DNA from: a virus
DNA: 64,000 nucleotides
Direction: 5' to 3' (one strand)
IMG/VR virus record: IMGVR_UViG_3300025030_000095
Coordinates: 1-64,000 of that record
Positions 1 through 64,000 of the stretch are shown one piece after another; the stretch's first letter is position 1, and the number at the start of each line of letters is the position of its first letter. The notes beneath the pieces were generated by a model, which was not told the DNA's origin, made no database searches, and saw only the letters and a list, made by a program, of their open reading frames with translations. The position numbers and the translations under genes are program-made.

Positions 1-19
1 ACTTGGAAGATGAGGATTT

Positions 20-415
20 TCAGGGATTTACACCCCCCCTAACCCGTATTCGTATCCTGCGTTCCTCTCGTTGGTGACACCTGTTACAGAGAGATAATAG
101 ATTGCTTAATACTAACCTAAGTGACCAATCAGCCTTAATAGATATGGCATGGTGGACCATGTCTGCCACCTTCACCTCACCATCTCTTAGACAATGCTGA
201 CACAACCCATGATCCCTACGCAATGCCATTGACCTAGTCTTTAGCCATATGGTTGATGCATAAAATAACTGCTCTCTCCTGTCTGTCCTGTTCCTCTTGT
301 AATCCGAGTGATTGCTTGCTGTTTGTATGTGATCCACACAGTATCCCTTTGGATCTCTGGTTAACTGAGGACATCCCGGACTCTTGCAAGGCTTTAGTGC
401 TCTTAATGCCATCAT
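20..415 (-). CDS. HNH endonuclease beside the terminase genes
   Basis: 131-residue HNH nuclease. Paired cysteines (CQHC, and CNRCH near residue 110) form the zinc-binding ribs, and the His-His of a VHHAISI-type motif plus the conserved N-L-x-x-L-C segment form the HNH core. In many phages with cos-type packaging an HNH protein encoded next to terS/terL assists terminase cleavage (known for HK97 gp74). Its place at the left edge, reading out of the window toward the missing small terminase, fits that role. The start overlaps the upstream stop by one base (TAATG), which implies coupled translation. Confident on family; the packaging role is inferred from position. Confidence 0.88.
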   Translation of the reverse strand: MMALRALKPCKSPGCPQLTRDPKGYCVDHIQTASNHSDYKRNRTDRREQLFYASTIWLKTRSMALRRDHGLCQHCLRDGEVKVADMVHHAISIKADWSLRLVLSNLLSLCNRCHQREERRIRIRVRGGVNP

Positions 416-615
416 TATCCCTGTCTCGCTTGCCTAACGCTACCGCGCCTACGTTCATAACTATTATGCCTCATCAATGATTCCGTCTCCCCGATCCTCT
501 GCATCAACAATACCTCATCCTTGCACCGTGTCCAACCCCAGTGATGGCAGTTCAGGCAGTTAACCTTTTCGTTCTTGTCGATTGGATCGTAGTGCCAGCA
601 CTGATGATTAGACAT
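415..615 (-). CDS. small Cys/Trp-rich putative zinc-binding protein
   Basis: 66 residues with a CLNCHHWGWTRC cluster in the first half and a basic, Arg-rich C-terminus. A strong GGAGG lies about 9 bases before the ATG. It directly precedes the HNH gene with a one-base overlap. No family is recognised. The cysteine spacing suggests a zinc knuckle, and the basic tail suggests nucleic-acid binding. Function unknown. Confidence 0.6.
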   Translation of the reverse strand: MSNHQCWHYDPIDKNEKVNCLNCHHWGWTRCKDEVLLMQRIGETESLMRHNSYERRRGSVRQARQG

Positions 616-642
616 GGCGCGTCACCTCCGAGAATGAATAGC

Positions 643-682
643 AAAAGACACCTCCGCAGTTTTGGCCGTTGAGGTGTCTTTT
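643..682 (-). terminator. bidirectional Rho-independent terminator
   Basis: A perfect 12-bp inverted repeat (aaaagacacctc / gaggtgtctttt) with a 16-nt loop, T-rich on both strands. It lies in the 141-bp gap between the small zinc-protein gene and the 133-residue gene upstream, so the early operon may stop here or be attenuated before the HNH/terminase genes. Confidence 0.75.
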
Positions 683-756
683 GTAAAATTGTGTGTACGA
701 ATACGTCTAGTATATCACACCTAGTCAACACTTGACAATAGTGTTATGTTTATAAG

Positions 757-1158
757 TTACTGCCCGAACGTCTTTAAGTATTCAGGCATCTTCTTCTCTG
801 GCTTCTTTGGCACTCTACACTTTCCTCCGCCACCTGGTACGATTGCGCCATCCATGCACTTGATCGGCTCCTTGGAAATTAGGTCATCAGGATGGTATTT
901 GTAATACTCCTGCCATCTCTCATCCTCGGTCATCTGAGATAGACGTTCCGCCCACGTTCCTCTCTCTGAGGGGATAACGACACCAAGGTCAGTAGTTAGT
1001 TCCTCAGGCCCAGGCGTGAGTTCATGGATAGGATCAGGCTCCGACTCTGGCTCTGGCTCCGGGACGTATGTTCCAGCTTGACAAGCTTTGAGGTTAGCAC
1101 ACAATTCGCACCCTGTCCAACCATGTGGGCATTCTCGGAGTTCGTTTGGGAATTTCAT
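757..1158 (-). CDS. hypothetical protein with N-terminal Cys cluster
   Basis: 133 residues from the ATG at 1158, preferred over a start 33 bases upstream because GGAGGTG sits at the right distance. The N-terminus has C-x6-C-x2-C-x5-C (starting CPHGWTGC), a probable zinc site. A Pro/Glu-rich linker follows (about residues 32-60), then an acidic middle and a Gly-rich stretch near the end. Last gene before the terminator at 643-682. No family recognised. Confidence 0.6.
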   Translation of the reverse strand: MKFPNELRECPHGWTGCELCANLKACQAGTYVPEPEPESEPDPIHELTPGPEELTTDLGVVIPSERGTWAERLSQMTEDERWQEYYKYHPDDLISKEPIKCMDGAIVPGGGGKCRVPKKPEKKMPEYLKTFGQ

Positions 1159-1172
1159 AAACAGCACACCTC

Positions 1173-1358
1173 CTATGCTCTCGTATAGCATCCTGCCATT
1201 TTTTGATACTCTTCAATTTCCTGTGCTTCTAGTTTTCTAACCGTTACGTAGTGATTATTACTCCTGAATATCAATAACCAATTTTCTCCGTTACCCATTC
1301 TCTTCCCGGCCCACTTAACTCCATTGGCATCTGTTAATTCAAATAGCATTCCATTCAT
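1173..1358 (-). CDS. small hypothetical phage protein
   Basis: 61 residues, soluble, two Trp in the first half and a charged C-terminal helix. GGGGTG precedes the ATG. It is the compact operon neighbour of a two-helix membrane protein. No recognisable domain; function unknown. Confidence 0.55.
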   Translation of the reverse strand: MNGMLFELTDANGVKWAGKRMGNGENWLLIFRSNNHYVTVRKLEAQEIEEYQKMAGCYTRA

Positions 1359-1370
1359 GACCCCACACCC

Positions 1371-1601
1371 CTACTTAATATATTTTTCCCAAGGCGAACT
1401 AATCGTTATGAAGAAGTGGATAAAGCATATTGCAACTGCAGATATAACTAATTCATAGACATAGAATATACCAATTGTTCCCCATGCCTTGAGATCAGAG
1501 AAGAATAACCAAAGGATATGTTTTTGCGCCATTATCAAGAGGCAGAACAGGAACATGAAGCAACTTACCTTGCTTATCGTATCTAATATTCTGTAGATCA
1601 T
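1371..1601 (-). CDS. small two-helix membrane protein
   Basis: 76 residues with two long hydrophobic segments (about residues 11-33 and 42-67) separated by a short polar turn and ending in a basic tail (WEKYIK). ATGA overlap with the upstream gene and an AGGGGTG ribosome site. Holin-like in size, but it sits in the early region away from the lysis genes, so an early membrane-modifying or exclusion role is equally possible. Unassigned. Confidence 0.55.
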   Translation of the reverse strand: MIYRILDTISKVSCFMFLFCLLIMAQKHILWLFFSDLKAWGTIGIFYVYELVISAVAICFIHFFITISSPWEKYIK

Positions 1602-1780
1602 GAGTGAACACCCCTATTTTCATCAAGGAGCCCTTCCTCTTGCATATCCAGCCAAGTCCTCGCAACAGTAGCAATACATCTTTCTCCACATTTCACATCG
1701 TCAGGACATACCTTGCATTCCGATTCGCTAATGCACGCTCTGATGTAATCAATTAGTTTTTCCTTGGATAAGTTACTCAT
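1598..1780 (-). CDS. small Cys-containing hypothetical protein
   Basis: 60 residues with five cysteines, including a C-x2-C-x5-C-x3-C arrangement in the middle, between two amphipathic helices. It overlaps both neighbours by a few bases (ATGAGTAA at its start, ATGA at its stop), so it is translationally coupled. Function unknown; zinc binding is possible. Confidence 0.5.
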   Translation of the reverse strand: MSNLSKEKLIDYIRACISESECKVCPDDVKCGERCIATVARTWLDMQEEGLLDENRGVHS

Positions 1781-2147
1781 CGCTTAATTCCTCCTCATCC
1801 CTGGGCTCAACCTTCAACAACGAGACACTTCCTCGACTCTGCCTGTCCCTTCGCTTCACGACTCGTCTCAGAGTAATACTGTGCATCTTGCGATAGTGGT
1901 GGCGGTCGATTGTGTTGTACCATTTGGTGGGAGCAGGATATCCAACTCGTAACACATCTGCGAAAAAAGAGTTAAACACGTCAGCTGTCTTCAGGAATTC
2001 ATCGTACATCTCCTTGAATATTGATTGATCAAGGAGGCTAGCAATGGCAGCCGTCACTTCTTCGCTTTGTACGCCATACAGACTTCTCAGTACATCCTGT
2101 AATGATGATCCCGAGCCGACTATGGTAATTTGTTCAGTTGTATCCAA
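1773..2147 (-). CDS. hypothetical protein
   Basis: 124 residues from a TTG start; GGAG lies 8 bases upstream. Helical N-terminal two thirds, then a very basic stretch (RRVVKRRDRQSR) and an acidic tail. No family recognised. Charge distribution suggests nucleic-acid contact. It is followed by an 8-base overlap with the next gene. Confidence 0.5.
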   Translation of the reverse strand: MDTTEQITIVGSGSSLQDVLRSLYGVQSEEVTAAIASLLDQSIFKEMYDEFLKTADVFNSFFADVLRVGYPAPTKWYNTIDRHHYRKMHSITLRRVVKRRDRQSRGSVSLLKVEPRDEEELSDE

Positions 2148-2163
2148 TATCTATCTCCTCTCT

Positions 2164-2259
2164 CTACCTACACGGCGAATACCCACACGCCGGGCACCAC
2201 TCGCATCCGCCCTCGTGTCGGAGTTGATTTCCGCATTCCGGACAACTATCGCTTAATAT
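2164..2259 (-). CDS. mini zinc-ribbon protein (31 aa, non-ATG start)
   Basis: Open frame reading CPECGNQLRHEGG then C-x2-C-x2-C-G-Y-S-P-C-R before TAG: a complete four-cysteine zinc ribbon. The pattern resembles the C-terminal CPECG...CxxCGYSKC tail of B12-dependent ribonucleotide reductases. The frame is blocked by TGA at 2275-2277 and has no ATG/GTG/TTG; ATA at 2259 lies 7-10 bases after a GAGG/GTGG purine run. It overlaps the end of the HTH gene by 14 bases. Either an ATA-initiated small protein or a product of frameshifting from the upstream gene. Domain clear, expression mode inferred. Confidence 0.5.
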   Translation of the reverse strand: MLSDSCPECGNQLRHEGGCEWCPACGYSPCR

Positions 2260-2431
2260 ACTTCCACTTCCTCTTCACGTTACTCGGAAGGTCATTTCTG
2301 ACCCTCCACTTCTGGACGTCCTGCCAGCGACACTTTAACTCTGTGGCTATCTGGGTATCGTTTTTTCCTAATGCGTAAAGAGTTGATGCCATGGATTCGT
2401 CAAATGCTTTCCGTGGTGCCCTAGTGTTCAT
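2246..2431 (-). CDS. small HTH DNA-binding protein
   Basis: 61 residues. Residues about 18-52 form a helix-turn-helix of the resolvase/terminase-small type (YALGKNDTQIA ... DVQKWRVRNDLP), in which the second helix carries the W-R-x-R-N-x-L-P ending common in phage HTH proteins. Basic C-terminus. ATGA overlap with thyX upstream. Probably a small transcriptional or nucleoid-type DNA binder; target unknown. Confidence 0.6.
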   Translation of the reverse strand: MNTRAPRKAFDESMASTLYALGKNDTQIATELKCRWQDVQKWRVRNDLPSNVKRKWKYIKR

Positions 2432-3087
2432 TCGACTATTGCTTCTGCGTAATTCATCACAGGGAAATCCGTATCATACCCCATACTCCCGAATATCGGC
2501 GGCAACAACTCCTGCACCTTAAGCAGTAATGGTATGGCAACCTGTCTCATTTGTGGATGCGCTGCCTTTTGAGCGCGAACGCTGAAGAAGTGAAGCCACT
2601 CACGGATATTGGCGGTCATCCAGAGTTCGGATTTAAGTGAGTTCGGGAGAACGCTGCGAGCTTCTTGGGGTGTTGCATCACTGGACCTAGTCATCCTTAA
2701 GTATGATCTTTCGGCATAGTTACAAGCATCTTCCCATAATCCGTAGTCAACACTACCCTCTTCCCAAAAGAACGGCTCAATCACAGTAATCTCGTTCTCG
2801 TGACCATAATTGCAATACCTCGTGCTCTCCTGAGAATAACTAGCCAACCTATGCCGGACAATCTCGTGCGATACGCCGCGGTCAACGATAAACTTAACGG
2901 ATATCGAGGAGTGTTCTAGGACTGACATGTGCCCCCTGCGTGCTAAGGACGCGACGAAATCAACAGCCGACTCATCAGTGATTCTATCCTCTGATTTGTA
3001 GCAAACACGGCCTTTAGTTTCGATTCTCCGGAGTAGTTCTGACCAGTCTTGGTTTTCGATAATTACGGATGGTTGAATGATTTTCAT
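2428..3087 (-). CDS. thyX: FAD-dependent thymidylate synthase ThyX
   Basis: 219 residues. ThyX makes dTMP from dUMP using methylenetetrahydrofolate and NADPH with FAD. The signature RHR-x6-S motif is at residues 78-87, followed by R90; the second half contains the conserved SELWMTANIREWLHFF-type helix and an H-P-Q-M-R-Q segment used in dUMP/FAD binding. Full length for the family. GGAGG precedes the ATG. It sits in the nucleotide-metabolism end of the early operon near a MazG-like protein. Such genes raise dTTP supply during phage replication. Confidence 0.95.
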   Translation of the reverse strand: MKIIQPSVIIENQDWSELLRRIETKGRVCYKSEDRITDESAVDFVASLARRGHMSVLEHSSISVKFIVDRGVSHEIVRHRLASYSQESTRYCNYGHENEITVIEPFFWEEGSVDYGLWEDACNYAERSYLRMTRSSDATPQEARSVLPNSLKSELWMTANIREWLHFFSVRAQKAAHPQMRQVAIPLLLKVQELLPPIFGSMGYDTDFPVMNYAEAIVE

Positions 3088-3320
3088 GCGGTTGCCTCCT
3101 TCGCTTTGATAACCTCGATCCGCTTCAGTACGATACTCCCCCTCATAACCGAGCTAAGCACAGCCCCTAGAATGGTGTGGAGCGCATCTTGACTCCTGAT
3201 GATTACCGCGTCGGCTCGGTCGTGAGATAGGTCCTTGCTCATCCCTGCATAGTACAGTCCGTTGATTAGCAGGAGTTTATTGACGAACTCGGTTTGGTTT
3301 TCTTGCCCGACATCACTCAT
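3084..3320 (-). CDS. hypothetical protein
   Basis: 78 residues, mostly helical, basic C-terminus (LKRIEVIKAKEA). Four-base overlaps (ATGA) with thyX downstream and the MazG-like gene upstream show tight translational coupling. No domain recognised. Confidence 0.5.
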   Translation of the reverse strand: MSDVGQENQTEFVNKLLLINGLYYAGMSKDLSHDRADAVIIRSQDALHTILGAVLSSVMRGSIVLKRIEVIKAKEATA

Positions 3321-3901
3321 TTATTCACCTTCTTCCGCACGAAATTACTTGGCCTACCCCATTCGCTATCCTCACATGTTTCGCATTTCGGATGTATATC
3401 ATTACCGGTTTTCTGATTATCACAATTTTCGCAAACCATCCAAGATGGATCTATCCCGACGGTTTTCGGGATTAGCAGCTCAGCCTCCACGAGATAGCCC
3501 TTCGAAATGAGCTTGGATTCGTGTAACTCCCTCTGCTCATCAACCGCAATACCCCATTTATCCGCAATAGTATAAATCATTGTTACCGCACTTTGCGCAA
3601 CGTCAAACGCTTCCTCGATTAACCTGAGAGGGTTGTTATCTCCAGTCTTTAATCTTGGCGTTTCTCCGCTTAACTTATTTCCCTTGCCGATGATTTGGAG
3701 TAGCTCGCCCAGCTCTTCGATGACCTTGAATGTGCAGGATTCGATTGTTGGCATTAACCCGTTACAGCGGTGGAACAGAATAACGTCCTGTTGTTCCTCG
3801 ACTATCATTTTACGTATGGCGATCATCCCCATCGCCATGATTGGATTAAGTTCTTTGGCGATTTCAAGCTCCGCGTCGACGCGGTTTAATAGATTACTCA
3901 T
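3317..3901 (-). CDS. MazG-like nucleotide pyrophosphohydrolase with zinc tail
   Basis: 194 residues from the ATG at 3901, chosen over an upstream start because of an AGGGGAGG site. Residues about 60-140 carry an all-alpha NTP pyrophosphohydrolase pattern: E-E-L-G-E-L-L, then E-E-x-x-D-V around residue 97, and the closing H-x-x-K-L-x-x-x-G-Y. Members hydrolyse non-canonical NTPs or (p)ppGpp-related nucleotides. The C-terminus adds a separate C-x2-C...C-x2-C zinc ribbon, which is not part of the core family. Neighbour of thyX, consistent with nucleotide-pool control. Confidence 0.72.
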   Translation of the reverse strand: MSNLLNRVDAELEIAKELNPIMAMGMIAIRKMIVEEQQDVILFHRCNGLMPTIESCTFKVIEELGELLQIIGKGNKLSGETPRLKTGDNNPLRLIEEAFDVAQSAVTMIYTIADKWGIAVDEQRELHESKLISKGYLVEAELLIPKTVGIDPSWMVCENCDNQKTGNDIHPKCETCEDSEWGRPSNFVRKKVNK

Positions 3902-3914
3902 ACCAAATCCTCCC

Positions 3915-4418
3915 CTATTCTTCATCCTCATCAACGTACTCATTCCACTTAGCTATTTTCCTGCCGCACTTCGGGTAGTAATGCACGTTATTCTCCTTCG
4001 GCCCTCCGTTGATAAAAGTCCATACAGAGTCACATTTCGAGCAACTCCAGATGCCATCTTCATCCTCGCTGTACTCGCAAGTCGCTTCCTTGATCCCGTC
4101 AGGATCCAACCCTGTATCTTCATACCTACCGAGTTTACTTCTGAGTTCAGCATGACCTACCGCCATATGGTAAAAATAAGAAATTATGCAATCGCAATCC
4201 ATGTATTCTCCGAACTCTTCTGCTGGAGGATTGTTCTCTAACTTAAATTCGCATTTTTCCTCACATTTCTTTCTGCAGAAATCTACAAGGCTTAAGTCTC
4301 GACCGTTATCGATGCCCCTTAGGTACACTTCTTTATCTGCGTTAATACCAGTCATATTGTGTAATTGTTGATAGTTTCCTTCTGGAGTTTCTGTTACTAA
4401 TTTCATCTGCTTACTCAA
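3915..4418 (-). CDS. phage protein with YEDTGL helix and C-terminal zinc ribbon
   Basis: 167 residues. A Cys-rich first third (KKCEEKCEF), the helix L-G-R-Y-E-D-T-G-L-x-P-x-x-I seen in many Firmicutes phage proteins, and a C-terminal zinc ribbon (CSKCDSVW ... YPKCGRKI). The last ribbon is of the CxxCG type common in phage hypothetical proteins. No biochemical function is known for the family. Operon neighbour of several other zinc-knuckle proteins. Confidence 0.65.
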   Translation of the reverse strand: MSKQMKLVTETPEGNYQQLHNMTGINADKEVYLRGIDNGRDLSLVDFCRKKCEEKCEFKLENNPPAEEFGEYMDCDCIISYFYHMAVGHAELRSKLGRYEDTGLDPDGIKEATCEYSEDEDGIWSCSKCDSVWTFINGGPKENNVHYYPKCGRKIAKWNEYVDEDEE

Positions 4419-4564
4419 TTAACGCACACTCTCTTTCCTAACGGTTTACACTTCGCACAAGGCGGCTCCGACACGTGGTTGTAACGGTGTGGACATAATT
4501 TGCAGTTATTTTTTGTTAACTGCTTGTTTTTAAGGATTATTATCCACCAAGCGGTATTACTCAA
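4415..4564 (-). CDS. small zinc-knuckle protein (TTG start)
   Basis: 49 residues from a TTG at 4564 with AGGAGG 7 bases upstream, overlapping the end of the preceding gene by 8 bases. The alternative start 42 bases further up would overlap it far more and lacks a ribosome site. A short hydrophobic N-terminus is followed by C-x2-C and C-x2-C pairs (CKLCPH, CAKC). Function unknown. Confidence 0.5.
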   Translation of the reverse strand: MSNTAWWIIILKNKQLTKNNCKLCPHRYNHVSEPPCAKCKPLGKRVCVN

Positions 4565-4922
4565 CTTCCTTCCTCCTCTCAGTACAATCCTGACAGATAC
4601 ACCCAATGTTCATCCTCGTGCTGAACTCTCCACATTGAGCGCAGATCACCGAGATGTAATAAGGAACAACCATGGTATTACGCATTTCTCCATCACTAAG
4701 TTGCTCGACTTTGCATTTAAGCTCAAACACGCCTTCCATCTTGTGCTTAACAACTGTTACCTTGTCCCCATTCTTCCTCCTCGAAACACCGACATAAATA
4801 TGATCTTTCGGACAATCCTCCCACCTTGGTAACTCGGTCCTGCGCTTGATCTCCTTGACGATCACAACCGCCGGAGTGTGTGCCCAGTAGGATTTAATTT
4901 TTTCCTCGAAATCGTTAATCAT
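4557..4922 (-). CDS. hypothetical protein with C-terminal zinc finger
   Basis: 121 residues. A beta-rich middle is followed by a four-Cys site near the end (C-A-Q-C ... C-I-C-x2-C). Starts inside the ATGA that ends the small open frame upstream. No named family. The repeated CxxC architecture in this block (4.4-5.1 kb) suggests a cluster of small DNA/RNA-binding proteins. Confidence 0.55.
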   Translation of the reverse strand: MINDFEEKIKSYWAHTPAVVIVKEIKRRTELPRWEDCPKDHIYVGVSRRKNGDKVTVVKHKMEGVFELKCKVEQLSDGEMRNTMVVPYYISVICAQCGEFSTRMNIGCICQDCTERRKEVE

Positions 4923-5077
4923 TGGTTGCGCTCATCCTCCTTATATTTACACCAATCAAGCTTTCGACCATGGCATCTACTACATGGCCTCTCCTTGATT
5001 CTCGTCGTATTCAGCGGGCAAGTTATTTAGTTGTTACACTTCCTGCATACGCAAGTTGCGCAGTCTGGGAATTTCAA
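4919..5077 (-). pseudogene. split Cys-rich small ORF with in-frame TAA
   Basis: From TTG 5077, one frame reads 16 codons containing C-x2-C-x-C-x2-C, hits TAA at 5027-5029, then continues 35 codons with C-P-L, C-S-R-C and W-C, ending in TGA overlapping the next ATG. The second half looks like a genuine phage zinc-knuckle tail (ERPCSRCHGRKLDWC). It could be a zinc-finger gene broken by a nonsense change, two tiny proteins (the second from ATA at 5026), or a readthrough product. Base composition matches neighbours. Confidence 0.35.
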
Positions 5078-5089
5078 CCCTTGATCACC

Positions 5090-6010
5090 TTATTTTTCCT
5101 CCCTCCCCACCCAATCATCATGACAAACATTTTCATCACCTAAAACTAGAGCCCTGTGACAATTGGCGCAAAACTCTGCCACTCTCGACCATGGCTTACC
5201 TGACAGACCAGAGAACTCCGGCAGACTCACGCTGTGTCTGAGTTGATACGACCCGACGAATAACTTTATCTGCTCATCGCTTGGATTATCTAACCATAGC
5301 TTAAGGTTAAACCTACGCTCTAACGCGCTGTCGATCGATTCTGGTAAGTTAGTGGCTCCGATGATTATAGTTCCATCGGGAATACGGTCTAAGTTGGTTA
5401 ACAGGCTATTGACGATGGAGTTACGCTCCTTATCTGCCGCCTCCGTACCTATGATTCTCTGTCCACCAAGACAATCCAACTCATCTAGAAAAACCAAGCA
5501 ATTATTAAACTGAGCATATTCGAAGATCCTACCCAATCTAGATGCGGTTTCTCCTAAATGCCCCTCAATCGTTTTGTGAAGCTTAATTGAGAGAAAAGGT
5601 AGTCCGAGTTCCTTGACCAACGCCTCGGCCAGTGATGTTTTTCCATTCCCCGGCGGCCCGGCGAGTAGGATTCTATTTCGTGGTGATAATCCTGCGTCCT
5701 TAAGTGCTTCCGTATTCACCCTCTCAAGGATGAATGACTGGACGGCACCGGATACTGACGGTTCGAGATATAACTCATCGAGGGAAAACTTAGGCTCCTC
5801 TGCCCATACAAGGTTCTGGACATTACTTGGTAATTCAACTGGCTTAGTATCTGTCCAGTTACGCAGGGAGTATTCGAGCTGTTTTGCCCCTCGCTCTCTC
5901 CCTGCTTGGCGCTCCTGTTCGACCATTTTTTCGACTGATGCTCTTGCGCGGATATACTCTTTAGCGCCAATCATTTGAACTAAGTAGGCGATGTCGTCTA
6001 TTTTTGACAC
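5090..6010 (-). CDS. AAA+ ATPase with zinc-binding C-terminus
   Basis: 306 residues from GTG with AAGGAG 8 bases upstream. Helical N-terminus, then a classical AAA core: Walker A GPPGNGKT at 118-125, Walker B LVFLDELD near 172-179, sensor-1 GATNLP and an arginine-finger-like ALERRF. This is the FtsH/ClpX-like chaperone ATPase family rather than a helicase loader. The C-terminus ends in C-x2-C-x9-C-H instead of the usual lid helices, suggesting a zinc tail. Adjacent to antirepressor genes. Likely remodels a protein or DNA complex; substrate unknown. Confidence 0.8.
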   Translation of the reverse strand: MSKIDDIAYLVQMIGAKEYIRARASVEKMVEQERQAGRERGAKQLEYSLRNWTDTKPVELPSNVQNLVWAEEPKFSLDELYLEPSVSGAVQSFILERVNTEALKDAGLSPRNRILLAGPPGNGKTSLAEALVKELGLPFLSIKLHKTIEGHLGETASRLGRIFEYAQFNNCLVFLDELDCLGGQRIIGTEAADKERNSIVNSLLTNLDRIPDGTIIIGATNLPESIDSALERRFNLKLWLDNPSDEQIKLFVGSYQLRHSVSLPEFSGLSGKPWSRVAEFCANCHRALVLGDENVCHDDWVGREEK

Positions 6011-6022
6011 GGTATCAACTCC

Positions 6023-6847
6023 TTAACTCCCCATCCTTACAAACACAGCCCTAGTCACGTTATTTTTACCAATCCTAAAGTGCTTTGTGTAATGCCTATT
6101 TCCCTTCTCTAAGATTCCGGCTCTACATAACGATGCCAACGACCTTATGCGATGTAATCCCCTTGCGTCTAACTCGCGATAAACTTGGTCCCTGTTCAAC
6201 GCATACGATCCTCCTCCGAAATCTCGATGCACCCAACCGTTGGTGATTACAGCGTGGATGGCTTCGAGGATTAAGGTTAGGTCGATATTGTATTTACCTG
6301 TCGAGATCATGACTGATGGAGCGGGTTGGAATTCGCTGAGATCGACGTTGTATTCGAGTTCTGTGATTTCGATGGCCTTTAATCTAGCTTGGTGCAACGG
6401 CATTCCCAGTGCGACGGCTATGTCGATACTGGCCTTGAGGGATTTGGCAATTTTAGAGAGATTGGGTTGCGATAGTGATTTGCGACTTGATTCAGACTCG
6501 ACCGAATAAGATCCTGTTTTACGGATGGAGGGAATAACATCATTGAAAACCCATTTTTCAAATACTTCAGCATTAGCCTTGATCTCTTCATTTTTACTTT
6601 GATCCGCCGCTTTAATAATCAGACGATAGATGTCTCCCTCGAAAATAATGTTAGTTTCTTGAATTCCGCCTTCTGAAGGTATCCCTAACTTACGGATACC
6701 TTTGCAATGATCTATTACCGCTTGACTTGGTTTTGCATAACCAAGTGCTTTGGTAATATCTAAGCCGACCGCACCTGGTTTCCCATCAACTTCTACCCAG
6801 CGAACTTCACCAAATAGTGGATGATTAAAAATCTGTAGGTCATTCAT
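6023..6847 (-). CDS. BRO-N domain antirepressor-type protein
   Basis: 274 residues from the ATG at 6847 (GAGGTGG upstream; a start 39 bases earlier lacks one). Residues about 1-110 match the BRO family N-terminal domain: I-F-x-H-P-x-F-G-x-V-R, the D-I-x-K-A-L-G-Y core and F-E-K-W-V-x-x-x-V-I-P-x-I-R. The C-terminal half is a different, probably DNA-binding domain. BRO proteins act as phage antirepressors or DNA-binding regulators. Downstream of a P22-type antirepressor, so two antirepressor folds are encoded in tandem. Confidence 0.82.
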   Translation of the reverse strand: MNDLQIFNHPLFGEVRWVEVDGKPGAVGLDITKALGYAKPSQAVIDHCKGIRKLGIPSEGGIQETNIIFEGDIYRLIIKAADQSKNEEIKANAEVFEKWVFNDVIPSIRKTGSYSVESESSRKSLSQPNLSKIAKSLKASIDIAVALGMPLHQARLKAIEITELEYNVDLSEFQPAPSVMISTGKYNIDLTLILEAIHAVITNGWVHRDFGGGSYALNRDQVYRELDARGLHRIRSLASLCRAGILEKGNRHYTKHFRIGKNNVTRAVFVRMGS

Positions 6848-6849
6848 GG

Positions 6850-7302
6850 TTATCCCACCTCTTCCAAGTTGTCGAATTGCTCCCACGCTTTGTCAGTATC
6901 TAGGATTTTACAATGGCGGCTTGCTCCGCGTTGGGTCCAGAGCATTAACTCACTGGCGAACTTGAGGTTAGTATCTTCTAGATACTTGGCTTTGAATTCT
7001 TCGAGAGCTTCACCCTTAAGTAAAAAGTAATGTTTTCCCTCGATAAGAAAATTAAGTTCCAAGCATAAGACTTCCTGGGTTCCTCCGGCTGTAGGGAGTT
7101 GCATTTTTACAATACCTTTTGAAAGCACAATGTCATCATTAATTTTCCGAGTTTGGTTTTGATACTGCCCATCGCTTAAACCAATGCCGGTGCAAACCCA
7201 TTTGACCCCTACGCGAATCTTTCTGTCATTACACTTGATAGTCATGATCTCTGCGCCATTAAAATTGACTAACTTTTGTTCAACCGGAATCAAATCATTC
7301 AT
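6850..7302 (-). CDS. P22_AR_N-type antirepressor
   Basis: 150 residues. The first ~100 match the antirepressor N-terminal domain (P22_AR_N): P-V-E-Q-K-L-V-x-F-N-G-x-E-I near the start, then V-G-V-K-x-V-C-x-x-I-G-L and a Q-E-V-L-C-L-E-L core. GGAGG lies before the ATG. It lacks the long C-terminal domain of P22 Ant, so it may act with the downstream BRO protein. Presumed role: inactivation of a prophage repressor on induction or superinfection. Confidence 0.72.
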   Translation of the reverse strand: MNDLIPVEQKLVNFNGAEIMTIKCNDRKIRVGVKWVCTGIGLSDGQYQNQTRKINDDIVLSKGIVKMQLPTAGGTQEVLCLELNFLIEGKHYFLLKGEALEEFKAKYLEDTNLKFASELMLWTQRGASRHCKILDTDKAWEQFDNLEEVG

Positions 7303-7490
7303 ACCGATAAATCCTCCTTACGATCCTTGCTTATCTGACCAGAGTATTGAATATCGGCTAATTCCTTTCCCTTCCTGATAAGATAAACAATTTGATTTGA
7401 TAACGAGCGCTCACAGTCTTTAGACATTTTCAAAACAGACTCAAGCAGTTCGTCGTCAATCGTGATCGTCATCCTTGATTTTTTAGACAT
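7299..7490 (-). CDS. ribbon-helix-helix (Arc/CopG-type) repressor
   Basis: 63 residues. N-terminal beta strand R-M-T-I-T-I-D-D-E-L-L, helix A, then a S-N-Q-I-V-Y-L-I helix: the Arc-like RHH layout, in which the strand inserts in the DNA major groove. Its gene diverges from a second RHH gene (7651-7794, plus strand) with a similar TIDEELL core, and both promoters share repeated CGTTACG sites. Analogous to P22 Arc/Mnt next to ant, so it probably represses the antirepressor operon and itself. Confidence 0.78.
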   Translation of the reverse strand: MSKKSRMTITIDDELLESVLKMSKDCERSLSNQIVYLIRKGKELADIQYSGQISKDRKEDLSV

Positions 7491-7650
7491 CTTAAGTATC
7501 TCCTTTCTGAAATAAACCCTTATATTGTGCTAATTATATCATCGTTACGCATACTATGCAATCGTAACGGTATACTATAGCTTCGTTACGCATATGTTTA
7601 ATATGTTTTGAGCATATTATGTTATAATCAACACAATGGAGGTGGAAAAC
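7491..7650. promoter_or_regulatory. divergent promoters with CGTTACG operators
   Basis: Minus-strand promoter: -35 TTGCAT (7556-7561), 17-bp spacer, -10 TATAAT (7533-7538). Plus-strand promoter: extended -10 TGTTATAAT ending at 7628. CGTTACG or its complement occurs at 7543-7549, 7563-7569 and 7584-7590, about 20 bp apart (two helical turns); the first lies inside the minus-strand spacer. Likely operators for one or both RHH proteins. Operator assignment is inferred. Confidence 0.65.
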
Positions 7651-7794
7651 GTGGCTAAGGTGAGAACAACTGTCACAATTGACGAAGAATTACTAAGAGA
7701 AGTTACCGAGTTAGCGGAAATAGAGGAACGTTCAATTAGCCAACAGATTGTATATTTCATAAAGTTGGGGTTAAAAACCCGAGAAGAAAAATAA
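7651..7794 (+). CDS. second ribbon-helix-helix regulator (47 aa)
   Basis: 47 residues from GTG with GGAGGT 7 bases upstream. V-R-T-T-V-T-I-D-E-E-L-L strand plus helix, then R-S-I-S-Q-Q-I-V-Y-F-I: a minimal RHH domain, clearly paralogous to the protein encoded divergently at 7299-7490. Its stop codon lies within the loop of a strong terminator, so it is a single-gene transcript. Probably the second half of an Arc/Mnt-like control pair over the antirepressors. Confidence 0.75.
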   Translation: MAKVRTTVTIDEELLREVTELAEIEERSISQQIVYFIKLGLKTREEK

Positions 7795-7812
7795 TCTTCT
7801 CGGGTTTTTTCG
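7774..7812 (+). terminator. strong Rho-independent terminator
   Basis: A 14-bp perfect stem (aaaacccgagaaga / tcttctcgggtttt) with a 7-nt loop and further T residues. It overlaps the last codons of the plus-strand RHH gene and separates it from the convergent gene ending at 7815. On the minus strand it can also insulate the antirepressor unit from replication genes. Confidence 0.9.
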
Positions 7813-7814
7813 TC

Positions 7815-8159
7815 CTACACAATATCCACCCTCTCCCCTATCGACCTAACCCACCTCTCAAACCGTCCCTGATCCCTCTCTCGAAAGCTTAAATCAATCT
7901 CTGGCACCATCGCTAGGCAAATCCTCTCTACGCCGTCCTGACCGTGCTTTCTGTCGATCTCCTGCAATATCTTGGTCAGTATCTCCATGTTAACTTCCGT
8001 GTCCCATGCCGGTAGAGGGTTGCTTATGCCATACTGAGCGATCTGGGAGATGAGTAGTTGGTATTCTTTGGCGTATTTTTGCCGGATCTCTGGTGGGAGA
8101 GCGTCGGCGGTTTGTTTGCGAGTTAATAGGGTTTGAATTTCCTGATTCGTAATAATCAC
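7815..8159 (-). CDS. hypothetical protein beside the origin repeats
   Basis: 114 residues from a GTG start. Helical and charged, no cysteine cluster, C-terminal W-V-R-S-I-G. No family recognised. It lies between the iteron array and the antirepressor control region, downstream of the primase-helicase gene, so it is a candidate replication accessory or initiator partner by position only. Confidence 0.5.
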   Translation of the reverse strand: MIITNQEIQTLLTRKQTADALPPEIRQKYAKEYQLLISQIAQYGISNPLPAWDTEVNMEILTKILQEIDRKHGQDGVERICLAMVPEIDLSFRERDQGRFERWVRSIGERVDIV

Positions 8160-8167
8160 CCCTTACC

Positions 8168-8491
8168 TAGACCACACTAGCTCACTGATTCTAGTGGTGG
8201 GCCAGTAGTGGTCTAAGCTACACTCCTACTCCCCCAAGGGTTTCATGGTAATTTAGACCACTAGACCACCAATTTAGAAATATAGTGCGTATAGAGATAA
8301 GTTAAATAAGAGATTTAAGAAATTATTAAATTTAGCTTCTATAAGGGAAATATGGTGGTCTAAGTGGTCTAAGTGGTCTAAGTATATGAAAAACATAGAT
8401 AATAAGAGATAATAAGAGATAATCAAATATTTACCTAGACCACTACCTAGACCACTACCTAGACCACTATCTAGACCACTACTAGACCACT
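8168..8491. repeat. iteron array with AT-rich centre, candidate replication origin
   Basis: Twelve copies of TAGACCACT (one mismatch allowed). Isolated copies: 8168-8176, 8207-8215 (inverted), 8254-8262, 8262-8270. Inverted triplet at 9-bp pitch: 8354-8362, 8363-8371, 8372-8380. Direct run at 12/11-bp pitch: 8436-8444, 8448-8456, 8460-8468, 8472-8480, 8483-8491. The two runs face each other across and beside an AT-rich stretch (8271-8435) holding repeated AATAAGAGAT. Iterons plus an unwinding element next to a primase-helicase is the classical phage/plasmid origin layout. This accounts for the 311-bp gene-free gap. Confidence 0.72.
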
Positions 8492-11368
8492 AGGAATTTC
8501 TGGAAAAACAATACACCTAACCTGCGTTCCTCCAATACTCTTCCTGTAGTCAAATCTATTTTTATCCCCATCCTTCCATGTTCTAATCTTCCCTTGTTCA
8601 GCCCAATCCTTAATGATCTTCTGAGCACTTGAATACTGGCTGAGAAATTTATCCACAACACTCCTAATTAAGTAAATATTCACTCCATCCTTCACGCCAA
8701 TTCTCGACGAATATGAATTACTGAGTTTGTCAGAATTTTCACCAACCCAATCCATAAACACTAACCAAGCGCGTTCCGACTCGCTAGACTCACATTGTCT
8801 AATTAATTTACTGGCTATTTCCGCCCCTATCGCATATACTTCCGCCTTCGCCGCCCCTGCCTCCGTGCCAAACACCCAAACCGAGGCGAGATAGTCAGCC
8901 ACCATCACACACGCCACAGCATCCAAGTGGCTGTCCAACTTGTCTGAATAATACTGTTTGAGCCATGCCTGTGCCTCGTGGTAAAGATCAATCAGATCAC
9001 TTTTATTTACCTTCATAAGCTCCTTGAGAAACACTATTCCAGATTGACCGTGACAGTTAGGTAAAAATTCGTAAAGGTAACGAGAGAGAACTTTGTTATT
9101 AACCAACGGACCACCATCTAACTCAATCAAGCGATTCATAAACCCATCCATAGAACTTGCGTTAGTCAATGGACCCTCACCTGTAGTAATAATAATCGTT
9201 CTCCAAGTGTTTAGCTTTTGCAAACCGTTCTTACTGCCACGCCCCTTGCCCTTGCCCTCGGCCAGCATGTACACAATGGGTGAAATGTCTAATTTCTGCT
9301 GCTGACCCAATACCTCTCGCTCATTAATACCGAATGGCAAATCTGAGAATAAACTAGCCCTGCGCTCCAGTGATGTCGGAGAGTTGTTAAAGCTTGCGAT
9401 GACCGGATCTGGATCAGCCCAGATCGACAACGCCAGCCATAATACTGCCGTTTTTCCCCCACCTGATCCTCCATGATTATGAATAACAAAGTTCCGCTGT
9501 GAGAGTAATTTTAGTAATGGTGCCGCAAAACCAGCGGATAGGATAAATCTGGCATTGGAAGATGAATTACGAACCTGATTAGCAACGTTTATCCAATCGG
9601 ATAGCTTGCCAAGTTCAGAAAACCCTTTCAATGCGTGCTTACTCTCGATATCATCAACGTCGATCTCAATATCTGGACAGAGTCCCGGGAAGACAAACTC
9701 CTTACCCCTCCAACCGAAATGGGAAACGGCTTTTTGGACAGGAATATTAGGATTACAGCACAGGTAGTCGTCGAAGTACTTAGACGCATAACGAGCGCTC
9801 TCTGAGCTAACCGCGAGGCCGCGATCGGCTAGATTGATAATGAGCCGTGAGTTAACTGCCATTGACCTTGGGACAACCAAATCACGCCAGCAACCCATAT
9901 GCCTGTAGGATATTTTTAAGGATTCAGAATCCGTATCTTCGTTATACAGCCTAGCCTTAATATAAGCAGGACAACCACATGCTCGCGTAACGATAGGACC
10001 GTTCTCCGTGAACTTAATATGGTTAATCCCAGTAGGCGTAAGCTTAAATCCATCAGGAATGATGTCCTGCATGGCATCAGTGTCAAGTGAACGAGCAGGA
10101 ATATCTATAGCCTCATCCGTCGATATCTCCCCAACCTCGGAGTTCGTGACCTCCTGAGCGTGCTGCTTAATCGCCTTATCGAGATCCCTGAGCGAAATAC
10201 CAGACCCCTTGAGTTTGCCCCTCGTCTTGGCGAACAGAGTAGCGTCAGTCAGCTTAACAATACTGAGAGCCGTGAGCATGTCGGGAGTGAATACCTTATC
10301 CGCGCTCGGAATACCGATCATCGACACCATAGCCCGGGCCTGATCGACGCGACTTAGCGAGAACGAAGAGGGGGACTTAACTCCGCATCCACCAGTAGGG
10401 CAAGGGAATCCGTGAGTAGCACGAATATATTCACAAGTCTGGGGCCCGTTCATGTTCAGCGCCTCGGATATCCTAAAGTCCGTCCCCTTCGGTGTGTAAC
10501 GTCCCGTGTCTGGTCGTGATAGCTCATGGCACTTATCTATTCCATCTGTTCCCCTTACAACATTTGTAAGCATCGACAACCATTCGCCGTAGGTTATGGA
10601 CGCGGCATTAATCAAGCAGTGTCGCAGGAAGGAACAGTTACCGATCATTAGGTCGGAGCTCGCATCCGTTGGTCGTCGTTCGAACTTACCGTGACTCGTG
10701 ATCTCAGCTCGGAAGTCGATATCAGGTATTAAGTCTTCCAACTCGGAAGGGTCGTACCTGATAGACTCATCGAACTGCGTAATCACAACCGGTTTAGGCT
10801 GACCAAGTTTATGATTCAACGTCCCAGGCACCCTAAGAACGCGGGAGAGGTCTGGCGTAGAATCGAGTTTCCAGCCTCTCTCTTTTGCAAGAGACCTAAT
10901 GAATGACTGCAGTCTGATCATGAGGTTCGAAGCGCGGATATTTTCCTCTTGTGATTCAAATACCCAAGCCTCCTTGAGAAGCCAGTACATGTGCAGGCCG
11001 TTTCCTGAGGACACCGTGATCGAGGGAAAGAGGAACCCGGGCAGTATCGACAGAGCATCCTTAATCGTTGGTGGTAGATCCGTTTGCTTGTGCGCCGGAC
11101 CGAGTATATCAATGTCCATCCAAAGGCATGTGATAAACGACACATTGTTAGACAGGAGACGCTTATTATCATTGATACCCTGCATTGACCCGCCAAGCCC
11201 AAAGTACACGTCTCGCTCGTCCTGTATCGCCGTGGCAGCGTTTGACATCATGCGTAGATCGGAGACGGCAAAGGACCACGTTTTATGATCGGGCAGCGTC
11301 CAAAGGTAAACGTGCCCTTCGTCGAGATTGCCGTATAGTGAGTTTAAAAACTGAAGTGTATCGGACAC
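8471..11368 (-). CDS. AEP primase / DUF927-type SF3 helicase
   Basis: 965 residues from GTG (AGGGA upstream). N-terminal archaeo-eukaryotic primase: metal-binding D-I-D near 85-87, S-G-N-G-L-H at 121-126, and a D-L-S-R-V-L-R-V-P-G-T motif near residue 165. The C-terminal half is a DUF927-like helicase with Walker A GGSGGGKT near residue 633 and a following acidic Walker B region. Such fusions prime and unwind at phage and plasmid origins. The last codons are made from the iteron array: the C-terminal S-G-L-V-V-V is translated from TAGACCACT repeats. Central replication protein. Confidence 0.85.
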   Translation of the reverse strand: MSDTLQFLNSLYGNLDEGHVYLWTLPDHKTWSFAVSDLRMMSNAATAIQDERDVYFGLGGSMQGINDNKRLLSNNVSFITCLWMDIDILGPAHKQTDLPPTIKDALSILPGFLFPSITVSSGNGLHMYWLLKEAWVFESQEENIRASNLMIRLQSFIRSLAKERGWKLDSTPDLSRVLRVPGTLNHKLGQPKPVVITQFDESIRYDPSELEDLIPDIDFRAEITSHGKFERRPTDASSDLMIGNCSFLRHCLINAASITYGEWLSMLTNVVRGTDGIDKCHELSRPDTGRYTPKGTDFRISEALNMNGPQTCEYIRATHGFPCPTGGCGVKSPSSFSLSRVDQARAMVSMIGIPSADKVFTPDMLTALSIVKLTDATLFAKTRGKLKGSGISLRDLDKAIKQHAQEVTNSEVGEISTDEAIDIPARSLDTDAMQDIIPDGFKLTPTGINHIKFTENGPIVTRACGCPAYIKARLYNEDTDSESLKISYRHMGCWRDLVVPRSMAVNSRLIINLADRGLAVSSESARYASKYFDDYLCCNPNIPVQKAVSHFGWRGKEFVFPGLCPDIEIDVDDIESKHALKGFSELGKLSDWINVANQVRNSSSNARFILSAGFAAPLLKLLSQRNFVIHNHGGSGGGKTAVLWLALSIWADPDPVIASFNNSPTSLERRASLFSDLPFGINEREVLGQQQKLDISPIVYMLAEGKGKGRGSKNGLQKLNTWRTIIITTGEGPLTNASSMDGFMNRLIELDGGPLVNNKVLSRYLYEFLPNCHGQSGIVFLKELMKVNKSDLIDLYHEAQAWLKQYYSDKLDSHLDAVACVMVADYLASVWVFGTEAGAAKAEVYAIGAEIASKLIRQCESSESERAWLVFMDWVGENSDKLSNSYSSRIGVKDGVNIYLIRSVVDKFLSQYSSAQKIIKDWAEQGKIRTWKDGDKNRFDYRKSIGGTQVRCIVFPEIPSGLVVV

Positions 11369-11392
11369 GTGCTATCCCTCTTCTCAGCCACC

Positions 11393-11797
11393 TTAGCCAC
11401 CGTTGATAATCTTGACCACATCCTCAAATGATCTAGCCACCCCAGATGGACACCCCAAGTCAGACATCTGTCTAAGGAAATTTACCTGCTCCTGAGTTGG
11501 TTTCCCGGTCTGTGTCTTAACTTCGATGAAACAAGCCATAGCAAGCTTCTTGCCAATCATATCCTGTGTAACAATAACTGGTACAACGACAAGTAGGTCA
11601 GAGAATCCCTTCAGGTTTTTGGTTTGAGATCCAAAAGTTGCAAATGGACGTGGGTTCATAATTGTTATCGATCCATTACTGTTCTTCGTGATCTTATTTC
11701 CAGTCCATCCAATACCTACATTAATACGAAATGATGTGCCGATATTGAGACTAGATATTCCCAATTGTATTTCCTTCTGGATATCTTGCTCTATCAT
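11393..11797 (-). CDS. VRR-NUC domain nuclease
   Basis: 134 residues. Residues about 60-115 show the VRR-NUC/Holliday-junction-resolvase-like core G-F-S-D-L-L-V-V ... C-F-I-E-V-K-T-x-x-G-x-x-T-x-x-Q-x-x-F-L, in which D, E and K are the PD-(D/E)xK catalytic residues. Short phage versions pair with replication helicases and may cleave branched DNA. ATGA-type junction with the homing endonuclease gene upstream. Confidence 0.85.
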   Translation of the reverse strand: MIEQDIQKEIQLGISSLNIGTSFRINVGIGWTGNKITKNSNGSITIMNPRPFATFGSQTKNLKGFSDLLVVVPVIVTQDMIGKKLAMACFIEVKTQTGKPTQEQVNFLRQMSDLGCPSGVARSFEDVVKIINGG

Positions 11798-12531
11798 ACT
11801 GATCCCCTAGTAATTGGCACACTAATTGCTTCTTCTGGAGTCATTCCTATTTTTAGTCGATAGGTTAATGTCCCACGATTAATACCAGATTCGTTGGCTA
11901 AATCAGCCATTATTTTATCCTCTCCATTTATTGTTACATGAAAGTTTTGGCTAGTATTTCTATTCTGCTCCGCATATGTTGCCCATTTGCAATTATCTGG
12001 AGAATAACCTTTATCGCTGTTAATACGTTCAAGGGTTAATCCCTCTTTGTAACCATTCTTTAATGCCCATTCAAAAAAAGTCATTCGGTCATTCAGCCAT
12101 TCATCACAAACCTTAATTCCTCTGTTGCCATAAATTTTGTATTTTTTGTTCTTACAGTTATGGCACCTGCTAACCATAGCCTTATATACTCCATAAATTT
12201 TTTTACTCGAAAGACCATGTTTTGTGCTGGTCTGTATTCTCATTTCGTCATTCAAACAACCACAACTTCTTGTCTTACCAGTCCTGGCACTAGCCCCGTC
12301 AGTAATTATTTGTTTGCCACAATCACACCTAAATAACCACCTAACGCGATCATCTCCGGTATTCGGAATGCGATTAATGGCCGTAAGTCTGCCATATTTT
12401 TTTCCGGTTATGTCAATAAAACTACCCATATCATTATTCACTCCTTGCTTGCGCATAAATAAAACTGAACTGGTGATTTCGCGGGAGAAGTCGAGGCAGA
12501 TGCTAGATTGGACGTCGTGTTCGTTACTCAT
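11794..12531 (-). CDS. AP2/HNH-type homing endonuclease with foreign N-terminus
   Basis: 245 residues. From M35 it is a complete phage homing-endonuclease-type protein: G-K-K-Y-G-R-L, a C-D-C-G-K/C-G-C zinc site, Y-x-x-W/M-x-x-R-C-H, Y-G-x-R-G-I-K-V-C-D-E-W, and L-x-R-I-N-x-D-K-G-Y-x-P-x-N-C-x-W-A. M35 (12429) has its own AAGGAG 11 bases upstream. Residues 1-34 (E-H-D-V-Q-S-S-I start) instead resemble the opening of the VRR-NUC protein encoded next (E-Q-D-I-Q-K-E-I). The likeliest reading is that the mobile gene landed at or in a VRR-NUC gene and captured its 5' end. True start could be 12531 or 12429. Confidence 0.72.
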   Translation of the reverse strand: MSNEHDVQSSICLDFSREITSSVLFMRKQGVNNDMGSFIDITGKKYGRLTAINRIPNTGDDRVRWLFRCDCGKQIITDGASARTGKTRSCGCLNDEMRIQTSTKHGLSSKKIYGVYKAMVSRCHNCKNKKYKIYGNRGIKVCDEWLNDRMTFFEWALKNGYKEGLTLERINSDKGYSPDNCKWATYAEQNRNTSQNFHVTINGEDKIMADLANESGINRGTLTYRLKIGMTPEEAISVPITRGSV

Positions 12532-12611
12532 GAAGTAGTACCACCGAGAAGTTCAGTATTCTCCCACGCATTCCCAATAACACGTGATACCTTAACCCAA
12601 TAACCAAAGCG

Positions 12612-12815
12612 CTACCTCCCCTGCGCTCTATTCAATACCTCGATTGACCTCTCATATAACCCGCGCTCTCCAAGATGTATGTTATCCGCCAACTCCGTCC
12701 ATTCGACAAGTGATTCGTATAAATCAGCGATAATCTTATCCTTTGAAGCCACCGTCACCCACGTGGCTATCGTGGCTGTCGCCCCACCGAGCAGTAAACC
12801 TAGTCCGAATTGCAT
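12612..12815 (-). CDS. small membrane-anchored protein
   Basis: 67 residues. One N-terminal hydrophobic, Gly/Ala-rich segment (residues 4-23), then a charged helical tail predicted cytoplasmic. Strong AAGGAGGTG. Precedes the homing-endonuclease block and follows a lipoprotein gene. Function unknown; could be a small membrane anchor or spanin-like, but the early location argues against lysis. Confidence 0.5.
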   Translation of the reverse strand: MQFGLGLLLGGATATIATWVTVASKDKIIADLYESLVEWTELADNIHLGERGLYERSIEVLNRAQGR

Positions 12816-12829
12816 TACGCTTCACCTCC

Positions 12830-13111
12830 TTACGGATTTCTCTTGCTCGCACTCGTCTTTTGCTTAGCGACCGGCATTTTGACATCTACTTTAGGCTTAG
12901 GCTTGGCCTCTGCTTTTGGTTGAGGTTGTAAAGATTTAACCTTGTACTTCTTTTTCTCGCCCCAATCGTCCATGTCCAGTACCTCATCAACGAACCAGCC
13001 CATTTCCTCATCCTGTCTCTCTACCGGTTGCTGTACGGTTTGGACAGGATTTGATCCGCAACCAGTAAGGATAAACGCCGAGAGGACTAATGACGTGAGT
13101 AACTTTTTCAT
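12830..13111 (-). CDS. lipoprotein
   Basis: 93 residues with a clear type II signal: M-K-K-L-L start, hydrophobic core and lipobox L-T-G-C at residues 15-18. The mature part is Gln/Pro-rich then Lys-rich (KAEAKPKPK). GGAGGTC ribosome site. Phage lipoproteins are often exclusion factors acting at the membrane; here it is in the early operon, and no specific role can be claimed. Confidence 0.75.
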   Translation of the reverse strand: MKKLLTSLVLSAFILTGCGSNPVQTVQQPVERQDEEMGWFVDEVLDMDDWGEKKKYKVKSLQPQPKAEAKPKPKVDVKMPVAKQKTSASKRNP

Positions 13112-13524
13112 TGTTGACCTCCTTGAGCCTTGAGCAAAACCCTATCAATAAGCGCTTTTCCTTCGTTGCAAATCCAAGCCACCGCTTTTCCAAGTTCCCC
13201 TTCCGTAGTGCAGGTTAAGGACCGATTAAGCTGTTCATTGAATTTCTCCAACGCCTCATACATCTCAGGTGCGCTTGCGATAAGATGAGCGTTTCCATCA
13301 TCCTCATCCCTCTCACACGCGTCAAATCCAACGATAGGATCGAGTTGATGAAATGTTACGGCAATTAATTTACCAAGTTTTTCTGGCTGTTCATTACTCA
13401 GCATCCCGAATGTTTCCCCGCCAAGAAATAGTCCTTTTGGGGCAATTATCGTCATACTCATACACAAGTTATCGTCTGTGTGGATTACTTCCCATGGTCC
13501 CGGCGTAAACTTATACTTGCTCAT
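13108..13524 (-). CDS. conserved phage protein (TPGPWEV family)
   Basis: 138 residues beginning with the F-T-P-G-P-W-E-V motif and containing D-x-G-N-A-H-L-I-A-S-A-P-E-M-Y-E-A-L, a combination I recognise from many phage hypothetical proteins. C-terminal half is helical. Function is not established for the family. ATGA overlaps on both sides, GGAGG before the ATG. Confidence 0.65.
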   Translation of the reverse strand: MSKYKFTPGPWEVIHTDDNLCMSMTIIAPKGLFLGGETFGMLSNEQPEKLGKLIAVTFHQLDPIVGFDACERDEDDGNAHLIASAPEMYEALEKFNEQLNRSLTCTTEGELGKAVAWICNEGKALIDRVLLKAQGGQQ

Positions 13525-13937
13525 AAACTTACCTCCGTCGCCAAGAGCGCTGCCTTAACTATCCCCTCGGCATCACCCATCTTAGTTACGTAAATCCCAA
13601 CTTCCTCATTTGATTTTTCGAGCAACCTGCGATAGTAAATGGTCTTTACGCCGAGCAGGTAACGCTCGATGGTGATGTACCAACCTTTTTGTTGCATCGC
13701 TTGAATGACTTCAAAGGATGCCGATATGTCGGTTGAGTAATGAGGCAAGAGGCCAATATAACCACCTGTGCAATCACAAACAGCATCATATCCTGTTCCG
13801 AAACCACTAAATCCTGAACCCTTACACTTGTCGCACACTACTTTGTTGTCCTCAGACATGATACCCATCACCTTTTCAGCCACCAACTCGTCTAATTCCC
13901 TACCCGGTATCATCGCTAAAATCTCTTCCCTCGTCAT
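13521..13937 (-). CDS. phage ABA-sandwich-like protein with zinc knuckle
   Basis: 138 residues from the ATG at 13937 (GAGGAGTGAGG upstream). Opening E-E-I-L-A-M-I-P-G-R-E-L-D-E-L-V-A and the later Y-S-T-D-I-S-A-S-F-E-V are typical of phage ABA-sandwich proteins. Between them is an inserted zinc site C-x2-C-x15-C-x-C (CDKCKGSGF...CDC). Role unknown in phages generally. Confidence 0.62.
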   Translation of the reverse strand: MTREEILAMIPGRELDELVAEKVMGIMSEDNKVVCDKCKGSGFSGFGTGYDAVCDCTGGYIGLLPHYSTDISASFEVIQAMQQKGWYITIERYLLGVKTIYYRRLLEKSNEEVGIYVTKMGDAEGIVKAALLATEVSL

Positions 13938-13951
13938 AAACCTCACTCCTC

Positions 13952-15316
13952 TCATCGTCTCCACTTCTCCCTCAATTCCAACTGCACATTAACCCACCTC
14001 AGCGAGTACCCTCGTTTAATAGCGATAAACTCCAACTCCTCCCGAGTCCTCGCCCTTGTAACCTCCCGCTTATCCTCAGCTCTCTCCAACGCTTTTATCT
14101 GCAGGAGTTCGCCCTTCGTCTGCACTATCTCAGCCTGAGCCTTCACCGTATACACAAACCCGCACTTCGGACATTTCGGAGCCGGTAGATGCGCGTAATA
14201 ACACTCCGGGCACTGCCTAACCGTTATCTCTGATGGATCGCGTTTTTTAACCTTACCCTCCAAACTCCACTCTCTGTCTTCATCTGGTAAACCATGGCGG
14301 TAGACGTTGCCAACGTGGTCTATTATGATCGCTCGCTTATCAGGATTCTCCGGGTCTGCTCTCATAGACCTCATAGCTTGCTGGATAAATAACGCCACGG
14401 ACTGAGTTGGACGGAGCAGGATAACTGCTTCCATGGACGGAACGTCGAACCCCTCTGAAACCAAACTTACGTTCGTTAATATCTTCACAACACCTGTTCT
14501 AAACTGTTCGATTGCCAACCTACGAATCGCGTCCGGTGTCTTCCCGTCGATGTACGCCGTGGGTATCCCTGCCGCGTTAAACTCCCGAGCCACATGTTCA
14601 GCGTGCTCACAACTCGCGCAGTAGGCTATCGCTCGTTTACCGTCCGCCAATTTACGATAAGTCGCTATGACATCCCCGATAATCTCTGACTTATCCATCT
14701 TCAATGCCACATCCGCCGACTGATAATCTCCGTATTTAATTTTTAAGTCTCCAAAATCAGCAACAACCGGAGGGGAGTAATACTCAAACGGAGATAGATT
14801 GCCCATGTCTATTAGTTCGCGAACCGTTGGGCCCAGTGCTAGTGCTTGGAATATTACACCTAGCCCATCACCAGATAATCGTGCAGGGGTGGCGGTGAAA
14901 CCAATAATCAAACTCGTGGGAAAATTATCAATAACCTTTTTCCATGTGCTAGCAACCGAGTGATGACCCTCGTCCATAATGATCAGGTCCGGCGGCTTCT
15001 TGAACTGAGATAACCGTCTAGCTAAAGTGTAAACGCTCGCCACATGGACATTACAGGTATTAATATTCTTAGAATTCAGGATCTCGTGTGGGATATAAAA
15101 CTTATCCAAGGTCTTCGATGTCTGCTCAATTAACTCTTGACGATGTACTACAATGAGGACTGTCTGTCCTCTCGCCCTAGCCTGCGCCGTCATCCATGAA
15201 AACAGAACCGTTTTACCAGCACCACACGGGGCCACTGCGCAGATCCGGAGGAGTCCGGCGAGAATTGAGTACCGGATCTCCTCAATTAGTTCGGCTTGGT
15301 AGTCGCGTAGTTGCAT
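13952..15316 (-). CDS. SF2 DEAD/DEAH-type DNA helicase
   Basis: 454 residues. Motif I APCGAGKT at 29-36, motif II DEGHH at 115-119, motif III TATPARL, motif V/VI with S-E-G-F-D-V and Q-A-M-R-S-M-R. A Cys4 zinc ribbon (CPEC...CPKCG) follows the second RecA domain near residue 360, then a helical tail. This arrangement is typical of phage replicative/repair SF2 helicases in Gram-positive siphoviruses. Located between SSB and the nuclease block. Confidence 0.88.
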   Translation of the reverse strand: MQLRDYQAELIEEIRYSILAGLLRICAVAPCGAGKTVLFSWMTAQARARGQTVLIVVHRQELIEQTSKTLDKFYIPHEILNSKNINTCNVHVASVYTLARRLSQFKKPPDLIIMDEGHHSVASTWKKVIDNFPTSLIIGFTATPARLSGDGLGVIFQALALGPTVRELIDMGNLSPFEYYSPPVVADFGDLKIKYGDYQSADVALKMDKSEIIGDVIATYRKLADGKRAIAYCASCEHAEHVAREFNAAGIPTAYIDGKTPDAIRRLAIEQFRTGVVKILTNVSLVSEGFDVPSMEAVILLRPTQSVALFIQQAMRSMRADPENPDKRAIIIDHVGNVYRHGLPDEDREWSLEGKVKKRDPSEITVRQCPECYYAHLPAPKCPKCGFVYTVKAQAEIVQTKGELLQIKALERAEDKREVTRARTREELEFIAIKRGYSLRWVNVQLELREKWRR

Positions 15317-15347
15317 TTAAGCACCAACTAACTTATTTAGAATAATT

Positions 15348-15845
15348 TTAAAATGGGATGTCATCGTCTAGATTTACCTCGTGTCCATACGGACGCATGA
15401 CCCCTCCCGGAGTTGGAGGCGCTCCCTGATACCCCGGAGGAGGCGGCATTGATCCCTGCTGCGGCTGGCGTTGTTTCTGTGCAGGAGGTTGTTGTGTCTG
15501 CGTCTGCCCTGACCCCGTACCACTATCCTTCGGACTCAAGAAATTACAATCTTCCACCATGATCTCCGTGACCCATCGTTTCTGCCCCTCTTTGTCGTTG
15601 TAGGTCCTAACCTGTATTCTTCCCTCTACCGATACTAATTTTCCCTTCGTTTGGTATTCGGCTATGAGTTCCGCAAGTTGCTTAAACGCTACACAAGGGA
15701 TAAAGTCCGTCTCCTTCTCGCCTTGAGCGTTCTTAAATTTGCGATCAACTGCGAGTGTAAAGTTAGTTACCGCAACACCTGACGGAGAGTAGCGTAATTC
15801 TGGATCCTTTGTTAAGCGGCCAATTAATACAACTCTGTTTAACAA
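15348..15845 (-). CDS. ssb: single-stranded DNA-binding protein
   Basis: 165 residues from TTG (GGTGA upstream). OB fold of the bacterial SSB family: L-N-R-V-V-L-I-G-R-L-T-x-D-P-E-L-R at the N-terminus, F-T-L-A-V-D and the conserved K-x-x-x-V-E-G-R-I strand. A Gln/Pro/Gly-rich linker follows, ending in the acidic protein-interaction tip D-D-D-I-P-F. Binds ssDNA during replication and recombination beside the helicase and RecT. Confidence 0.95.
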   Translation of the reverse strand: MLNRVVLIGRLTKDPELRYSPSGVAVTNFTLAVDRKFKNAQGEKETDFIPCVAFKQLAELIAEYQTKGKLVSVEGRIQVRTYNDKEGQKRWVTEIMVEDCNFLSPKDSGTGSGQTQTQQPPAQKQRQPQQGSMPPPPGYQGAPPTPGGVMRPYGHEVNLDDDIPF

Positions 15846-16003
15846 TTCGAATCACCATTCCCCTCGTTATCTGCATCCGGTCCCTCTCCGTATTCCTCGG
15901 TACATCTTTTCGAATTAGGGGTTAAATACATGCAACCGCTACCACTTACTGAGCATTCATAACGACCGTCTTCCGGGTCGAATGTGGCACTTTTGCAACT
16001 CAT
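15839..16003 (-). CDS. 54-residue Cys-containing phage protein
   Basis: ATG at 16003 opens 54 codons ending in TAA that overlaps the SSB start by a few bases. Five cysteines: S-C-K-S, Y-E-C-S-V-S-G-S-G-C-M-Y-L-T-P-N-S-K-R-C, and a final C. The C-S-V-S-G-x-x-C-M-Y-L pattern is familiar from short phage proteins located next to ssb. Probably zinc-binding; function unknown. Confidence 0.65.
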   Translation of the reverse strand: MSCKSATFDPEDGRYECSVSGSGCMYLTPNSKRCTEEYGEGPDADNEGNGDSNC

Positions 16004-16022
16004 TCGCTCCTACCCCCTTGTT

Positions 16023-16862
16023 TTAAATGTGGCAATCGACTACCGTTAGTGTCCATTCTGGATTGATGTTATCTATAAATCGTTCTTTGTATTTATCATC
16101 CCAAGACTCTTCTTTATTGAACACTGACGCGAACCATCCCATTTCACCCTTCTCATACCATTCACCATCAGGTATGAGTACCGCGAAAGTAAGAAACCTG
16201 TAAGACTGGTTTACGTATTCGTCATTTGTCATGCCAGGCTTAATTCCATATTGAAAACTTCTGATAAAATCATCCTTGCCTTGAGCTTCTTCCCAGCATC
16301 GAATACGATCTTCCTTTTCTCTTTGAGCCATAAGTTCCCATTGGATGTCCTTGAATTTTGCCGAATTTACCCATGAATACCCCTCTGTTTCCTCTCGTGC
16401 GGAACAATTCCATGATTCAGGATAACCTTTAGTCACGGCACTTTTTATTAGTAGTAAACCGCCATACCTACCGCCATCTGCCCACCAATCCCATTTGCTT
16501 TTTGGATTATAAGTGGAGTAAACTTCTCCTTCGGGTCCAATTTCATCATCTTCGTAAGATTCGATTTCTTCGTTGTATACTTGCTCGTCTGACCAAGTTA
16601 ATCTTTTAGGAAATTCATTTTCGATATAATCAAGATGATTATCATTCTTGCACTCATCTCGGTATTTCTGAGGATTTGTTAAATACTTGGCATACAAACC
16701 TTTCTTGTAATCCTCGATTTCCTTACGTCCCTCTTCAATTAATTGAGATTTGGTATATTTCACGTATCTCGGCGTGTCTAGATTTTCATCATAAGGAGCA
16801 AGTAACTCCTCGACGGTTTTACCTCCATCTTGGGTAAATACAGCTACTGCAAAGTGACTCAT
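16023..16862 (-). CDS. conserved phage protein (MSHFAV...VVDCHI family)
   Basis: 279 residues. Starts M-S-H-F-A-V, has L-L-A-P-Y-D-E-N-L, then N-P-K-S-K-W-D-W-W-x-x-G-G-R-Y-G-G, and ends L-T-V-V-D-C-H-I. I recognise this as a widespread phage early protein without known function. Trp/Gly-rich centre suggests a compact ligand- or nucleic-acid-binding fold. Good ribosome site. Confidence 0.7.
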   Translation of the reverse strand: MSHFAVAVFTQDGGKTVEELLAPYDENLDTPRYVKYTKSQLIEEGRKEIEDYKKGLYAKYLTNPQKYRDECKNDNHLDYIENEFPKRLTWSDEQVYNEEIESYEDDEIGPEGEVYSTYNPKSKWDWWADGGRYGGLLLIKSAVTKGYPESWNCSAREETEGYSWVNSAKFKDIQWELMAQREKEDRIRCWEEAQGKDDFIRSFQYGIKPGMTNDEYVNQSYRFLTFAVLIPDGEWYEKGEMGWFASVFNKEESWDDKYKERFIDNINPEWTLTVVDCHI

Positions 16863-16910
16863 TTTGTATCCTCCTTCAATTTTCTGCTAATCACGGACAT
16901 CCTCGAACAC

Positions 16911-17456
16911 TCAACCGTGCTCCTTCCTATACCCCTTCAACTCATCCCTAACAGCAGTCAACCTCACAATATCCGCGCTCTCGAACTCCCCACCAACTCG
17001 CTTGGTAATCCAATCCGGGAACTGAGCTTGATCCCATCTCCACAGGGCCTTAATCTCGTGCCTTAGCTTGTCCTCCGGAGTCTCGACAACGATCTGCGGT
17101 TCAGGAGCAACATCCTGCACTACCTCCTGGGTTATCCCCAACGCCCCCAACCACGCTCTCTTTAGAGCCATCTCCTGCGCATTAACTACCGCCATGACTC
17201 CCGCGTCGATACCTGAACCAAGCGCGACATTCACAATCTCTTCACTGGACTCAATATCGATAATAACTAAACGACACGACACGGTTACAACCTGCCAAAC
17301 AACTCCCTTAGCGTCCACTCTCTCGCTCGACCTAGTGAGCTCATATTCCGTCCTAGCGACAAGATTCTGCACAGCGAGAACTTCCCTCAGCTTGGGAAAA
17401 TCCTGCTCGGTAGTGATTAACTTCATAACCTCGAATAGTTTGCTGGCTACACACAT
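16911..17456 (-). CDS. possible ERF/Rad52-superfamily annealing protein
   Basis: 181 residues, AGGAGG 7 bases before ATG. A beta-rich N-terminal region is followed by G-S-G-I-D-A-G-x-x-A-V-x-x-A-Q-x-x-A-L-K-R-A-W at residues 80-104. This matches the G-x-G-x-D-A-G-D-K-A-x-x-K-A-x-T-x-A-x-K-Y-A hallmark of ERF/Rad52-like single-strand annealing proteins, but with D-K replaced. C-terminal acidic linker and helix. If correct, the phage has two annealing proteins (with RecT). Homology is by pattern only; it may instead be an unrelated SSB-partner protein. Confidence 0.42.
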   Translation of the reverse strand: MCVASKLFEVMKLITTEQDFPKLREVLAVQNLVARTEYELTRSSERVDAKGVVWQVVTVSCRLVIIDIESSEEIVNVALGSGIDAGVMAVVNAQEMALKRAWLGALGITQEVVQDVAPEPQIVVETPEDKLRHEIKALWRWDQAQFPDWITKRVGGEFESADIVRLTAVRDELKGYRKEHG

Positions 17457-17710
17457 GTTGGTACCTCCTCTCTCTCTCCTGATACAACCTCCAACTCAAC
17501 AAACCCACACGTCGTATTCGGCCTCTCCGTACACACCTCACACCGCATATCGCACGCCTCGTCCCTGCATATCAGCAGCGTTTTACCGAAGAATAGCTCC
17601 CGAGTTGTATTCGCACATACAAGGCACTTACAAGGTTTCTTCGCCTTCGACTTAGAGTTCTTGCCCTTCCGATTCGGCATCACGACTATCTTTACGTGCT
17701 CCGTACCCAA
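17447..17710 (-). CDS. Cys-rich zinc-binding hypothetical protein
   Basis: 87 residues from TTG after GAGGGG. A basic N-terminus (KGKNSKSKAKK) precedes seven to nine cysteines in CxC, CxxC and C-x4-C-x3-C-x2-C patterns, likely two zinc sites. A later ATG at 17680 is the alternative start but lacks a ribosome site. Overlaps the next gene by 10 bases. No family recognised. Confidence 0.52.
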   Translation of the reverse strand: MGTEHVKIVVMPNRKGKNSKSKAKKPCKCLVCANTTRELFFGKTLLICRDEACDMRCEVCTERPNTTCGFVELEVVSGEREEVPTCV

Positions 17711-17711
17711 C

Positions 17712-18488
17712 TCAACCCCTCACTTCGAGGAATAACCCGTGTAGACGGTCAAAGAACGACTTATCAGCATCCTGTGCGTATAATATCCTGAGCGTTGTGA
17801 TGTCGCCTCGAAGGTCATTCCATACCTCTTCGTAGGGTTCGCGTTGGGGTTCTGGTTGTGGATCCGGGCAGATCGGTTCCGTAGGACGTTCGCTTAACTC
17901 TTCGATCTCATCCTCCGTCAGTAGCGGTTCCTTGTCGTCCTGCTCCTGACCGTCAGGATCTAACCTTTGATCATCAGGCGTACATGTGCATGTATTAGCA
18001 ACCTCCGATAGATCTGCGCCACCCTGCAATGGGTCGTCCGTGACACCGCCCGTCTCCTCTACCGTTGGCCCTGCCTCTAACTCACTGCTCGCCTTCCTAA
18101 TCCCCCTAATCTCCTGTAACCCATAGGACTTTACCCAATTACTGATCGTCGCAATCGAACATGCGTACTTCTCGGCGATCAACACCAGCGTCATGTCGGT
18201 CCTTAAATCTTTTTCCAACTCCGCCCTAGACGGTTTATTTTCCTTCGTTCTCAATCCTTTGCTCCTCCCCACCTTCGACCACTCGAGTTTTTTCTCGCCA
18301 GCTCTCATGCAGTTATACCGACAAAACCAATGCGTGCAACCCTTGACCTCAATTTTATATATCCACAAACCAACGTTACCGACAGTAAATCGTCGCCCAC
18401 ACTCCTCGCATGTTCTCTCCTGGGGATTAGCGCCCGATACATCAGGAGCGACATCCGAAACTCTTAAGACAAACTCATCATTTTTCAC
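17712..18488 (-). CDS. zinc-finger plus HTH DNA-binding protein
   Basis: 258 residues from GTG. N-terminal C-x2-C...C-x3-C zinc module (T-C-E-E-C-G-R-R-F, then W-F-C-R-Y-N-C), a basic linker, and an HTH near residues 88-125 (M-T-L-V-L-I-A-E-K-Y-A-C-S-I-A-T-I-S-N-W-V). A long acidic, Asp/Glu/Pro-rich region follows and a terminal helix. Likely a phage transcription factor or recombination accessory. Confidence 0.6.
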   Translation of the reverse strand: MKNDEFVLRVSDVAPDVSGANPQERTCEECGRRFTVGNVGLWIYKIEVKGCTHWFCRYNCMRAGEKKLEWSKVGRSKGLRTKENKPSRAELEKDLRTDMTLVLIAEKYACSIATISNWVKSYGLQEIRGIRKASSELEAGPTVEETGGVTDDPLQGGADLSEVANTCTCTPDDQRLDPDGQEQDDKEPLLTEDEIEELSERPTEPICPDPQPEPQREPYEEVWNDLRGDITTLRILYAQDADKSFFDRLHGLFLEVRG

Positions 18489-18503
18489 TGGTTACAACCC
18501 ACC

Positions 18504-18740
18504 CTAGCTAATCAGATACTTCGAGCAAACCATCTTCCCGGTAACGTGCTGGCTAACTCCCTCTATGCCTCCGCATAACACGCACCCTGGTTGGTATTTA
18601 CGGAGTATGATTTCCTCGCCGTTAGTAAATATTTCAAGCCCGTCTCCTTCATTTAGGGATAATGTTCGACGTAATTCGACTGGTAATACTACGCGTCCGA
18701 GCTCATCGAGTTTACGTACTACTCCTGTGGATTTTCTCAA
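18504..18740 (-). CDS. AbrB-family transition-state regulator with Cys tail
   Basis: 78 residues from TTG with GGGAGGTA. Residues 1-47 are a full SpoVT/AbrB swapped-hairpin DNA-binding domain: S-T-G-V-V-R-K-L-D-E-L-G-R-V-V-L-P-V-E-L-R-R and L-E-I-F-x-x-G-E-E-I-I-L. The C-terminal C-V-L-C-G ... C resembles AbrB/Abh C-termini. AbrB represses post-exponential genes in Bacillus and is itself repressed by Spo0A. A phage copy could hold the host in growth state or regulate phage genes. Spo0A-C-like genes lie about 5 kb upstream in the same operon. Confidence 0.88.
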   Translation of the reverse strand: MRKSTGVVRKLDELGRVVLPVELRRTLSLNEGDGLEIFTNGEEIILRKYQPGCVLCGGIEGVSQHVTGKMVCSKYLIS

Positions 18741-18764
18741 AATAACTACCTCCCTTTATCAGAC

Positions 18765-18911
18765 CTAAAACTTCCGAATCTCCCGAGTCTCCTTATTGAC
18801 AACCTCAAAAAAATCCGAACAATTTCTAACAACGAACCAATCATCAGGATTAAGACCCTCAGCCTCCAACCGTTCCTTCTGCTTACGACTTGGTGATACT
18901 CCGTGTTTCAT
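18765..18911 (-). CDS. 48-residue DUF6906-like phage protein
   Basis: Opens M-K-H-G-V-S-P-S-R-K-Q-K-E-R-L and continues G-L-N-P-D-D-W-F-V-V-R-N ... T-R-E-I-R-K-F. The K-H-G-x-x-P-x-R-x-Q-K ... A-x-G-L-x-P-x-x-W pattern is the small DUF6906 family of phage proteins. Function unknown. The gene-free stretch before it is short. Confidence 0.7.
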   Translation of the reverse strand: MKHGVSPSRKQKERLEAEGLNPDDWFVVRNCSDFFEVVNKETREIRKF

Positions 18912-18933
18912 TTTGACCACGCCTTTCGTTAAT

Positions 18934-19068
18934 TTACGAAACTAGTTCTTCCTCCGCCATGTCCCGCATACACTGTAAAGATTGGCAACTTGTCCGAGGA
19001 TTGGTTAAGAAAAATACGGGATGAATCTCCCACGTGTGCCTGGGTCGTGAGAACCGCACCCTACGCAA
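18934..19068 (-). CDS. possible small basic ORF (44 aa)
   Basis: TTG at 19068 opens 44 codons, basic at the N-terminus (R-R-V-R-F-S-R-P-R) and acidic at the C-terminus (A-E-E-E-L-V-S). AAGGTGAG lies just upstream but is close to the TTG; GTG at 19059 is an alternative. Nothing in it is recognised. It fills the gap between the MBL-fold gene and the DUF6906-like gene in the same direction. Confidence 0.33.
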   Translation of the reverse strand: MRRVRFSRPRHTWEIHPVFFLTNPRTSCQSLQCMRDMAEEELVS

Positions 19069-19099
19069 TTCTCACCTTACTGCCCTACGCCCACCAAAA

Positions 19100-19840
19100 T
19101 TAAAACGGGCATAATTCGAGTTTAATAGTCATCCCAACATCAGCAATCTCGACTTCCTTGTGAGTTAACTCTGAAATTTCACGAACCATTCTTTCCGAGT
19201 CTGAGTTACTATCGGATAAGTGCAGGAGAACTATTTTATGAACACTCGACATATCATTCGCCGCCAAAAATTCCTTGACGTGCTCTAATGAGAAATGACT
19301 CCTTAATAATCTATTCTTCATGCCCTGCGGTATATATCCAGCATCGATATTAGCGTCAAGCGAGTCCTTGCAGTAATTACACTCGACCAAGATGTAATTT
19401 AAGCTGGCAAAACGATGTCTAATATAGTACGTATCAGTTGCGAATAATAACTTCTCTCCAGTTGACTTATATTTGATCAAAAACCCCAACGGTTCAGAAC
19501 AGTCATGCTCAGCCGTAAATGGTAAAACTATGAAATCACCCAACGTAAACTGACTCCCGGTACATACCGTGAATAGTCGATGACCGCTTAATCCGAGCGC
19601 CTTCGCTGTTCCGTTGCTCGTATAGACATCTATTCCGGCCTTCATAATATCCTCCACGCACTTGCAATGATCTTGATGTTCATGAGTAATTATGCATCCC
19701 TGAACACTTGCCAGATCAAAACATAGACCCTTCTGAATATCCTTAAACCTAACCCCGCATTCTAGAATCAGTGTCCCTGTTGGTGTTTGCAGGAGGTAGC
19801 AATTTCCACTCGAACTACTACCTAGGATTTTAAGCTTCAT
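19100..19840 (-). CDS. metallo-beta-lactamase-fold nuclease/hydrolase
   Basis: 246 residues from ATG 19840 (an in-frame ATG 21 bases earlier lies inside recT). Begins K-L-K-I-L-G-S-S-S-S-G-N-C and has the metal motif T-H-E-H-Q-D-H-C near residues 52-58, with later H and D ligands. This YycJ/WalJ-like MBL branch contains exonucleases and is common in phage recombination modules next to RecT and SbcC-like ATPases. Probably the exonuclease partner of RecT. Confidence 0.82.
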   Translation of the reverse strand: MKLKILGSSSSGNCYLLQTPTGTLILECGVRFKDIQKGLCFDLASVQGCIITHEHQDHCKCVEDIMKAGIDVYTSNGTAKALGLSGHRLFTVCTGSQFTLGDFIVLPFTAEHDCSEPLGFLIKYKSTGEKLLFATDTYYIRHRFASLNYILVECNYCKDSLDANIDAGYIPQGMKNRLLRSHFSLEHVKEFLAANDMSSVHKIVLLHLSDSNSDSERMVREISELTHKEVEIADVGMTIKLELCPF

Positions 19841-19841
19841 C

Positions 19842-20753
19842 CTAAAATCCTGGCCCATCATCCATTAGGGGAGCAGGGATCGCGGGAGGTTGTTTGGTAA
19901 ACGTCGCCTGATGATCAACGACAATATCTGAATTAATCTCTCCTGTTAAAAATTCGGGAGCAATATCAATCACATCACCGTTTGCATTCTCCGAAATTTC
20001 TAGTTCGACACTTGCCTCAGTTACGCTGTCGCTAGTTTCATTGGCAAACTTTGAGACAATGCTGCGGTCATCAGACCCATTAATAACCATCTTGCACGCC
20101 TTATTTATGACAGTCTTTAGGCACATATCGGCTGTAAACTTGTCGTGCGTACTTCCGGGTTTTACCTGACCGCTATCATTAACGGGATTCATTTTGCTTT
20201 GCTTCCATGCTTGCTTTATCTGTTCAAATGTCATTATGGTTGACTCTTCTTTTCCTGAGAAATACAGCAAAGTTGCATAAGCGGCAATTATTTTACTCTT
20301 GTTCACATTCTCAATCTTCTGAGTATGCCTAGTTACAACATTTTTTCCTCGAACTTTGCTATATTCGAAATCGTCACCATCGTACACAACATCACCGAAT
20401 ATATCTTCAATATCCTCGTTGACCGATTTAGCGACAACCATGCTCCCGAAATAAGAACGCTGCATGAGTAACTTTTGACCATACGCAATGAAGTAGCATT
20501 GCTTTTTGTCGGGATTAAGTCCCTGTACAACCATACTTAGAAGGGAATTTGCGATACTATCCTTAGTGCAACTTTCAAGCACAGGTTTACCATCTCGATT
20601 GGTTGTTTCCTGCATTATCAACCACGCAGACTTCAGCGCGTTTTCGGGGATATAATTTGTAGGAAAAACCAATTCTCCGCTACCCTGAAAAAACTTAACC
20701 CGCTCAGCTACAAAATCTACGGTTTCCTTTTTGATTGTTAGTGCGTTTGACAT
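19842..20753 (-). CDS. recT: RecT-family single-strand annealing protein
   Basis: 303 residues, GGAGGT before ATG. RecT features: C-T-K-D-S-I-A-N-S-L-L-x-M-V-V-Q-G-L-N-P-x-K-x-Q-C-Y-F-I-A-Y-G, the Q-R-S-Y-F-G motif, and a conserved H-x-K-F-x-A-D-M-x-x-K-T-V-I-N-K segment in the C-terminal half, then a disordered Pro-rich tail ending D-D-G-P-G-F (SSB-like acidic tip). Anneals complementary ssDNA in phage recombination. Tight linkage to SbcC-like and MBL genes. Confidence 0.95.
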   Translation of the reverse strand: MSNALTIKKETVDFVAERVKFFQGSGELVFPTNYIPENALKSAWLIMQETTNRDGKPVLESCTKDSIANSLLSMVVQGLNPDKKQCYFIAYGQKLLMQRSYFGSMVVAKSVNEDIEDIFGDVVYDGDDFEYSKVRGKNVVTRHTQKIENVNKSKIIAAYATLLYFSGKEESTIMTFEQIKQAWKQSKMNPVNDSGQVKPGSTHDKFTADMCLKTVINKACKMVINGSDDRSIVSKFANETSDSVTEASVELEISENANGDVIDIAPEFLTGEINSDIVVDHQATFTKQPPAIPAPLMDDGPGF

Positions 20754-22850
20754 TTACACTAATACCTCCACTCTCAATTTACTATTCCTCTCATCCCAAT
20801 CCTTCTTAGCCGGATACATACCTCCGTATTTGTCGGTAAGTGATTCTATTACAACCTCATCCAATTGATCGAATGAAGGAGGTACGATAAGCTTAATGAG
20901 TTGAGCTTTCGTTTCAACGAAACTTGTCACGGACTCCGCATTATCCACAAACAATGGCAACGAAGCCCCATAGTATTCAGACAGGAAATTAATTATATCC
21001 AGCCCAGCGTTAATTTTTCCCCCATTATTCGCCCCATCAAACTCAACCCACGCACCGTTGGTATTAACTAGCGTCCGGCATATTTCTTTCTCGGTTCCAT
21101 CATTCAGAGTGTCGAACATCTTAAATCTAACCGTTTTAAACCTTTTGTTAATGGAATCCTCAAGCATCTTCGCCTTGGCGCTTGTGAATTGCTTAATTAA
21201 GTAGTCATGGAACTCGTGAGAGCTAATTTCCCTAGCTAGATCACTTTCCTCGATCCTTAGTTCATCTACTCTTGCCTTTGCCTTCTTGACAATATCCTGA
21301 TTATTCAAGGTTCTATTTAGAGAGTTGATCTGATCCATAACAATATTCTTTTGGTTAATAAGCTCGGTTGTCGTGTCAGCGATAGGTTTGCTTAGCTCCG
21401 ACATCAGTGTTTGGTATTCCACGTTGAGTAAGGAGTACTTGGTATCCGCATCATAATTCACAACAGTAGATGTGCCGCGAATAGCTTCGATCTCATTTTC
21501 AAGCTCAGCCAATCTGATCTCCACCTGTTTTAATTCGGAATCATGAGTATTGAGAGAAGCACCTGACTCGTTCTGCTCGTAAACTAACCTTGACAATTCC
21601 TCTGATAACTCCTTGCCCTGCGCGCTTATCGCTACAAGAATTTGCCTCTTTGCCTTCTCGAAATTGTCTCTCATCCGAACAAGTTTGTGTTCCCTTTTAT
21701 CCTCCGGTAATGATTGCTCGCATGTTGGGCATGTAAAGCTATCCAGTCTTGGCTCAATGAATTGCTTGGCATCTTCTTCTTTCCATGATGCCCGAAGTTC
21801 AGCTAGTTTGGCATCAATTCTGTTGTATTCAATAACTCTCGACTCGGATTGACTATTAATCCTCGAAATATACGCACCTATGCGATATTTTTCGCTTTCC
21901 AAAAACGACTTCTCGTCAATTAACTTCTTGAATACAGCACCAGACTCGGCCTCTAATTTACCCTTGCGAACGTCAATTTCAGACCGTAATCCAAACGCTT
22001 TCTGCTGCTTCTGGCGATACAAATTAGCAACATTGGCACTCGTGGACAGTCTTATCTCTATGTCCAGTAATGCACTTTTTTGAACAGCTACGGACTCTTC
22101 TACGGCTACATAATCCACTCCATCATCAACTATCGACCTCAGCTGCTCGTTAATTCGTGCAGGGATTGATTCGATCTTAGATTTGCATTGCTTAATCGCC
22201 TCAGCGATAACCCTCTTGTGATTCTCAATCGTTCTCCCTGAGTTAATAACCATCTGAAGATCCAGCATGCTTTTATCCGTTACAGTCACACATGAATCAA
22301 TAACATCCGAATCGGATACGTCACCACATATCCCAAACAGTATCTTGCGCCGATCTTGCCATCCGAATCCCTTGTCGTTGGTATTAAAAAATAACGGATT
22401 AGTAAGTAACTTAAAGATGTTTTCATTAATAATCGTATTGATTTCGATGATATATTCCTTAGCTTTAACCGGAACATCATTCACCCAATAGGATGTTTCA
22501 TTGCCAGCGAATTCCTTTGTTTGTAATCCTCGCTTACTTACCCATTTTTCAGACAGCATTCGCTTGAGCTTCAGGGTTTTACTATCAACAGACAAGATAC
22601 CCTCAACAATCGACTCAAGATTATGACGCTCGTTACCACTTTCATCCTGAGGCTTAATCTGGTAATCCGTCCTATTTAGCGAGTCCCGACCGAATAATAG
22701 CCATAAAAACGAGTCATACAAGGTTGTTTTAGATGTGGCATTGCGTCCGAATATGTCAGCGTTTTTACCGTCAAGTATGAGCGTAAAATCCGTCACGCCT
22801 TTAAAGTTAGAAATACGAAGTGAGTGCAGAAGTATTTTAACTTTATCCAC
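20754..22850 (-). CDS. SbcC/Rad50-like ATPase
   Basis: 698 residues from GTG. Walker A near 35-43 in the form G-R-N-A-T-S-K-T-T, long coiled coils, a central zinc hook C-P-T-C near residue 374, and a C-terminal Walker B region (L-P-L-F-V-D-N-A-E-S-V-T). It is shorter than bacterial SbcC (about 1,000 residues). No SbcD phosphoesterase is adjacent; the nuclease role may be filled by the MBL-fold protein two genes downstream. Acts on DNA ends in recombination. Confidence 0.87.
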   Translation of the reverse strand: MDKVKILLHSLRISNFKGVTDFTLILDGKNADIFGRNATSKTTLYDSFLWLLFGRDSLNRTDYQIKPQDESGNERHNLESIVEGILSVDSKTLKLKRMLSEKWVSKRGLQTKEFAGNETSYWVNDVPVKAKEYIIEINTIINENIFKLLTNPLFFNTNDKGFGWQDRRKILFGICGDVSDSDVIDSCVTVTDKSMLDLQMVINSGRTIENHKRVIAEAIKQCKSKIESIPARINEQLRSIVDDGVDYVAVEESVAVQKSALLDIEIRLSTSANVANLYRQKQQKAFGLRSEIDVRKGKLEAESGAVFKKLIDEKSFLESEKYRIGAYISRINSQSESRVIEYNRIDAKLAELRASWKEEDAKQFIEPRLDSFTCPTCEQSLPEDKREHKLVRMRDNFEKAKRQILVAISAQGKELSEELSRLVYEQNESGASLNTHDSELKQVEIRLAELENEIEAIRGTSTVVNYDADTKYSLLNVEYQTLMSELSKPIADTTTELINQKNIVMDQINSLNRTLNNQDIVKKAKARVDELRIEESDLAREISSHEFHDYLIKQFTSAKAKMLEDSINKRFKTVRFKMFDTLNDGTEKEICRTLVNTNGAWVEFDGANNGGKINAGLDIINFLSEYYGASLPLFVDNAESVTSFVETKAQLIKLIVPPSFDQLDEVVIESLTDKYGGMYPAKKDWDERNSKLRVEVLV

Positions 22851-22851
22851 A

Positions 22852-23178
22852 CTACACTACCCCCTTCACGAGTTCCACGAGGGCTAGATTAATACGAAGT
22901 TCGGTCTGCAAATTCGCCAGCGTCATCTTCATACTCTCCAAAAAATCCTCCGCCTCCGCTACATTCTGTCGCTCAACCACCGTGCATCCATGCATTTGCG
23001 CCGCCCTGATCTCAGCATTCTTTCCGTCGATAACCCCGCCAGCAATAAGTTTGTTTTCCTCGATTTTAAGTTCATCCTTAGCAGTTAATAGTTCACGAGC
23101 TGCCATATATACTTGCTCGTTAGCGGTTGGTATTGATATCTTCAAATCCTTTAAGTCGGCGATTAAATTTTCACGCAT
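22852..23178 (-). CDS. coiled-coil accessory protein upstream of SbcC-like gene
   Basis: 108 residues from ATG 23178 (AAGGAG about 10 bases upstream; GTG/TTG a few codons earlier are alternatives). Almost entirely helical with heptad-like Leu/Ala spacing and one H-G-C. Stop overlaps the SbcC-like start region. Likely an accessory of the SbcC-like ATPase; no family recognised. Confidence 0.5.
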   Translation of the reverse strand: MRENLIADLKDLKISIPTANEQVYMAARELLTAKDELKIEENKLIAGGVIDGKNAEIRAAQMHGCTVVERQNVAEAEDFLESMKMTLANLQTELRINLALVELVKGVV

Positions 23179-23542
23179 TTTCAACACACTCCTTATTCCT
23201 TAAATTTTCTTCCTTTTCCAACACTTCTTCCGCCCAAACGCGGTCCACTAATGGTTCAACTCTTGAGAGATCTATGATAAACTTAGGTCGAATAATTTCC
23301 CCTACGGTCCCCTCTGGCAAGGGGGCCTTTTTCACGTCATCCGGATACTCCACATCCCAAGACAACGACTTATCATCCATTACATCATGCATCGTTTCAA
23401 TGATCTCTCCGATCAAAACCACTGTTTCTTCCGAAGTAAAACCACACTTAAGGGCTCCGACTATTGCCCCGACTGCGTAAGGATGAAGATCCTTGCGCCC
23501 GACTGATCTTGCGTGATTAACCATTAAGTCCTTTACTTCCAC
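23171..23542 (-). CDS. hypothetical helical protein
   Basis: 123 residues from GTG with AGGAATG. N-terminal half helical (V-G-A-I-V-G-A-L-K-C-G-F-T), acidic C-terminal half (E-E-V-L-E-K-E-E-N). Co-directional and overlapping with the next gene by a few bases. No domain recognised. Confidence 0.5.
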   Translation of the reverse strand: MEVKDLMVNHARSVGRKDLHPYAVGAIVGALKCGFTSEETVVLIGEIIETMHDVMDDKSLSWDVEYPDDVKKAPLPEGTVGEIIRPKFIIDLSRVEPLVDRVWAEEVLEKEENLRNKECVENA

Positions 23543-23602
23543 GCTACATTCCTCCCAAATTCACAAAACGACGGAACGTTATTCCTGCATACCTGCCCCC
23601 TA

Positions 23603-23938
23603 CTACTCAACCATCCTAATCCTTACAGCCTCGTCCAACGCCGCCAGAAACTCCCCGTTCGGCATGGGCCCTGTCCTTCCTAGCTCTTTGACCCATATCG
23701 CTTCATCTACCGTCGCTTGGCTTACTGCGTGGCGAATACCTCTCTCAACGCGGCTGGCTATTTTCTCGTCGCACGATTTTCCAGCCTCTGGATAGAGCTC
23801 CTTGGTTATGCGATAGATGGAGTTTGGATTTTCGCGAAGGTATTTAGTAGCCGAAATTATGAACCGATAACCTTTGATATGCGCTGGTATTCCGAGTTCG
23901 CGCAGGATACTAATTGTTTCGAGTTCGAATTTATCCAA
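23603..23938 (-). CDS. stand-alone Spo0A C-terminal-domain protein, copy A
   Basis: 111 residues from TTG 23938, chosen because the sequence then starts D-K-F-E-L in register with the paralogue's M-D-K-Y-E-L. It matches the Spo0A effector domain: R-E-L-G-I-P-A-H-I-K-G-Y (Spo0A: HEIGVPAHIKGY), T-K-E-L-Y-P, then S-R-V-E-R-G-I-R-H-A in the recognition helix (Spo0A: SRVERAIRHA), and a closing P-N-G-E-F-L-A-A-L. No receiver domain is present, so it would be constitutively active or dominant-interfering. In a Spo0A host it could bind 0A boxes; in the phage it may control lysis-lysogeny around sporulation. Confidence 0.85.
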   Translation of the reverse strand: MDKFELETISILRELGIPAHIKGYRFIISATKYLRENPNSIYRITKELYPEAGKSCDEKIASRVERGIRHAVSQATVDEAIWVKELGRTGPMPNGEFLAALDEAVRIRMVE

Positions 23939-24329
23939 CCTGATCACCAACTCCTTTAATCCCTTTTTTGATCTCAAACAACTTGGCCCTAACCTCTATT
24001 TCCCTGATCAATGCCGCTAAAAACTTTGTGTTTGTCAGATGCCCGGCTGTTCCAAGAATCCTATGCCACGTCACATCATCAGCCTTACTAGACCCTACTG
24101 CAGTCCTGATTCCCTTTTCGATGCGACTCCCTCTGACATCCTCGCCGTGAATCTTGCTTACCCCTGGGTATAATTCTTTAGTCATGGCATTGATGGAGTC
24201 GGGGTTCTCCTTCAGGAATTTAACAGCAGTAATGATGTGTTGGTAGCCCTTAACATGTGTTGATATTCCAAGTTCGAGCAGGATGTCGATTAGTAGGGCG
24301 TTGATTATTTTTAGTTCGTATTTATCCAT
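23931..24329 (-). CDS. stand-alone Spo0A C-terminal-domain protein, copy B
   Basis: 132 residues, ATG start, overlapping copy A by 8 bases. Same fold: L-E-L-G-I-S-T-H-V-K-G-Y, M-T-K-E-L-Y-P, then a diverged recognition helix S-R-I-E-K-G-I-R-T-A-V. Copy A keeps S-R-V-E-R-x-I-R-H-A; here R-to-K and H-to-T changes suggest different DNA specificity or loss of 0A-box binding. An extra C-terminal basic tail is present. Tandem duplication followed by divergence; they may heterodimerise. Confidence 0.78.
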   Translation of the reverse strand: MDKYELKIINALLIDILLELGISTHVKGYQHIITAVKFLKENPDSINAMTKELYPGVSKIHGEDVRGSRIEKGIRTAVGSSKADDVTWHRILGTAGHLTNTKFLAALIREIEVRAKLFEIKKGIKGVGDQVG

Positions 24330-24344
24330 TTGCTTCTCCTTTCC

Positions 24345-24656
24345 TTATTTCAGCCATCCCCACTGAGTCGAATCCATGATCACTGGAGCAACATGCCTTT
24401 GCCTCATCATCCTGCCATCCATATGATCCACTACAATCCCATCGTCAGATACGGTAGCCAACGTTCTGTGATCCGATTTTTCGGTACGGCTATCTCGCAT
24501 GGTTTTACCCCAATCATCGCGGCTAATCTTCTCCCTTTGAATCAGTCGGTAAGCTTGCACTTCGCGCTTGATCCAATCGATTTTTAGCAGCCGCCGACGA
24601 ACGAGTATGCCAATTCTTTTTAATAAGTAAGGGATTAGCTTCCTGCCTTTCGTCAT
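24345..24656 (-). CDS. basic hypothetical protein
   Basis: 103 residues, strongly basic first half (R-R-R-L-L-K-I-D-W-I-K-R-E) then a mixed C-terminal half with three Met/His pairs. No domain recognised. Four-base overlap with the zinc-ribbon gene upstream; it precedes the Spo0A-like pair in the operon. Confidence 0.5.
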   Translation of the reverse strand: MTKGRKLIPYLLKRIGILVRRRLLKIDWIKREVQAYRLIQREKISRDDWGKTMRDSRTEKSDHRTLATVSDDGIVVDHMDGRMMRQRHVAPVIMDSTQWGWLK

Positions 24657-24856
24657 TTCTTCCCAGCCTTTCTCCTCTTCCTAGTCTGTTTCTTAGGTCT
24701 TGCCACAAATGGGGCAAATACAGATTGAGTGAACCAACAACCGCAGTTATCCACTTCCCAGACGGCTCCGCATCTACGGCAGACGGTTCGGACTTCACCT
24801 TCGGGAAACTTAGGCTTGTGACCACATGTGCAGGTTTGGAGTGATTGTTTGACCAT
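24653..24856 (-). CDS. zinc-ribbon protein
   Basis: 67 residues: C-T-C-G-H-K-P ... C-R-R-C-G-A-V-W ... C-G-C-W-F followed by a basic tail (R-K-R-R-K-A-G-K-K). The T-C-T-C-G-H-x-P opening is shared with the plus-strand protein encoded at 39344-39526, so the genome carries two diverged copies of this fold. Function unknown; likely nucleic-acid or protein binding through the ribbon. Confidence 0.6.
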   Translation of the reverse strand: MVKQSLQTCTCGHKPKFPEGEVRTVCRRCGAVWEVDNCGCWFTQSVFAPFVARPKKQTRKRRKAGKK

Positions 24857-24879
24857 AAAGCGTGCCTCCCCGATCCGTT

Positions 24880-26076
24880 TTATGCCTCAACTAAAGGCCT
24901 ATACTCATCCTTACTCTTTCCAAAAGTCCAAGCAACGGCTGACCAAACATCTTTTATGTCAGATGGGATACATAAGGCATATTCGCGCCCGGTTGAGTGA
25001 CAGGTTACCCCCACAAATTGCAAATACTCATTTGCTATGGAGTCTATTTCCCTTGTCCTCCACAGAACCGCTTCCTTGCGACTATCTCCAATCCCCACAA
25101 TCCCACGATCAACCTCAATAACGTCCAAAAGTTTTATAAAGTCCGAGTCAAGCTTTTCCATCATTGCACGTCGTACTTCTGCATTTTCTTCACGCACTAG
25201 GTCTTCGCGGGTAAGTTGTTCTGGTGTTTCTACAATCTTTTGTGTAACCGATACACCATGCCAGAAATACTGTGCATATCCGTCCATCCAAAGGATTGCC
25301 GGTCCGTCTTCGCAATGCAAACGGTTAGACTCATCGCGCTTGATGTATTCAGGCCGACCACAAAGGATAGCGGCTCCCTTCAAAAAGATGGTGTAAAATA
25401 TTCCGTTTTTAATGTGGCTCATATATTTAGTAAATCCGTCATGCTTCACAATCCCGATTCCGGAAAAATAATCATAAAAAGCTACCCATCCGTTGTCGGT
25501 CAAAACATTTTCTTCTGCCGGATAAAAATATTCTAATTCCTGATCCCTGACCTGACCCCCGACCTGATCCCAGACCTGATCCCAGACCTGATCCCTGACC
25601 TGATCCCAGACCTGACCCCAGACCTGACCCCCGACCTGATCCCTGACCTGATCCAAGACCTGATCCCCGACCTGATCCCAGACCTGATCCCTGACCTGAC
25701 CCCTGACCTGATCCCCGACCTGATCCCAGACCTGATCCCAGACCTGATCCCAGACCTGATCCCTGACCTGATCCCAGACCTGATCCCAGACCTGATCCCT
25801 GACCTGACCCCTGACCTGATCCCCGACCTGACCCCCGACCTGATCCCTGACCTGACCTTTTAAAAAATTAGCACCTATTTGACAACCTCTTGGGCTATCT
25901 AGGATTATAATTAATGGTGCAGCCAATCCGGCAAGAGAATAGAGCCATTTCACATCTTCTATCGCTTTTTGTTTGTCGAGAGGCAGCTTGCTTTTAAAGA
26001 CAAAATCAAGCCATTCTTCACGAACTTGGATCATTAACGCTTCCTGTTCTGGTAAAAGCTTTTCTAATTTAGCCAT
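24880..26076 (-). CDS. DUF6745-like protein with tetrapeptide repeat insertion
   Basis: 398 residues. N-terminus (I-x-V-R-E-E-W-L-D, L-Y-x-L-A-G-L-x-x-P, L-D-S-P-x-G) and centre (E-Y-I-K-R-D-x-S-x-R-L-H-C-E-D-G-P-A-I) fit DUF6745 proteins. Residues 74-177 are 26 copies of (D/G)-Q-V-(R/W/G), probably a regular solenoid. Similar repeat inserts are known in non-phage DUF6745 proteins. The next gene upstream (26076-26378) is the usual partner type. No activity is known; unusual cargo for a phage. Confidence 0.75.
   Translation of the reverse strand: MAKLEKLLPEQEALMIQVREEWLDFVFKSKLPLDKQKAIEDVKWLYSLAGLAAPLIIILDSPRGCQIGANFLKGQVRDQVGGQVGDQVRGQVRDQVWDQVWDQVRDQVWDQVWDQVWDQVGDQVRGQVRDQVWDQVGDQVLDQVRDQVGGQVWGQVWDQVRDQVWDQVWDQVGGQVRDQELEYFYPAEENVLTDNGWVAFYDYFSGIGIVKHDGFTKYMSHIKNGIFYTIFLKGAAILCGRPEYIKRDESNRLHCEDGPAILWMDGYAQYFWHGVSVTQKIVETPEQLTREDLVREENAEVRRAMMEKLDSDFIKLLDVIEVDRGIVGIGDSRKEAVLWRTREIDSIANEYLQFVGVTCHSTGREYALCIPSDIKDVWSAVAWTFGKSKDEYRPLVEA
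25540..25857. repeat. in-frame 12-bp minisatellite
   Basis: About 26 tandem 12-bp units (consensus on the plus strand near GACCTGATCCCA) inside the DUF6745-like gene, each coding four residues. Units differ mainly at the base that switches D/G and at the codon for R, W, G or L. Because the unit is a multiple of three, gain or loss by slippage or RecT annealing keeps the frame. Copy number is likely variable between phage relatives. Confidence 0.9.
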
Positions 26077-26378
26077 TAGTCAAGTACCTCCCGTGCAGCT
26101 TTTTCGTATGGATCATATTCGACCTGACGAGTCACGACATAGTTGCCCTCTGGTAAGGTAATAGTGTTATGTTCCTCATGCGTAACCGTTGCTGTATCCG
26201 AGGCTTGGAGGTAAATAGTACCCTCTTTTTCGAGAACCAATCCGCCATTTAAAATATGGGAATGACCTGTTGCTGTACCATTAAGGATAACGTTAGACTT
26301 GCGCTGAATTGCGCCCTCGGGAATTATATCGATGGATTCTAGAAGTAAATCACCGTGGCGATACATAAGATTTTTCAT
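26076..26378 (-). CDS. DUF6745-associated small protein
   Basis: 100 residues. M-Y-R-H-G-D-L-L-L, G-x-A-T-G-H-S-H-I-L, V-T-H-E-E-H-N-T-I-x-L-P-x-G-x-Y-V-V-x-R-Q-V-E-Y-x-P: a beta-rich small domain with several His that could bind metal. I recognise this type as a frequent neighbour of DUF6745 genes outside phages. Shares a one-base junction with that gene and has GGAGG. Function unknown. Confidence 0.65.
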   Translation of the reverse strand: MKNLMYRHGDLLLESIDIIPEGAIQRKSNVILNGTATGHSHILNGGLVLEKEGTIYLQASDTATVTHEEHNTITLPEGNYVVTRQVEYDPYEKAAREVLD

Positions 26379-26403
26379 AATTCATCCTCCACATTCTTTC
26401 TTC

Positions 26404-26592
26404 TTAAGCTACCCGTCCCCTCTGAAGTGCCACGAAACAACCTAACGCGATGTCAACCGCTTCCTTGGTGCTTGTCCTTCGCTTAAATGCGACTCGATTG
26501 ACCTTTACATCTGTTCTGACCAGGTCTAAGACTGTGGCGAATTCGGAGTTTGATAGCGGGCCGGTGAATGATTCTAGGATTTTACGGAGCAT
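26404..26592 (-). CDS. small helical hypothetical protein
   Basis: 62 residues from ATG 26592 with GGGAGTG (the longer frame starts inside the upstream gene). Two to three helices, basic centre (F-K-R-R-T-S-T-K) and an R-G-R-V-A end. No family recognised; a small DNA-binding regulator is possible. Confidence 0.45.
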   Translation of the reverse strand: MLRKILESFTGPLSNSEFATVLDLVRTDVKVNRVAFKRRTSTKEAVDIALGCFVALQRGRVA

Positions 26593-26597
26593 TATTT

Positions 26598-26768
26598 TCA
26601 CTCCCATTCCTTGGATTCTTTCATTAGCCATTCAAGGCAACATAAGCAACAATTACGAGTATCCGACTTATCGCATTCAATCTCGGCCATCCCCGTATCG
26701 TTGGGGCACATTATGGTTACGGCCAGTTCCTCGATAGACATGTTTTTCAGTAATTCGAAGTTAGTTAT
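26598..26768 (-). CDS. small Cys-rich phage protein, probable ATA start
   Basis: 56 residues if started at ATA 26768, 9 bases after a perfect AGGAGG. The ATG/GTG further up (26810) has no ribosome site. T-N-F-E-L-L-K-N-M-S-I-E-E-L then C-P-N-D ... E-C-D ... N-C-C-L-C-C-L-E-W-L: the I-x-x-M-S-I-E-E-L-A and C-x-x-C-L-x-W-L ends match a common short phage protein family (helix plus zinc site). Function unknown. Confidence 0.52.
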   Translation of the reverse strand: MTNFELLKNMSIEELAVTIMCPNDTGMAEIECDKSDTRNCCLCCLEWLMKESKEWE

Positions 26769-26828
26769 TTGATTTCGCCTCCTCCCTACACAATCCTCAA
26801 CGGACACCATTCGGGGCTTGTCCTAGTG

Positions 26829-26918
26829 TTAACTGATGGCGGTAGCGAGATCTTGCTGGGTTATGCCCTTTTCGGATCTGAGTTGCTTGAGCGTTGTGCC
26901 GAATGAGTTTTTAGCCAT
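26829..26918 (-). pseudogene. truncated XRE repressor (29 aa)
   Basis: ATG 26918 opens M-A-K-N-S-F-G-T-T-L-K-Q-L-R then S-E-K-G-I-T-Q-Q-D-L-A-T-A-I-S followed by TAA: exactly the first one and a half helices of an XRE HTH, stopped before the recognition helix. A good ribosome site (GGAGAGGGAG) remains. No continuing HTH sequence was found in any frame downstream. Probably a decayed repressor; the short peptide could still be made. Confidence 0.6.
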
Positions 26919-27306
26919 CTCCCTCTCCAAACATGCTCCCCTGACCTGCTAATTCCAGCAGTCTCGAAGTAACCTTCTTTCTTCCCTTGCGAAGACCAAG
27001 ATACTTATTCCGGAGTTGAGCACCGACGCTCTTTAGTGCTTCCACATTGCTGGTCGTATCCACATTGACGTACTTTGATTCACCCTGATCCGTGCAGTTG
27101 TAACAGGTTCTATCTCCCTTGTCGTCCTTGAATTGAGCCATAACACGATGAGCCTTACGGCGTATTTCTCGTTCTCTGGATTCAAACGGATCAAACATGA
27201 AGTGCGGTCTTATCAAGTCCATTACTGCTTCTGTAGTTAATTCACCAAGCTCTTCCATGCGACTCAAGATTACCTCTCTTGCTTTCTTGTTTAATGCTTT
27301 ACTCAT
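26911..27306 (-). CDS. hypothetical phage protein with C-x2-C
   Basis: 131 residues. Helical N-terminus (R-E-V-I-L-S-R-M-E-E-L-G-E-L), a central R-T-C-Y-N-C knuckle, and a basic region (G-L-R-K-G-R-K-K-V) before a Gly-rich end. Overlaps neighbours by 4-8 bases. Found in the early block next to the switch; no known domain. Confidence 0.52.
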   Translation of the reverse strand: MSKALNKKAREVILSRMEELGELTTEAVMDLIRPHFMFDPFESREREIRRKAHRVMAQFKDDKGDRTCYNCTDQGESKYVNVDTTSNVEALKSVGAQLRNKYLGLRKGRKKVTSRLLELAGQGSMFGEGDG

Positions 27307-28070
27307 TTGACTAACTCCTTAAGAAATCTTTGAATCTTCAATAGCTTGGGAACGCTTTCGCTGATCTGATCAATGTAGGTTTGGATCATATCTGGTTCGT
27401 CCAGAAACTCTTTCAGCGCGTTAAGATGCTTGTCGTCTGCCGCCAGCACATCCACTTGGTAGAGTACTTTATTGAAGTTCTTGGCAACCTTCGCACAGAA
27501 ATCAATGTAATCGTTGTAGCCTGGTGTCCCGGGTTCCTCGGGTTGTGGTCCTTCTTCCTCGCGCTTCTTACGTTGCTGGGCTAGGTCGAGGACGCGTGAC
27601 CGGGTCGGAATGTCATCGTTTTCCCTAGCTTCAGCCTTAACCTGTTCGACTAGGTCTTTGTTGTCAGCTAGGGTTTCGAAACGTTTCTGCTGATCGGGTG
27701 AAAACCCTAAATCCTTAACAATCTCGGATTTTGGTTTCCCTAACCTTGGTGCAGCTGTGCACTGAGGTTCTTTTTCAAAAGGTGCACTGCTGCGTTTTTT
27801 GAAATCCTGACTTTTCCTATCACCGCCGGATTGGATGGGTATCTGCTTTAGCAATTCTCCCAGTCGGACTTCTGCGTCCAATAACGCCTCAGAGAGCATC
27901 TTCGCCTCTTCAAATTTTTGGTCCCTAACCCCTTGTGCAAGATTCAGTCTGTCAATTGCTCTTATCTCAGCCCTGACGGAAACGAGTTTTTCTCGACCAA
28001 TTAGGATAAAGCCACTGATGTCCTCTAATGTTGCTGGGAGTTGGTTGTCCTTGGCGGTCAGACTGTTCAT
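27303..28070 (-). CDS. conserved phage regulator-like protein
   Basis: 255 residues from ATG 28070 (AAGGAAG). Motif run A-x-x-R-A-I-x-x-L-x-L-A-Q-x-V-R-x-Q-K ... L-L-D-A-E-V-R-L-G-E-L-L-K followed by G-F-S-P-D-Q-Q-K-R-F-E-T-L-A and A-R-E-N-D-D-I-P-T-R-S is shared by a family of phage and mobile-element proteins without assigned function. Long helices suggest a ParB-like or regulator fold. First large gene of the lytic operon. Confidence 0.6.
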   Translation of the reverse strand: MNSLTAKDNQLPATLEDISGFILIGREKLVSVRAEIRAIDRLNLAQGVRDQKFEEAKMLSEALLDAEVRLGELLKQIPIQSGGDRKSQDFKKRSSAPFEKEPQCTAAPRLGKPKSEIVKDLGFSPDQQKRFETLADNKDLVEQVKAEARENDDIPTRSRVLDLAQQRKKREEEGPQPEEPGTPGYNDYIDFCAKVAKNFNKVLYQVDVLAADDKHLNALKEFLDEPDMIQTYIDQISESVPKLLKIQRFLKELVK

Positions 28071-28102
28071 TAGCACACTTCCTTAATTAACCTTTTCACT
28101 AA

Positions 28103-28294
28103 CTAGTCACCAAGCAAATGCTTGGCCTCCTTCCATATTTCTGAATTTGCTAGACTTCGTGTTCCCCAAGCGCATAAGAGTCTTAGTGCATCATCTACCT
28201 TACCTAGATCAACAAGTTGAGAGAGTAAACCCGGCAACTCAGACCGGATTGATGCTTGGAACTGGATTTTTTCTTGAAGCGTCAGATTAATCAC
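28103..28294 (-). CDS. small helical protein, second gene of lytic operon
   Basis: 63 residues; GTG (28294) or CTG 12 bases later are the possible starts (AGGAG just upstream). All-helical: T-L-Q-E-K-I-Q-F-Q-A-S, L-S-Q-L-V-D-L-G, then W-K-E-A-K-H-L-L. Immediately follows the Cro-like gene, a place typical for CII-like or other small regulators. Not recognised. Confidence 0.5.
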   Translation of the reverse strand: MINLTLQEKIQFQASIRSELPGLLSQLVDLGKVDDALRLLCAWGTRSLANSEIWKEAKHLLGD

Positions 28295-28488
28295 TCCTGC
28301 TTAAATAAATAATCTAGATCAATCCCAAGTGCTTCCGCTACTCTTCTTAGTGCCTTAATGCTCGGCATAGCCTTGTCGTTCTCTATATCCGACAATGTGC
28401 TTTTGGCAAGATTCGCACGCTCTCCAAGTTCTCCTAGGCTCCATCCTTTTAAGTTTCTGTATTTACGAACTTGGCTACCAATAGACAA
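28291..28488 (-). CDS. Cro-like XRE repressor
   Basis: 65 residues from TTG 28488 (GAGGTG 6 bases upstream; GTG at 28497 is less well placed). Complete XRE HTH: V-R-K-Y-R-N-L-K-G-W-S-L-G-E-L-G-E-R-A-N-L-A-K-S-T-L-S and a following helix. Divergent from the CI-like gene with operators between. First gene of the lytic (minus) operon, so it takes the Cro position. Confidence 0.85.
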   Translation of the reverse strand: MSIGSQVRKYRNLKGWSLGELGERANLAKSTLSDIENDKAMPSIKALRRVAEALGIDLDYLFKQE

Positions 28489-28505
28489 TGTTTTCACCTC
28501 TTTCC

Positions 28506-28671
28506 TTCGAATATACCGAATTTATTGGGTAAAAAATATACCTGCGTTGCATTATTCTTGCGCAGGAATATTTGATTAACGTTAGTATATTCGAGAATAC
28601 CGAATAAGTCAAGCGCATATAATGATATATTTCGATATTTTTAAAAAGGTATTCCATTCGCTAATATCGTA
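28506..28671. promoter_or_regulatory. lysis-lysogeny operators TTCG-N7-CGAA
   Basis: Three 15-bp dyads: 28506-28520 and 28590-28604 (both perfect TTCG-N7-CGAA, both with ATACCGAA right halves) and 28657-28671 (TTCG-N7-CGTA). Between them is also a CCTGCG...CGCAGG inverted repeat (28541-28566). The set occupies the gap between divergent XRE genes, matching a lambda-like switch. Confidence 0.8.
28584..28612 (-). promoter_or_regulatory. lytic promoter (PR-like)
   Basis: -35 TTGACT (28607-28612), 17-bp spacer, -10 TATACT (28584-28589) on the minus strand. The middle operator (28590-28604) lies entirely in the spacer, so repressor binding should occlude RNA polymerase. The leader to the Cro start is about 90 nt and contains the first operator. 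Confidence 0.82.
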
Positions 28672-28681
28672 TATATTTGGG

Positions 28682-28687
28682 TATACT
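28682..28687 (+). promoter_or_regulatory. candidate maintenance promoter -10 (PRM-like)
   Basis: TATACT at 28682-28687 on the plus strand, 35 bases before the CI-like start. Its -35 region (TTCGCT at 28657, spacing 19) is poor and coincides with the third operator, as expected for an activator-dependent maintenance promoter. Weak evidence. Confidence 0.45.
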
Positions 28688-28721
28688 ATTAACTAATTCA
28701 TATATAAAGGAATGGTGAATC

Positions 28722-29120
28722 ATGGATTATGGACAAAAAATAAGATATGTCAGGGAGAGAATAAGAGACATATCATTAACCGAGTTACATAACAGAACGG
28801 GCCTATCCCTTTCATACCTGTCCGATGCTGAAAACGGAAAATGCAATATGTCAATCAAGGCTTTGGAAAAGGTAGCTGATGCATTAAATGTAAGCTCATC
28901 TTACCTCTTAGATAAGCGCAGTATGACCTTAGAGCAGTTAGCGGATCTTAATAATGTCCAGTTGCCAGACAACGTGAAAGAATATGTAGCTAAGCAAAAG
29001 AGTCTACCTTACATATCCTTAATTCAGGAGATTGACGAAAGGAATATTTTCTCGCTTGAATTTCTTAAGAATCTAATAGAGCTACATGAGAAAGAGGCTA
29101 AAAATACAACTAAGACGTAG
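28722..29120 (+). CDS. CI-like XRE repressor
   Basis: 132 residues. N-terminal XRE HTH: I-R-Y-V-R-E-R ... S-L-T-E-L-H-N-R-T-G-L-S-L-S-Y-L-S-D-A-E-N-G-K. C-terminal half is helical and may oligomerise; there is no LexA/S24 autoprotease motif, so induction would need another route, e.g. the antirepressors at 6-7.3 kb. Divergent from the Cro-like gene. Lysogeny repressor by position. Confidence 0.82.
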   Translation: MDYGQKIRYVRERIRDISLTELHNRTGLSLSYLSDAENGKCNMSIKALEKVADALNVSSSYLLDKRSMTLEQLADLNNVQLPDNVKEYVAKQKSLPYISLIQEIDERNIFSLEFLKNLIELHEKEAKNTTKT

Positions 29121-29177
29121 GAATTTGTCGGAATTAAATGTCAAAATAAAAAAGGATATGCTTTCGTTGTTCGCGAA

Positions 29178-29219
29178 CTATTATAGGCTAGTTATTGCAG
29201 AACTTATGTTCTATAATAG
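29178..29219 (+). promoter_or_regulatory. inverted repeats and -10 before integrase unit
   Basis: Exact inverted repeats CTATTATAG (29178-29186) and CTATAATAG (29211-29219) flank an AGAAC-TTAT-GTTCT dyad (29199-29212). TATAAT at 29212-29217 can act as the -10 for the 44-residue gene and integrase. Could be an operator or part of an attachment site; large serine integrases often have attP beside their gene, but no core can be fixed from one sequence. Confidence 0.4.
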
Positions 29220-29254
29220 CGTAATAGCTCCAATATTTGATAGGAGGACAGCGA

Positions 29255-29389
29255 ATGAAAGTTATCATCTGCGACCTAGTAGAGACTGGTGCACGTTGGT
29301 TATTCATCGGGGACAAAGTTCTTATTAGTCAAGGTTTTATTGATGATTTCGTAAAGGAACATCCAGAAATAAAAATGACGGCTAAATAG
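29255..29389 (+). CDS. 44-residue protein preceding integrase
   Basis: ATG 29255 with TAGGAGGA 6 bases upstream, ending TAG. M-K-V-I-I-C-D-L-V-E-T-G-A-R-W-L-F-I-G-D-K-V-L-I then a helical end. Small beta-rich protein directly before the integrase; a recombination directionality factor is one possibility by position, but nothing in the sequence shows it. Confidence 0.52.
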   Translation: MKVIICDLVETGARWLFIGDKVLISQGFIDDFVKEHPEIKMTAK

Positions 29390-29415
29390 CCGTTTTGACA
29401 TCAAGGGGGTTACAG

Positions 29416-30954
29416 ATGGAATCTGTTGCAATTTATATACGAGTATCAACGAAAAGGCAAGTTGATAAATATTCCCCCCATGAACAGAAACGCGTATTAA
29501 CAGAGTACGCAAACTCGCGGCAGTGGGGGATATTTGATTATTACTCTGACCTTGGGGAATCGGGAGCAGATTCAGATCGCGAAGAACTTGACAGGTTATT
29601 GGTTGACGCTGGTAAGAAACACTTCTCTAAGGTTTTATTATTTGAACAAGATAGATTATCTCGCCTTGAGCAATTAGACTGGGCATACCTAGCTAATTCG
29701 CTTGCTAAGATGAACATAAAGCTTGTTACACCAACATCAGAGATTAACCTAGATAATGAAGAGGATCGGTTTCTTGCCGACCTCTTCAATCTTTTAGCAA
29801 ATAGAGAAATGAAGAAAATAAAGAAACGTACTTCTATGGGAAGAAAGGCAGCACACAAAGCTGGGACGTATTTTGCATCAGAGTCACCATTTGGTACGTT
29901 CTATGATCGTGAAACAAATACATGGAGCGTAATCCCCGAAGAAGCAAAGTTAGTAAAGATGATGTTTGAGTGGTATATAGGGGGCATGGGGTTTCCGTCT
30001 ATCGGTAATAAGTTGAAATCACTTGGCTATAAAACAAGGAGGGGTAGTGGATTCGCCGGGAATGTTGTTTATAGAATTATGATGAACAAGGTGCACACAG
30101 GTTATTATGAACAGACTATCGTTGGCGAAACCCTGTCACATAAAATCATTTGGAAGGAAGGGCATGGCCCATATATTACGGAAGAACAATTTAAGTGCAT
30201 GAAGAGAATCGCAAATGAACGTTCTACTGGACAAGTAGAATATTTTCACGAATCGCGTTATCTCTTGTCTGGCTTGTTGGTCTGCGGGGAATGTAACAAG
30301 AAATTAAGATTAGGAACAAAACGTTATATGGCTAAAGATGGAGAGCATGTTTATTTAACATACACCCATAAGCCGTATGACCCTGCTTGCAACGCTAGAC
30401 ATAAGGTGTCATTAGTAGATAACAACGTAATAGGGGAGCTAATGAATATGGTTGGAAACGCCAACTATATCAAGGAACTCATGGAGAATAAGAATATACA
30501 AGAAACTGTTAAACCTTCTGAAGAAGACTTTTCAGAAATAAAGGTGCTGAGAGGAAAGCTGCTAAATAGAAAAAGCAAAATACTTGATCTTTATATGGAT
30601 GAAGACTGGACTAAGGAAGAATTATTGAAAAAGAAAAAAGAGATAGATACTGAGTTACAGGCGCTAGCTAATCGCGAAGAAGAATTTAACAATCGACTAA
30701 AATCCTCCGAAGAAAAGGATATTGACATTGATTATCTTGCAGACTCATTACAAATTATAAAAGTAATTGGAACGGGAGAAATCCCTCCGCGAGAAGAAAA
30801 TAGTATTTTAAAGGATATCATTTCTGAAATAATCATTAGCAAGGATGGCATTGTTAAAATTAAATTAATGCCAAATAATGCAAACTTTTCTGACTCAAAG
30901 TATCACGCTCATCAAGATGTATGGGTCACTTTGCCTCAAATTGCCGCAAGATAG
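29416..30954 (+). CDS. large serine recombinase (integrase)
   Basis: 512 residues from ATG 29416 (AAGGGGG upstream; a longer frame begins 21 bases earlier). N-terminal resolvase domain with Y-I-R-V-S-T (catalytic Ser 11), D-R-L-S-R near residue 80, then the recombinase domain, a zinc ribbon (C-G-E-C-N-K ... C-N-A-R-H) and a coiled-coil region typical of phiC31/Bxb1-type integrases. Integrates attP into attB without host factors. Confidence 0.95.
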   Translation: MESVAIYIRVSTKRQVDKYSPHEQKRVLTEYANSRQWGIFDYYSDLGESGADSDREELDRLLVDAGKKHFSKVLLFEQDRLSRLEQLDWAYLANSLAKMNIKLVTPTSEINLDNEEDRFLADLFNLLANREMKKIKKRTSMGRKAAHKAGTYFASESPFGTFYDRETNTWSVIPEEAKLVKMMFEWYIGGMGFPSIGNKLKSLGYKTRRGSGFAGNVVYRIMMNKVHTGYYEQTIVGETLSHKIIWKEGHGPYITEEQFKCMKRIANERSTGQVEYFHESRYLLSGLLVCGECNKKLRLGTKRYMAKDGEHVYLTYTHKPYDPACNARHKVSLVDNNVIGELMNMVGNANYIKELMENKNIQETVKPSEEDFSEIKVLRGKLLNRKSKILDLYMDEDWTKEELLKKKKEIDTELQALANREEEFNNRLKSSEEKDIDIDYLADSLQIIKVIGTGEIPPREENSILKDIISEIIISKDGIVKIKLMPNNANFSDSKYHAHQDVWVTLPQIAAR

Positions 30955-30986
30955 TTTCACTAATTTTCCATTTGTTAGTTATTTAT

Positions 30987-31018
30987 GAACTTCTTTTTGA
31001 TTAGAGAAGTTCTTTTTT
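30987..31018 (+). terminator. Rho-independent terminator after integrase
   Basis: GAACTTCT ... AGAAGTTC 8-bp stem (30987-30994 / 31005-31012), 10-nt loop, then six Ts. It ends the CI-integrase transcript before the plasmid-like block. Confidence 0.82.
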
Positions 31019-31123
31019 ATTATACCGAATAATATTATCTATCACACCCCGTAACACACTCACCCACGCCACAACACGCCCTGCCACCGTATCCCACAGC
31101 CTAACACAAAGAGAGGTGATCCC

Positions 31124-31327
31124 ATGGCATACAGATCCTTTCGAGACGATGAACAGATCGCCAAGAAACTTGACGCGATCCCCAAGAGCGAGAAGTCCAC
31201 CATAATCCGCATGGCACTACGCCAATACTTCGGCATCAGCGCAAGTAAGCCACCAGACCCCATCACTCCAGAAGTGGCACGCATGATGGCTAGAGAATTA
31301 ATGAGCAACGTTACAAAAGGGGGTTAA
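31124..31327 (+). CDS. RHH-like small protein of the FtsK module
   Basis: 67 residues, GAGAGGTGAT before ATG. F-R-D-D-E-Q-I-A-K-K-L-D-A-I-P-K-S-E-K-S-T-I-I-R-M-A-L-R-Q-Y-F: the ribbon-helix-helix pattern of plasmid and conjugative-element regulators. It directly precedes the FtsK-like ATPase and may be its regulator or DNA-targeting partner. Confidence 0.65.
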   Translation: MAYRSFRDDEQIAKKLDAIPKSEKSTIIRMALRQYFGISASKPPDPITPEVARMMARELMSNVTKGG

Positions 31328-31331
31328 TTAC

Positions 31332-32636
31332 ATGGCATCGGTTAAGGTTGATATCATCGGTTTATTTTCAGACGCTATCGTGCAGATCGGACGATTCGCT
31401 CTACGTAACATCCCAAGGCACAGGGATTCTCACCCGGGACGTATCATGCTCAGCTGGAAGCGTAATGACGTATGTACCGAAACCAAAGAGCGCGGCAAGG
31501 ATTATGTAACGAAGGAATACCCGCGCCTCATCGAAAAGACTTGGAAGGGCCACAACCGAGTTTTCAAGTACAGGATTCCAACAGGCCTAAATCCGCAGAA
31601 AGTAATTAAATCCCTCTACGACATCGAGTTCGATCTAAAGTCTGAAGTCCTTTTCAAGAGGCTTGAGAACGATCCGAAGGCGCACTTCTCCCTAACTATC
31701 CTCTCTGGTAAATTACTGGACCTCATCACTTACACTAACGAGGCTGAAACCATGCCAGACAAGAAAGGTCTATGGATACCCCTTGGATGGTCCAGGCGTG
31801 GACTGGAGCAACTTAACCTAGCCTCCAGCAACAGTCCCCATCTAATGATCGGAGGGGCGACAGGAGGCGGTAAATCCATCCTTGGTAGGCTTATCCTAGC
31901 CACCCTACACATCAGATACACGCGCAATGAGTGCCGCCTATGGCTGTGTGATCTAAAACATGGCAATGGGACAGCAAGGCTAGGCAAAGATCCTCTCCTT
32001 GTAGACAGGACTATTTCAGATCCCTCGGAGGTAGAACGGATGATGGATGACTTATCTGTAATAATTGGCGAGCGATATGATTTATTTAAGGCGTATGAAT
32101 GCGATGATCTTGCGGCGTTTAATGAGGAGTATCCTGAAAAGCGATTACCGAGAATCGTGGTTTACTTCGACGAATATACGAAGATGGAAGGTAAAGAATT
32201 TTCGAAAGCTCGCGAGAAGGTTACTAAGGTTACAGGCGAATCCAGGGGGGCTGGCGTTCATTTTATAGTTTCTTGCCATCGCCCGACCGCTAATCTTATT
32301 TCCGGCACAATGAAGAATAACATATCTGCGGTAGTAGCCTTCAATTGTAACGCTGTTTCTGCCCGGGTATTGCTCGGGGAAGATCCAGAGGACTACAAAG
32401 CAGCCGCCATGATCGATCCTGATGTCGAGGGTCGAGCGTTATTCAAGTTCAAGGACGAGGTATTGCTGCAAGTACCTTTCATCGACAACAAGGTGATAAA
32501 GGAGATTATGGCTAATTATCAGAAAGCTGTAATTAAAGGTGTTGTTGAACCAGTCATACAGGCTGTAATTTCGACTAGGGTGGTCGAACACTCAACCAAC
32601 CATTCACTCAACCATGCTACCGACCACCCCCAGTGA
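31332..32636 (+). CDS. FtsK/SpoIIIE/TcpA-type DNA translocase
   Basis: 434 residues. Walker A G-G-A-T-G-G-G-K-S near residue 177, W-L-C-D-L-K-H-G-N, Walker B-like R-I-V-V-Y-F-D-E-Y-T-K and a sensor region S-C-H-R-P-T. It lacks the long membrane N-terminus of chromosomal FtsK and matches the cytosolic plasmid/ICE translocases that move dsDNA. The C-terminus is degenerate (T-N-H-S-L-N-H). Linked to an RHH gene upstream and a replication-relaxation-type gene downstream. Confidence 0.86.
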   Translation: MASVKVDIIGLFSDAIVQIGRFALRNIPRHRDSHPGRIMLSWKRNDVCTETKERGKDYVTKEYPRLIEKTWKGHNRVFKYRIPTGLNPQKVIKSLYDIEFDLKSEVLFKRLENDPKAHFSLTILSGKLLDLITYTNEAETMPDKKGLWIPLGWSRRGLEQLNLASSNSPHLMIGGATGGGKSILGRLILATLHIRYTRNECRLWLCDLKHGNGTARLGKDPLLVDRTISDPSEVERMMDDLSVIIGERYDLFKAYECDDLAAFNEEYPEKRLPRIVVYFDEYTKMEGKEFSKAREKVTKVTGESRGAGVHFIVSCHRPTANLISGTMKNNISAVVAFNCNAVSARVLLGEDPEDYKAAAMIDPDVEGRALFKFKDEVLLQVPFIDNKVIKEIMANYQKAVIKGVVEPVIQAVISTRVVEHSTNHSLNHATDHPQ

Positions 32637-32663
32637 TTGTACACAACGATTAAATGCGCATTG

Positions 32664-32700
32664 CAGGCTACGTATACGGGCCTTTCGGTCCGTATACGTG
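32664..32700. other. strong GTATAC hairpin between FtsK-like and replication genes
   Basis: Arms ACGTATACGG (32668-32677) and CCGTATACGT (32688-32697), with inner GCC/GGT pairing around a TTTC loop and an outer GGC/GCC extension with one bulged T: about 16 bp of stem. Each arm holds the palindrome CGTATACG. No U-run follows directly, so it is not a standard terminator. Candidate operator, nick/replication site or mRNA structure. Confidence 0.6.
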
Positions 32701-32758
32701 CCATCCTATCATTACTTTTTTATTTTTACATTATTTTATATTGTTTGGAGGCGATGTT

Positions 32759-33394
32759 GTGAACTTTGTGACATACGGGCAACAGCGCGATGAGCGTATA
32801 TTGGAGCTAGTAGGCCAAGGAACGGCGTTTACGCGGAGTCAAATAGAACGGGTTATGTTTAGGCAGAAAGATGGTAAGCGTAAGGCTCAATTAAGGCTAC
32901 AAGCGTTATCCGACTCCGGCAGACTAAGGAGAATCATACGCACCCCTCACGAACCAGCTATTTACTGCCTAAAAAAACCACGTAATATAGATCACTTCTT
33001 AATTATCAACGAGGTGTATTGCGCTATCATGTCGCAGAAAAAGTCCCACTACATCGTTAAGTGGAAGTGGTCCTATCCCCTGTTTGACGGTAAACTATGG
33101 GCCGATGCCATGATCGATATTTATGACCAACTAAATAAGCGAAGGCATGTGATATTTGTAGAGGTTGAACGATACGCGGATCGCAAGTTCGAGAAGGATA
33201 GGAAGTATTCTGAGATCGCTAAATTGAATTGGACCAAGGAGGAATGGGCCATTAAGGAACCGACAAGGATATTATTTCCTGCAATTCTAGTCGTTACTGA
33301 ATGCAAGTTGGAGGTCAGGAGTGAGCTAGATTTCTTTGTCGCTTCGTTGGATCAAGTCAAGAAGGATATTTATTCTATTATTTTGAGGAGGTAG
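32759..33394 (+). CDS. replication-relaxation-type protein
   Basis: 211 residues from GTG 32759 with TTTGGAGG 7 bases upstream (the frame continues upstream across the hairpin, but without a ribosome site). R-D-E-R-I-L-E-L-V, T-R-S-Q-I-E-R-V-M, then A-Q-x-R-L-Q-A-L-S-D-S-G-R-L-R-R-I: winged-HTH opening of the Replic_Relax family found in plasmids and integrative elements; C-terminal K-W-K-W-S-Y-P-L and D-A-M-I-D nuclease-like segment. Suggests plasmid-style maintenance or replication. Confidence 0.75.
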   Translation: MNFVTYGQQRDERILELVGQGTAFTRSQIERVMFRQKDGKRKAQLRLQALSDSGRLRRIIRTPHEPAIYCLKKPRNIDHFLIINEVYCAIMSQKKSHYIVKWKWSYPLFDGKLWADAMIDIYDQLNKRRHVIFVEVERYADRKFEKDRKYSEIAKLNWTKEEWAIKEPTRILFPAILVVTECKLEVRSELDFFVASLDQVKKDIYSIILRR

Positions 33395-33396
33395 CT

Positions 33397-33615
33397 ATGA
33401 GCAAGCTAGGTAAAACAACCACAAAGGCAACATACGGGCTACTAAACCTAGTCATGAAACCAGTCTACGAGCAAATGAAAAAAGAGCGCAAGGAAGAAGT
33501 AAGGCGCTGGAACAAGTCTCTAAATGTAGCGTCTCAAGACGCAATGGCAGAGGCTAGGAGATTCGAGGTACATCAACCGTTTGATGCGATTATCCACCAA
33601 CACAGACTATGGTAA
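33397..33615 (+). CDS. small basic protein of the plasmid-like module
   Basis: 72 residues, GAGGAGGTAG ribosome site overlapping the previous stop. Basic helical (K-T-T-T-K-A-T-Y-G, M-K-K-E-R-K-E-E-V-R-R-W). Not recognised. Forms the fourth gene of the RHH-FtsK-Replic_Relax run. Confidence 0.5.
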   Translation: MSKLGKTTTKATYGLLNLVMKPVYEQMKKERKEEVRRWNKSLNVASQDAMAEARRFEVHQPFDAIIHQHRLW

Positions 33616-33715
33616 TGTCGCAAAACCATTAATCCTGTCGAGTTGCAGGAAAATGGAATAGCGCGCGGAAATCCTAAATAGTTTTGATAAATTAAATTTA
33701 AGAGGAGAGATTCGA

Positions 33716-34387
33716 ATGAGTAAGATCCCAGGGTTCAGATCCGGAAAGAGGTGGAAAAAGGTAATCGCAACACTCGCATATCTATTCATAGCGCTTGTTG
33801 TGTACGCGGCTGCAACTGGAGATCCGAAACCTAAAACAGTGACGACAGTACCAAGTTCGGCAGTCATTGCTCCGGTTGTTGAGAAGACTCCTGAACAAAT
33901 TGCCCAAGAGAAAGCAGATGCTGAATTAAGAGCTAAGCAATTTGAGGAAGCTAGAGTGGTTACTGAAGCCAAGGTCAAGGCTGATGCCGAAGCAAAAGCA
34001 AAGCAAGACGCAGCAGACAAGGCGGTCGCTGATGTCAAAGCTGCGGCTGATGCAGAGGCTAGGAAGCCAAAGCATGTAGATTATAAAGACCTAGCCCGTA
34101 ATCCTGATAATTATATGGGCACTAATGTAATATTTACAGGTAAGGTCATTCAGGTTCAAGAGAGTGGTAAGTTAGTTAACCTTAGAGTCAACGTTACCAA
34201 AAATACCTACGGGTATGAGAATACTGTCATGATTCAATATGACAAGGGTATCGTTAGTAGCCGGGTTCTAGAAGATGATATTATAACCTTTTCAGGGATG
34301 TCCATGGGACTATTGACATATAAGACGGTTATGGGTGCAGAGATGACAATTCCTCAAGTATTAGCCACCAACGTAACGTTTCAATAA
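33716..34387 (+). CDS. membrane-anchored protein with OB-like C-terminal domain
   Basis: 223 residues. One N-terminal transmembrane helix (residues 16-35), an Ala/Lys/Glu coiled coil (about 60-115), then a C-terminal domain Y-K-D-L-A-R-N-P-D-N-Y-x-G-T-N-V-I-F-T-G-K-V-I-Q-V ... L-E-D-D-I-I-T-F-S-G found in many secreted Firmicutes proteins. Predicted to expose the domain outside the membrane. Its phage role (exclusion, envelope contact) is unknown. Confidence 0.68.
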   Translation: MSKIPGFRSGKRWKKVIATLAYLFIALVVYAAATGDPKPKTVTTVPSSAVIAPVVEKTPEQIAQEKADAELRAKQFEEARVVTEAKVKADAEAKAKQDAADKAVADVKAAADAEARKPKHVDYKDLARNPDNYMGTNVIFTGKVIQVQESGKLVNLRVNVTKNTYGYENTVMIQYDKGIVSSRVLEDDIITFSGMSMGLLTYKTVMGAEMTIPQVLATNVTFQ

Positions 34388-34457
34388 AAAGCGAAGTAAT
34401 TACCATTGGTCCCTGGCGTAAGTCGGGGGCTGTTTTATGTAAGCTTGAAAATAAGTG

Positions 34458-34486
34458 TTGACTTTCATCTTGAAAAGCAGTATAAT
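34458..34486 (+). promoter_or_regulatory. sigma-A-type promoter
   Basis: TTGACT (34458-34463), 17-bp spacer, TATAAT (34481-34486). Inverted repeat ATCTTGA / TCAAGAT (34467-34473 and 34491-34497) brackets the -10, a likely operator. Drives the 34.5-36.7 kb accessory block. Confidence 0.85.
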
Positions 34487-34517
34487 TATATCAAGATAAA
34501 GAAAGGGGTTGCACGCA

Positions 34518-35015
34518 ATGACGAAGATTAAAATGAGCAAACGCGAAATGATGGTTGAAGCCCACAAGATGGCGCGTAGAATGGTTGGGGATTATGTGGC
34601 TAGACTAGCATTGGCTCTTCGAACATTGTGGGCATCCGCTAAGAAAGGAGTAAAATCAGTGGAAAAACTCATTACCAATGAATTGGGCGATATTGAAGTC
34701 CTCTCTGTCGAAAGAGAGGAGCAAGTAGAAAAGACTGGAAGCTCAAAGGGTTGGATTGTATCAGTGAAGAAATTAGTCAGAATCGGAAAAAGTATCATCC
34801 TAGATACAGAGTACGACATTAAAATTGTTAGAGAAACCGAAAAGGCTATTCTCCTCAGTGTTACCGAAGTTGAAGATGATTACACAGTTGAAACTTGGGT
34901 ACCAAAAAGTGTTTTTAACCAAACCGAACTAGGGATGGAGGTTGAGCCTTGGTTCGCGAAGAAAAATCGTATGGGTTGCGCGGTGAATATTACTCGGTAC
35001 GCAAAGGAAGCGTAG
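34518..35015 (+). CDS. hypothetical protein under its own promoter
   Basis: 165 residues from ATG 34518 (AAAGGGG upstream). Basic helical N-terminus (K-M-S-K-R-E-M-M-V-E-A-H-K-M-A-R-R-M), then a beta-rich C-terminal region with W-V-P-K-S-V and a terminal R-Y-A-K-E-A. First gene after a strong promoter with an inverted repeat. No family recognised. Confidence 0.52.
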   Translation: MTKIKMSKREMMVEAHKMARRMVGDYVARLALALRTLWASAKKGVKSVEKLITNELGDIEVLSVEREEQVEKTGSSKGWIVSVKKLVRIGKSIILDTEYDIKIVRETEKAILLSVTEVEDDYTVETWVPKSVFNQTELGMEVEPWFAKKNRMGCAVNITRYAKEA

Positions 35016-35057
35016 TTAGGCCAGTCGGGGCCATACCGGCGTGAAGGAGGAAATGAC

Positions 35058-35375
35058 ATGAGCCACACTATCGAATTCAAGGTTATTACCGACATCCTTT
35101 CCGAGGAACTTTTCCAGACCCGTTACATCATCGGAAAAGTTGATACAAAACACTTCGTTTATGTCTGGTCTCAGAAAATGTCCGATGATGAAGTAGAAAT
35201 TACTTCCGAAATGCTGAACTATCCCAAAGGTGAACACGGAGCCATGATTGGAACAGCAAATGAAATATCTGACCACATCAAGATTTGTGTAGGACTGCAC
35301 AGGGATGACTCCGATCCTATCACGGCTGAAGCTGCCACTGAGGTTGTGAATGAATTGATCGAAGGACTACAATAA
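35058..35375 (+). CDS. hypothetical small acidic protein
   Basis: 105 residues, GGAGGAAATG ribosome site. Alternating strand/helix pattern, acidic overall. No domain recognised. Part of the plus-strand accessory operon from 34.5 kb. Confidence 0.5.
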   Translation: MSHTIEFKVITDILSEELFQTRYIIGKVDTKHFVYVWSQKMSDDEVEITSEMLNYPKGEHGAMIGTANEISDHIKICVGLHRDDSDPITAEAATEVVNELIEGLQ

Positions 35376-35379
35376 TCTT

Positions 35380-35925
35380 ATGGAAATTACTTTAGAAAAC
35401 AAAAAGGAGATACTAGTCTTTTTAAACAAGGGCCTTTGCCCCATATGCGGAAAAGGCCCTTACAAAAACCCTCTACTGCACATCTGGAAGCAACATGATA
35501 TATCATCGCGTGAAATACGAGATATCCTACTAATTACAACTAGAGATACTTTTTGTTCTCCTGGGTTAAGAGAAATCATGAGTAATAAAGCGAAAGAATC
35601 AGATTCCCACTTAATTGCAAATTCCGCCACAAGAGGAAAGAATTTTAAAAAGGAGCATAACCTAGTTCAAGAATCACGCATTAAGAATGATACTGAATAC
35701 AAAGGTAAATACATGGTTTACTTACGTGAAGGTGCTAAAAAAGCAGCGGAAAGTAATAAAAAGCCAGTTTACAAGATTTTACCTGATGGAGAAAAAATTA
35801 GGTACAGCAGCATTACTGAAGCTGCTCAAGCCAATAGCGTAGATAAAGATTCTATCATCAACTGCCTAAAAGGAAGAACAAGGACATGCATTGGGTGTAA
35901 ATGGATTTATGAGTCCGTGCAATAA
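35380..35925 (+). CDS. zinc-finger protein with NUMOD1/IENR1-like domain
   Basis: 181 residues. N-terminal C-P-I-C-G...H-x4-H finger (C21-C24, H34, H39). C-terminal Y-S-S-I-T-E-A-A-Q-A-N-S-V-D-K-D-S-I-I-N-C-L then C-K-W-I-Y is the NUMOD1/IENR1 DNA-binding repeat normally attached to HNH or GIY-YIG homing endonucleases. No nuclease domain is present, so it is either a degenerate homing endonuclease or a stand-alone DNA-binding protein. Confidence 0.65.
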   Translation: MEITLENKKEILVFLNKGLCPICGKGPYKNPLLHIWKQHDISSREIRDILLITTRDTFCSPGLREIMSNKAKESDSHLIANSATRGKNFKKEHNLVQESRIKNDTEYKGKYMVYLREGAKKAAESNKKPVYKILPDGEKIRYSSITEAAQANSVDKDSIINCLKGRTRTCIGCKWIYESVQ

Positions 35926-35987
35926 TTGCACATACTGAAAATTATACCCGACAGCTCGTAAGGAGCGGGGCGAGAGGAGTTTTTTGG

Positions 35988-36323
35988 ATGAAAAAATATA
36001 TTTCTGCGTTTGCTCAATATAAAGTATGGGACTTCGGAAATAGAATTGCACCTTCGGTTATCGAAACCGAAAACGGAAGAACACAAGTTGTTCATAATAT
36101 TGCACAGCCTCTGCCAACATTTTGGCACAAGGGAGGATGTGACGTGTTCATTGAATGCTACATTAATCCTCCTGAAGGAATTAATTCCTTCAGGAAAGGA
36201 TTCACTCAGGATAACGACTTGGTTTCTGGGGAAATACCCGTCGAAATGATATTCGACGGAAAGGGAATATATACGGATGAAGTTATTACTTGGGATGAAT
36301 TTATGAAGATAGAGGAGGAATAA
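35988..36323 (+). CDS. hypothetical protein
   Basis: 111 residues, GAGGAG ribosome site. Beta-rich with W-D-F-G and W-H-K-G-G-C-D-V-F-I segments; acidic end. Operon neighbour of the next gene (two-base gap). No family recognised. Confidence 0.5.
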   Translation: MKKYISAFAQYKVWDFGNRIAPSVIETENGRTQVVHNIAQPLPTFWHKGGCDVFIECYINPPEGINSFRKGFTQDNDLVSGEIPVEMIFDGKGIYTDEVITWDEFMKIEEE

Positions 36324-36325
36324 TC

Positions 36326-36661
36326 ATGATATTTGAAAATTGGATGACCTGCGAAAAGTTAGTTGATGACGGCGACTACACAATCGGTTACGTTGACGGA
36401 AAGCCTGCTCAATGGGACGGTAAAAACGAATTACTTGAAGGTGAAGATTTCCGTCCAGCCAAAGAAGGAAATACATTCGGGGTTAATTTCCAAAATGATT
36501 ACGTCGTCGAAAATGGCGTTTGGGTAGGGAATTCAGGGCACGGCGGAAAACGAGAAGGTTCTGGGCGCAAGCCTACTGGCCGAAAGCAAAGATCTATATG
36601 GCTCAATGAGGATGAACTTGACAAGGTAAGGGACTTTGTCAAAAGTCTGAGGGATGAATGA
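36326..36661 (+). CDS. protein with basic GKREGSGRKP tail motif
   Basis: 111 residues, GAGGAGG before ATG. The last 45 residues contain G-H-G-G-K-R-E-G-S-G-R-K-P-T-G-R then R-S-I-W-L-N-E-D-E-L-D-K-V: the G-G-x-R-x-G-S-G-R-K linker plus RHH-like strand-helix common in phage DNA-binding proteins. Last gene of the plus-strand operon; a terminator follows. Confidence 0.6.
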   Translation: MIFENWMTCEKLVDDGDYTIGYVDGKPAQWDGKNELLEGEDFRPAKEGNTFGVNFQNDYVVENGVWVGNSGHGGKREGSGRKPTGRKQRSIWLNEDELDKVRDFVKSLRDE

Positions 36662-36693
36662 GGAAATTAAGTAATCTCCATGCCAAACGCAAA

Positions 36694-36724
36694 AAAGCCC
36701 CGAACCATTACGGCCCGGGGCTTT
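36694..36724. terminator. bidirectional terminator at convergent junction
   Basis: AAAGCCCCG (36694-36702) pairs with CGGGGCTTT (36716-36724), A/T-rich on both outer sides. It separates the plus-strand accessory operon from the minus-strand late operon, which ends with a holin-like gene. Confidence 0.88.
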
Positions 36725-36733
36725 CGTCGTGCT

Positions 36734-36934
36734 CTACTTAATATTCTGCTCCGCCTTAACCCTTCCATAGATCGCCAACAATCCACCTATGGCAGTGCCG
36801 GTCACAACAGCCAACTCCGCGATCTGATCCTGCGTATCCGCATTAACTGCGATGCCACACGCGCCGGCAATGGCTGAGCCTACCGCGATTAGTCCCCCCC
36901 ATATGGCTTTGGATTTGTACCATTCTTTTGGCAT
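36734..36934 (-). CDS. holin-like small membrane protein
   Basis: 66 residues: M-P-K-E-W-Y-K-S-K then two hydrophobic segments (about 12-32 and 42-58) joined by a short acidic loop, and a charged C-terminus. This fits short two-helix holins. Last gene of the late operon, beside the Acb2-like gene and about 1.3 kb from the larger holin and amidase. Could be holin or antiholin. Confidence 0.6.
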   Translation of the reverse strand: MPKEWYKSKAIWGGLIAVGSAIAGACGIAVNADTQDQIAELAVVTGTAIGGLLAIYGRVKAEQNIK

Positions 36935-36959
36935 TTGATTATGCTCCTTTCGCTTTGGC

Positions 36960-37169
36960 TTATTCGCTCCTGGCTATTCCTGCATTAGTCCACATAACCG
37001 CTTCCTCAATCTTGGTTATGGCTAGCGATTTTTCTCTTGAATCAGGACATAGGATATCAATTATTTCAACGAAGGCTTTACCCATGTCCCTGATTTCCTC
37101 GAACTTTTGTACTTGACCACCCTTTGGGGCGTGATGGGTAAAACGTTTAGCCAGTTCTTTTTCATCCAC
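36960..37169 (-). CDS. Acb2/Tad1-hairpin-type cyclic nucleotide sponge
   Basis: 69 residues from GTG 37169 (AAAGGA 9-10 bases upstream). F-T-H-H-A-P-K-G-G-Q ... E-I-R-D-M-G-K-A-F-V-E-I-I-D-I-L-C-P-D-S-R-E-K-S-L-A-I-T-K-I-E-E-A-V-M-W-x-N-A-x-I-A-R is the hairpin domain of Acb2 (anti-CBASS) and Tad1-related proteins, which soak up cyclic oligonucleotides or gcADPR to block CBASS or Thoeris. Located after the lysis genes. Ligand not predictable from sequence; anti-defence role inferred from the family. Confidence 0.8.
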   Translation of the reverse strand: MDEKELAKRFTHHAPKGGQVQKFEEIRDMGKAFVEIIDILCPDSREKSLAITKIEEAVMWTNAGIARSE

Positions 37170-37223
37170 ATTGATCATTCCTTTCGTTTTGGCAAGCGAT
37201 TGCGAATTTACCATTTGTACAGA

Positions 37224-37267
37224 AAATATTCCAAAAAATATTCCCTTTTTTCGGTTAAAAATATTCC
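37224..37267 (-). promoter_or_regulatory. three GGAATATTT direct repeats upstream of Acb2-like gene
   Basis: AAATATTCC (GGAATATTT on the minus strand) at 37224-37232, 37236-37244 and 37259-37267, spaced 12 and 23 bp. AT-rich gap between the small membrane gene and the Acb2-like gene, with a possible weak promoter further up. Candidate operator set giving this gene separate control. Confidence 0.45.
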
Positions 37268-37344
37268 ATAATGCATTTACTTGATTTAATATGCCGAATC
37301 AACCACTTCGCTTGAATAGATAGACTCTTAAATTTTTGACTGTT

Positions 37345-37494
37345 TTAATAAAAATATTTCCCTCTCGATAATTTGTGGATCATCCATGTGAGCGGGCGCG
37401 AGGCGATGGCGAGTGCTATAACTGCCCAAAATAATATGCAAGTCATTATTCCGTCATCCCTAATGCTTGGGATAAAATCTCGCAAAGAAAACAT
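37345..37494 (-). CDS. 49-residue membrane protein between amidase and Acb2-like gene
   Basis: ATG 37494 with AAGGG; one hydrophobic helix (T-C-I-L-F-W-A-V-I-A-L-A-I-A) and a basic tail (R-G-K-Y-F-Y). Located just after the endolysin; lysis accessory is possible. Not recognised. Confidence 0.5.
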   Translation of the reverse strand: MFSLRDFIPSIRDDGIMTCILFWAVIALAIASRPLTWMIHKLSRGKYFY

Positions 37495-37508
37495 GTAATA
37501 ATCCCTTC

Positions 37509-38249
37509 TTACCCCAAATACTTTCCAACCACTGCAGCCGTATCAAACTTCGTCTTCCCCGACAGTAAAACCTCGTTCGCGTGCTCAGCGGTTGATCCTC
37601 CCACAACAATCAACCGCTTCGCCGCCATGGCATCCTTCGGCACTGACTTATCCACCCCCCGCACAAACACTGCGCAGTTACCGTTCTTGGCAGCTACATC
37701 TGCTCCTGCCCAATAGTCTTCCTTTGTGTTTAATAAAACTGCTACCTCCAACACGTCGCCATCCCCTTTCAAATCTCTAAATAATCTGTCCCACGGAAAC
37801 CCTGAACCAGGGCAGTTGGGACGGTTAACACTATCAACCCGGTAGTGCCCGATGATATGGTCTCTGTCTATCGGTATTCCGTATTTCCTAATCAGATCCT
37901 TGTGCAGCCAAAGCGTTGCTTGGTATTGCTCCTCTGTAAGCTCTTCCCCAGGCTGCCCCTCATGCTCTATACCGATGGTATACCTGTTTGGATTCGTACC
38001 ATCATATAGGCTCCAATTAGGCCTGTTTACTATCCCGGCATGCCACGCCGTGTCACCTTCCCTGACGAGTTGATCTATCGTTCCAGCTCTTGAAACAACA
38101 TAGTGAGCGCTGGCTTTAGATGCTGTATTTTGCATCCACTCCCTGCATCCTGGATAAGCTCCTGCGGTGATGTGGTCCACGATGGCAATTACCTTTCTAC
38201 CTGCCCTGCCAGCACTAAAGTTTAGCGATGGTTCCCAGTCTATGTACAT
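37509..38249 (-). CDS. N-acetylmuramoyl-L-alanine amidase endolysin
   Basis: 246 residues. N-terminal Amidase_2 domain with zinc ligands H26, H135 and C146 (T7-lysozyme-like His-His-Cys), W-H-A-G and the I-G-I-E-H-E-G core. The C-terminal ~80 residues resemble the CW_binding_2-type wall-binding repeat (V-F-V-R-G-V-D-K-S ... V-V-G-G-S). Cleaves peptide from glycan in host wall during lysis. Holin gene lies two bases upstream. Confidence 0.93.
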   Translation of the reverse strand: MYIDWEPSLNFSAGRAGRKVIAIVDHITAGAYPGCREWMQNTASKASAHYVVSRAGTIDQLVREGDTAWHAGIVNRPNWSLYDGTNPNRYTIGIEHEGQPGEELTEEQYQATLWLHKDLIRKYGIPIDRDHIIGHYRVDSVNRPNCPGSGFPWDRLFRDLKGDGDVLEVAVLLNTKEDYWAGADVAAKNGNCAVFVRGVDKSVPKDAMAAKRLIVVGGSTAEHANEVLLSGKTKFDTAAVVGKYLG

Positions 38250-38251
38250 TT

Positions 38252-38650
38252 CTAATCCCCCTTCTCCTCCGTCTTACTCTTCAACTTATCTAAAGCCTGG
38301 AAAAACTGTTTCGGTATAGGTATCCCAATATGTCCTGCATTCTCAAGGATAGATATTGTCTCGTTCGTAATCAGGCTATAAATGATTGTATTGCGCATAA
38401 AATCATTTCCGCCGATAAGGAAGTCTATTTTTTCAGCGACCACCACAAGTGAGATCAAGGCGAGCTTTTTGACTATTCCGCGCAAACCTTTTTGACTACT
38501 GAGCTCTTTGTTTATCCATGCTTTTGCTAACCCTGTGGAATAGTCGATAACGATGAAGATAACTAAAATCTGGACTAGAGCATCGAAACCTCCGATAAGC
38601 CATGAGACGAATGCCCCTATAGCGACTAAATAACCCCAATAATCACTCAT
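38252..38650 (-). CDS. phage holin (holin_4/TcdE-type)
   Basis: 132 residues from ATG 38650 (AAAGGATGG upstream). Three hydrophobic segments and the central D-Y-S-T-G-L-A-K-A-W ... S-S-Q-K-G-L-R-G-I-V-K-K motif that marks the phi-CTX/TcdE holin_4 family. Forms the membrane lesion that releases the amidase encoded next. Confidence 0.85.
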   Translation of the reverse strand: MSDYWGYLVAIGAFVSWLIGGFDALVQILVIFIVIDYSTGLAKAWINKELSSQKGLRGIVKKLALISLVVVAEKIDFLIGGNDFMRNTIIYSLITNETISILENAGHIGIPIPKQFFQALDKLKSKTEEKGD

Positions 38651-38723
38651 CTTTCGCCATCCTTTCATGAAACCCATAAAAAATAATCGCCAACGTTGGC
38701 GATTAAAAATAAACTGCAATACG

Positions 38724-38754
38724 AAAGACGCCAAAGTTATACTCCGGCGTCTTT
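38724..38754. terminator. terminator bounding the accessory unit
   Basis: AAAGACGCC (38725-38733) pairs with GGCGTCTTT (38746-38754), followed by T on the plus strand and by T on the minus strand. It overlaps the stop of the 75-residue gene and separates it from the holin. Confidence 0.85.
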
Positions 38755-38964
38755 TTGTTCACTCCATTTATCAGGCGACAATCTAAAATCTACTAATTCT
38801 TTAGCTTCTTCAACGGTTTCGACTAACTTAGTTCTTTTTGTTCCGAAATCAACACGATATCCGTTTTCTGCATCATATTGCAAAATTGAATAGCCTTTAT
38901 AAATTTCGATTACTTTTGGATTTATCTCAGAAAATTCTCTGAAACTTAATTTACATTCTTCTAT
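38737..38964 (-). CDS. 75-residue protein downstream of XRE gene, ATA start likely
   Basis: Open frame E-E-C-K-L-S-F-R-E-F-S ... Y-K-G-Y-S-I-L-Q-Y-D-A-E-N-G-Y ... L-V-E-T-V-E-E-A-K-E-L-V-D, with good protein-like composition and phage small-protein flavour. No ATG/GTG/TTG fits; ATA 38964 sits 12 bases after GAGGAGG, TTA/CTG alternatives exist, and it overlaps the XRE gene end. Second gene of the minus arm of the accessory unit. Function unknown. Confidence 0.5.
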   Translation of the reverse strand: MEECKLSFREFSEINPKVIEIYKGYSILQYDAENGYRVDFGTKRTKLVETVEEAKELVDFRLSPDKWSEQKDAGV

Positions 38965-39187
38965 TTCTAACCGCCCCCTCCTCAGCGTCTTTTTGGTGTT
39001 CCAACAATTCCGCTACTCCCACTTCCAGAAACGTACAAAGCTTATCCAATGTCTCAAAATTTGTTGCCTTTGACCTCCCGTGGTACATCTCCGCCACTGT
39101 ATTGCGGGCAAGTCCGGTACCCTCAATCACGTCTGATATTTTCAAGCGTTTGCGTCCCATGACTTCACTTAGTTTATTCTCGATCAC
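38951..39187 (-). CDS. XRE repressor of the accessory unit
   Basis: 78 residues from GTG (GAGGTGATAAC). HTH: V-M-G-R-K-R-L-K-I-S-D-V-I-E-G-T-G-L-A-R-N-T-V-A-E-M-Y-H-G, then a helix T-L-D-K-L-C-T-F-L-E-V, the HTH_26/Cro-like type. Divergent from a zinc-ribbon gene, with facing promoters between, so it likely represses both. Not in the main immunity region. Confidence 0.8.
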   Translation of the reverse strand: MIENKLSEVMGRKRLKISDVIEGTGLARNTVAEMYHGRSKATNFETLDKLCTFLEVGVAELLEHQKDAEEGAVRNRRM

Positions 39188-39207
39188 GTTATCACCTCTC
39201 TAAAAAG

Positions 39208-39282
39208 ATGATAACATATTTAATTAAAAATATCAACACTATGATTATAATAATTGACTCATTGACTAATTTACTGTATACT
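39208..39282. promoter_or_regulatory. divergent promoters of the accessory unit
   Basis: Minus strand: TTGATA (39231-39236), 17 bp, TATCAT (39208-39213), for the XRE gene. Plus strand: TTGACT (39254-39259), 17 bp, TATACT (39277-39282), for the zinc-ribbon operon. TGATA...TATCA dyads lie across the region. Well-formed sigma-A elements independent of the late operon. Confidence 0.85.
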
Positions 39283-39343
39283 ATAATCATAAGGTTGATC
39301 AAATACATTAGAGAGTTGATAAGAATCAGAGGGGGGGATGAAG

Positions 39344-39526
39344 ATGAAACAACTAACCTGCACCTGTGGACACACGCCAAGGCAGCCCAAGGCTGACCAA
39401 AACTGCACCTGCCAAAAATGCGGGAAAGAATACTACTACTCGCGGTCGCTTAGAAAATGGATGTTTACTCATCGAACTCACGAAGTGAAAGGAGGGATGA
39501 CCAGTGAAGAAAGAATGCGCGTTTGA
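39344..39526 (+). CDS. zinc-ribbon protein of the accessory unit
   Basis: 60 residues from ATG 39344. Starts K-Q-L-T-C-T-C-G-H-T-P and has C-T-C-Q-K-C-G-K-E-Y-Y then W-M-F, the same fold as the protein at 24653-24856. Followed with overlap by an 84-residue gene. Function unknown; a recent intra-genome or inter-phage paralogue. Confidence 0.62.
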   Translation: MKQLTCTCGHTPRQPKADQNCTCQKCGKEYYYSRSLRKWMFTHRTHEVKGGMTSEERMRV

Positions 39527-39758
39527 GGATCTGCCCGAAAAACTCAGAAAAGTGGTTGCGTCTATGAAAGAGTGTGCGGTACCGCTTGAGATTATTCGAT
39601 GCACATCTGATCAGAACAAAGAAAACGCACGGTGTATAGTTCAAGACGGTACTGTATTCGGGATATTTGACCTAAGCAGAAAACGTGTGGCAACCACATG
39701 GATCGGAAGCCACGAAGTAATGATGCTAGCCAACGCAATAGAAAGCACCCGTCCCTAA
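39504..39758 (+). CDS. 84-residue protein of the accessory unit
   Basis: GTG start with AAAGGAGGG. E-C-A-F-E-D-L-P-E-K-L-R-K-V-V ... V-F-G-I-F-D-L-S-R-K-R-V-A-T-T-W-I-G. Two cysteines near each end of the first half. No family recognised. Ends before the terminator at 39776. Confidence 0.52.
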   Translation: MKKECAFEDLPEKLRKVVASMKECAVPLEIIRCTSDQNKENARCIVQDGTVFGIFDLSRKRVATTWIGSHEVMMLANAIESTRP

Positions 39759-39775
39759 GCCTGGCATCACAAAAG

Positions 39776-39803
39776 AAAGACACCCTTGGGAGGGTGTCTT
39801 TTT
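39776..39803. terminator. terminator closing the accessory unit
   Basis: AAAGACACCC (39776-39785) pairs with GGGTGTCTTT (39792-39801), 6-nt loop, T-run on the plus strand. It also lies just downstream of the spike gene on the minus strand. Confidence 0.88.
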
Positions 39804-39837
39804 GTGTTGTGCGTATAATGCGTCTACTGCGCATAAA

Positions 39838-41931
39838 TTACAACGATGTAAACGATGCGTCAACTACACTTATAGTTTGTTTTTTCCATGTTGCCTTAAC
39901 GTATACCATAGCAATGCTAGCGTTAGTTGTGTTCAATGCTTTGTTAACATAGAAACAGTTATTTGCTATATCCTTTTTAATGATTGTGTAAGTTACACTA
40001 TTAATACTTACAATGCCTCCGACGATAATACCGCCCGTTGTATTGGCATCGTTGCAAATAACCTTTCTTTTTCCATTTGTTACATTGACCAAATATGAAT
40101 GTATTGCCTGATCTTTATTCCACAAGCAACCACTCCCAGTACAGATATATTTAGTAATTGTTCCCGATGCCAAAGCAGACATATCATTGAATTCATTGTA
40201 TTTATACCAAATATCATTCGATGAATGCCCGACTTTCATCATAGTCGAAGCACCGTTTGTGCCAATACCTGCTAGGTTTAAACACTTGTTAGATGTATAA
40301 ATACCCATTGTGTCATAAGGAATCGTGTTATAAATACATTTATCAAAGATGTTTCCAAAAATAACAGGGGCTGGTTCAGTAAACCATACTTCCACCGGAT
40401 TATCTGGTGCTACATTTGTAACCATTTGAGTAAATCCGCTATATTTATTGCCCTTTAATCGGATACCTTCACCTACATCAGCTTGATAAATTTGACTATA
40501 ATACGGGGAATAAACATCTATTAATTCGTTGTTTTCTATGGACATAATACCTTGTTTCCACGATGCAGTTGTAGCTTGGATATTAATTCCTCGCCTTAGG
40601 TCTTTGATTTCGTTATTTGCTATAACGATGTCTTTTTCTGTTCTAACCGCAATTCCTTGAAGTCCGGCTGGTGTTAAATTATCAAAATCCAAAGGCGTTA
40701 TGCCTTTTAATTTATTCCCGGTGACTGTTGCATCCGATGCTCCGTACAGGCTTATTCCTGTAGCATTAGTGTTAATATCAGAGATCACGTTTCCGCTTAT
40801 TAGGATTGCGTGATCTTTATAATTGATAGACTCCTCGTTATAATTTGTAGTTGCTCCAAAAATATTAATACCAGACCAATTAACCGAAGTATCATAACCG
40901 CATTTTTTAAGTATGTTGTCACTAATTATAATATTCTTTGGCTCTTCCCCATTATCCCAGGTAGCCATATATTCAAAGTGTATCCCATCATGGATTATAT
41001 TTTCAAGGTTATTCCCATAGATTTTTACACCCCTCGAACTCCCTGCAAATCCTATCCCTAATCCAGAGGAAGATCCCGTGTCGCTATAGTTTGCAATGTA
41101 ATTATTGCAAACAGTTATGTTTTCGGTATATTCATCTGATAGCCTTGTAGTTTTTATGTTTTCTAATGGAAAATCTGTCATTGCATGATGGTCATTATTA
41201 AACTCTATCGCATCATTTCTTTTTGCACCTAAGAACCTGTTTCCTTGGATAACGCCATTTTTACACCATCGGCAATCATTAGCATAAATAGCACCACCGT
41301 GGAGGTATACACCATCCGATGTTCTCGGTTCAATTTCCGCGATGCTTTCAAACTCACAATTTTCAACAAGAAACTTATCTACATAATCATCCAAGCAAAC
41401 CGGATAATAAGTTCCTTTAAAAGTACAATCTTGAATTTCAAACGATGCAAGGTTATTGCGTTGCCCACTAATACAAATAAGAGAACCGCTATACATCTCT
41501 TTATAGGTGCATTTTAAGGAAATACCCTTCATTTTAAAACTATGGTGGGCTAAAATTCCACTGGCCCAATGGTCGCCCCATTCCTGTGTTTTAAAGATAA
41601 TTGTAGCATCTTTCTTGCTATATAAGAAAGAATTAGGGTACAGTTTTAATGCAAATGCTTTGTTATAAAGTATTAAATAATCAGGCACAACGTCGAACAA
41701 TGCACAAAGGTATACGCCACTTGGAAAGAAAACTGGCACACTATTCGCATGTCCGTAATCAATAGCGTCTTGAATTGCGGATGTATCATCCGTTATTCCG
41801 TCACCCTTTGCCCCGAATCGCATAACACTTACACCCTGTTGCGTAGTTTCAGCCAACTGCGCATCAAACTGTGCCTGTGAAACGCCAATTATGCTTACCC
41901 CTGCTGACCTCGGGCTATCGTTGTATCCCAT
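39838..41931 (-). CDS. pectate-lyase-fold tail spike
   Basis: 697 residues. V-M-R-F-G-A-K-G-D-G-I-T-D-D-T-S-A-I-Q-D-A-I near residue 40 is the Pectate_lyase_3 head-binding/beta-helix entry; long right-handed beta-helix repeats (N-x-I-x-N, I-x-I-x-G) follow to about residue 560, then a C-terminal trimer-like domain. Likely binds or degrades host surface polysaccharide. Confidence 0.85.
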   Translation of the reverse strand: MGYNDSPRSAGVSIIGVSQAQFDAQLAETTQQGVSVMRFGAKGDGITDDTSAIQDAIDYGHANSVPVFFPSGVYLCALFDVVPDYLILYNKAFALKLYPNSFLYSKKDATIIFKTQEWGDHWASGILAHHSFKMKGISLKCTYKEMYSGSLICISGQRNNLASFEIQDCTFKGTYYPVCLDDYVDKFLVENCEFESIAEIEPRTSDGVYLHGGAIYANDCRWCKNGVIQGNRFLGAKRNDAIEFNNDHHAMTDFPLENIKTTRLSDEYTENITVCNNYIANYSDTGSSSGLGIGFAGSSRGVKIYGNNLENIIHDGIHFEYMATWDNGEEPKNIIISDNILKKCGYDTSVNWSGINIFGATTNYNEESINYKDHAILISGNVISDINTNATGISLYGASDATVTGNKLKGITPLDFDNLTPAGLQGIAVRTEKDIVIANNEIKDLRRGINIQATTASWKQGIMSIENNELIDVYSPYYSQIYQADVGEGIRLKGNKYSGFTQMVTNVAPDNPVEVWFTEPAPVIFGNIFDKCIYNTIPYDTMGIYTSNKCLNLAGIGTNGASTMMKVGHSSNDIWYKYNEFNDMSALASGTITKYICTGSGCLWNKDQAIHSYLVNVTNGKRKVICNDANTTGGIIVGGIVSINSVTYTIIKKDIANNCFYVNKALNTTNASIAMVYVKATWKKQTISVVDASFTSL

Positions 41932-41942
41932 GTTTATTCCTC

Positions 41943-42596
41943 CTATACGTATCTTGATACGATGTAAGATGTGGCCCCTGTAACGAAAACTGTTGTGCTT
42001 GCATTGCCTCCCATGGGGGACATAAATGTTTTGCCAGGTGGGACGGTAATTGGAAGTCCATTAACGGTAAATACCCCTGTATTCACAGGGTCAGTATTAT
42101 AAATCTCAATTGCTCCAATGTTTGTTGAGAAAGTTAATACCCCAGCGACTGCGTTGGCCTGTGTTTTCTGCTCGACGAAGGTTTGATAGGGCATGCTGTC
42201 CGTAACCTTAACTGGCTGGGAAATAGACCCAAAGGAGACGACATTTTGTCCTGCAGTTTGGTCGATACCAACCTTTCCGATTATTGCCGTGCTGGCTGCA
42301 AGAACCACCTTGGACAAGCGATCATATATACCACTCAGCCAACCGAGCTTTCCTGATCCCCCGGTTGGTACAGTTACTCCCGTTGCTCCACTTCCAGCAT
42401 CACTGTCTTTTACGACATTTCGTCCTGCAGTTTGGTCAATACCAACTTCCCCCATAATGTTTGTCCCGGCCGGAAGGGGTGTTTTGACATTTACGTCAAT
42501 CGCTCCACCTGCCCCCTTAGCTGCTTCAAATACGTTTGGAGTAGCTGTTTGGTATTGCGGTATTGGATTTCCGTTTTCGTCCCTTAATATTGCCAT
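41943..42596 (-). CDS. tail protein with repeated GKVGIDQTAG motif
   Basis: 217 residues. Two copies of G-x-V-G-I-D-Q-T-A-G-x-N-V-V (near 50 and 110) and a beta-rich C-terminus with P-P-G-K-T-F-M. Probably a baseplate/fibre connector between the tail tip and spike. Function by position and repeat character. Confidence 0.62.
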   Translation of the reverse strand: MAILRDENGNPIPQYQTATPNVFEAAKGAGGAIDVNVKTPLPAGTNIMGEVGIDQTAGRNVVKDSDAGSGATGVTVPTGGSGKLGWLSGIYDRLSKVVLAASTAIIGKVGIDQTAGQNVVSFGSISQPVKVTDSMPYQTFVEQKTQANAVAGVLTFSTNIGAIEIYNTDPVNTGVFTVNGLPITVPPGKTFMSPMGGNASTTVFVTGATSYIVSRYV

Positions 42597-42606
42597 AGTG
42601 CACCTC

Positions 42607-42867
42607 CTAAATTATTTTGCCAAGTATAACTAATCCACGTCCTACCACTGCCAACATAACTCGGTCATTAGCTGTCGGCGTATAGCTACTAAGATACGGG
42701 TATGTCCGGACGCTAGCCACGCTCTCGCCATCGAACTTCACACTTGGCCTTCCGGAAGCATAATCCGCTGGTATTACGCCCAATTTAAAAACCAGGGAAT
42801 TTGCTCCCTGGTTTTTCTGCGGCTTAACTATGCCCAAGAAATCCTCTGCGCTAATAAGCTTGCTCAA
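42607..42867 (-). CDS. small tail-tip protein
   Basis: 86 residues, beta-rich, between the hub-like protein and the repeat protein. A perfect terminator-like 12-bp hairpin lies in its codons 18-27 (42787-42816). Small tail proteins of this size often seal the baseplate. Not recognised. Confidence 0.5.
   Translation of the reverse strand: MSKLISAEDFLGIVKPQKNQGANSLVFKLGVIPADYASGRPSVKFDGESVASVRTYPYLSSYTPTANDRVMLAVVGRGLVILGKII
42787..42816 (-). terminator. intragenic terminator-like hairpin
   Basis: 12-bp perfect stem (42787-42798 / 42805-42816), loop of 6, T-rich on both sides, within codons of the 86-residue tail gene. On the minus (transcribed) strand it ends in TTTTT. Could attenuate tail-fibre expression. 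Confidence 0.62.
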
Positions 42868-43970
42868 ATGCTCACCACTTTTCTAATTCCGTGTTTCATT
42901 CTTGACCCGGCCTTCAGATCAAATCCCCAGGATATTTCCGAGTATTTATCGCTAATACCAAGCGCTGAAAACGTAAGAGTTAACATATCGTCGTCTGAAT
43001 GCATGGGCATTATAGCCGTTTCGAGCGTTACATCTTCGTATACTTGGCTTGCCTCATATGCCAACCTCTGAACCTTTGCGTCTAGTGTAGCCTGGTCAAC
43101 ACCTGATTCGGTGCCAAAGTCAACGATTGTTCTTCCCCTGTTCACCGTGCTCGTTGGGCTATCTATATTAGAGTTTGTGTAGGTGCTTGTTATCGCGGCT
43201 TGATCGGCCTCGGACACCACCCTTACCCATTTGTTAGGGATTCCAAACAAATCTAACGACTGTTCGACTTCCGGAAATATAACGCTCTGGTCATCGTCAA
43301 CGTAAGTATAGTCACTAGCGCGGTTAGAAGGCAAAATATAAGGTTGAGCAACCGCTTGCCCAACCTCGTCAATGGTTATGGATTTGTAGTTTATTGCGCT
43401 CAAGAGATCGTTTATGATTTGCAACTTTGACGTTCCTGGGTCCCAATCTAAGTCAGTCGGTAAAATACTTTCGGTAGGAGTCAGATTTTGAGACGTAAGG
43501 CTCGCGCTATCCAAAAGAGCCTTTACCGCCCCAATGTAATTAGCCCCTGATGTTACGGTATATCTACCCGTTACTTTATCGTCCACTAGGATCTGCAGGA
43601 GGTCGTAGGCGTCTACCTCTCGAATTACACTCCCGACTGTATTCGCTTTTCGCCTTGGGGAAGATAAAAGAAAAACACCCAACGGCCACGATATGAAGTC
43701 TCCGTCGGGCATTTTCAACATGGTCCATGGCTGAATTCGATCACTTAAGAAATTAATAGTACTATCATCCAAAAGACTAAATTTTGCAGTACGCTTAATA
43801 TTAGCCAGGGAGTTATTTTCTACGTGCCCATAGAGGACATTATTAAGCGTTCTTTTAAAAACGTTCGACCCGTCAAGTAGATCATACCTGAATCTAAGTT
43901 CCCTGTTCGCCGCGTGAAGGGATGCTTTTACCTGTGAGGCGGTATAAATACCTTGCTGTTTTTGCATCAT
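42864..43970 (-). CDS. tail baseplate/hub-like protein
   Basis: 368 residues. Y-T-A-S-Q-V-K-A-S-L-H-A-A-N-R-E-L opening, A-K-F-S-L-L-D-D-S ... I-R-E-V-D-A-Y-D-L-L and a beta-rich middle. Order after the Dit-like/DNRLRE protein fits a hub or tail-associated endopeptidase-like component of Gram-positive siphophages. Confidence 0.68.
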   Translation of the reverse strand: MMQKQQGIYTASQVKASLHAANRELRFRYDLLDGSNVFKRTLNNVLYGHVENNSLANIKRTAKFSLLDDSTINFLSDRIQPWTMLKMPDGDFISWPLGVFLLSSPRRKANTVGSVIREVDAYDLLQILVDDKVTGRYTVTSGANYIGAVKALLDSASLTSQNLTPTESILPTDLDWDPGTSKLQIINDLLSAINYKSITIDEVGQAVAQPYILPSNRASDYTYVDDDQSVIFPEVEQSLDLFGIPNKWVRVVSEADQAAITSTYTNSNIDSPTSTVNRGRTIVDFGTESGVDQATLDAKVQRLAYEASQVYEDVTLETAIMPMHSDDDMLTLTFSALGISDKYSEISWGFDLKAGSRMKHGIRKVVSI

Positions 43971-44003
43971 TACATATCATCCTCTATAACTAAAGCTTTA
44001 CAT

Positions 44004-46880
44004 CTATACCACCTCATTAAAGCTGTTTTCAGTGACCTCAATAGATGTGGTATATCCATAACGTTCATCAGACATTGGTAGTGTAGTAACAACTCCAAAC
44101 ATTTTCCTACCGCGTCCGTCACGATAACAAAACGTTGGCTTTCTTCTTACAAGATACTGCAGCATTGCATAATCAAGATCACCACTTTTCATCTGCAGTT
44201 TCACTGATATTTTATTCGTTTCCGACTCACCAAATTCTACTACAGTTTGCTTCCTTCCTGCGAATTGCATCAGCACAACTTCCGGCTGCCAGCTTACGTT
44301 TTTAAACCCGTCATACTGAAAATTATAGGCCGTGCCAACCGGATCTGTAACGTCGTGAAGCCATACACCCCTGAGCGTCACCACCCCTACAACTATAGGA
44401 CTGTCGCTTTCTGTTCCGTTATCTCCTTTGGCTGTAGTTTTATACTCGTATAATTTTCCAGATGCCACGGAATAGTCTTTATAATAGCTTCCCATGCCCA
44501 TGTAAACGGAGAAAAATGAAGTTATGAAGCTATTATATCCTGTAGATGACGCAACACCTGCAGAAATTCTAGTCCATGATGCTTCCCCTACTTCTCGGCG
44601 ATATATATCGTTTGCCGTTACTGCCGGTTGGCTTCCTGATGGAGTTGGATTTGTACTCGTAACTCCAATATATCCGGTACCGGTGGAAACGGACAGTAGC
44701 GGGATAGCTGGCGGGGTGTAAGATACACTCACAGAGGTAGACCCATAATCACTCCATAATCCGTCTACATTTTTAATCCTGACTTTGATTGTGTAGTCCG
44801 ACGAATTTGCGAGTAGAACGCCAAGCGTCCGTGCTAAATTTGTGCTGACTACTTCACCTGTATCCCAAATCACTGCGCTCGAACTATTTAAGGCTTGGAT
44901 CTGATAAGATGCCTGTCCAATGCTCGACCATTGAACAGTTGGACTTGCTGTTGCTATAGTCCCTGTTGGTGCGTAAACTGTCGGTGTGCTCGGTTTATTC
45001 CCAGCCAAGAAAGTAGCCTGGGAAGAATAGGCACTGCTCAATCCGGACGCATCATAGGTCCTGACCTTCCACAATATCGTCCCGTGAGCTAGAGTATTTG
45101 CAGGTACATCTAGGTATTGATTCGTTGTAGCTTGCGTTGTTGTTACCCAGTTCCCCCCAGAGTCACTGGAACGCATCAAATCAAATTGCGCCTGAGGATC
45201 TGCGTTAGGGTCGTTGTGTTGCCAAGATAATCTAGTGATTAATGATCTGTCGATAACTCCGCTAGATGGAGAGAGAAAAGTTGGGGCTGTGGGGGCTAGG
45301 TTGTGTTGGATGGTGAATACGCCGTCTGATACATCCCAAGCCCCGTACAGCGCTCCGTCGTAAGCTCGTATGCGGATTAAGCAAGTAGAGGACTGAGGTA
45401 TCGCAGAGAAGTCATGTAGTCTAGCTATATCTCCGGCGTCAGTTAGGCTCGCTATAGTGTAGGGGTAACTTGCCCCGCCATCTACAGACAACTCTATGTT
45501 GTACATCAAATTAGCCGAGGCTGTTTCTGTATCTGTTGACGCTGTCCAGTATATCATCTCACTAGCGTTCCAAGTCTCTCCTCCATTAGGGTAAATTATA
45601 GTCGGTGCAGTAGGCGGTACATTGTAAATTACCGTCAGCTTAGGCCTTTGCGTGCTGTCCGAGTAATCGGATGACCTGAATGTTTTGCGTTCTGAAGCTG
45701 TTGTCTCCGGGGATTTGAGCATTACGCCGTAATTCGTAGAGGGGCTAGCAACGTGTAGGGATACTAGGCTTGTTATTGTAAAGTTGTACGTTGCACTTAC
45801 CGCGCCCACGGCTGTTGTTCCCACAGCCTCCGTATGGTGACCAGGCTGTATATTCCAGTTAACCGCTGATTCATCCCACGAATCGGTTATCCTGTGAGTG
45901 GTTATGTTTATGTCAATTGATGTAGACACAGAATACAAATACAAAGCTAATATGGCACTCGTTACGGATGAATTAGCAGGAATGCTGGCTAGATCAAACT
46001 GTAGCAGGGCTCGCCTCTGAGGATTCGTACTATCTGAACCTGCTGATATTACATCATCCGACCCATAATTAACAGTTGGGCTGAGTTCAGATATGTAGGT
46101 GTCTTTGCCGGATGTTGCGTCAGGCTGTATCTCCACGGTAGGGTCAACGATGACTGGAAACACAAGCCCTTCGACGTCTGCTATAAGATCGAGGTATACC
46201 CCTATATCCTCGCGCCTGACGGTTTGCAATACGTCCCTTCTTGCACCGTTTGCATCCTGCAGCCACGCCGGTTGGAGTTTTAAGGACCCGGATGTCAGGT
46301 CATCAGCTAGTTCACCGACGACTTCAAAGCTAAATATTGTGGGGGACTTGGACGTTTTTAGGGTTAATGTTTCCTTTAGACCATTTTCGGTAACCTCTAG
46401 AACAACATCCGTATCGTTCCATGCGTCCTGGTAATGTATACTAGTCTTCGTCTTCTCATCGAGTACGCCGACCGATGCTGACGCGCCAACAGGGATAAAT
46501 ATTAGCCGAGCGGAGTCTTTCCCTACCGTGTACCCCTTCTGCCAGTTACGGGGTAACTTAACAGCGAAGGGTAGCTTTAGAGCCTGAAAAGAGCATTTCT
46601 CACGGTCCACGTTATCTACAGCGCGTACTTGCTTGATTATGCCTAATTTGTATTCAAAAAGGTCTTTGCCATCTGCGGCGATCGGAAAGTCGAAGAGGTC
46701 AAGTTCTGCTTCGTCATGCAGAATTAAATCCGAGTTTTGATAATTTCCGTTAATATCTAGATAATGAACGTCACCCTGAAAAATTACAGCTTGCTTGGAA
46801 CCGTTTGCTAATGCAAAATGCTTACTATTCTTAGTGCGTTTCCACACTTCTTCCCATAAAACTGTTTGATTAGTTGCCAA
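44004..46880 (-). CDS. DNRLRE/FnIII tail protein with distal-tail-like end
   Basis: 958 residues from TTG 46880 (GGGGGGTGA upstream). N-terminal region includes the D-N-R-L-R-E-type domain (T-Y-I-S-E-L-S-P-T-V-N-Y-G-S-D-D near residue 240), fibronectin-like Ig repeats, and a C-terminal domain W-L-H-D-V-T-D-P ... L-M-Q-F-A-G-R-K-Q-T-V-V-E-F-G typical of distal tail proteins. Appears to fuse a surface-adhesin body with a Dit-like end. Confidence 0.78.
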   Translation of the reverse strand: MATNQTVLWEEVWKRTKNSKHFALANGSKQAVIFQGDVHYLDINGNYQNSDLILHDEAELDLFDFPIAADGKDLFEYKLGIIKQVRAVDNVDREKCSFQALKLPFAVKLPRNWQKGYTVGKDSARLIFIPVGASASVGVLDEKTKTSIHYQDAWNDTDVVLEVTENGLKETLTLKTSKSPTIFSFEVVGELADDLTSGSLKLQPAWLQDANGARRDVLQTVRREDIGVYLDLIADVEGLVFPVIVDPTVEIQPDATSGKDTYISELSPTVNYGSDDVISAGSDSTNPQRRALLQFDLASIPANSSVTSAILALYLYSVSTSIDINITTHRITDSWDESAVNWNIQPGHHTEAVGTTAVGAVSATYNFTITSLVSLHVASPSTNYGVMLKSPETTASERKTFRSSDYSDSTQRPKLTVIYNVPPTAPTIIYPNGGETWNASEMIYWTASTDTETASANLMYNIELSVDGGASYPYTIASLTDAGDIARLHDFSAIPQSSTCLIRIRAYDGALYGAWDVSDGVFTIQHNLAPTAPTFLSPSSGVIDRSLITRLSWQHNDPNADPQAQFDLMRSSDSGGNWVTTTQATTNQYLDVPANTLAHGTILWKVRTYDASGLSSAYSSQATFLAGNKPSTPTVYAPTGTIATASPTVQWSSIGQASYQIQALNSSSAVIWDTGEVVSTNLARTLGVLLANSSDYTIKVRIKNVDGLWSDYGSTSVSVSYTPPAIPLLSVSTGTGYIGVTSTNPTPSGSQPAVTANDIYRREVGEASWTRISAGVASSTGYNSFITSFFSVYMGMGSYYKDYSVASGKLYEYKTTAKGDNGTESDSPIVVGVVTLRGVWLHDVTDPVGTAYNFQYDGFKNVSWQPEVVLMQFAGRKQTVVEFGESETNKISVKLQMKSGDLDYAMLQYLVRRKPTFCYRDGRGRKMFGVVTTLPMSDERYGYTTSIEVTENSFNEVV

Positions 46881-46884
46881 TATT

Positions 46885-49800
46885 TCACCCCCCTGCCCGG
46901 GCAACTTGTGGTAATCTACGGAATAATTCCAGAACATCTCCGACTTGTTTTAAATCATCAGCTAGCACGTTTACATATATAGGGCCATTAAGATTAGTTC
47001 CACCATTACTACTGGCTAAAACTCCCCTAGCAACCTCTTGTGCAGTCCTTAGTACCATTTCTTCGCTTGCTTCGTGGTTATAAATTCTTGATCCACCAGG
47101 AAGGTTATAGACTTCATATCCATTTTCGTGCATAGTTGTTAGTCCACCACGAAAATTATTTGTTCCGCTTGCGTTATCATCTATATCTTCTCCGCCAGAT
47201 GGCCCTGAAATTTTTGTTGTTATCCATCTAACTATTGGATTATCCTTGAACCAATCTTTTAAGTTATCCCACCAAGTCTTTATTGTCCCATCCTGCTCAT
47301 TTATTTGTTTAGCAACATCTTCGTTCTGTTGCTGTAGTTCATGCACTACCTTTTCGTGCGTGTCCTTTGCTTTTGCGATAGACGCGACTCTCGATCTTTC
47401 TGCAGCGTCAATCATTTTTTGCGCCTGATCATCAGATGTTATTACTCCTTCGTTTCTCTGCCTCGTAATGGAGGCAACGGTCTTCTCATACTGGTCTTTA
47501 GCTAGTTTGACTGTTTCATCACGTTGCTTCGCGCTGTTTTCAATTACTTCACCGGCCTGAAGGGTTGATATATTTTTTGCCTGCAATCTCATCCTAGTCA
47601 AGATATCATTCTGCTCTTTTTCAGAATTTGTCAGTGCTTCAATTGCCATCGCTGCCATTCGTGCTTTTATAACGGCGATTTCATCTTCTTCCTTTTGAGT
47701 TGTCGACCTGTTTTCAGCCGCCGCTTTAGCATATATTGCAGCTATATCTTTTACCAACTTATCTACCACAGAATTTCTATCGGCATGAGATTCCTTCATT
47801 CTAGCTAAGACATTCTGGGCTTCCGTCATATCTAACATCCCCTGATCTTCGTAGAATTTAGTTAGATTTGCTAAGTCCTCAGCGTAATGCTTGTCTCTTC
47901 CAGCCTTGATATCGGTGCCCATTTTCTCAAACGTTGTTACCATTTCGGTTGCAATCGCTTTTGTTATCGTTGTGTTGTTTGCCTTGAAGGAGAGTAGGGA
48001 AACTCCTACTTTATTATCCAAATCCATGTATGCGGTTACTGATTTTTTCGTCGCATCGGATACTTCATTACCAAACAGATTCACCGCAGGGATGACCTCT
48101 TGATTAAGAAGATGGGCCGTTCCGACCGCAACCGATCCTACTCCTAAAATTCCTAATGTTATCGGGTTTAGCAGTAATGCCGCTGCCGCCGCTCCTACCC
48201 CTAATCCGCCTACCGCCGCGCCTGTACCTGCAGCAGCAACGCTCGCGGCTCCCATTGCTCCCGATATGCTCCCCATAACTCCAACAATAGCGCTACCTGC
48301 AGTTACCACCTTACCTGTAATCAGGATAATTGGTCCTAATGCCGCCGCTAGTGCCAATGATTTTACGATAGTTTCCTGTGTTTCAGGAGACAGAGCAGAA
48401 AATTTATTCGCAAGATTAGTAACACCTTCAGCAACCTTCGTGATAGATGGAGCCATTACTGTGCTCAACTTAATAGAAGCAGTTTCTATTGCCCCCTGCA
48501 TCTCATCCACGGACCCCTTGACATTCTCCTTCATGGTCTTAGCCATGGCCGCTGCCGCTCCGTCAGATCCCTGGAATGATTTCGTTAAGGTATCTATTTT
48601 CCCCCCGCCAGCCTCCATGAGTACCAGCATCCCCGAAAGGGCTTCCTTGCCGAATATAGTTGCTATGGCATCGGCTTTTTTCTCGTCAGTAAGATTCTTA
48701 GTTGAATTTTTCAGATTATCAATAACTTGACCAAAGGGTAATAATTTTCCTTGTGCGTCGAACGCCTTAAATCCCAGGTCCTTCATATACCCGGCTGCTT
48801 CTTTGCTCGGACTTGTCAGGGAAACCAAGGAACTCCGTAACATCGCCCCCGCCATTTCTCCCTTTATGTTAGCATTACTCAATATACCAACAGCTGCAGC
48901 TGTGGTCTCTAGGCTTAATCCCAACGCTTGGGCAGGCGGAGCAGCATACTTCAGGGCTTCTCCCATGTCTGTGACTCCAGCGTTCGTATCTCCTGCTGCC
49001 TTCGCCAATACATCCGCTACATGAGCACTCCGGGATGCGTCTAACGCAAAGCCCCTTAACGCACCAGCCGCAATCTCACTGGCCACCGCAATTTCAACGC
49101 CTCCAGAAGCTGCAAGATCAAGAACTCCGGGCATTGCAGCCATTGTTTCTACAACCGTAAATCCAGCGCTTGCCAAGTTTTCCATGCCCTGCGCTGCTTG
49201 GGAACTAGAAAAAGCGGTTGAACTCCCAAGTTCTAAAGCTTGGTCGTTAAGTATCTTGAACTCTTCGCCTGTAGCTCCAGAGATTGCCTTCACTCGGCTC
49301 ATTTGCGCCTCAAAGTCCATACCAGTTTTTATTGCAGCAACGCCAATCCCAACGATTGGCATCGTTACCCCAACTGTGAGAGATTGTCCTGTTTTAGACA
49401 TACTCTGTCCTGCGGCTCTCATTTGTGCAGACGCTGTAGTCAGTGTACGACTTGCGCTCAACCAACGACTTTCTTGTTGTGCAATCTCTGTATTTGTACG
49501 ATTTAAAGCACCTTGGACTCTGGTTAGTTCCGCCTGGGCACTATTGAGGCTCGTAGTGTAGTTGTTAACTTGGCGGGCATTTGTTTGGACGGTAGCGTCT
49601 GAACGCCTTAATTCGTCAGTTAAGCTGACTGTTTCCTGGCGTGCTCGTATTGCCTCGATGGAATACCTGCCGTGCACTCGCACCGCTTCATCGAATGCTG
49701 TATTAGATGAGGCTAGGGACGCTCTGAGGCGACCATTTTCAGCCACATTTGTATCCATTCTTGTTGTTGCGGTTTGCAGGGATTGGCTGTAGATACCTAC

Positions 49801-50013
49801 TCTGTTCGTATGTAATTCAACCTGTCTTGATAGTGCCTCCTGCACTCCCCGAAGACGCTCGGAGTCTCGACCGAATGTTCCGACTCGTGCGGATGCAAGT
49901 TGAAGTTCGGAAGCTGCTATCCTCAGGTTATTATTTACGCCGCTAAGGGAGGCATTGAATGAGGTTGAGTCCAGCACCATTCTGGCAGTTATGCGTCTTT
50001 CCTCGTCGGCCAT
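46885..50013 (-). CDS. tape measure protein
   Basis: 1,042 residues from ATG 50013 (GGAGGGGGTGAG). Coiled-coil N-terminus and the PhageMin_Tail domain: G-M-D-F-E-A-Q-M-S-R-V-K-A-I-S-G-A, S-A-G-F ... S-N-A-N-I-K-G, then hydrophobic segments and a coiled-coil/C-terminal region. Length sets tail length. Its expected upstream neighbours (gpG/gpGT) are separated from it by an HNH gene and the RHH-YopX unit. Confidence 0.94.
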   Translation of the reverse strand: MADEERRITARMVLDSTSFNASLSGVNNNLRIAASELQLASARVGTFGRDSERLRGVQEALSRQVELHTNRVGIYSQSLQTATTRMDTNVAENGRLRASLASSNTAFDEAVRVHGRYSIEAIRARQETVSLTDELRRSDATVQTNARQVNNYTTSLNSAQAELTRVQGALNRTNTEIAQQESRWLSASRTLTTASAQMRAAGQSMSKTGQSLTVGVTMPIVGIGVAAIKTGMDFEAQMSRVKAISGATGEEFKILNDQALELGSSTAFSSSQAAQGMENLASAGFTVVETMAAMPGVLDLAASGGVEIAVASEIAAGALRGFALDASRSAHVADVLAKAAGDTNAGVTDMGEALKYAAPPAQALGLSLETTAAAVGILSNANIKGEMAGAMLRSSLVSLTSPSKEAAGYMKDLGFKAFDAQGKLLPFGQVIDNLKNSTKNLTDEKKADAIATIFGKEALSGMLVLMEAGGGKIDTLTKSFQGSDGAAAAMAKTMKENVKGSVDEMQGAIETASIKLSTVMAPSITKVAEGVTNLANKFSALSPETQETIVKSLALAAALGPIILITGKVVTAGSAIVGVMGSISGAMGAASVAAAGTGAAVGGLGVGAAAAALLLNPITLGILGVGSVAVGTAHLLNQEVIPAVNLFGNEVSDATKKSVTAYMDLDNKVGVSLLSFKANNTTITKAIATEMVTTFEKMGTDIKAGRDKHYAEDLANLTKFYEDQGMLDMTEAQNVLARMKESHADRNSVVDKLVKDIAAIYAKAAAENRSTTQKEEDEIAVIKARMAAMAIEALTNSEKEQNDILTRMRLQAKNISTLQAGEVIENSAKQRDETVKLAKDQYEKTVASITRQRNEGVITSDDQAQKMIDAAERSRVASIAKAKDTHEKVVHELQQQNEDVAKQINEQDGTIKTWWDNLKDWFKDNPIVRWITTKISGPSGGEDIDDNASGTNNFRGGLTTMHENGYEVYNLPGGSRIYNHEASEEMVLRTAQEVARGVLASSNGGTNLNGPIYVNVLADDLKQVGDVLELFRRLPQVARAGG

Positions 50014-50061
50014 TTTCTCACCCCCTCCAAAAAAATAATTAAGACATAAGAAAAGCACCCA

Positions 50062-50787
50062 TTACATGAGTGCTAGTTGTTGGATACCATTTTTATACCC
50101 TAAGTATGAAAGTATCTCTTTTTCACGTTCCTCGCTATAGAACGGTTGCCTTGGATACCAATCAAGGAAGATGTTATCGCGCTTACTGCTATTACAAGCG
50201 CCACAAGCAGGTATAATATTATTATGAGTATACTCTCCACCTTTGCTTATTGGTACTAGGTGGTCCTGAGTGAGTGGTAGCTCTTTATTGCAGTAAGCAC
50301 ATTTCCTATTAAATCTTAACTTTATCAATTCCCATTGTGAAGTCGTTAAAGTATGAGGGAGACTTAATGTTCTCGCCTTGCGAGCTTGACTTTTTATCTT
50401 AAGTTCCTCCGCATGCTCTTTTCGATATATCTTTTCTGTTTCTCGACAACGCTCTATATGGTTTTTGCGATATCGTTTGGCTTGTTCCTTGACAGATTCC
50501 TTATTTGCAATCGTCCATCTATTTATACATTCCCTGACTTTTTCTTTATTTCCTTGACGGTATATCTTGTGTTTTGCTTTGATTGTTTCCTCATGTTTGC
50601 GATAGCTCTTTTTATTAGTTTTAGATATTTTTTCTTTATTTTTTAGACGGTAAGTACTTTGAATATTAAGTTCACAAGCCTTGCATCTCGCCCTAAACTC
50701 ATCCTTTCTCCCCCTGTTATCAACGTAATAATACTCACTTGTTGCTGGGAATTCTTCACCGCATTTGCTACAAATCTTTATTCTCAA
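50062..50787 (-). CDS. HNH homing-type endonuclease in tail region
   Basis: 241 residues. N-terminal zinc finger (C-S-K-C-G...C-K-A-C), a long basic Lys/Arg/Tyr-rich helix bundle, and a C-terminal HNH core: C-A-Y-C-N ... Q-D-H-L-V-P-I-S-K-G-G ... N-N-I-I-P-A-C-G-A-C-N. Sits between the tail chaperone genes and the tape measure, on the coding strand. Homing-type insertion typical of phage genomes. Confidence 0.88.
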   Translation of the reverse strand: MRIKICSKCGEEFPATSEYYYVDNRGRKDEFRARCKACELNIQSTYRLKNKEKISKTNKKSYRKHEETIKAKHKIYRQGNKEKVRECINRWTIANKESVKEQAKRYRKNHIERCRETEKIYRKEHAEELKIKSQARKARTLSLPHTLTTSQWELIKLRFNRKCAYCNKELPLTQDHLVPISKGGEYTHNNIIPACGACNSSKRDNIFLDWYPRQPFYSEEREKEILSYLGYKNGIQQLALM

Positions 50788-50804
50788 CCCCCTCGCAATA
50801 CATT

Positions 50805-50853
50805 ATACCATTATGGTATCGCTATTGCAACAATGTGATAACAATGATATAAT
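50805..50853 (+). promoter_or_regulatory. promoter and dyad of the RHH-YopX unit
   Basis: Palindrome ATACCA-TTA-TGGTAT (50805-50819) followed by TTGCAA (50825-50830), 17-bp spacer, TATAAT (50848-50853) on the plus strand. Ideal sigma-A promoter opposite to the late operon. Confidence 0.85.
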
Positions 50854-50871
50854 ACTTTTGAGGTGATCAAT

Positions 50872-51027
50872 ATGTCAATAAGTGAAGAAAATACAAGGAC
50901 TAACATCACGATTCCAAAGGAATTAAAAAAACTGCTAGAAGAGATCGCAAAAAGTAAAAACAGGTCATTTAACAACTTGGTTATCACGATATTAATGGAA
51001 TATGTGGAGGAGGAAAAACGAAAGTGA
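50872..51027 (+). CDS. small RHH regulator
   Basis: 51 residues. T-R-T-N-I-T-I-P-K-E-L-K-K-L-L-E-E-I-A-K-S-K-N-R-S-F-N-N-L-V: a minimal ribbon-helix-helix. Stop overlaps the YopX start. Likely autoregulates the unit through the upstream palindrome. Confidence 0.8.
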   Translation: MSISEENTRTNITIPKELKKLLEEIAKSKNRSFNNLVITILMEYVEEEKRK

Positions 51028-51452
51028 GATTTAGAGGCAAGAGAATCCACTTTGGAGAGTGGGCCTATGGGTATTACCACAAAAACACATTAGGTAATTC
51101 TTATATCACGGAGATTACACAAGATAATTCTGCACCATGTAGCCCAAAACCAAAGGATTCGAGAGAATATAAAGTTGATCCTCAAACAGTTAGCCAATAC
51201 ATCGGAGTTAAGGGATCAAATGGCTATGATATTTTTGTCGGAGATATTGTAAAAGATGATACAAACATAGCAATAGTTAAATTCGGAAAATATCAAGCCA
51301 ATAATAACCGTTCATATAGCAACGAACGAGCATATGGATTCTACTTGGAATTCATATCTCACAAAGGGATAATCGATCATGCTACGAATTTGGAATATTA
51401 CGAGGTAATCGGCAATATTCATGATAATCCGGAACTCTTAAAGGCAGATTAG
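51024..51452 (+). CDS. YopX-domain protein
   Basis: 142 residues. F-R-G-K-R-I ... W-A-Y-G-Y ... D-P-Q-T-V-S-Q-Y-I-G-V-K-G-S-N-G-Y-D-I-F-V-G-D-I-V and a terminal I-G-N-I-H-D-N-P-E-L-L: the YopX signature. YopX proteins are normally in early phage regions. Here the gene runs against the late operon inside the tail block. Function unknown. Confidence 0.9.
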   Translation: MRFRGKRIHFGEWAYGYYHKNTLGNSYITEITQDNSAPCSPKPKDSREYKVDPQTVSQYIGVKGSNGYDIFVGDIVKDDTNIAIVKFGKYQANNNRSYSNERAYGFYLEFISHKGIIDHATNLEYYEVIGNIHDNPELLKAD

Positions 51453-51453
51453 G

Positions 51454-51481
51454 AAAAAGGCTCTCAAGGGAGGGCCTTTTT
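51454..51481. terminator. terminator after YopX
   Basis: AAAAAGGC (51454-51461) pairs with GCCTTTTT (51474-51481). It closes the RHH-YopX unit and lies 10 bases from the end of the gpGT reading frame, so late transcripts must read through it on the opposite strand. Confidence 0.8.
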
Positions 51482-51490
51482 TATGCCTTC

Positions 51491-52098
51491 CTACAAAAAC
51501 GGCACTTCGTCTATATGGTAAACTCTTTCGCCCTCATCTTCATCTTCCTTGCCCTTATCCCATCCATTGAAGCGACGATGGATTCTATAGAGTGCGTTTA
51601 TTTTCCTTGGGGTACTTCGCCAGAATTCTTCCTCGGTCAAGCCCATGACTACTTTCCCAATGTAGAAAAAATAGTCAAAGTCCACAATGTCCGGACTTGA
51701 CCGACTTACTCGTTTTTTCCTTGCTGAGATCCTGCGCTTTCTTTCTCGCCCATTACTCCGTCAATTAATGCCATGGTAATCTCATCCATTACCGTCATTG
51801 TTTTAAAATTAAAGGGTAATGCTAATTTTAAATCACCTTCAGTAAAATCTTTTTCAGGGCATGAACAACTGAGAATTTTTACAATAGCTCCATATATATC
51901 CTTGTTTTGTAAAAAGTCGTTAAATATCCCCATGGCTCCAACTGTTTTACTTTCTTCTTCGCCATCGTTATTGACGGTGATCTCTTTGTAGTCTTTAAAT
52001 TTATTATTAAACTTTATAAGTGCTGCGAAATCCAAGCGAAATGTATACTCTTTACCGCCAATCTTAATCTTAAACTCTTTGACCTCTATATTTGCCAT
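51491..52098 (-). CDS. tail assembly chaperone gpG and -1 frameshift product gpGT
   Basis: Zero frame (51706-52098) gives the 130-residue gpG-like protein, D-F-A-A-L-I-K-F-N-N-K-F at the N-terminus. Near its end the slippery heptamer A-AAA-AAC (51712-51718) allows a -1 shift into a frame ending at 51491: K-K-R-V-S then F-F-Y-I-G-K-V-V-M-G-L-T-E-E-E-F-W-R-S-T-P-R-K-I-N-A-L, the typical T domain. Fusion is 202 residues. Both forms are required for tail assembly in lambda-like phages. Confidence 0.9.
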
Positions 52099-52126
52099 AG
52101 TTTTAGACCCTCCCTTAATTCCTAAA

Positions 52127-52158
52127 AACTGAGAGCAGGTTTTACCCCACCCTCAGTT
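52127..52158 (-). other. hairpin after major tail protein
   Basis: AACTGAG / CTCAGTT stem (52127-52133 and 52152-52158) in the intergenic gap between the major tail protein and the tail chaperone gene. Possibly an mRNA processing or attenuation element. Confidence 0.5.
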
Positions 52159-52161
52159 CAC

Positions 52162-53046
52162 TTAGACCGTAAAGTTCACAATTACATTTGCCGCTAAAGG
52201 AATGCCGGCCGCGCTCTTGACAGAGTTAGTGCAGACCGCGATATATGCACCAGCAGATAGGTCAGCCGCGGGGTTTATGGTTACAATCCTATTCGTTGCA
52301 TCAACAGTCAGCGCTGCAGCAATAAGAGCTCCATCAGCCTTAGCAAGGAATATATTACTGGCAGTGATCGTAGAAAGTTGGATTGCAATACTAAACGTAA
52401 ATACTACATTCGCCGCAGTCGCAACTCCTATCGCTGCATCAAGAGGTACACTAGTAACAGTCGGAACAGTAGTATCTGCAGTTGGTACTATGACGCTTGC
52501 GAAAAATGTCGTTGCGATGTTTGCCGGACAATTCGGATCATCCTCATCGACTTTATAGAAACCCATACCGTTATTTTTCAGGTGTTGAAAAATTGAAGAA
52601 ACCTTGTGAGTTTGGTAATCCGTTTTACCTTCTTTTCCCTTCGCAGATTCATCCGGCTCGGTAAATTTACCTTTGTAATACACACGATAAGCTTTCTTTC
52701 CGTTGCTTTTTGTAGCTACAAACAAAACTGCAACATAGGGTGCCTGATCTGTCTTTCCTGCGTATACACCACCCACTGTCGCTACCTGGTGCCCGAGGTA
52801 ACTTGCGTATTGGGCATTGGAAAGTTCAGCAAGGTCAATGTCGATTGTAATTTCTTCAAGTGTGTTTTCTTGCTCCCAAATTACACCCTCTGCGTAGAGT
52901 TTATCTTGATTTGTCTTTGACTTTGCATCAATCTGCCTTACTCCAGGAATGTACTCAGGAGTTGCGAACACTAACCCTAGCTCATCATCTTGCGTTACCT
53001 TTGCCAAGTAAAGGCGATCGATATTTACTTTAGCGATGACAATCAT
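52162..53046 (-). CDS. major tail protein with C-terminal Ig-like domain
   Basis: 294 residues if started at 53046. The ATG directly abuts AAGGAGG; ATT (3 bases) or ATC (53037, 9 bases) fit the ribosome site better. N-terminal phi13-type major tail protein: V-N-I-D-R-L-Y-L-A-K-V, G-V-R-Q-I-D-A-K-S and Q-Y-A-S-Y-L-G-H-Q. The last ~95 residues (from D-T-T-V-P-T-V-T) are a bacterial Ig-like domain, a surface decoration of the tail tube. Confidence 0.88.
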   Translation of the reverse strand: MIVIAKVNIDRLYLAKVTQDDELGLVFATPEYIPGVRQIDAKSKTNQDKLYAEGVIWEQENTLEEITIDIDLAELSNAQYASYLGHQVATVGGVYAGKTDQAPYVAVLFVATKSNGKKAYRVYYKGKFTEPDESAKGKEGKTDYQTHKVSSIFQHLKNNGMGFYKVDEDDPNCPANIATTFFASVIVPTADTTVPTVTSVPLDAAIGVATAANVVFTFSIAIQLSTITASNIFLAKADGALIAAALTVDATNRIVTINPAADLSAGAYIAVCTNSVKSAAGIPLAANVIVNFTV

Positions 53047-53075
53047 CCTCCTTTAAATTGTATTCGACGAATTAC

Positions 53076-53432
53076 CTAAACCGTATTTGAGGTATAAACA
53101 AAACGAATAGGCCTATGATGAAGCTCTACAGGCGCAGGTTCCCATAGGTACGCAGCGCCAATTCTCTCAAAGCCGACACTTAATAACTTATCCTTGACCG
53201 CTTCTTCTAGCGCGGTGTAATCTCCCTTTGAGAAGATGCTTACTTGAAGATAAAAATTTGTCGCTTTCTCCTCGCCCTCAGCCCATAATGCTCCATCTTC
53301 ATCATATAATTCGTATTCGATGTAAGGCGTAACTGGCAATGTGGCGTGCCCCAGGTGGACTGTCTTGCCGCCTGTCAGGTTAATTATTGTAGGGTCAAGA
53401 AGTGCCGCTCTCGTATAAGAAAAAATATTCAA
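53076..53432 (-). CDS. tail terminator-like protein
   Basis: 118 residues from TTG. P-Y-I-E-Y-E-L-Y-D-E-D and F-Y-L-Q-V-S-I-F-S-K-G-D-Y-T-A-L-E-E-A-V are typical of DUF3168/tail-completion proteins. Gene order after HK97-gp10 supports tail terminator. Confidence 0.75.
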   Translation of the reverse strand: MNIFSYTRAALLDPTIINLTGGKTVHLGHATLPVTPYIEYELYDEDGALWAEGEEKATNFYLQVSIFSKGDYTALEEAVKDKLLSVGFERIGAAYLWEPAPVELHHRPIRFVYTSNTV

Positions 53433-53791
53433 GTGATCACCCCCAGTAGCTCCCTAGTTAGAATCGCAAGAGCCGCTCCTTCGGTTCTCCTAATCGTTGC
53501 ATCGAAAAATCCGACATGATGACGTTGCTGTGAGGTTCCATACTCCTGAAATGTCCCCCAGAATGCACCGAGTTTTAATATCCCTACCGTAGCAAATCCT
53601 TCTTTTTTGACTGATGTTTTAATTACCCCAAGCTTTCCAGTTTTACCAGTTGGCGTGGATTGCTCAAGTCCTTCCTTAATGGGTATGATAGCCAGACGCA
53701 TGGCTTTTTTTTCTTTCGCATCTGAGATTGTCATGTCGTGAAGAAGGTTTTCAAGCTCGGGGAAACCGCTTAGTTCGATTCTATTACTCAC
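53429..53791 (-). CDS. HK97 gp10-like head-tail protein
   Basis: 120 residues. T-P-T-G-K-T-G-K-L and A-F-W-G-T-F-Q-E-Y-G-T-S, the gp10 core. Tail component/head-tail joining. Overlaps both neighbours by a few bases. Confidence 0.88.
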   Translation of the reverse strand: MSNRIELSGFPELENLLHDMTISDAKEKKAMRLAIIPIKEGLEQSTPTGKTGKLGVIKTSVKKEGFATVGILKLGAFWGTFQEYGTSQQRHHVGFFDATIRRTEGAALAILTRELLGVIT

Positions 53792-54123
53792 GAAACCAGC
53801 TCCAAGGTTTTAATAGTGACGAATGTTTTCCTGAATTCATAGTTATCGATGGAGGTGATGTTGTAAATCCTTGTTCCATGCTTAATCCGATAAGTCCTAC
53901 TGTCCATGCTTTCAACAAACTGAGCATACCTAATACCGAATTCCACTGTATTTTCAGATTGCACAGCTTTAGCTGCCCAGAATTCTCTTCCGGAAAGATT
54001 ACTTACCGATGCCCAAACATTTGTTTTTAAATCTATCCAAACTTCAGTTTCGAACCCGTTCTCATTAGTCTCTGTGATCAGTTTTTGAATGGTTACTCTG
54101 TGTCGAAGGTCTCCGATTCTCAT
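53788..54123 (-). CDS. head-tail adaptor (phage_H_T_join)
   Basis: 111 residues. L-R-H-R-V-T-I-Q-K-L ... W-A-S-V-S-N-L-S-G-R-E-F-W-A-A-K-A-V ... Y-R-I-K-H-G-T-R-I-Y-N-I-T-S-I-D-N: head closure protein family. Confidence 0.9.
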   Translation of the reverse strand: MRIGDLRHRVTIQKLITETNENGFETEVWIDLKTNVWASVSNLSGREFWAAKAVQSENTVEFGIRYAQFVESMDSRTYRIKHGTRIYNITSIDNYEFRKTFVTIKTLELVS

Positions 54124-55067
54124 AGCGGCACCAGTCTTTCGAGGCTAAGCAAAGAGTGTACAGAAAACTCTATTTCGGAACTCACTTTACTCGGTCCGGT
54201 GGTTAATGCAGCTTCTCTGTTTTCGTGCCAATGACCGATTAGCAGTTTCATGGCATGCTTAACCTTCTCCGGTACACTGGCTGCTGTGCTGCCATAGCCT
54301 GCAGTGAACGTGATCACTATCGGGTCCAAGGGGAAAGCTGTAAACGATGGCCAGGATTTGCTGTATGCCGGAGCTAATCGCCCGAGTATCCCGCGTGTGC
54401 TGTAAATATAGTCTGTATTGTTTACGAGCGTTGTCTCAGTGCCGGAAGAGTCCTTATACTTCACACTGTCGATTGTCTGTAAATTTCCTTTTGGGATAAC
54501 GATTTCGCTCGATGGAAACTCTCCAAGTGACATCTCCCACGCTTGAGTAATGTAAGCACGATTTTGATACCCTTCCGAATACTCTCTGGCAGCAGTAATG
54601 AGCGCACTAATATAATCATCCTCAAACGTGTCAGACTGGTCAAGTATTACGTTTATAGCGAACTCACAGGCTGCACCAGCAATAGTAGCCACACCACGGA
54701 TGTACCGTTTATCTCCGGTATAAGCCTTCTCGTAATTCGCGTTATCGTTTGCCTCTGTTACCTGTGCAAATGACGCGTAATCGCTCCAAGTAGTGCCATC
54801 GTTGCTCTCTTGGATCTTAGCAGACACCGTGCCACCAGCCCCGTTTGTGCCGGATTCGAGGAAGACTGTAGTGGTGTAGCCTAGTACTTCGACTGAGGTA
54901 CCAGTTATCGTGGATATCGCATGGCTACCAGGAGAGATTGATTGCGTTGATGTAAGACCTCCTGCGTCATCTGTTGTATCAATGCGGAGATGTTTTTTTG
55001 CCTCGCTTAGTGAGATTGGTTCGATTGCTGGCTTGGTTATCAGGGTTAATCTCTGCATTGTTATCAC
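54120..55067 (-). CDS. head-tail connector gp6-like with ~110-residue insertion
   Basis: 315 residues. The usual connector (about 100-200 residues) is split: S-L-S-E-A-K-K-H-L-R-I-D at 18-29 and D-D-Y-I-S-A-L-I-T-A-A-R-E-Y-S-E-G-Y-Q-N-R at about 148-168. Between them is a beta-rich domain (I-Q-E-S-N-D-G-T-T-W-S-D-Y ... G-D-K-R-Y-I-R-G) like phage capsid-surface Ig-like inserts. Confidence 0.82.
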   Translation of the reverse strand: MITMQRLTLITKPAIEPISLSEAKKHLRIDTTDDAGGLTSTQSISPGSHAISTITGTSVEVLGYTTTVFLESGTNGAGGTVSAKIQESNDGTTWSDYASFAQVTEANDNANYEKAYTGDKRYIRGVATIAGAACEFAINVILDQSDTFEDDYISALITAAREYSEGYQNRAYITQAWEMSLGEFPSSEIVIPKGNLQTIDSVKYKDSSGTETTLVNNTDYIYSTRGILGRLAPAYSKSWPSFTAFPLDPIVITFTAGYGSTAASVPEKVKHAMKLLIGHWHENREAALTTGPSKVSSEIEFSVHSLLSLERLVPL

Positions 55068-55111
55068 CTACTTTTTAGAGGACTATATGGCTAAGTATAT
55101 TTTTTAAAATT

Positions 55112-55135
55112 GATAGGAGCTTGACAGCCCCTATC
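55112..55135 (-). other. hairpin after the 928-residue protein gene
   Basis: GATAGG / CCTATC with inner GC pairing (55112-55117, 55130-55135); on the minus strand it is followed by an A/T-rich run. Possible weak terminator or processing site. Confidence 0.5.
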
Positions 55136-55144
55136 ATCCTGCAA

Positions 55145-57931
55145 TTAACTGACACTCAGGAACTTGTCAGTATATAACTTTCTAAACGGCGTAGTCTTGT
55201 AAGCGTGTCCAGCAGGAAGTAATGCCAACTGACCGTACTTAAACGCTAACCAACCCTCAAACTTGTTACGCTCTGCGTCTGTAAGAGCTTTGCTACATAA
55301 AATTACTTCCGCGATGTCTACAGGCGCGTATGTGTTGAAACTGTTAGACTCTCTACCTCCTACAGTAAAATTACTATTGTCCAGCGATACTGCTACTGGG
55401 GAGCCAGTTCCTCTCTGCACGCTATTTTCATACAGAGTCAATACATTTGTATCTTTTTTAGCTACGTTAATAATCCATCTGTTGAGCGTAGTAGAACTAT
55501 AGACAGCGTCAGTCATATCTGCGCCCCACTGATAAAATCCTACATTAGACGCACCAGTCCGCTTTAATCCAAAGGCTTTTAAGCTAGCAGCAGCTCCATA
55601 GAAGAAATGAGTTGCGTCCGCAGGTGATGCAGTAGCTCTTGAGAACTCTATGAGTGTCTTGGAAGTATTACCGCCATATGTTGCTGCGGCAAGTGTACCT
55701 GTCATAATATCATCAGTGCCATCAAAGTGAGGAATATTATATCCATTAAGTGTAGCACTCGCAACAGGTCGTTTACTGCTTGTTCCTTGCGTTACGTTTG
55801 ACGCCACACCTTTGTTATTAGTCCACGTAGCTAATGAAGCACTAGAAGCTATACCGTCAGGACGTAACCATAACTGTACATATGTCTCAGAGGCAGGGTC
55901 CCATAACTGATCCGCCCAAGCACTCTCGAACTGACTTACATTAGAGGCAGGCGTACCAGCACCGACAAGCTTAATTATCCCATTGCTTAACACCTGAGCA
56001 TTTGTCTCGATATCACAAACAGCTGTCCTGTTTGGAGAAGTTCCGGAAACAGAGTTTATCCTGAATAGCAAGTCAGCCCCTGTAGAATCCTTGAATCTGA
56101 ACTCTCCTGAGTCATAAGCTGTAGGAGGAAACTCTACGGACTGACCTGAGACATGAAAGTTATACCCAGTGGAGTTAACAGTTTCTCCAACACTGACCCT
56201 TATCAAATCTCCTGCAACTAAACTTGAAGTTACGCCAGCCACTTCATGACTTGTGCTAACATTAACAGTTAAATTAAATAGCGTCGTGAAAGAGGGCCCT
56301 TCAACCCACGGCAACCAAATTCCGCTTGATGTTTTATGTTGTGCGTAAGACTTGTATTTAGTGGACCCTGTTAGAGCTGTAGCAGCTGATGCGCTAAGTC
56401 CAGTAGATTCACCATTTGATACATACGAATTTTTAGCTAGGTCTTTAATCTTGATCCTTGTACTAGTTGGGTTATACCCGCCAAGTATGTCTACGTCACT
56501 GTTAAATATTTGGATGTCATACCCATCGAAGATTATAGTACCATCGGCTCCGGGTGAAACAAACAACTCGAATTCGTTGTCACCTGTTAAGTCAGATGTT
56601 GCAGCCTCGACGGAAGCATTGCCGCCTGCAGCGCGAGCAACTATCCTCTGAGAGTTGGCAGTCAAGGCAAGAATTTCAAAATCGACCTGCCTGCGCCCTG
56701 TTGTAGATGGTAGCGTAACTTGACCGCTGGTTGATCCTAATCCTGCATATACTAGAGCACTAGAGTTTGCTGCAACGGTTTGATTGAAGTAGAACGTGCC
56801 AGTTAATTTTCCCTTTGTGCCCAGTACGTTTGCAGGCATTGCAATTGTTAGATAAGTGTCGGGACTAGTTATAGTTTGGTTCGGTGCACCGTGCCAGCTA
56901 GTTCTACGTGACTGACCTAGCTCTGTAACTACAGTAGGTGTCAAGCTAACACCTGTTTCCCCATCCGTAGGGCTTGAGATACGCAAGTTAGGATACGCCG
57001 TATCCGCGGGAACAAGAGCTACGTGAGTGAACTTCTGGCGATCTATAGCCCTCCACGGTTGAGCATTTCCGGCATTAGTTACGACAGCTAATTTGCAAGT
57101 TGGGTCTGTTGAAACAAGCTCAGCAATAAAGTGTAGTTCTTCTCCTTCTGAATACACTATGTTATCAATATTAATCCAAATTTCAGAGTTAGCGGAGATT
57201 GTTTGTCCTGTCGCGGTAGCTTCTAGCGTTCCCATAGATTGATCATATATCTTTGTGCCAGCCTCGCTTGTACCTCTGTATATACGTATCCGCACGCGGC
57301 ACGTAGCATCATCCCAAACAAGACTAGGCCCAAGTTTATAATACAGTCTCTGCAATATATAGTTGTGCTGTGGTATAACGTTGTAGGTGTACGCAGTATT
57401 CGTATCACTACTAACCCACTCCTGATCATATTTATCGACTGACTCAGGGTAAGCACCGTTTTTAGTCGCTCCCGACTTGTCTAACACTACGTTACGAGTC
57501 CAAGTAACAGTATTATCCACAACCGTACTGCCTACACCACTAGGCCATGTTGCTGGCTCGGTTGCGCCTGTAGTGCCTCCGACAGTAGCTATATAAACAA
57601 ACCCTGTTGCCTTGGCATCTGTAGGTCTTACCCTATCACCTATGGCTACCGTCTTTACTGCTGTCCAAGCATCTGCTGAGTTACCATGTGTGATTACCCT
57701 TGTTTCCGACGCCTCTTGCCGGCACTCTACCATCGGACCAGTGCCTGTGCTATCTACAGTTTGGCCGGGAATCATGAATCTAACGGAGTTGCCAACAACC
57801 TCAGATGTCAAATGATGACCACGAACACCAAGCTCAATCTTATCCTGCGTACCTAATGTTAATTTGCCATCGACTACGCCTGTGCCTGTTGCTGTGCTTG
57901 TGCCACCTTTTTGGAGGCTTAATCGTGCCAT
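55145..57931 (-). CDS. 928-residue head-module adhesin (LamG-like end)
   Basis: Begins A-R-L-S-L-Q-K-G-G-T and contains repeated beta-rich units; the last ~230 residues include W-L-R-P-D-G, F-D-G-T-D-D and A-E-V-I-L-C-S-K-A-L-T-D-A-E-R-N-K-F-E-G-W-L-A-F-K-Y-G, the LamG/concanavalin-like fold. Its place between capsid/decoration genes and the connector, not with the tail fibres, suggests a head fibre or capsid-attached adhesin. Confidence 0.72.
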   Translation of the reverse strand: MARLSLQKGGTSTATGTGVVDGKLTLGTQDKIELGVRGHHLTSEVVGNSVRFMIPGQTVDSTGTGPMVECRQEASETRVITHGNSADAWTAVKTVAIGDRVRPTDAKATGFVYIATVGGTTGATEPATWPSGVGSTVVDNTVTWTRNVVLDKSGATKNGAYPESVDKYDQEWVSSDTNTAYTYNVIPQHNYILQRLYYKLGPSLVWDDATCRVRIRIYRGTSEAGTKIYDQSMGTLEATATGQTISANSEIWINIDNIVYSEGEELHFIAELVSTDPTCKLAVVTNAGNAQPWRAIDRQKFTHVALVPADTAYPNLRISSPTDGETGVSLTPTVVTELGQSRRTSWHGAPNQTITSPDTYLTIAMPANVLGTKGKLTGTFYFNQTVAANSSALVYAGLGSTSGQVTLPSTTGRRQVDFEILALTANSQRIVARAAGGNASVEAATSDLTGDNEFELFVSPGADGTIIFDGYDIQIFNSDVDILGGYNPTSTRIKIKDLAKNSYVSNGESTGLSASAATALTGSTKYKSYAQHKTSSGIWLPWVEGPSFTTLFNLTVNVSTSHEVAGVTSSLVAGDLIRVSVGETVNSTGYNFHVSGQSVEFPPTAYDSGEFRFKDSTGADLLFRINSVSGTSPNRTAVCDIETNAQVLSNGIIKLVGAGTPASNVSQFESAWADQLWDPASETYVQLWLRPDGIASSASLATWTNNKGVASNVTQGTSSKRPVASATLNGYNIPHFDGTDDIMTGTLAAATYGGNTSKTLIEFSRATASPADATHFFYGAAASLKAFGLKRTGASNVGFYQWGADMTDAVYSSTTLNRWIINVAKKDTNVLTLYENSVQRGTGSPVAVSLDNSNFTVGGRESNSFNTYAPVDIAEVILCSKALTDAERNKFEGWLAFKYGQLALLPAGHAYKTTPFRKLYTDKFLSVS

Positions 57932-57942
57932 GCTCTCATCTC

Positions 57943-58248
57943 CTAACGGTAGTGTATCGTCGCAGTGCCCGCAGCGCTAAATCGCAAGGTTATGTTCGTT
58001 CCGAATTGAATCACTGCTTCTGAAAAATCATCTTCATCAGTTCCAACCAACGCTGGCCTTACCTGTGTTTCTCCGTCAACCAATGCTACTGTGACAGTTG
58101 ATGTCTCCACGTGGAGCAACGACACCACCCCAGCAGATCGCTTAATAATTATATCCTCGGCACTTGTTGCAGTGACTCGCTTAGGAGCAAAGGCTATGAC
58201 ATCGGATTGTATTTGGTTTCCGTTTGTGTCTAGGTTTGTGTACACCAT
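57943..58248 (-). CDS. small capsid decoration-type protein
   Basis: 101 residues, beta-rich, S-A-E-D-I-I-I-K-R-S-A-G-V-V-S-L-L and G-T-N-I-T-L-R-F. Between two large structural genes in the head block. Possible decoration protein or adaptor for the 928-residue adhesin. Confidence 0.55.
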   Translation of the reverse strand: MVYTNLDTNGNQIQSDVIAFAPKRVTATSAEDIIIKRSAGVVSLLHVETSTVTVALVDGETQVRPALVGTDEDDFSEAVIQFGTNITLRFSAAGTATIHYR

Positions 58249-58282
58249 AGTTTATCACCCTCTCGTTTGAAAATATATGTAG

Positions 58283-58305
58283 GAGAGGGACACTCGGCCC
58301 CTCTC
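58283..58305 (-). other. hairpin upstream of the 239-residue head protein end
   Basis: GAGAGGG / CCCTCTC 7-bp stem (58283-58289, 58299-58305), just downstream of the head-protein gene on the minus strand. Confidence 0.5.
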
Positions 58306-58307
58306 AA

Positions 58308-59027
58308 TTACGCAACAGTTGTCTTCGATGCCGCTACCATCTGCACCGGACTGTATCGGGCCTCGCCACGCTCAAGCACAGCCCCGGTCACGATAGCCGC
58401 GCTATTGGTCACACGTAACGCCACGTGAGTAAAACCGTTGTTAATGTCCAAGAACGATGCGTCGCATTCCACATAACCTATTGCGCTCACGGTAGCTGCT
58501 GTAATCGTCGCGGCGGCTGCGGTAATAGTGATTGTGTACTCGCCCGGTTCTTTGGCCGTCAGGGTGATCACTGCGGCTGCTGATACTGCCTTGACTCCCG
58601 GCACACCTGCGGTCGAGTGGTTGATTGCTGCCGCCAAGCTCGCTGCGTCTGCTGTGTCATCTCCGGCTTGGTTAAACACTCGGTTTGGCAGGTCTGCTGC
58701 TGCGGCTGCGGTGTAGGTCAGGCCGTTGATTGTGACTGACTGGCCGACTGTTACCGTGGCAAGGGTGAGCGTTGCTGATGTTACGCCTGTGTTTGCTGTG
58801 ATGGTTGCTGTGTTATTGGTGATGACTTTAGCGCTAGTGCCTAGGGCATCTTTGGCTTGCATTACTTGCAGGGCGCTTGTTGCTGCTGCTGCCATTGCGC
58901 CGAGGCTGGCGATGTAGAGGGCTTTGCCGTAGTTAGCGAGGGAGTGGTAGGCTCCTGTTGCAGCGCCATTTAAGCTCACAGAATTTAAGGCAATGTCCAA
59001 TTTGTTTCTTTCAGAGAGTAGTTTCAT
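58308..59027 (-). CDS. head decoration-like protein
   Basis: 239 residues, extremely Ala/Thr-rich. K-L-L-S-E-R-N-K-L-D-I-A-L-N-S at the start and V-G-Q-S-V-T-I-N-G-L-T-Y in the middle, then Ig-like beta strands. Directly after the major capsid gene. Probably a decoration or capsid-associated protein; not the coat. Confidence 0.62.
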   Translation of the reverse strand: MKLLSERNKLDIALNSVSLNGAATGAYHSLANYGKALYIASLGAMAAAATSALQVMQAKDALGTSAKVITNNTATITANTGVTSATLTLATVTVGQSVTINGLTYTAAAAADLPNRVFNQAGDDTADAASLAAAINHSTAGVPGVKAVSAAAVITLTAKEPGEYTITITAAAATITAATVSAIGYVECDASFLDINNGFTHVALRVTNSAAIVTGAVLERGEARYSPVQMVAASKTTVA

Positions 59028-59061
59028 TTTATTACCTCCATAATATTATTTTAAGTGATTA

Positions 59062-59081
59062 GAGGGGCGCTACGGCCCCTC
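59062..59081 (-). other. hairpin after the major capsid gene
   Basis: GAGGGGC / GCCCCTC 7-bp stem with a 6-nt loop (59062-59068, 59075-59081) in the 59-bp gap. It may stabilise or partly terminate the abundant capsid message. Confidence 0.62.
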
Positions 59082-59086
59082 GTTGG

Positions 59087-60436
59087 TTATACTAGGGGCA
59101 CCGACAAAACGACTACGGGGCTAACCTGAGAAACCTTATCCTCCAAGGTCAATGGTTCTTTAACCCATAAATTTCCATCAACATTCCATACAATTTTTAT
59201 AATAGTTTTATTATTTTTAAAGTATACGTGTTCTGATGCTGCCATAAATGGGCCACTTCCATCTTTTATCAGGTAGTATGAAGCATCCACAAGGGAGAGG
59301 TCCCCGAGTTTTCCAATCGTCGAAGTCTTACCGGTAAACTTAATCGGAATACCTGATAGTGTTGCCGGAATGCCCTTAGTTGCATCGCCTTGGATAAAGA
59401 TGTAATGACCTTCTGGGTCTTGCATAGTGGCAAGCTGTGGCAGCGTGCTCTGATTTGCAATCCACAAGGCATTACTAACAGATTCGGGCAGGAGTTTTGT
59501 TAGCATGTTTACCGTATCGATGTAGTTGATTTGGTTCGCAGTAGATCGGTTAACCATAATTGTGCCAGGGGCGTTGTAAATCCCCTGCGGACGGGCTACA
59601 CCGTTACCCAAAAGGAATGCCATATCTTCAGCGGCAGACATGGCTCCATTCAAAAGATCGGAGAGGAACGCATCGGAGGCAGCCCAGTTCCTTAAGAGCT
59701 TGTCGCTGACTGTGACTAATGCGGAAACTTCTTTAGGGGATACCATGACCTCCTCAAGCTTACCGCCAGTCTCCTTAATCTCCTGCCCCTCACCAGTCCA
59801 ATATACCTCTACCCCACCATACACGCCCTTACTGCCTTGCGTAAACGCCGGGAAAGTGATAGAGCTATCTGGCGGATCACCGGCCGGGATAACCCGCGCT
59901 CTAGGACGCACAATAGCTGTTTCTGAGTTGATTTTTAATATCTCGGTGCTTCTTTGCGCCGGTACCATGATGCCTCCTTCGCTTCCTGTACCAAAGGTAA
60001 ACTCGTTTCTCAGGCTCGGCATGAATTGGCCCCTGAACGCTTCGGGAACAGCCTTGCCACCCTCTTGCCCGTTTTTATTATCGGCTAGCTCGTGCGTGCG
60101 CCCTTTAGCGTCACCAAATCTTAGGGCATAAATAAGCTCACCAAGATTCTTGAACCCGCCATCGTCTTTCTTGGCCGCCTGAGTGTCGAGCACTGCTGGA
60201 ATACCACTAGGACGCATTGTGTTGCCCACCGGCGCATCAAGATATGCCGCGCGTCCCTGCACTGCCTCTGCCTTAGCGATGAGTGCCGCTTGACCGTCGA
60301 TGTCCTTTTGCAAGTTATCAAACTCGGTGTTCTCTTCGTCGGTCATGCCTCTGTTTTCCGCGATAGCTTTATCTACTATGGCCTTCTGGGTGTCGCACAG
60401 TCCTGAGTATTTTTGCTTTAGTTCAAGTAAATTCAT
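59087..60436 (-). CDS. HK97-fold major capsid protein
   Basis: 449 residues. Helical scaffold-like N-terminus (residues 1-70, N-L-L-E-L-K-Q-K-Y), then the HK97 coat: G-G-I-M-V-P-A-Q ... F-P-A-F-T-Q-G ... E-V-S-A-L-V-T-V-S-D-K-L-L and G-T-I-M-V-N-R. The ClpP-like protease gene next upstream probably removes the N-terminus. Confidence 0.93.
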   Translation of the reverse strand: MNLLELKQKYSGLCDTQKAIVDKAIAENRGMTDEENTEFDNLQKDIDGQAALIAKAEAVQGRAAYLDAPVGNTMRPSGIPAVLDTQAAKKDDGGFKNLGELIYALRFGDAKGRTHELADNKNGQEGGKAVPEAFRGQFMPSLRNEFTFGTGSEGGIMVPAQRSTEILKINSETAIVRPRARVIPAGDPPDSSITFPAFTQGSKGVYGGVEVYWTGEGQEIKETGGKLEEVMVSPKEVSALVTVSDKLLRNWAASDAFLSDLLNGAMSAAEDMAFLLGNGVARPQGIYNAPGTIMVNRSTANQINYIDTVNMLTKLLPESVSNALWIANQSTLPQLATMQDPEGHYIFIQGDATKGIPATLSGIPIKFTGKTSTIGKLGDLSLVDASYYLIKDGSGPFMAASEHVYFKNNKTIIKIVWNVDGNLWVKEPLTLEDKVSQVSPVVVLSVPLV

Positions 60437-60437
60437 G

Positions 60438-61199
60438 TTAAATCACGCTCCTAATTTTGTTTTTGTTCGCTTTGGCTTTTCGTTGCAATGAAAAAAGCAG
60501 GTCCATGTGTTCCTGCTTGTCGGTTGGTGGGTCGATTGGTGGTGGGTCTGTTGGTGGTGGTTCAGATCCAGCACTAGGCGGTTCATGACTGTTCTTCAAG
60601 AACACACGCGTCTTGTCGATTACTTCTCTCGGGAGCATACGATTACCGACGCTCGCTACCAATTGCATTCCTTCATCGAAAAGTATTTCATCGACAAACT
60701 TATCTTTCAAAGCCTGTTGTGCGGGAAGCCACGTCTCGCGGTTCATTAGTCCTAAGATTTCGCTCTGAGACTTGCCAGTTTTGAGCATATAAGCATTTGC
60801 TATGCTTTTGTTCCAGCCTTTCAGGACATCTGCTTCATGCTCGAAGTCCCGGTAGTCCCCCATGGTCGCACTCCAAACGTTATGGAGCATGATCTGCGCT
60901 GTAGGCGATATCGAGAGTTTCTTGATTGCCATAGCCGCAACACTGGCCGCGCTTGCGGCGATGCCGACAATGCGTCCGATTGTATTACCTTCGTAGCTTT
61001 TTATAGCTGTAAACATTTCTGAGCCAGCATACACGTCTCCCCCAGGGGAATTAATTTCGAAATCAAGTTCGTCGCCATTTGCAGCTTCGATCTCCAATCT
61101 TATATCCTTCGGGCTTACTGCCTCTATGCCAAAATAGTCATAGATAAACTTATCGTCGTTTGACACGATAACTCCCTTGATATTAATTTTCTTAGCCAT
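60438..61199 (-). CDS. ClpP-like prohead protease
   Basis: 253 residues. S-P-G-G-D-V-Y oxyanion loop, catalytic Ser in A-A-S-A-A-S-V-A-A-M, His in M-L-H-N-V-W and a later Asp: S14 ClpP-type maturation protease. C-terminal Pro-rich tail. Processes capsid and itself during head assembly. Confidence 0.92.
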   Translation of the reverse strand: MAKKINIKGVIVSNDDKFIYDYFGIEAVSPKDIRLEIEAANGDELDFEINSPGGDVYAGSEMFTAIKSYEGNTIGRIVGIAASAASVAAMAIKKLSISPTAQIMLHNVWSATMGDYRDFEHEADVLKGWNKSIANAYMLKTGKSQSEILGLMNRETWLPAQQALKDKFVDEILFDEGMQLVASVGNRMLPREVIDKTRVFLKNSHEPPSAGSEPPPTDPPPIDPPTDKQEHMDLLFSLQRKAKANKNKIRSVI

Positions 61200-62449
61200 T
61201 ACTCACCGTCGCCTCCCGTTGTGCCCGTACTCCTTGGTTGCTGGGCTGCGGCTGTCTCAGTGCTAATCATTGCACCATTAACCAGATACGCCTGTCCAGC
61301 GGCCCCGCCGATGGGGTTTTCATCGTCTAGAGCACGCCATTCATCAGCGTTTATAATTCCTGAACTTCTCTTTTTACTCAGGTACTCAGCTCTGGACTTG
61401 GAATCACCCCTCAGTAATGAATCTAAATTAAACTTGGTATAGTACCCTGCCGCGCGTTCTGCCGGTGTGAAAAGTTTCCAGTCTGCAGTTTTCTCAAAAC
61501 GAGTGATAAGTGGCAGCATGGAATAAATAACATATTCAATTCCTTGATGCTCAATGTTATTATTTGTCGAACGCTGTAAATTTGCCACCATATGTGGCGG
61601 TACCCTGTATAGACCGCAGATATCTTCTTTGTTTAACTGGATATTCTCGATAAACTGAGCATCAGATAAAGGCATTGGTATCCTGGCAAACTTTAAACCG
61701 CTATGCAATATCAATGGCATCCATGAGTTAGCCAAGCCAGAGCCCTTCTCTAGGAGCTGTTCCCTCAGAGCGTCAACAGACTCCTGCGTCATCGAGTTGT
61801 CAGTCTGAAACACAGACCCGACATTCATCCCTTGGCCGAAGAATCGACTAGAGAATTCCGACATAGCCAGTCCCATTCCGACTGCTTCCTGTGCCATCCT
61901 GATTATTGAGTACCCTTTTATACCGTCAAATCCCAACCCAGGAACATGAAATACTTTTTCGCTCGGCAGAATACTAACCTTACCACGATCATTTACATGG
62001 TACTCAACCTTCATGGTATCCTTATTTCGCTTCGGTTCAATGCTGTCCCACGGCCATGGATATAGCTCAGTTACTTGTCCCCGATTGTTATGGGTTATGA
62101 TCGAGTAACAGTTGCCGGACAGGTCCAGGTGGGAATTCATGGTCTCGCGCCATGTCATCGTGTGCATGTCTGGGTTTGGCACATTGTGTAGCAGCTCATG
62201 CACCGGGTGGTCCGTTGCCTCATCCCGGCCATTTCCGTTTGGCCGTTTACGATAGACACTCAGGGGCAGTGAGGCAAACGATTCTGATCTGACCCGGACG
62301 CACGAATAAACGGTGATGTGCCGGAGGGCTGTCTGCTCGTTCACATTTACGCCTGAGTGCGTTGGTCTGCCACCTATCCATGACTTTATGTCCTTGTCAA
62401 AGTCCCCCATGGAGTAGTTTTTTAGGAGCAACTTACGTATTATGCTCAT
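61199..62449 (-). CDS. HK97-type portal protein
   Basis: 416 residues. Y-S-C-V-R-V-R-S-E-S, L-Y-P-W-P-W-D-S and H-V-P-G-L-G-F-D-G-I-K-G motifs of the HK97 portal (phage_portal), Q-G-M-N-V-G, and a C-terminal Gly/Thr-rich tail. Dodecameric DNA channel at the head vertex. Overlaps the protease start by one base. Confidence 0.94.
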   Translation of the reverse strand: MSIIRKLLLKNYSMGDFDKDIKSWIGGRPTHSGVNVNEQTALRHITVYSCVRVRSESFASLPLSVYRKRPNGNGRDEATDHPVHELLHNVPNPDMHTMTWRETMNSHLDLSGNCYSIITHNNRGQVTELYPWPWDSIEPKRNKDTMKVEYHVNDRGKVSILPSEKVFHVPGLGFDGIKGYSIIRMAQEAVGMGLAMSEFSSRFFGQGMNVGSVFQTDNSMTQESVDALREQLLEKGSGLANSWMPLILHSGLKFARIPMPLSDAQFIENIQLNKEDICGLYRVPPHMVANLQRSTNNNIEHQGIEYVIYSMLPLITRFEKTADWKLFTPAERAAGYYTKFNLDSLLRGDSKSRAEYLSKKRSSGIINADEWRALDDENPIGGAAGQAYLVNGAMISTETAAAQQPRSTGTTGGDGE

Positions 62450-62703
62450 TTATTCGCCTGCCTTCCAGGAACCAGCAGCCAAAGTCCACCGATAATCCAC
62501 ATTATAGGCGGGTAAATAAGCCATAGGCCGTGTAGTAGCATGCCAAATCCCAGCACTAGGGCTAAGTCTTGGAGAGTATTTGAGGTTATTTTTAGAGAAG
62601 GTAAACGGATCTTTGGTAGCTTGATCGGTAGTTTCAATGTAAGCAACTCCTTTAAAGGAAGATTATGCCGGGTTTCGGCTTCTTCGTTTGATCGTTTAGC
62701 CAA
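62446..62703 (-). CDS. small membrane-associated protein between terminase and portal
   Basis: 85 residues. Basic amphipathic N-terminal half (L-P-I-K-L-P-K-I-R-L-P) then two adjacent hydrophobic segments (V-L-G-F-G-M-L-L-H-G-L and I-M-W-I-I-G-G-L-W-L-L-V). Overlaps both genes (52 bases with terL). Small membrane proteins at this site are seen in some siphophages; function unknown. Confidence 0.55.
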   Translation of the reverse strand: MAKRSNEEAETRHNLPLKELLTLKLPIKLPKIRLPSLKITSNTLQDLALVLGFGMLLHGLWLIYPPIMWIIGGLWLLVPGRQANK

Positions 62704-64000
62704 ATTCTAACGTGCGAATTCATCAATGATGCTACCGGGTCGATCCTTTGAATGCACTTGGATTTATCAAGCATGAAGTTTTCATTTCTATCTCCCTTTT
62801 CACTAATTCCTACTGATTTTCCACCAGTGGTCACAGCATTACCCATAGCCCAATTCAAAACCGGGTTATTTTCGTGGATTATCTGCTTGTCATAAACCTT
62901 TACCCTGAAGTCCTTCGTTGGCTCTCCGAGTGTAGGGATGCCTTGCGGTATATCTATCACTGTATGCCCGTCTTCGATAAGCTCAGGCATTAGTCTATTT
63001 GCTAAATATCTGTCAAAACACAATTCCTTTTCAATAAGTTCGTGTTTTTCAATCCAGTCAATTGCCCATTTCATCATTACCTTATAATCAACCGAGGCCC
63101 CAGGAGTAAGTGTTATCCACTTCTCCTTCACCCATCTATCATATGGTATTTTATCGGACTTCATTTTTACAAAAAGAGTTTCCTCGGGCATAAAGGAATG
63201 GGAGAACACTGCAATTCTCCCATCAGGTAACGGTATTTCAAATCCAATGCTCGTTAGATCGATTATGACTGATAAGTCAAATCCAAGCGTCACCTCAAGC
63301 CCACGTATACTAGGCATGGGATTTTCTTTTGAAGCTCCACACGCTTTCCATTTACCGATATTCATGTAGCCACAAGCTCTTTGATTTACCCAGACGTCCA
63401 TTGTTTTCGTGAGGAAGTCTCGCATCTTTTCGGGCTTATCCTGCGCCACCATCAACTCATCGCGTATTGATTCAATACCCTCTTGTGTTTTACAAACTAT
63501 TGGATTTGCCTTTGTCCAAACTGATTCATCCGAAATACTATCTAGTAGATTTCCTTCCTCATCCATATCCAACTCATTTATCATTACGAAATACCGGTCG
63601 TTATCTATTTCGCTATCAGGATTAAGTATACTTGACACGTACATGTACTCATCTTTATAGCAGGGGTGATTTAACTCAAACCCTGCTGTTGTTATGATTC
63701 CGAGTAAGGGTTGCTTCCGCATTTTCATGCCAGATGTGAGTATGTCGTAATACTCTGATGTTGGGTGGGCGTGGTATTCATCGAGCAGACCGGCTTGAGG
63801 GTTGCTACCATCGCCTTTCCTCTTGTCCTCTTCGGTCATTCTGGCAAAAAATGAGTTGCTTTTAGGGTGCATTATTACTTTTGTTGCTAGATCATCATGA
63901 TACTTGGTAAATATCTTGCCGCTTAATTCCTTGCAATTTGCTGATATTGTTCTTGCTTCTCCCCAAACATACCTAGTCTGATCCTTTTTTGTTGCTGCAA
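62652..64000 (-). CDS. terL: terminase large subunit, cut by window end
   Basis: Partial: about 448 codons in the window, continuing beyond 64000. The frame runs back from 63872 (first Met) through 63998, so the true start and the Walker A ATPase part lie outside. Visible: W-G-E-A-R-T-I-S, D-G-S-N-P-Q-A-G-L-L-D-E-Y-H-A-H-P-T (ATPase coupling region) and the nuclease half with D-L-S-V-I-I-D-L-T-S-I-G and a late D near 62830. Packages DNA; expected neighbour of the HNH gene on the other side of terS. Confidence 0.93.
   Translation of the reverse strand, partial: AATKKDQTRYVWGEARTISANCKELSGKIFTKYHDDLATKVIMHPKSNSFFARMTEEDKRKGDGSNPQAGLLDEYHAHPTSEYYDILTSGMKMRKQPLLGIITTAGFELNHPCYKDEYMYVSSILNPDSEIDNDRYFVMINELDMDEEGNLLDSISDESVWTKANPIVCKTQEGIESIRDELMVAQDKPEKMRDFLTKTMDVWVNQRACGYMNIGKWKACGASKENPMPSIRGLEVTLGFDLSVIIDLTSIGFEIPLPDGRIAVFSHSFMPEETLFVKMKSDKIPYDRWVKEKWITLTPGASVDYKVMMKWAIDWIEKHELIEKELCFDRYLANRLMPELIEDGHTVIDIPQGIPTLGEPTKDFRVKVYDKQIIHENNPVLNWAMGNAVTTGGKSVGISEKGDRNENFMLDKSKCIQRIDPVASLMNSHVRIWLNDQTKKPKPGIIFL

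Follow-up and report, generated by a model that had tools for sequence, protein, structure and literature searches.

The window analysed here, a stretch of 64,000 bases, makes up most of a 65,110-base IMG/VR virus record that encodes an HK97-type portal and capsid, a serine recombinase, FtsK-like and replication-relaxation proteins, a holin and an amidase, and it comes from a tailed phage that is probably temperate. Matches to ClpP and to the acb2-like gene described below point to Bacillota, and the host is probably a Gram-positive bacterium; a megablast search of window positions 37000-61900 against named phages returned no relatives. The late genes occupy the minus strand as far as about 36.7 kb, where they meet a convergent plus-strand block. 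In minus-strand order they run from a holin (38252-38734; PF05105, E 2.7e-37) through an endolysin of the N-acetylmuramoyl-L-alanine amidase type (37509-38249; PF01510, E 6.7e-29), a 49-aa ORF (37345-37494), with no match in Pfam or PHROG, the acb2-like gene (36960-37169, 69 aa) and a 66-aa holin-like gene (36734-36934; PHROG 34682 holin, E 1.8e-7) to an intrinsic terminator (36693-36725, also minus strand) with a 15-pair stem and a T run, which closes the late operon. The acb2-like gene thus lies beside the lysis genes, as the initial annotation had stated, and nearly at the end of the late operon; it is second-last, with the 66-aa gene before the terminator. In the convergent block, a plus-strand gene (35380-35925) probably encodes a homing endonuclease of the HNH type; its NUMOD-like domain has E 4.6e-6, narrowly missing the Pfam cut-off. 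Outside the late region, at 5090-6010 on the minus strand, there is an AAA ATPase resembling the NCBIfam model of the anti-phage ATPase IteA (E 3.4e-44, far under the NCBIfam cut-off).

The ORF at 36960-37169 is present on the minus strand and contains the motif R-E-K-S-L-A-I-T-K-I-E-E-A-V-M-W exactly as first quoted. Its longest reading begins at an ATG at 37214 and would give 84 aa, with the Shine-Dalgarno sequence AAAGGA (37179-37184, minus strand) downstream of that ATG. The end of AAAGGA is nine bases from a GTG at 37169. In the related locus L080, the same leader is found with an ATG at a distance equal to that of this GTG, and many homologs start with Met-Asp at the residue aligned with it. 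Because of these three observations, 36960-37169 is the best call for the gene and GTG 37169 is its likely start.

The amidase and the 66-aa holin-like gene form the upstream and downstream edges of a slot. In L064, L066 and L075-L077 the 66-aa gene is retained downstream of the amidase. In L064, whose amidase is 85% identical, about 0.6 kb with other small ORFs separates the two conserved genes, and in L066 and L076/L077 no cargo ORF lies between them. L075, L078 and L080 carry differing small genes behind the amidase, one of them with a DUF6527 domain. Within the DNA examined, none of 42 amidase relatives has acb2 in this slot, and a conserved role of the gene in the lysis operon is rejected on these grounds; L083 alone has an acb2 relative in the neighbourhood, outside the slot. 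Because the slot is empty or filled with other genes in the relatives, acb2 is accessory cargo in a variable slot. The small genes that related phages carry there could be screened for counter-defence.

The 167 bases from the 49-aa ORF to position 37178 hold three exact copies of GGAATATTTT (37222-37267, minus strand; starts at 37222, 37234 and 37257), spanning 46 bp. Three copies of any 10-mer occurred in none of 300 local dinucleotide shuffles, so the repeat-bearing upstream region noted at the outset is real, and the array appears operator- or promoter-like. Nearer the gene, at 37179-37206 on the minus strand, lies a leader recognized from its repeat family and from relatives, in which the imperfect palindrome TTCGCAATCGCTTGCC is followed by AAAACGAAAGGA. 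The GCCAAARCGAAAGGA part of this leader recurs before the 66-aa gene, where a second copy of the leader and ribosome site, GCCAAAGCGAAAGGA, occupies 36945-36959 (minus strand). Versions of the whole leader precede other cargo genes in L064, L075, L078 and L080; the full palindrome in the relatives is GGCAAGCGCTTGCC, followed after about four bases by GAAAGGA. The common leader might serve as an operator or as an anchor for recombination, and these sequences suggest that leader-plus-gene units may be exchangeable. Searching IMG/VR for the leader motif turned up five stretches: the L064 and L078 contigs account for two, and the remaining three are distant from any amidase and appear to be chance occurrences.

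Repeated GTATACC/GGTATAC sites are present in the slot of L075 (about 6370-6425) and of L077 (about 6430-6475), and in L077 a promoter-like TTGGTA-17-TATACT lies among these repeats and overlaps them; at the corresponding place the window has its GGAATATTTT repeats. GGTATAC, repeated in the slot of some relatives, shows no enrichment in the window record. Separate expression of acb2, as had been proposed, is plausible in view of the 167-base gap, the repeats and the leader. However, a consensus scan on the right strand found no convincing sigma-70 promoter, and no terminator was found between the amidase and acb2, so that expression by read-through is equally likely.

The acb2 protein matches all 58 positions of Pfam PF24729 (Acb2/Tad1 hairpin) with 72.5 bits (E 3.2e-20) against a curated cut-off of 27 bits, and it matches PHROG 1454 (function unknown) with E 1.3e-23; both scores put the quoted motif well outside what chance would produce. 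The PF24729 model gives 70.3 bits for phage T4 Vs.4 and 65.3 bits for the PaP2 homolog, in each case above its cut-off; NCBIfam and PADLOC gave no match for acb2. The closest solved sequence is "Acb2 homolog 43" (PDB 9ptq, an entry with six chains), which a profile built from 51 homologs detects with E 2.4e-11. The AlphaFold2 model, predicted as a monomer from the 51-sequence alignment, has a mean pLDDT of 94.3 and consists of helices only (residues 5-11, 21-42 and 47-69), arranged as a short N-terminal helix and a two-helix hairpin. The best Foldseek match is T4 Acb2 (Vs.4) with cGAMP (probability 0.99), followed by Tad1. No match reached E <= 0.001 (best 0.25), as may be expected of a helical hairpin of 71 residues. 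The membership in the Acb2/Tad1-hairpin family that was initially claimed therefore stands, and the assignment of the window protein to the Acb2 type, as a member of a known family, is well supported.

A scan by motif patterns, which is biased to motif-keeping sequences, located relatives at 55 viral-contig loci and 7 bacterial genome loci. More than 300 phage records, mainly of Mycobacterium, Paenibacillus and Gordonia phages, contain an acb2 relative. Most of these homologs are labelled hypothetical and some "phosphomannomutase", a label that on Acb2-family genes of Paenibacillus phages, such as Heath (HEATH_54), PBL1c and Vegas, looks like a propagated misannotation. Actinophage genes have already been annotated as Acb2 or cyclic-oligonucleotide sequestering proteins, antagonists of CBASS (PMC11953737, PMC13348362). 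One relative, L047 (6001-6192), keeps the N-terminal FTHHAPKGDQ; its second helix is divergent (PSADQTAALRKLRECVMTSN), without the REKSLAITK motif.

Ligand-site residues were compared in a joint alignment of the acb2 protein with the fetched T4 Vs.4 and PaP2 gp26 sequences and the homologs. T4 Thr68, whose mutation T68M is reported to lower binding (PMC12657230), corresponds to Thr52 and is near-invariant among 51 homologs. PaP2 Arg67 and Thr74 align with Arg45 and Thr52, and PaP2 Lys26 aligns with Arg27, at a position that is near-invariant in the family. T4 Tyr8 and PaP2 Tyr11 align with His12, and T4 Phe82 aligns with an Ala; in T4 Acb2, Y8A disrupts cyclic-dinucleotide binding and Phe82 stacks on the dinucleotide (PMC12657218). 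In this alignment the window protein retains one experimentally examined T4 residue and differs at two positions that stack on the dinucleotide. Taken alone, the T4 N-terminal alignment is weak (2.7 bits), so equating His12 with Tyr8 relies on the joint alignment together with the shared fold. Across 53 aligned sequences, window included, the Tyr8 column has 34 Tyr, 8 Phe and 7 His, and the alignment identifies His as a recurrent family variant.

Histidine is able to stack, and Acb2 homolog 43 likewise has no Tyr at the T4 Tyr8 position, Thr being aligned there. Because of this, His12 would limit the dinucleotide claim rather than membership in Acb2, the Tyr being characteristic of the dinucleotide pocket and not shared by all members of the family. 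With His in place of the stacking Tyr8, dinucleotides are possible but uncertain ligands; trinucleotides such as cA3 are likelier and the safer guess, because the shared hairpin motif is intact. This putative preference would rest on the changed stacking positions together with the trinucleotide site of Acb2, which is separate, lies at trimer interfaces and is similar to that of Tad1 (PMC12043709). The natural Tyr-to-His change at a dinucleotide-stacking site makes the ligand preference directly testable.

Family and fold together predict a CBASS-directed cyclic-nucleotide sponge, and this is the well-supported best reading of the gene. More specifically, the gene would encode a minimal Acb2-type sponge for cyclic oligonucleotides, carried as accessory cargo in the variable slot of the lysis cassette, a reading to which we give a probability of about 0.8. 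It is improbable that the hairpin is a scaffold with some role other than counter-defence, either as a binder of some signalling nucleotide of phage or host or as a structural part. The two altered T4 dinucleotide-stacking positions are compatible with such a role, as are the widely varying contexts of homologs, which lie near the portal, the replication region, HicAB or a lysis gene; in named phages the neighbours are a serine recombinase and HicAB (Lily), SSB and a DNA polymerase region (Heath), a sigma factor and HicAB (Bob), or the portal and an RNA ligase (Chidiebere). However, the near-invariance of the Thr68 equivalent and of the Arg/Lys position argues against it, and the patchy distribution of the gene among related phages is what would be expected of accessory rather than structural genes. 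A Tad1-like anti-Thoeris protein that sequesters gcADPR is decidedly improbable. The C-terminal motif SREKSLAITKIEEAVMW matches the Tad1 hairpin SRENACALTHVEEALMW, and Tad1 chains are among the matches of both the sequence and the fold searches, but in Tad1 it is an N-terminal beta-sheet domain, ahead of the helices, whose loops line the gcADPR pocket (PMC12043709), and the 69-aa hairpin-only protein, as modelled, has no such domain. A Tad1 assignment is rejected on account of this absence; of the sponge activity against CBASS or Thoeris proposed in the initial annotation, the CBASS half is favoured by family and fold, and the gcADPR/Thoeris half is unsupported because the domain is missing. 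The chance that the gene is a broken or non-expressed relic is very slim: the consensus scan found no strong promoter and His occupies the Tyr8 position, but the frame is intact, PF24729 is matched end to end, the Shine-Dalgarno sequence and leader are in place, and the same His recurs in 7 of the 53 aligned sequences.

Under the reading as an Acb2-type sponge, the protein, with its short helix and hairpin, probably forms a hexamer, which would bind, without cutting, cyclic oligonucleotides made by CBASS or by another cyclic-oligonucleotide defence. A suicide effector of the host would be kept off during phage growth, as a proposed consequence of the sequestration of CBASS cyclic oligonucleotides. 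A more elaborate version, in which the short REKSLAITK branch with His is tuned to trinucleotides or an unlisted signal over dinucleotides and is expressed from a dedicated, repeat-controlled leader within a modular slot, is doubtful. If it is true, a trinucleotide-tuned sponge would also avoid tripping Panoptes-type guards.

The leader has a parallel in the SAS/ESAS elements of cluster K mycobacteriophages, short sequences that lie at the translation starts of genes from different families and have an inverted repeat immediately before them (PMC3203893). The layout is similar and the sequence unrelated; unlike SAS/ESAS, leaders of the window type are restricted to a single cargo slot, downstream of the amidase, in a small number of related phages. 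Among the proteins, Tad1 (PDB 7uav, 8kbb) shares the C-terminal hairpin motif, whereas the window protein, lacking the N-terminal domain, has no Tad1-type gcADPR pocket. The Acb2 homolog of Pseudomonas phage PaP2 (gp26 in NC_005884) belongs to PF24729 and has Arg67, Thr74 and Lys26 at the three aligned positions given above, but it has Tyr11 in place of His and a long inter-helix insertion. T4 Acb2 (Vs.4; PDB 7uq2), the top structural match, has the same short N-terminal helix and two-helix hairpin, belongs to PF24729 and shares Thr68 and a Lys/Arg in the first long helix. It differs in its length of 88 aa, with an insertion between the long helices that the window protein lacks, in having Tyr8 and Phe82 where the window protein has His and Ala, and in its location in the vs region rather than in a late-operon slot. 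Acb2 homolog 43 is alike in its compact 76-aa chain and its REKS..TKLEEA motif. With this gene, a family characterized mainly in T4-like and Pseudomonas phages gains a short, divergent Acb2 from a Gram-positive phage lineage.
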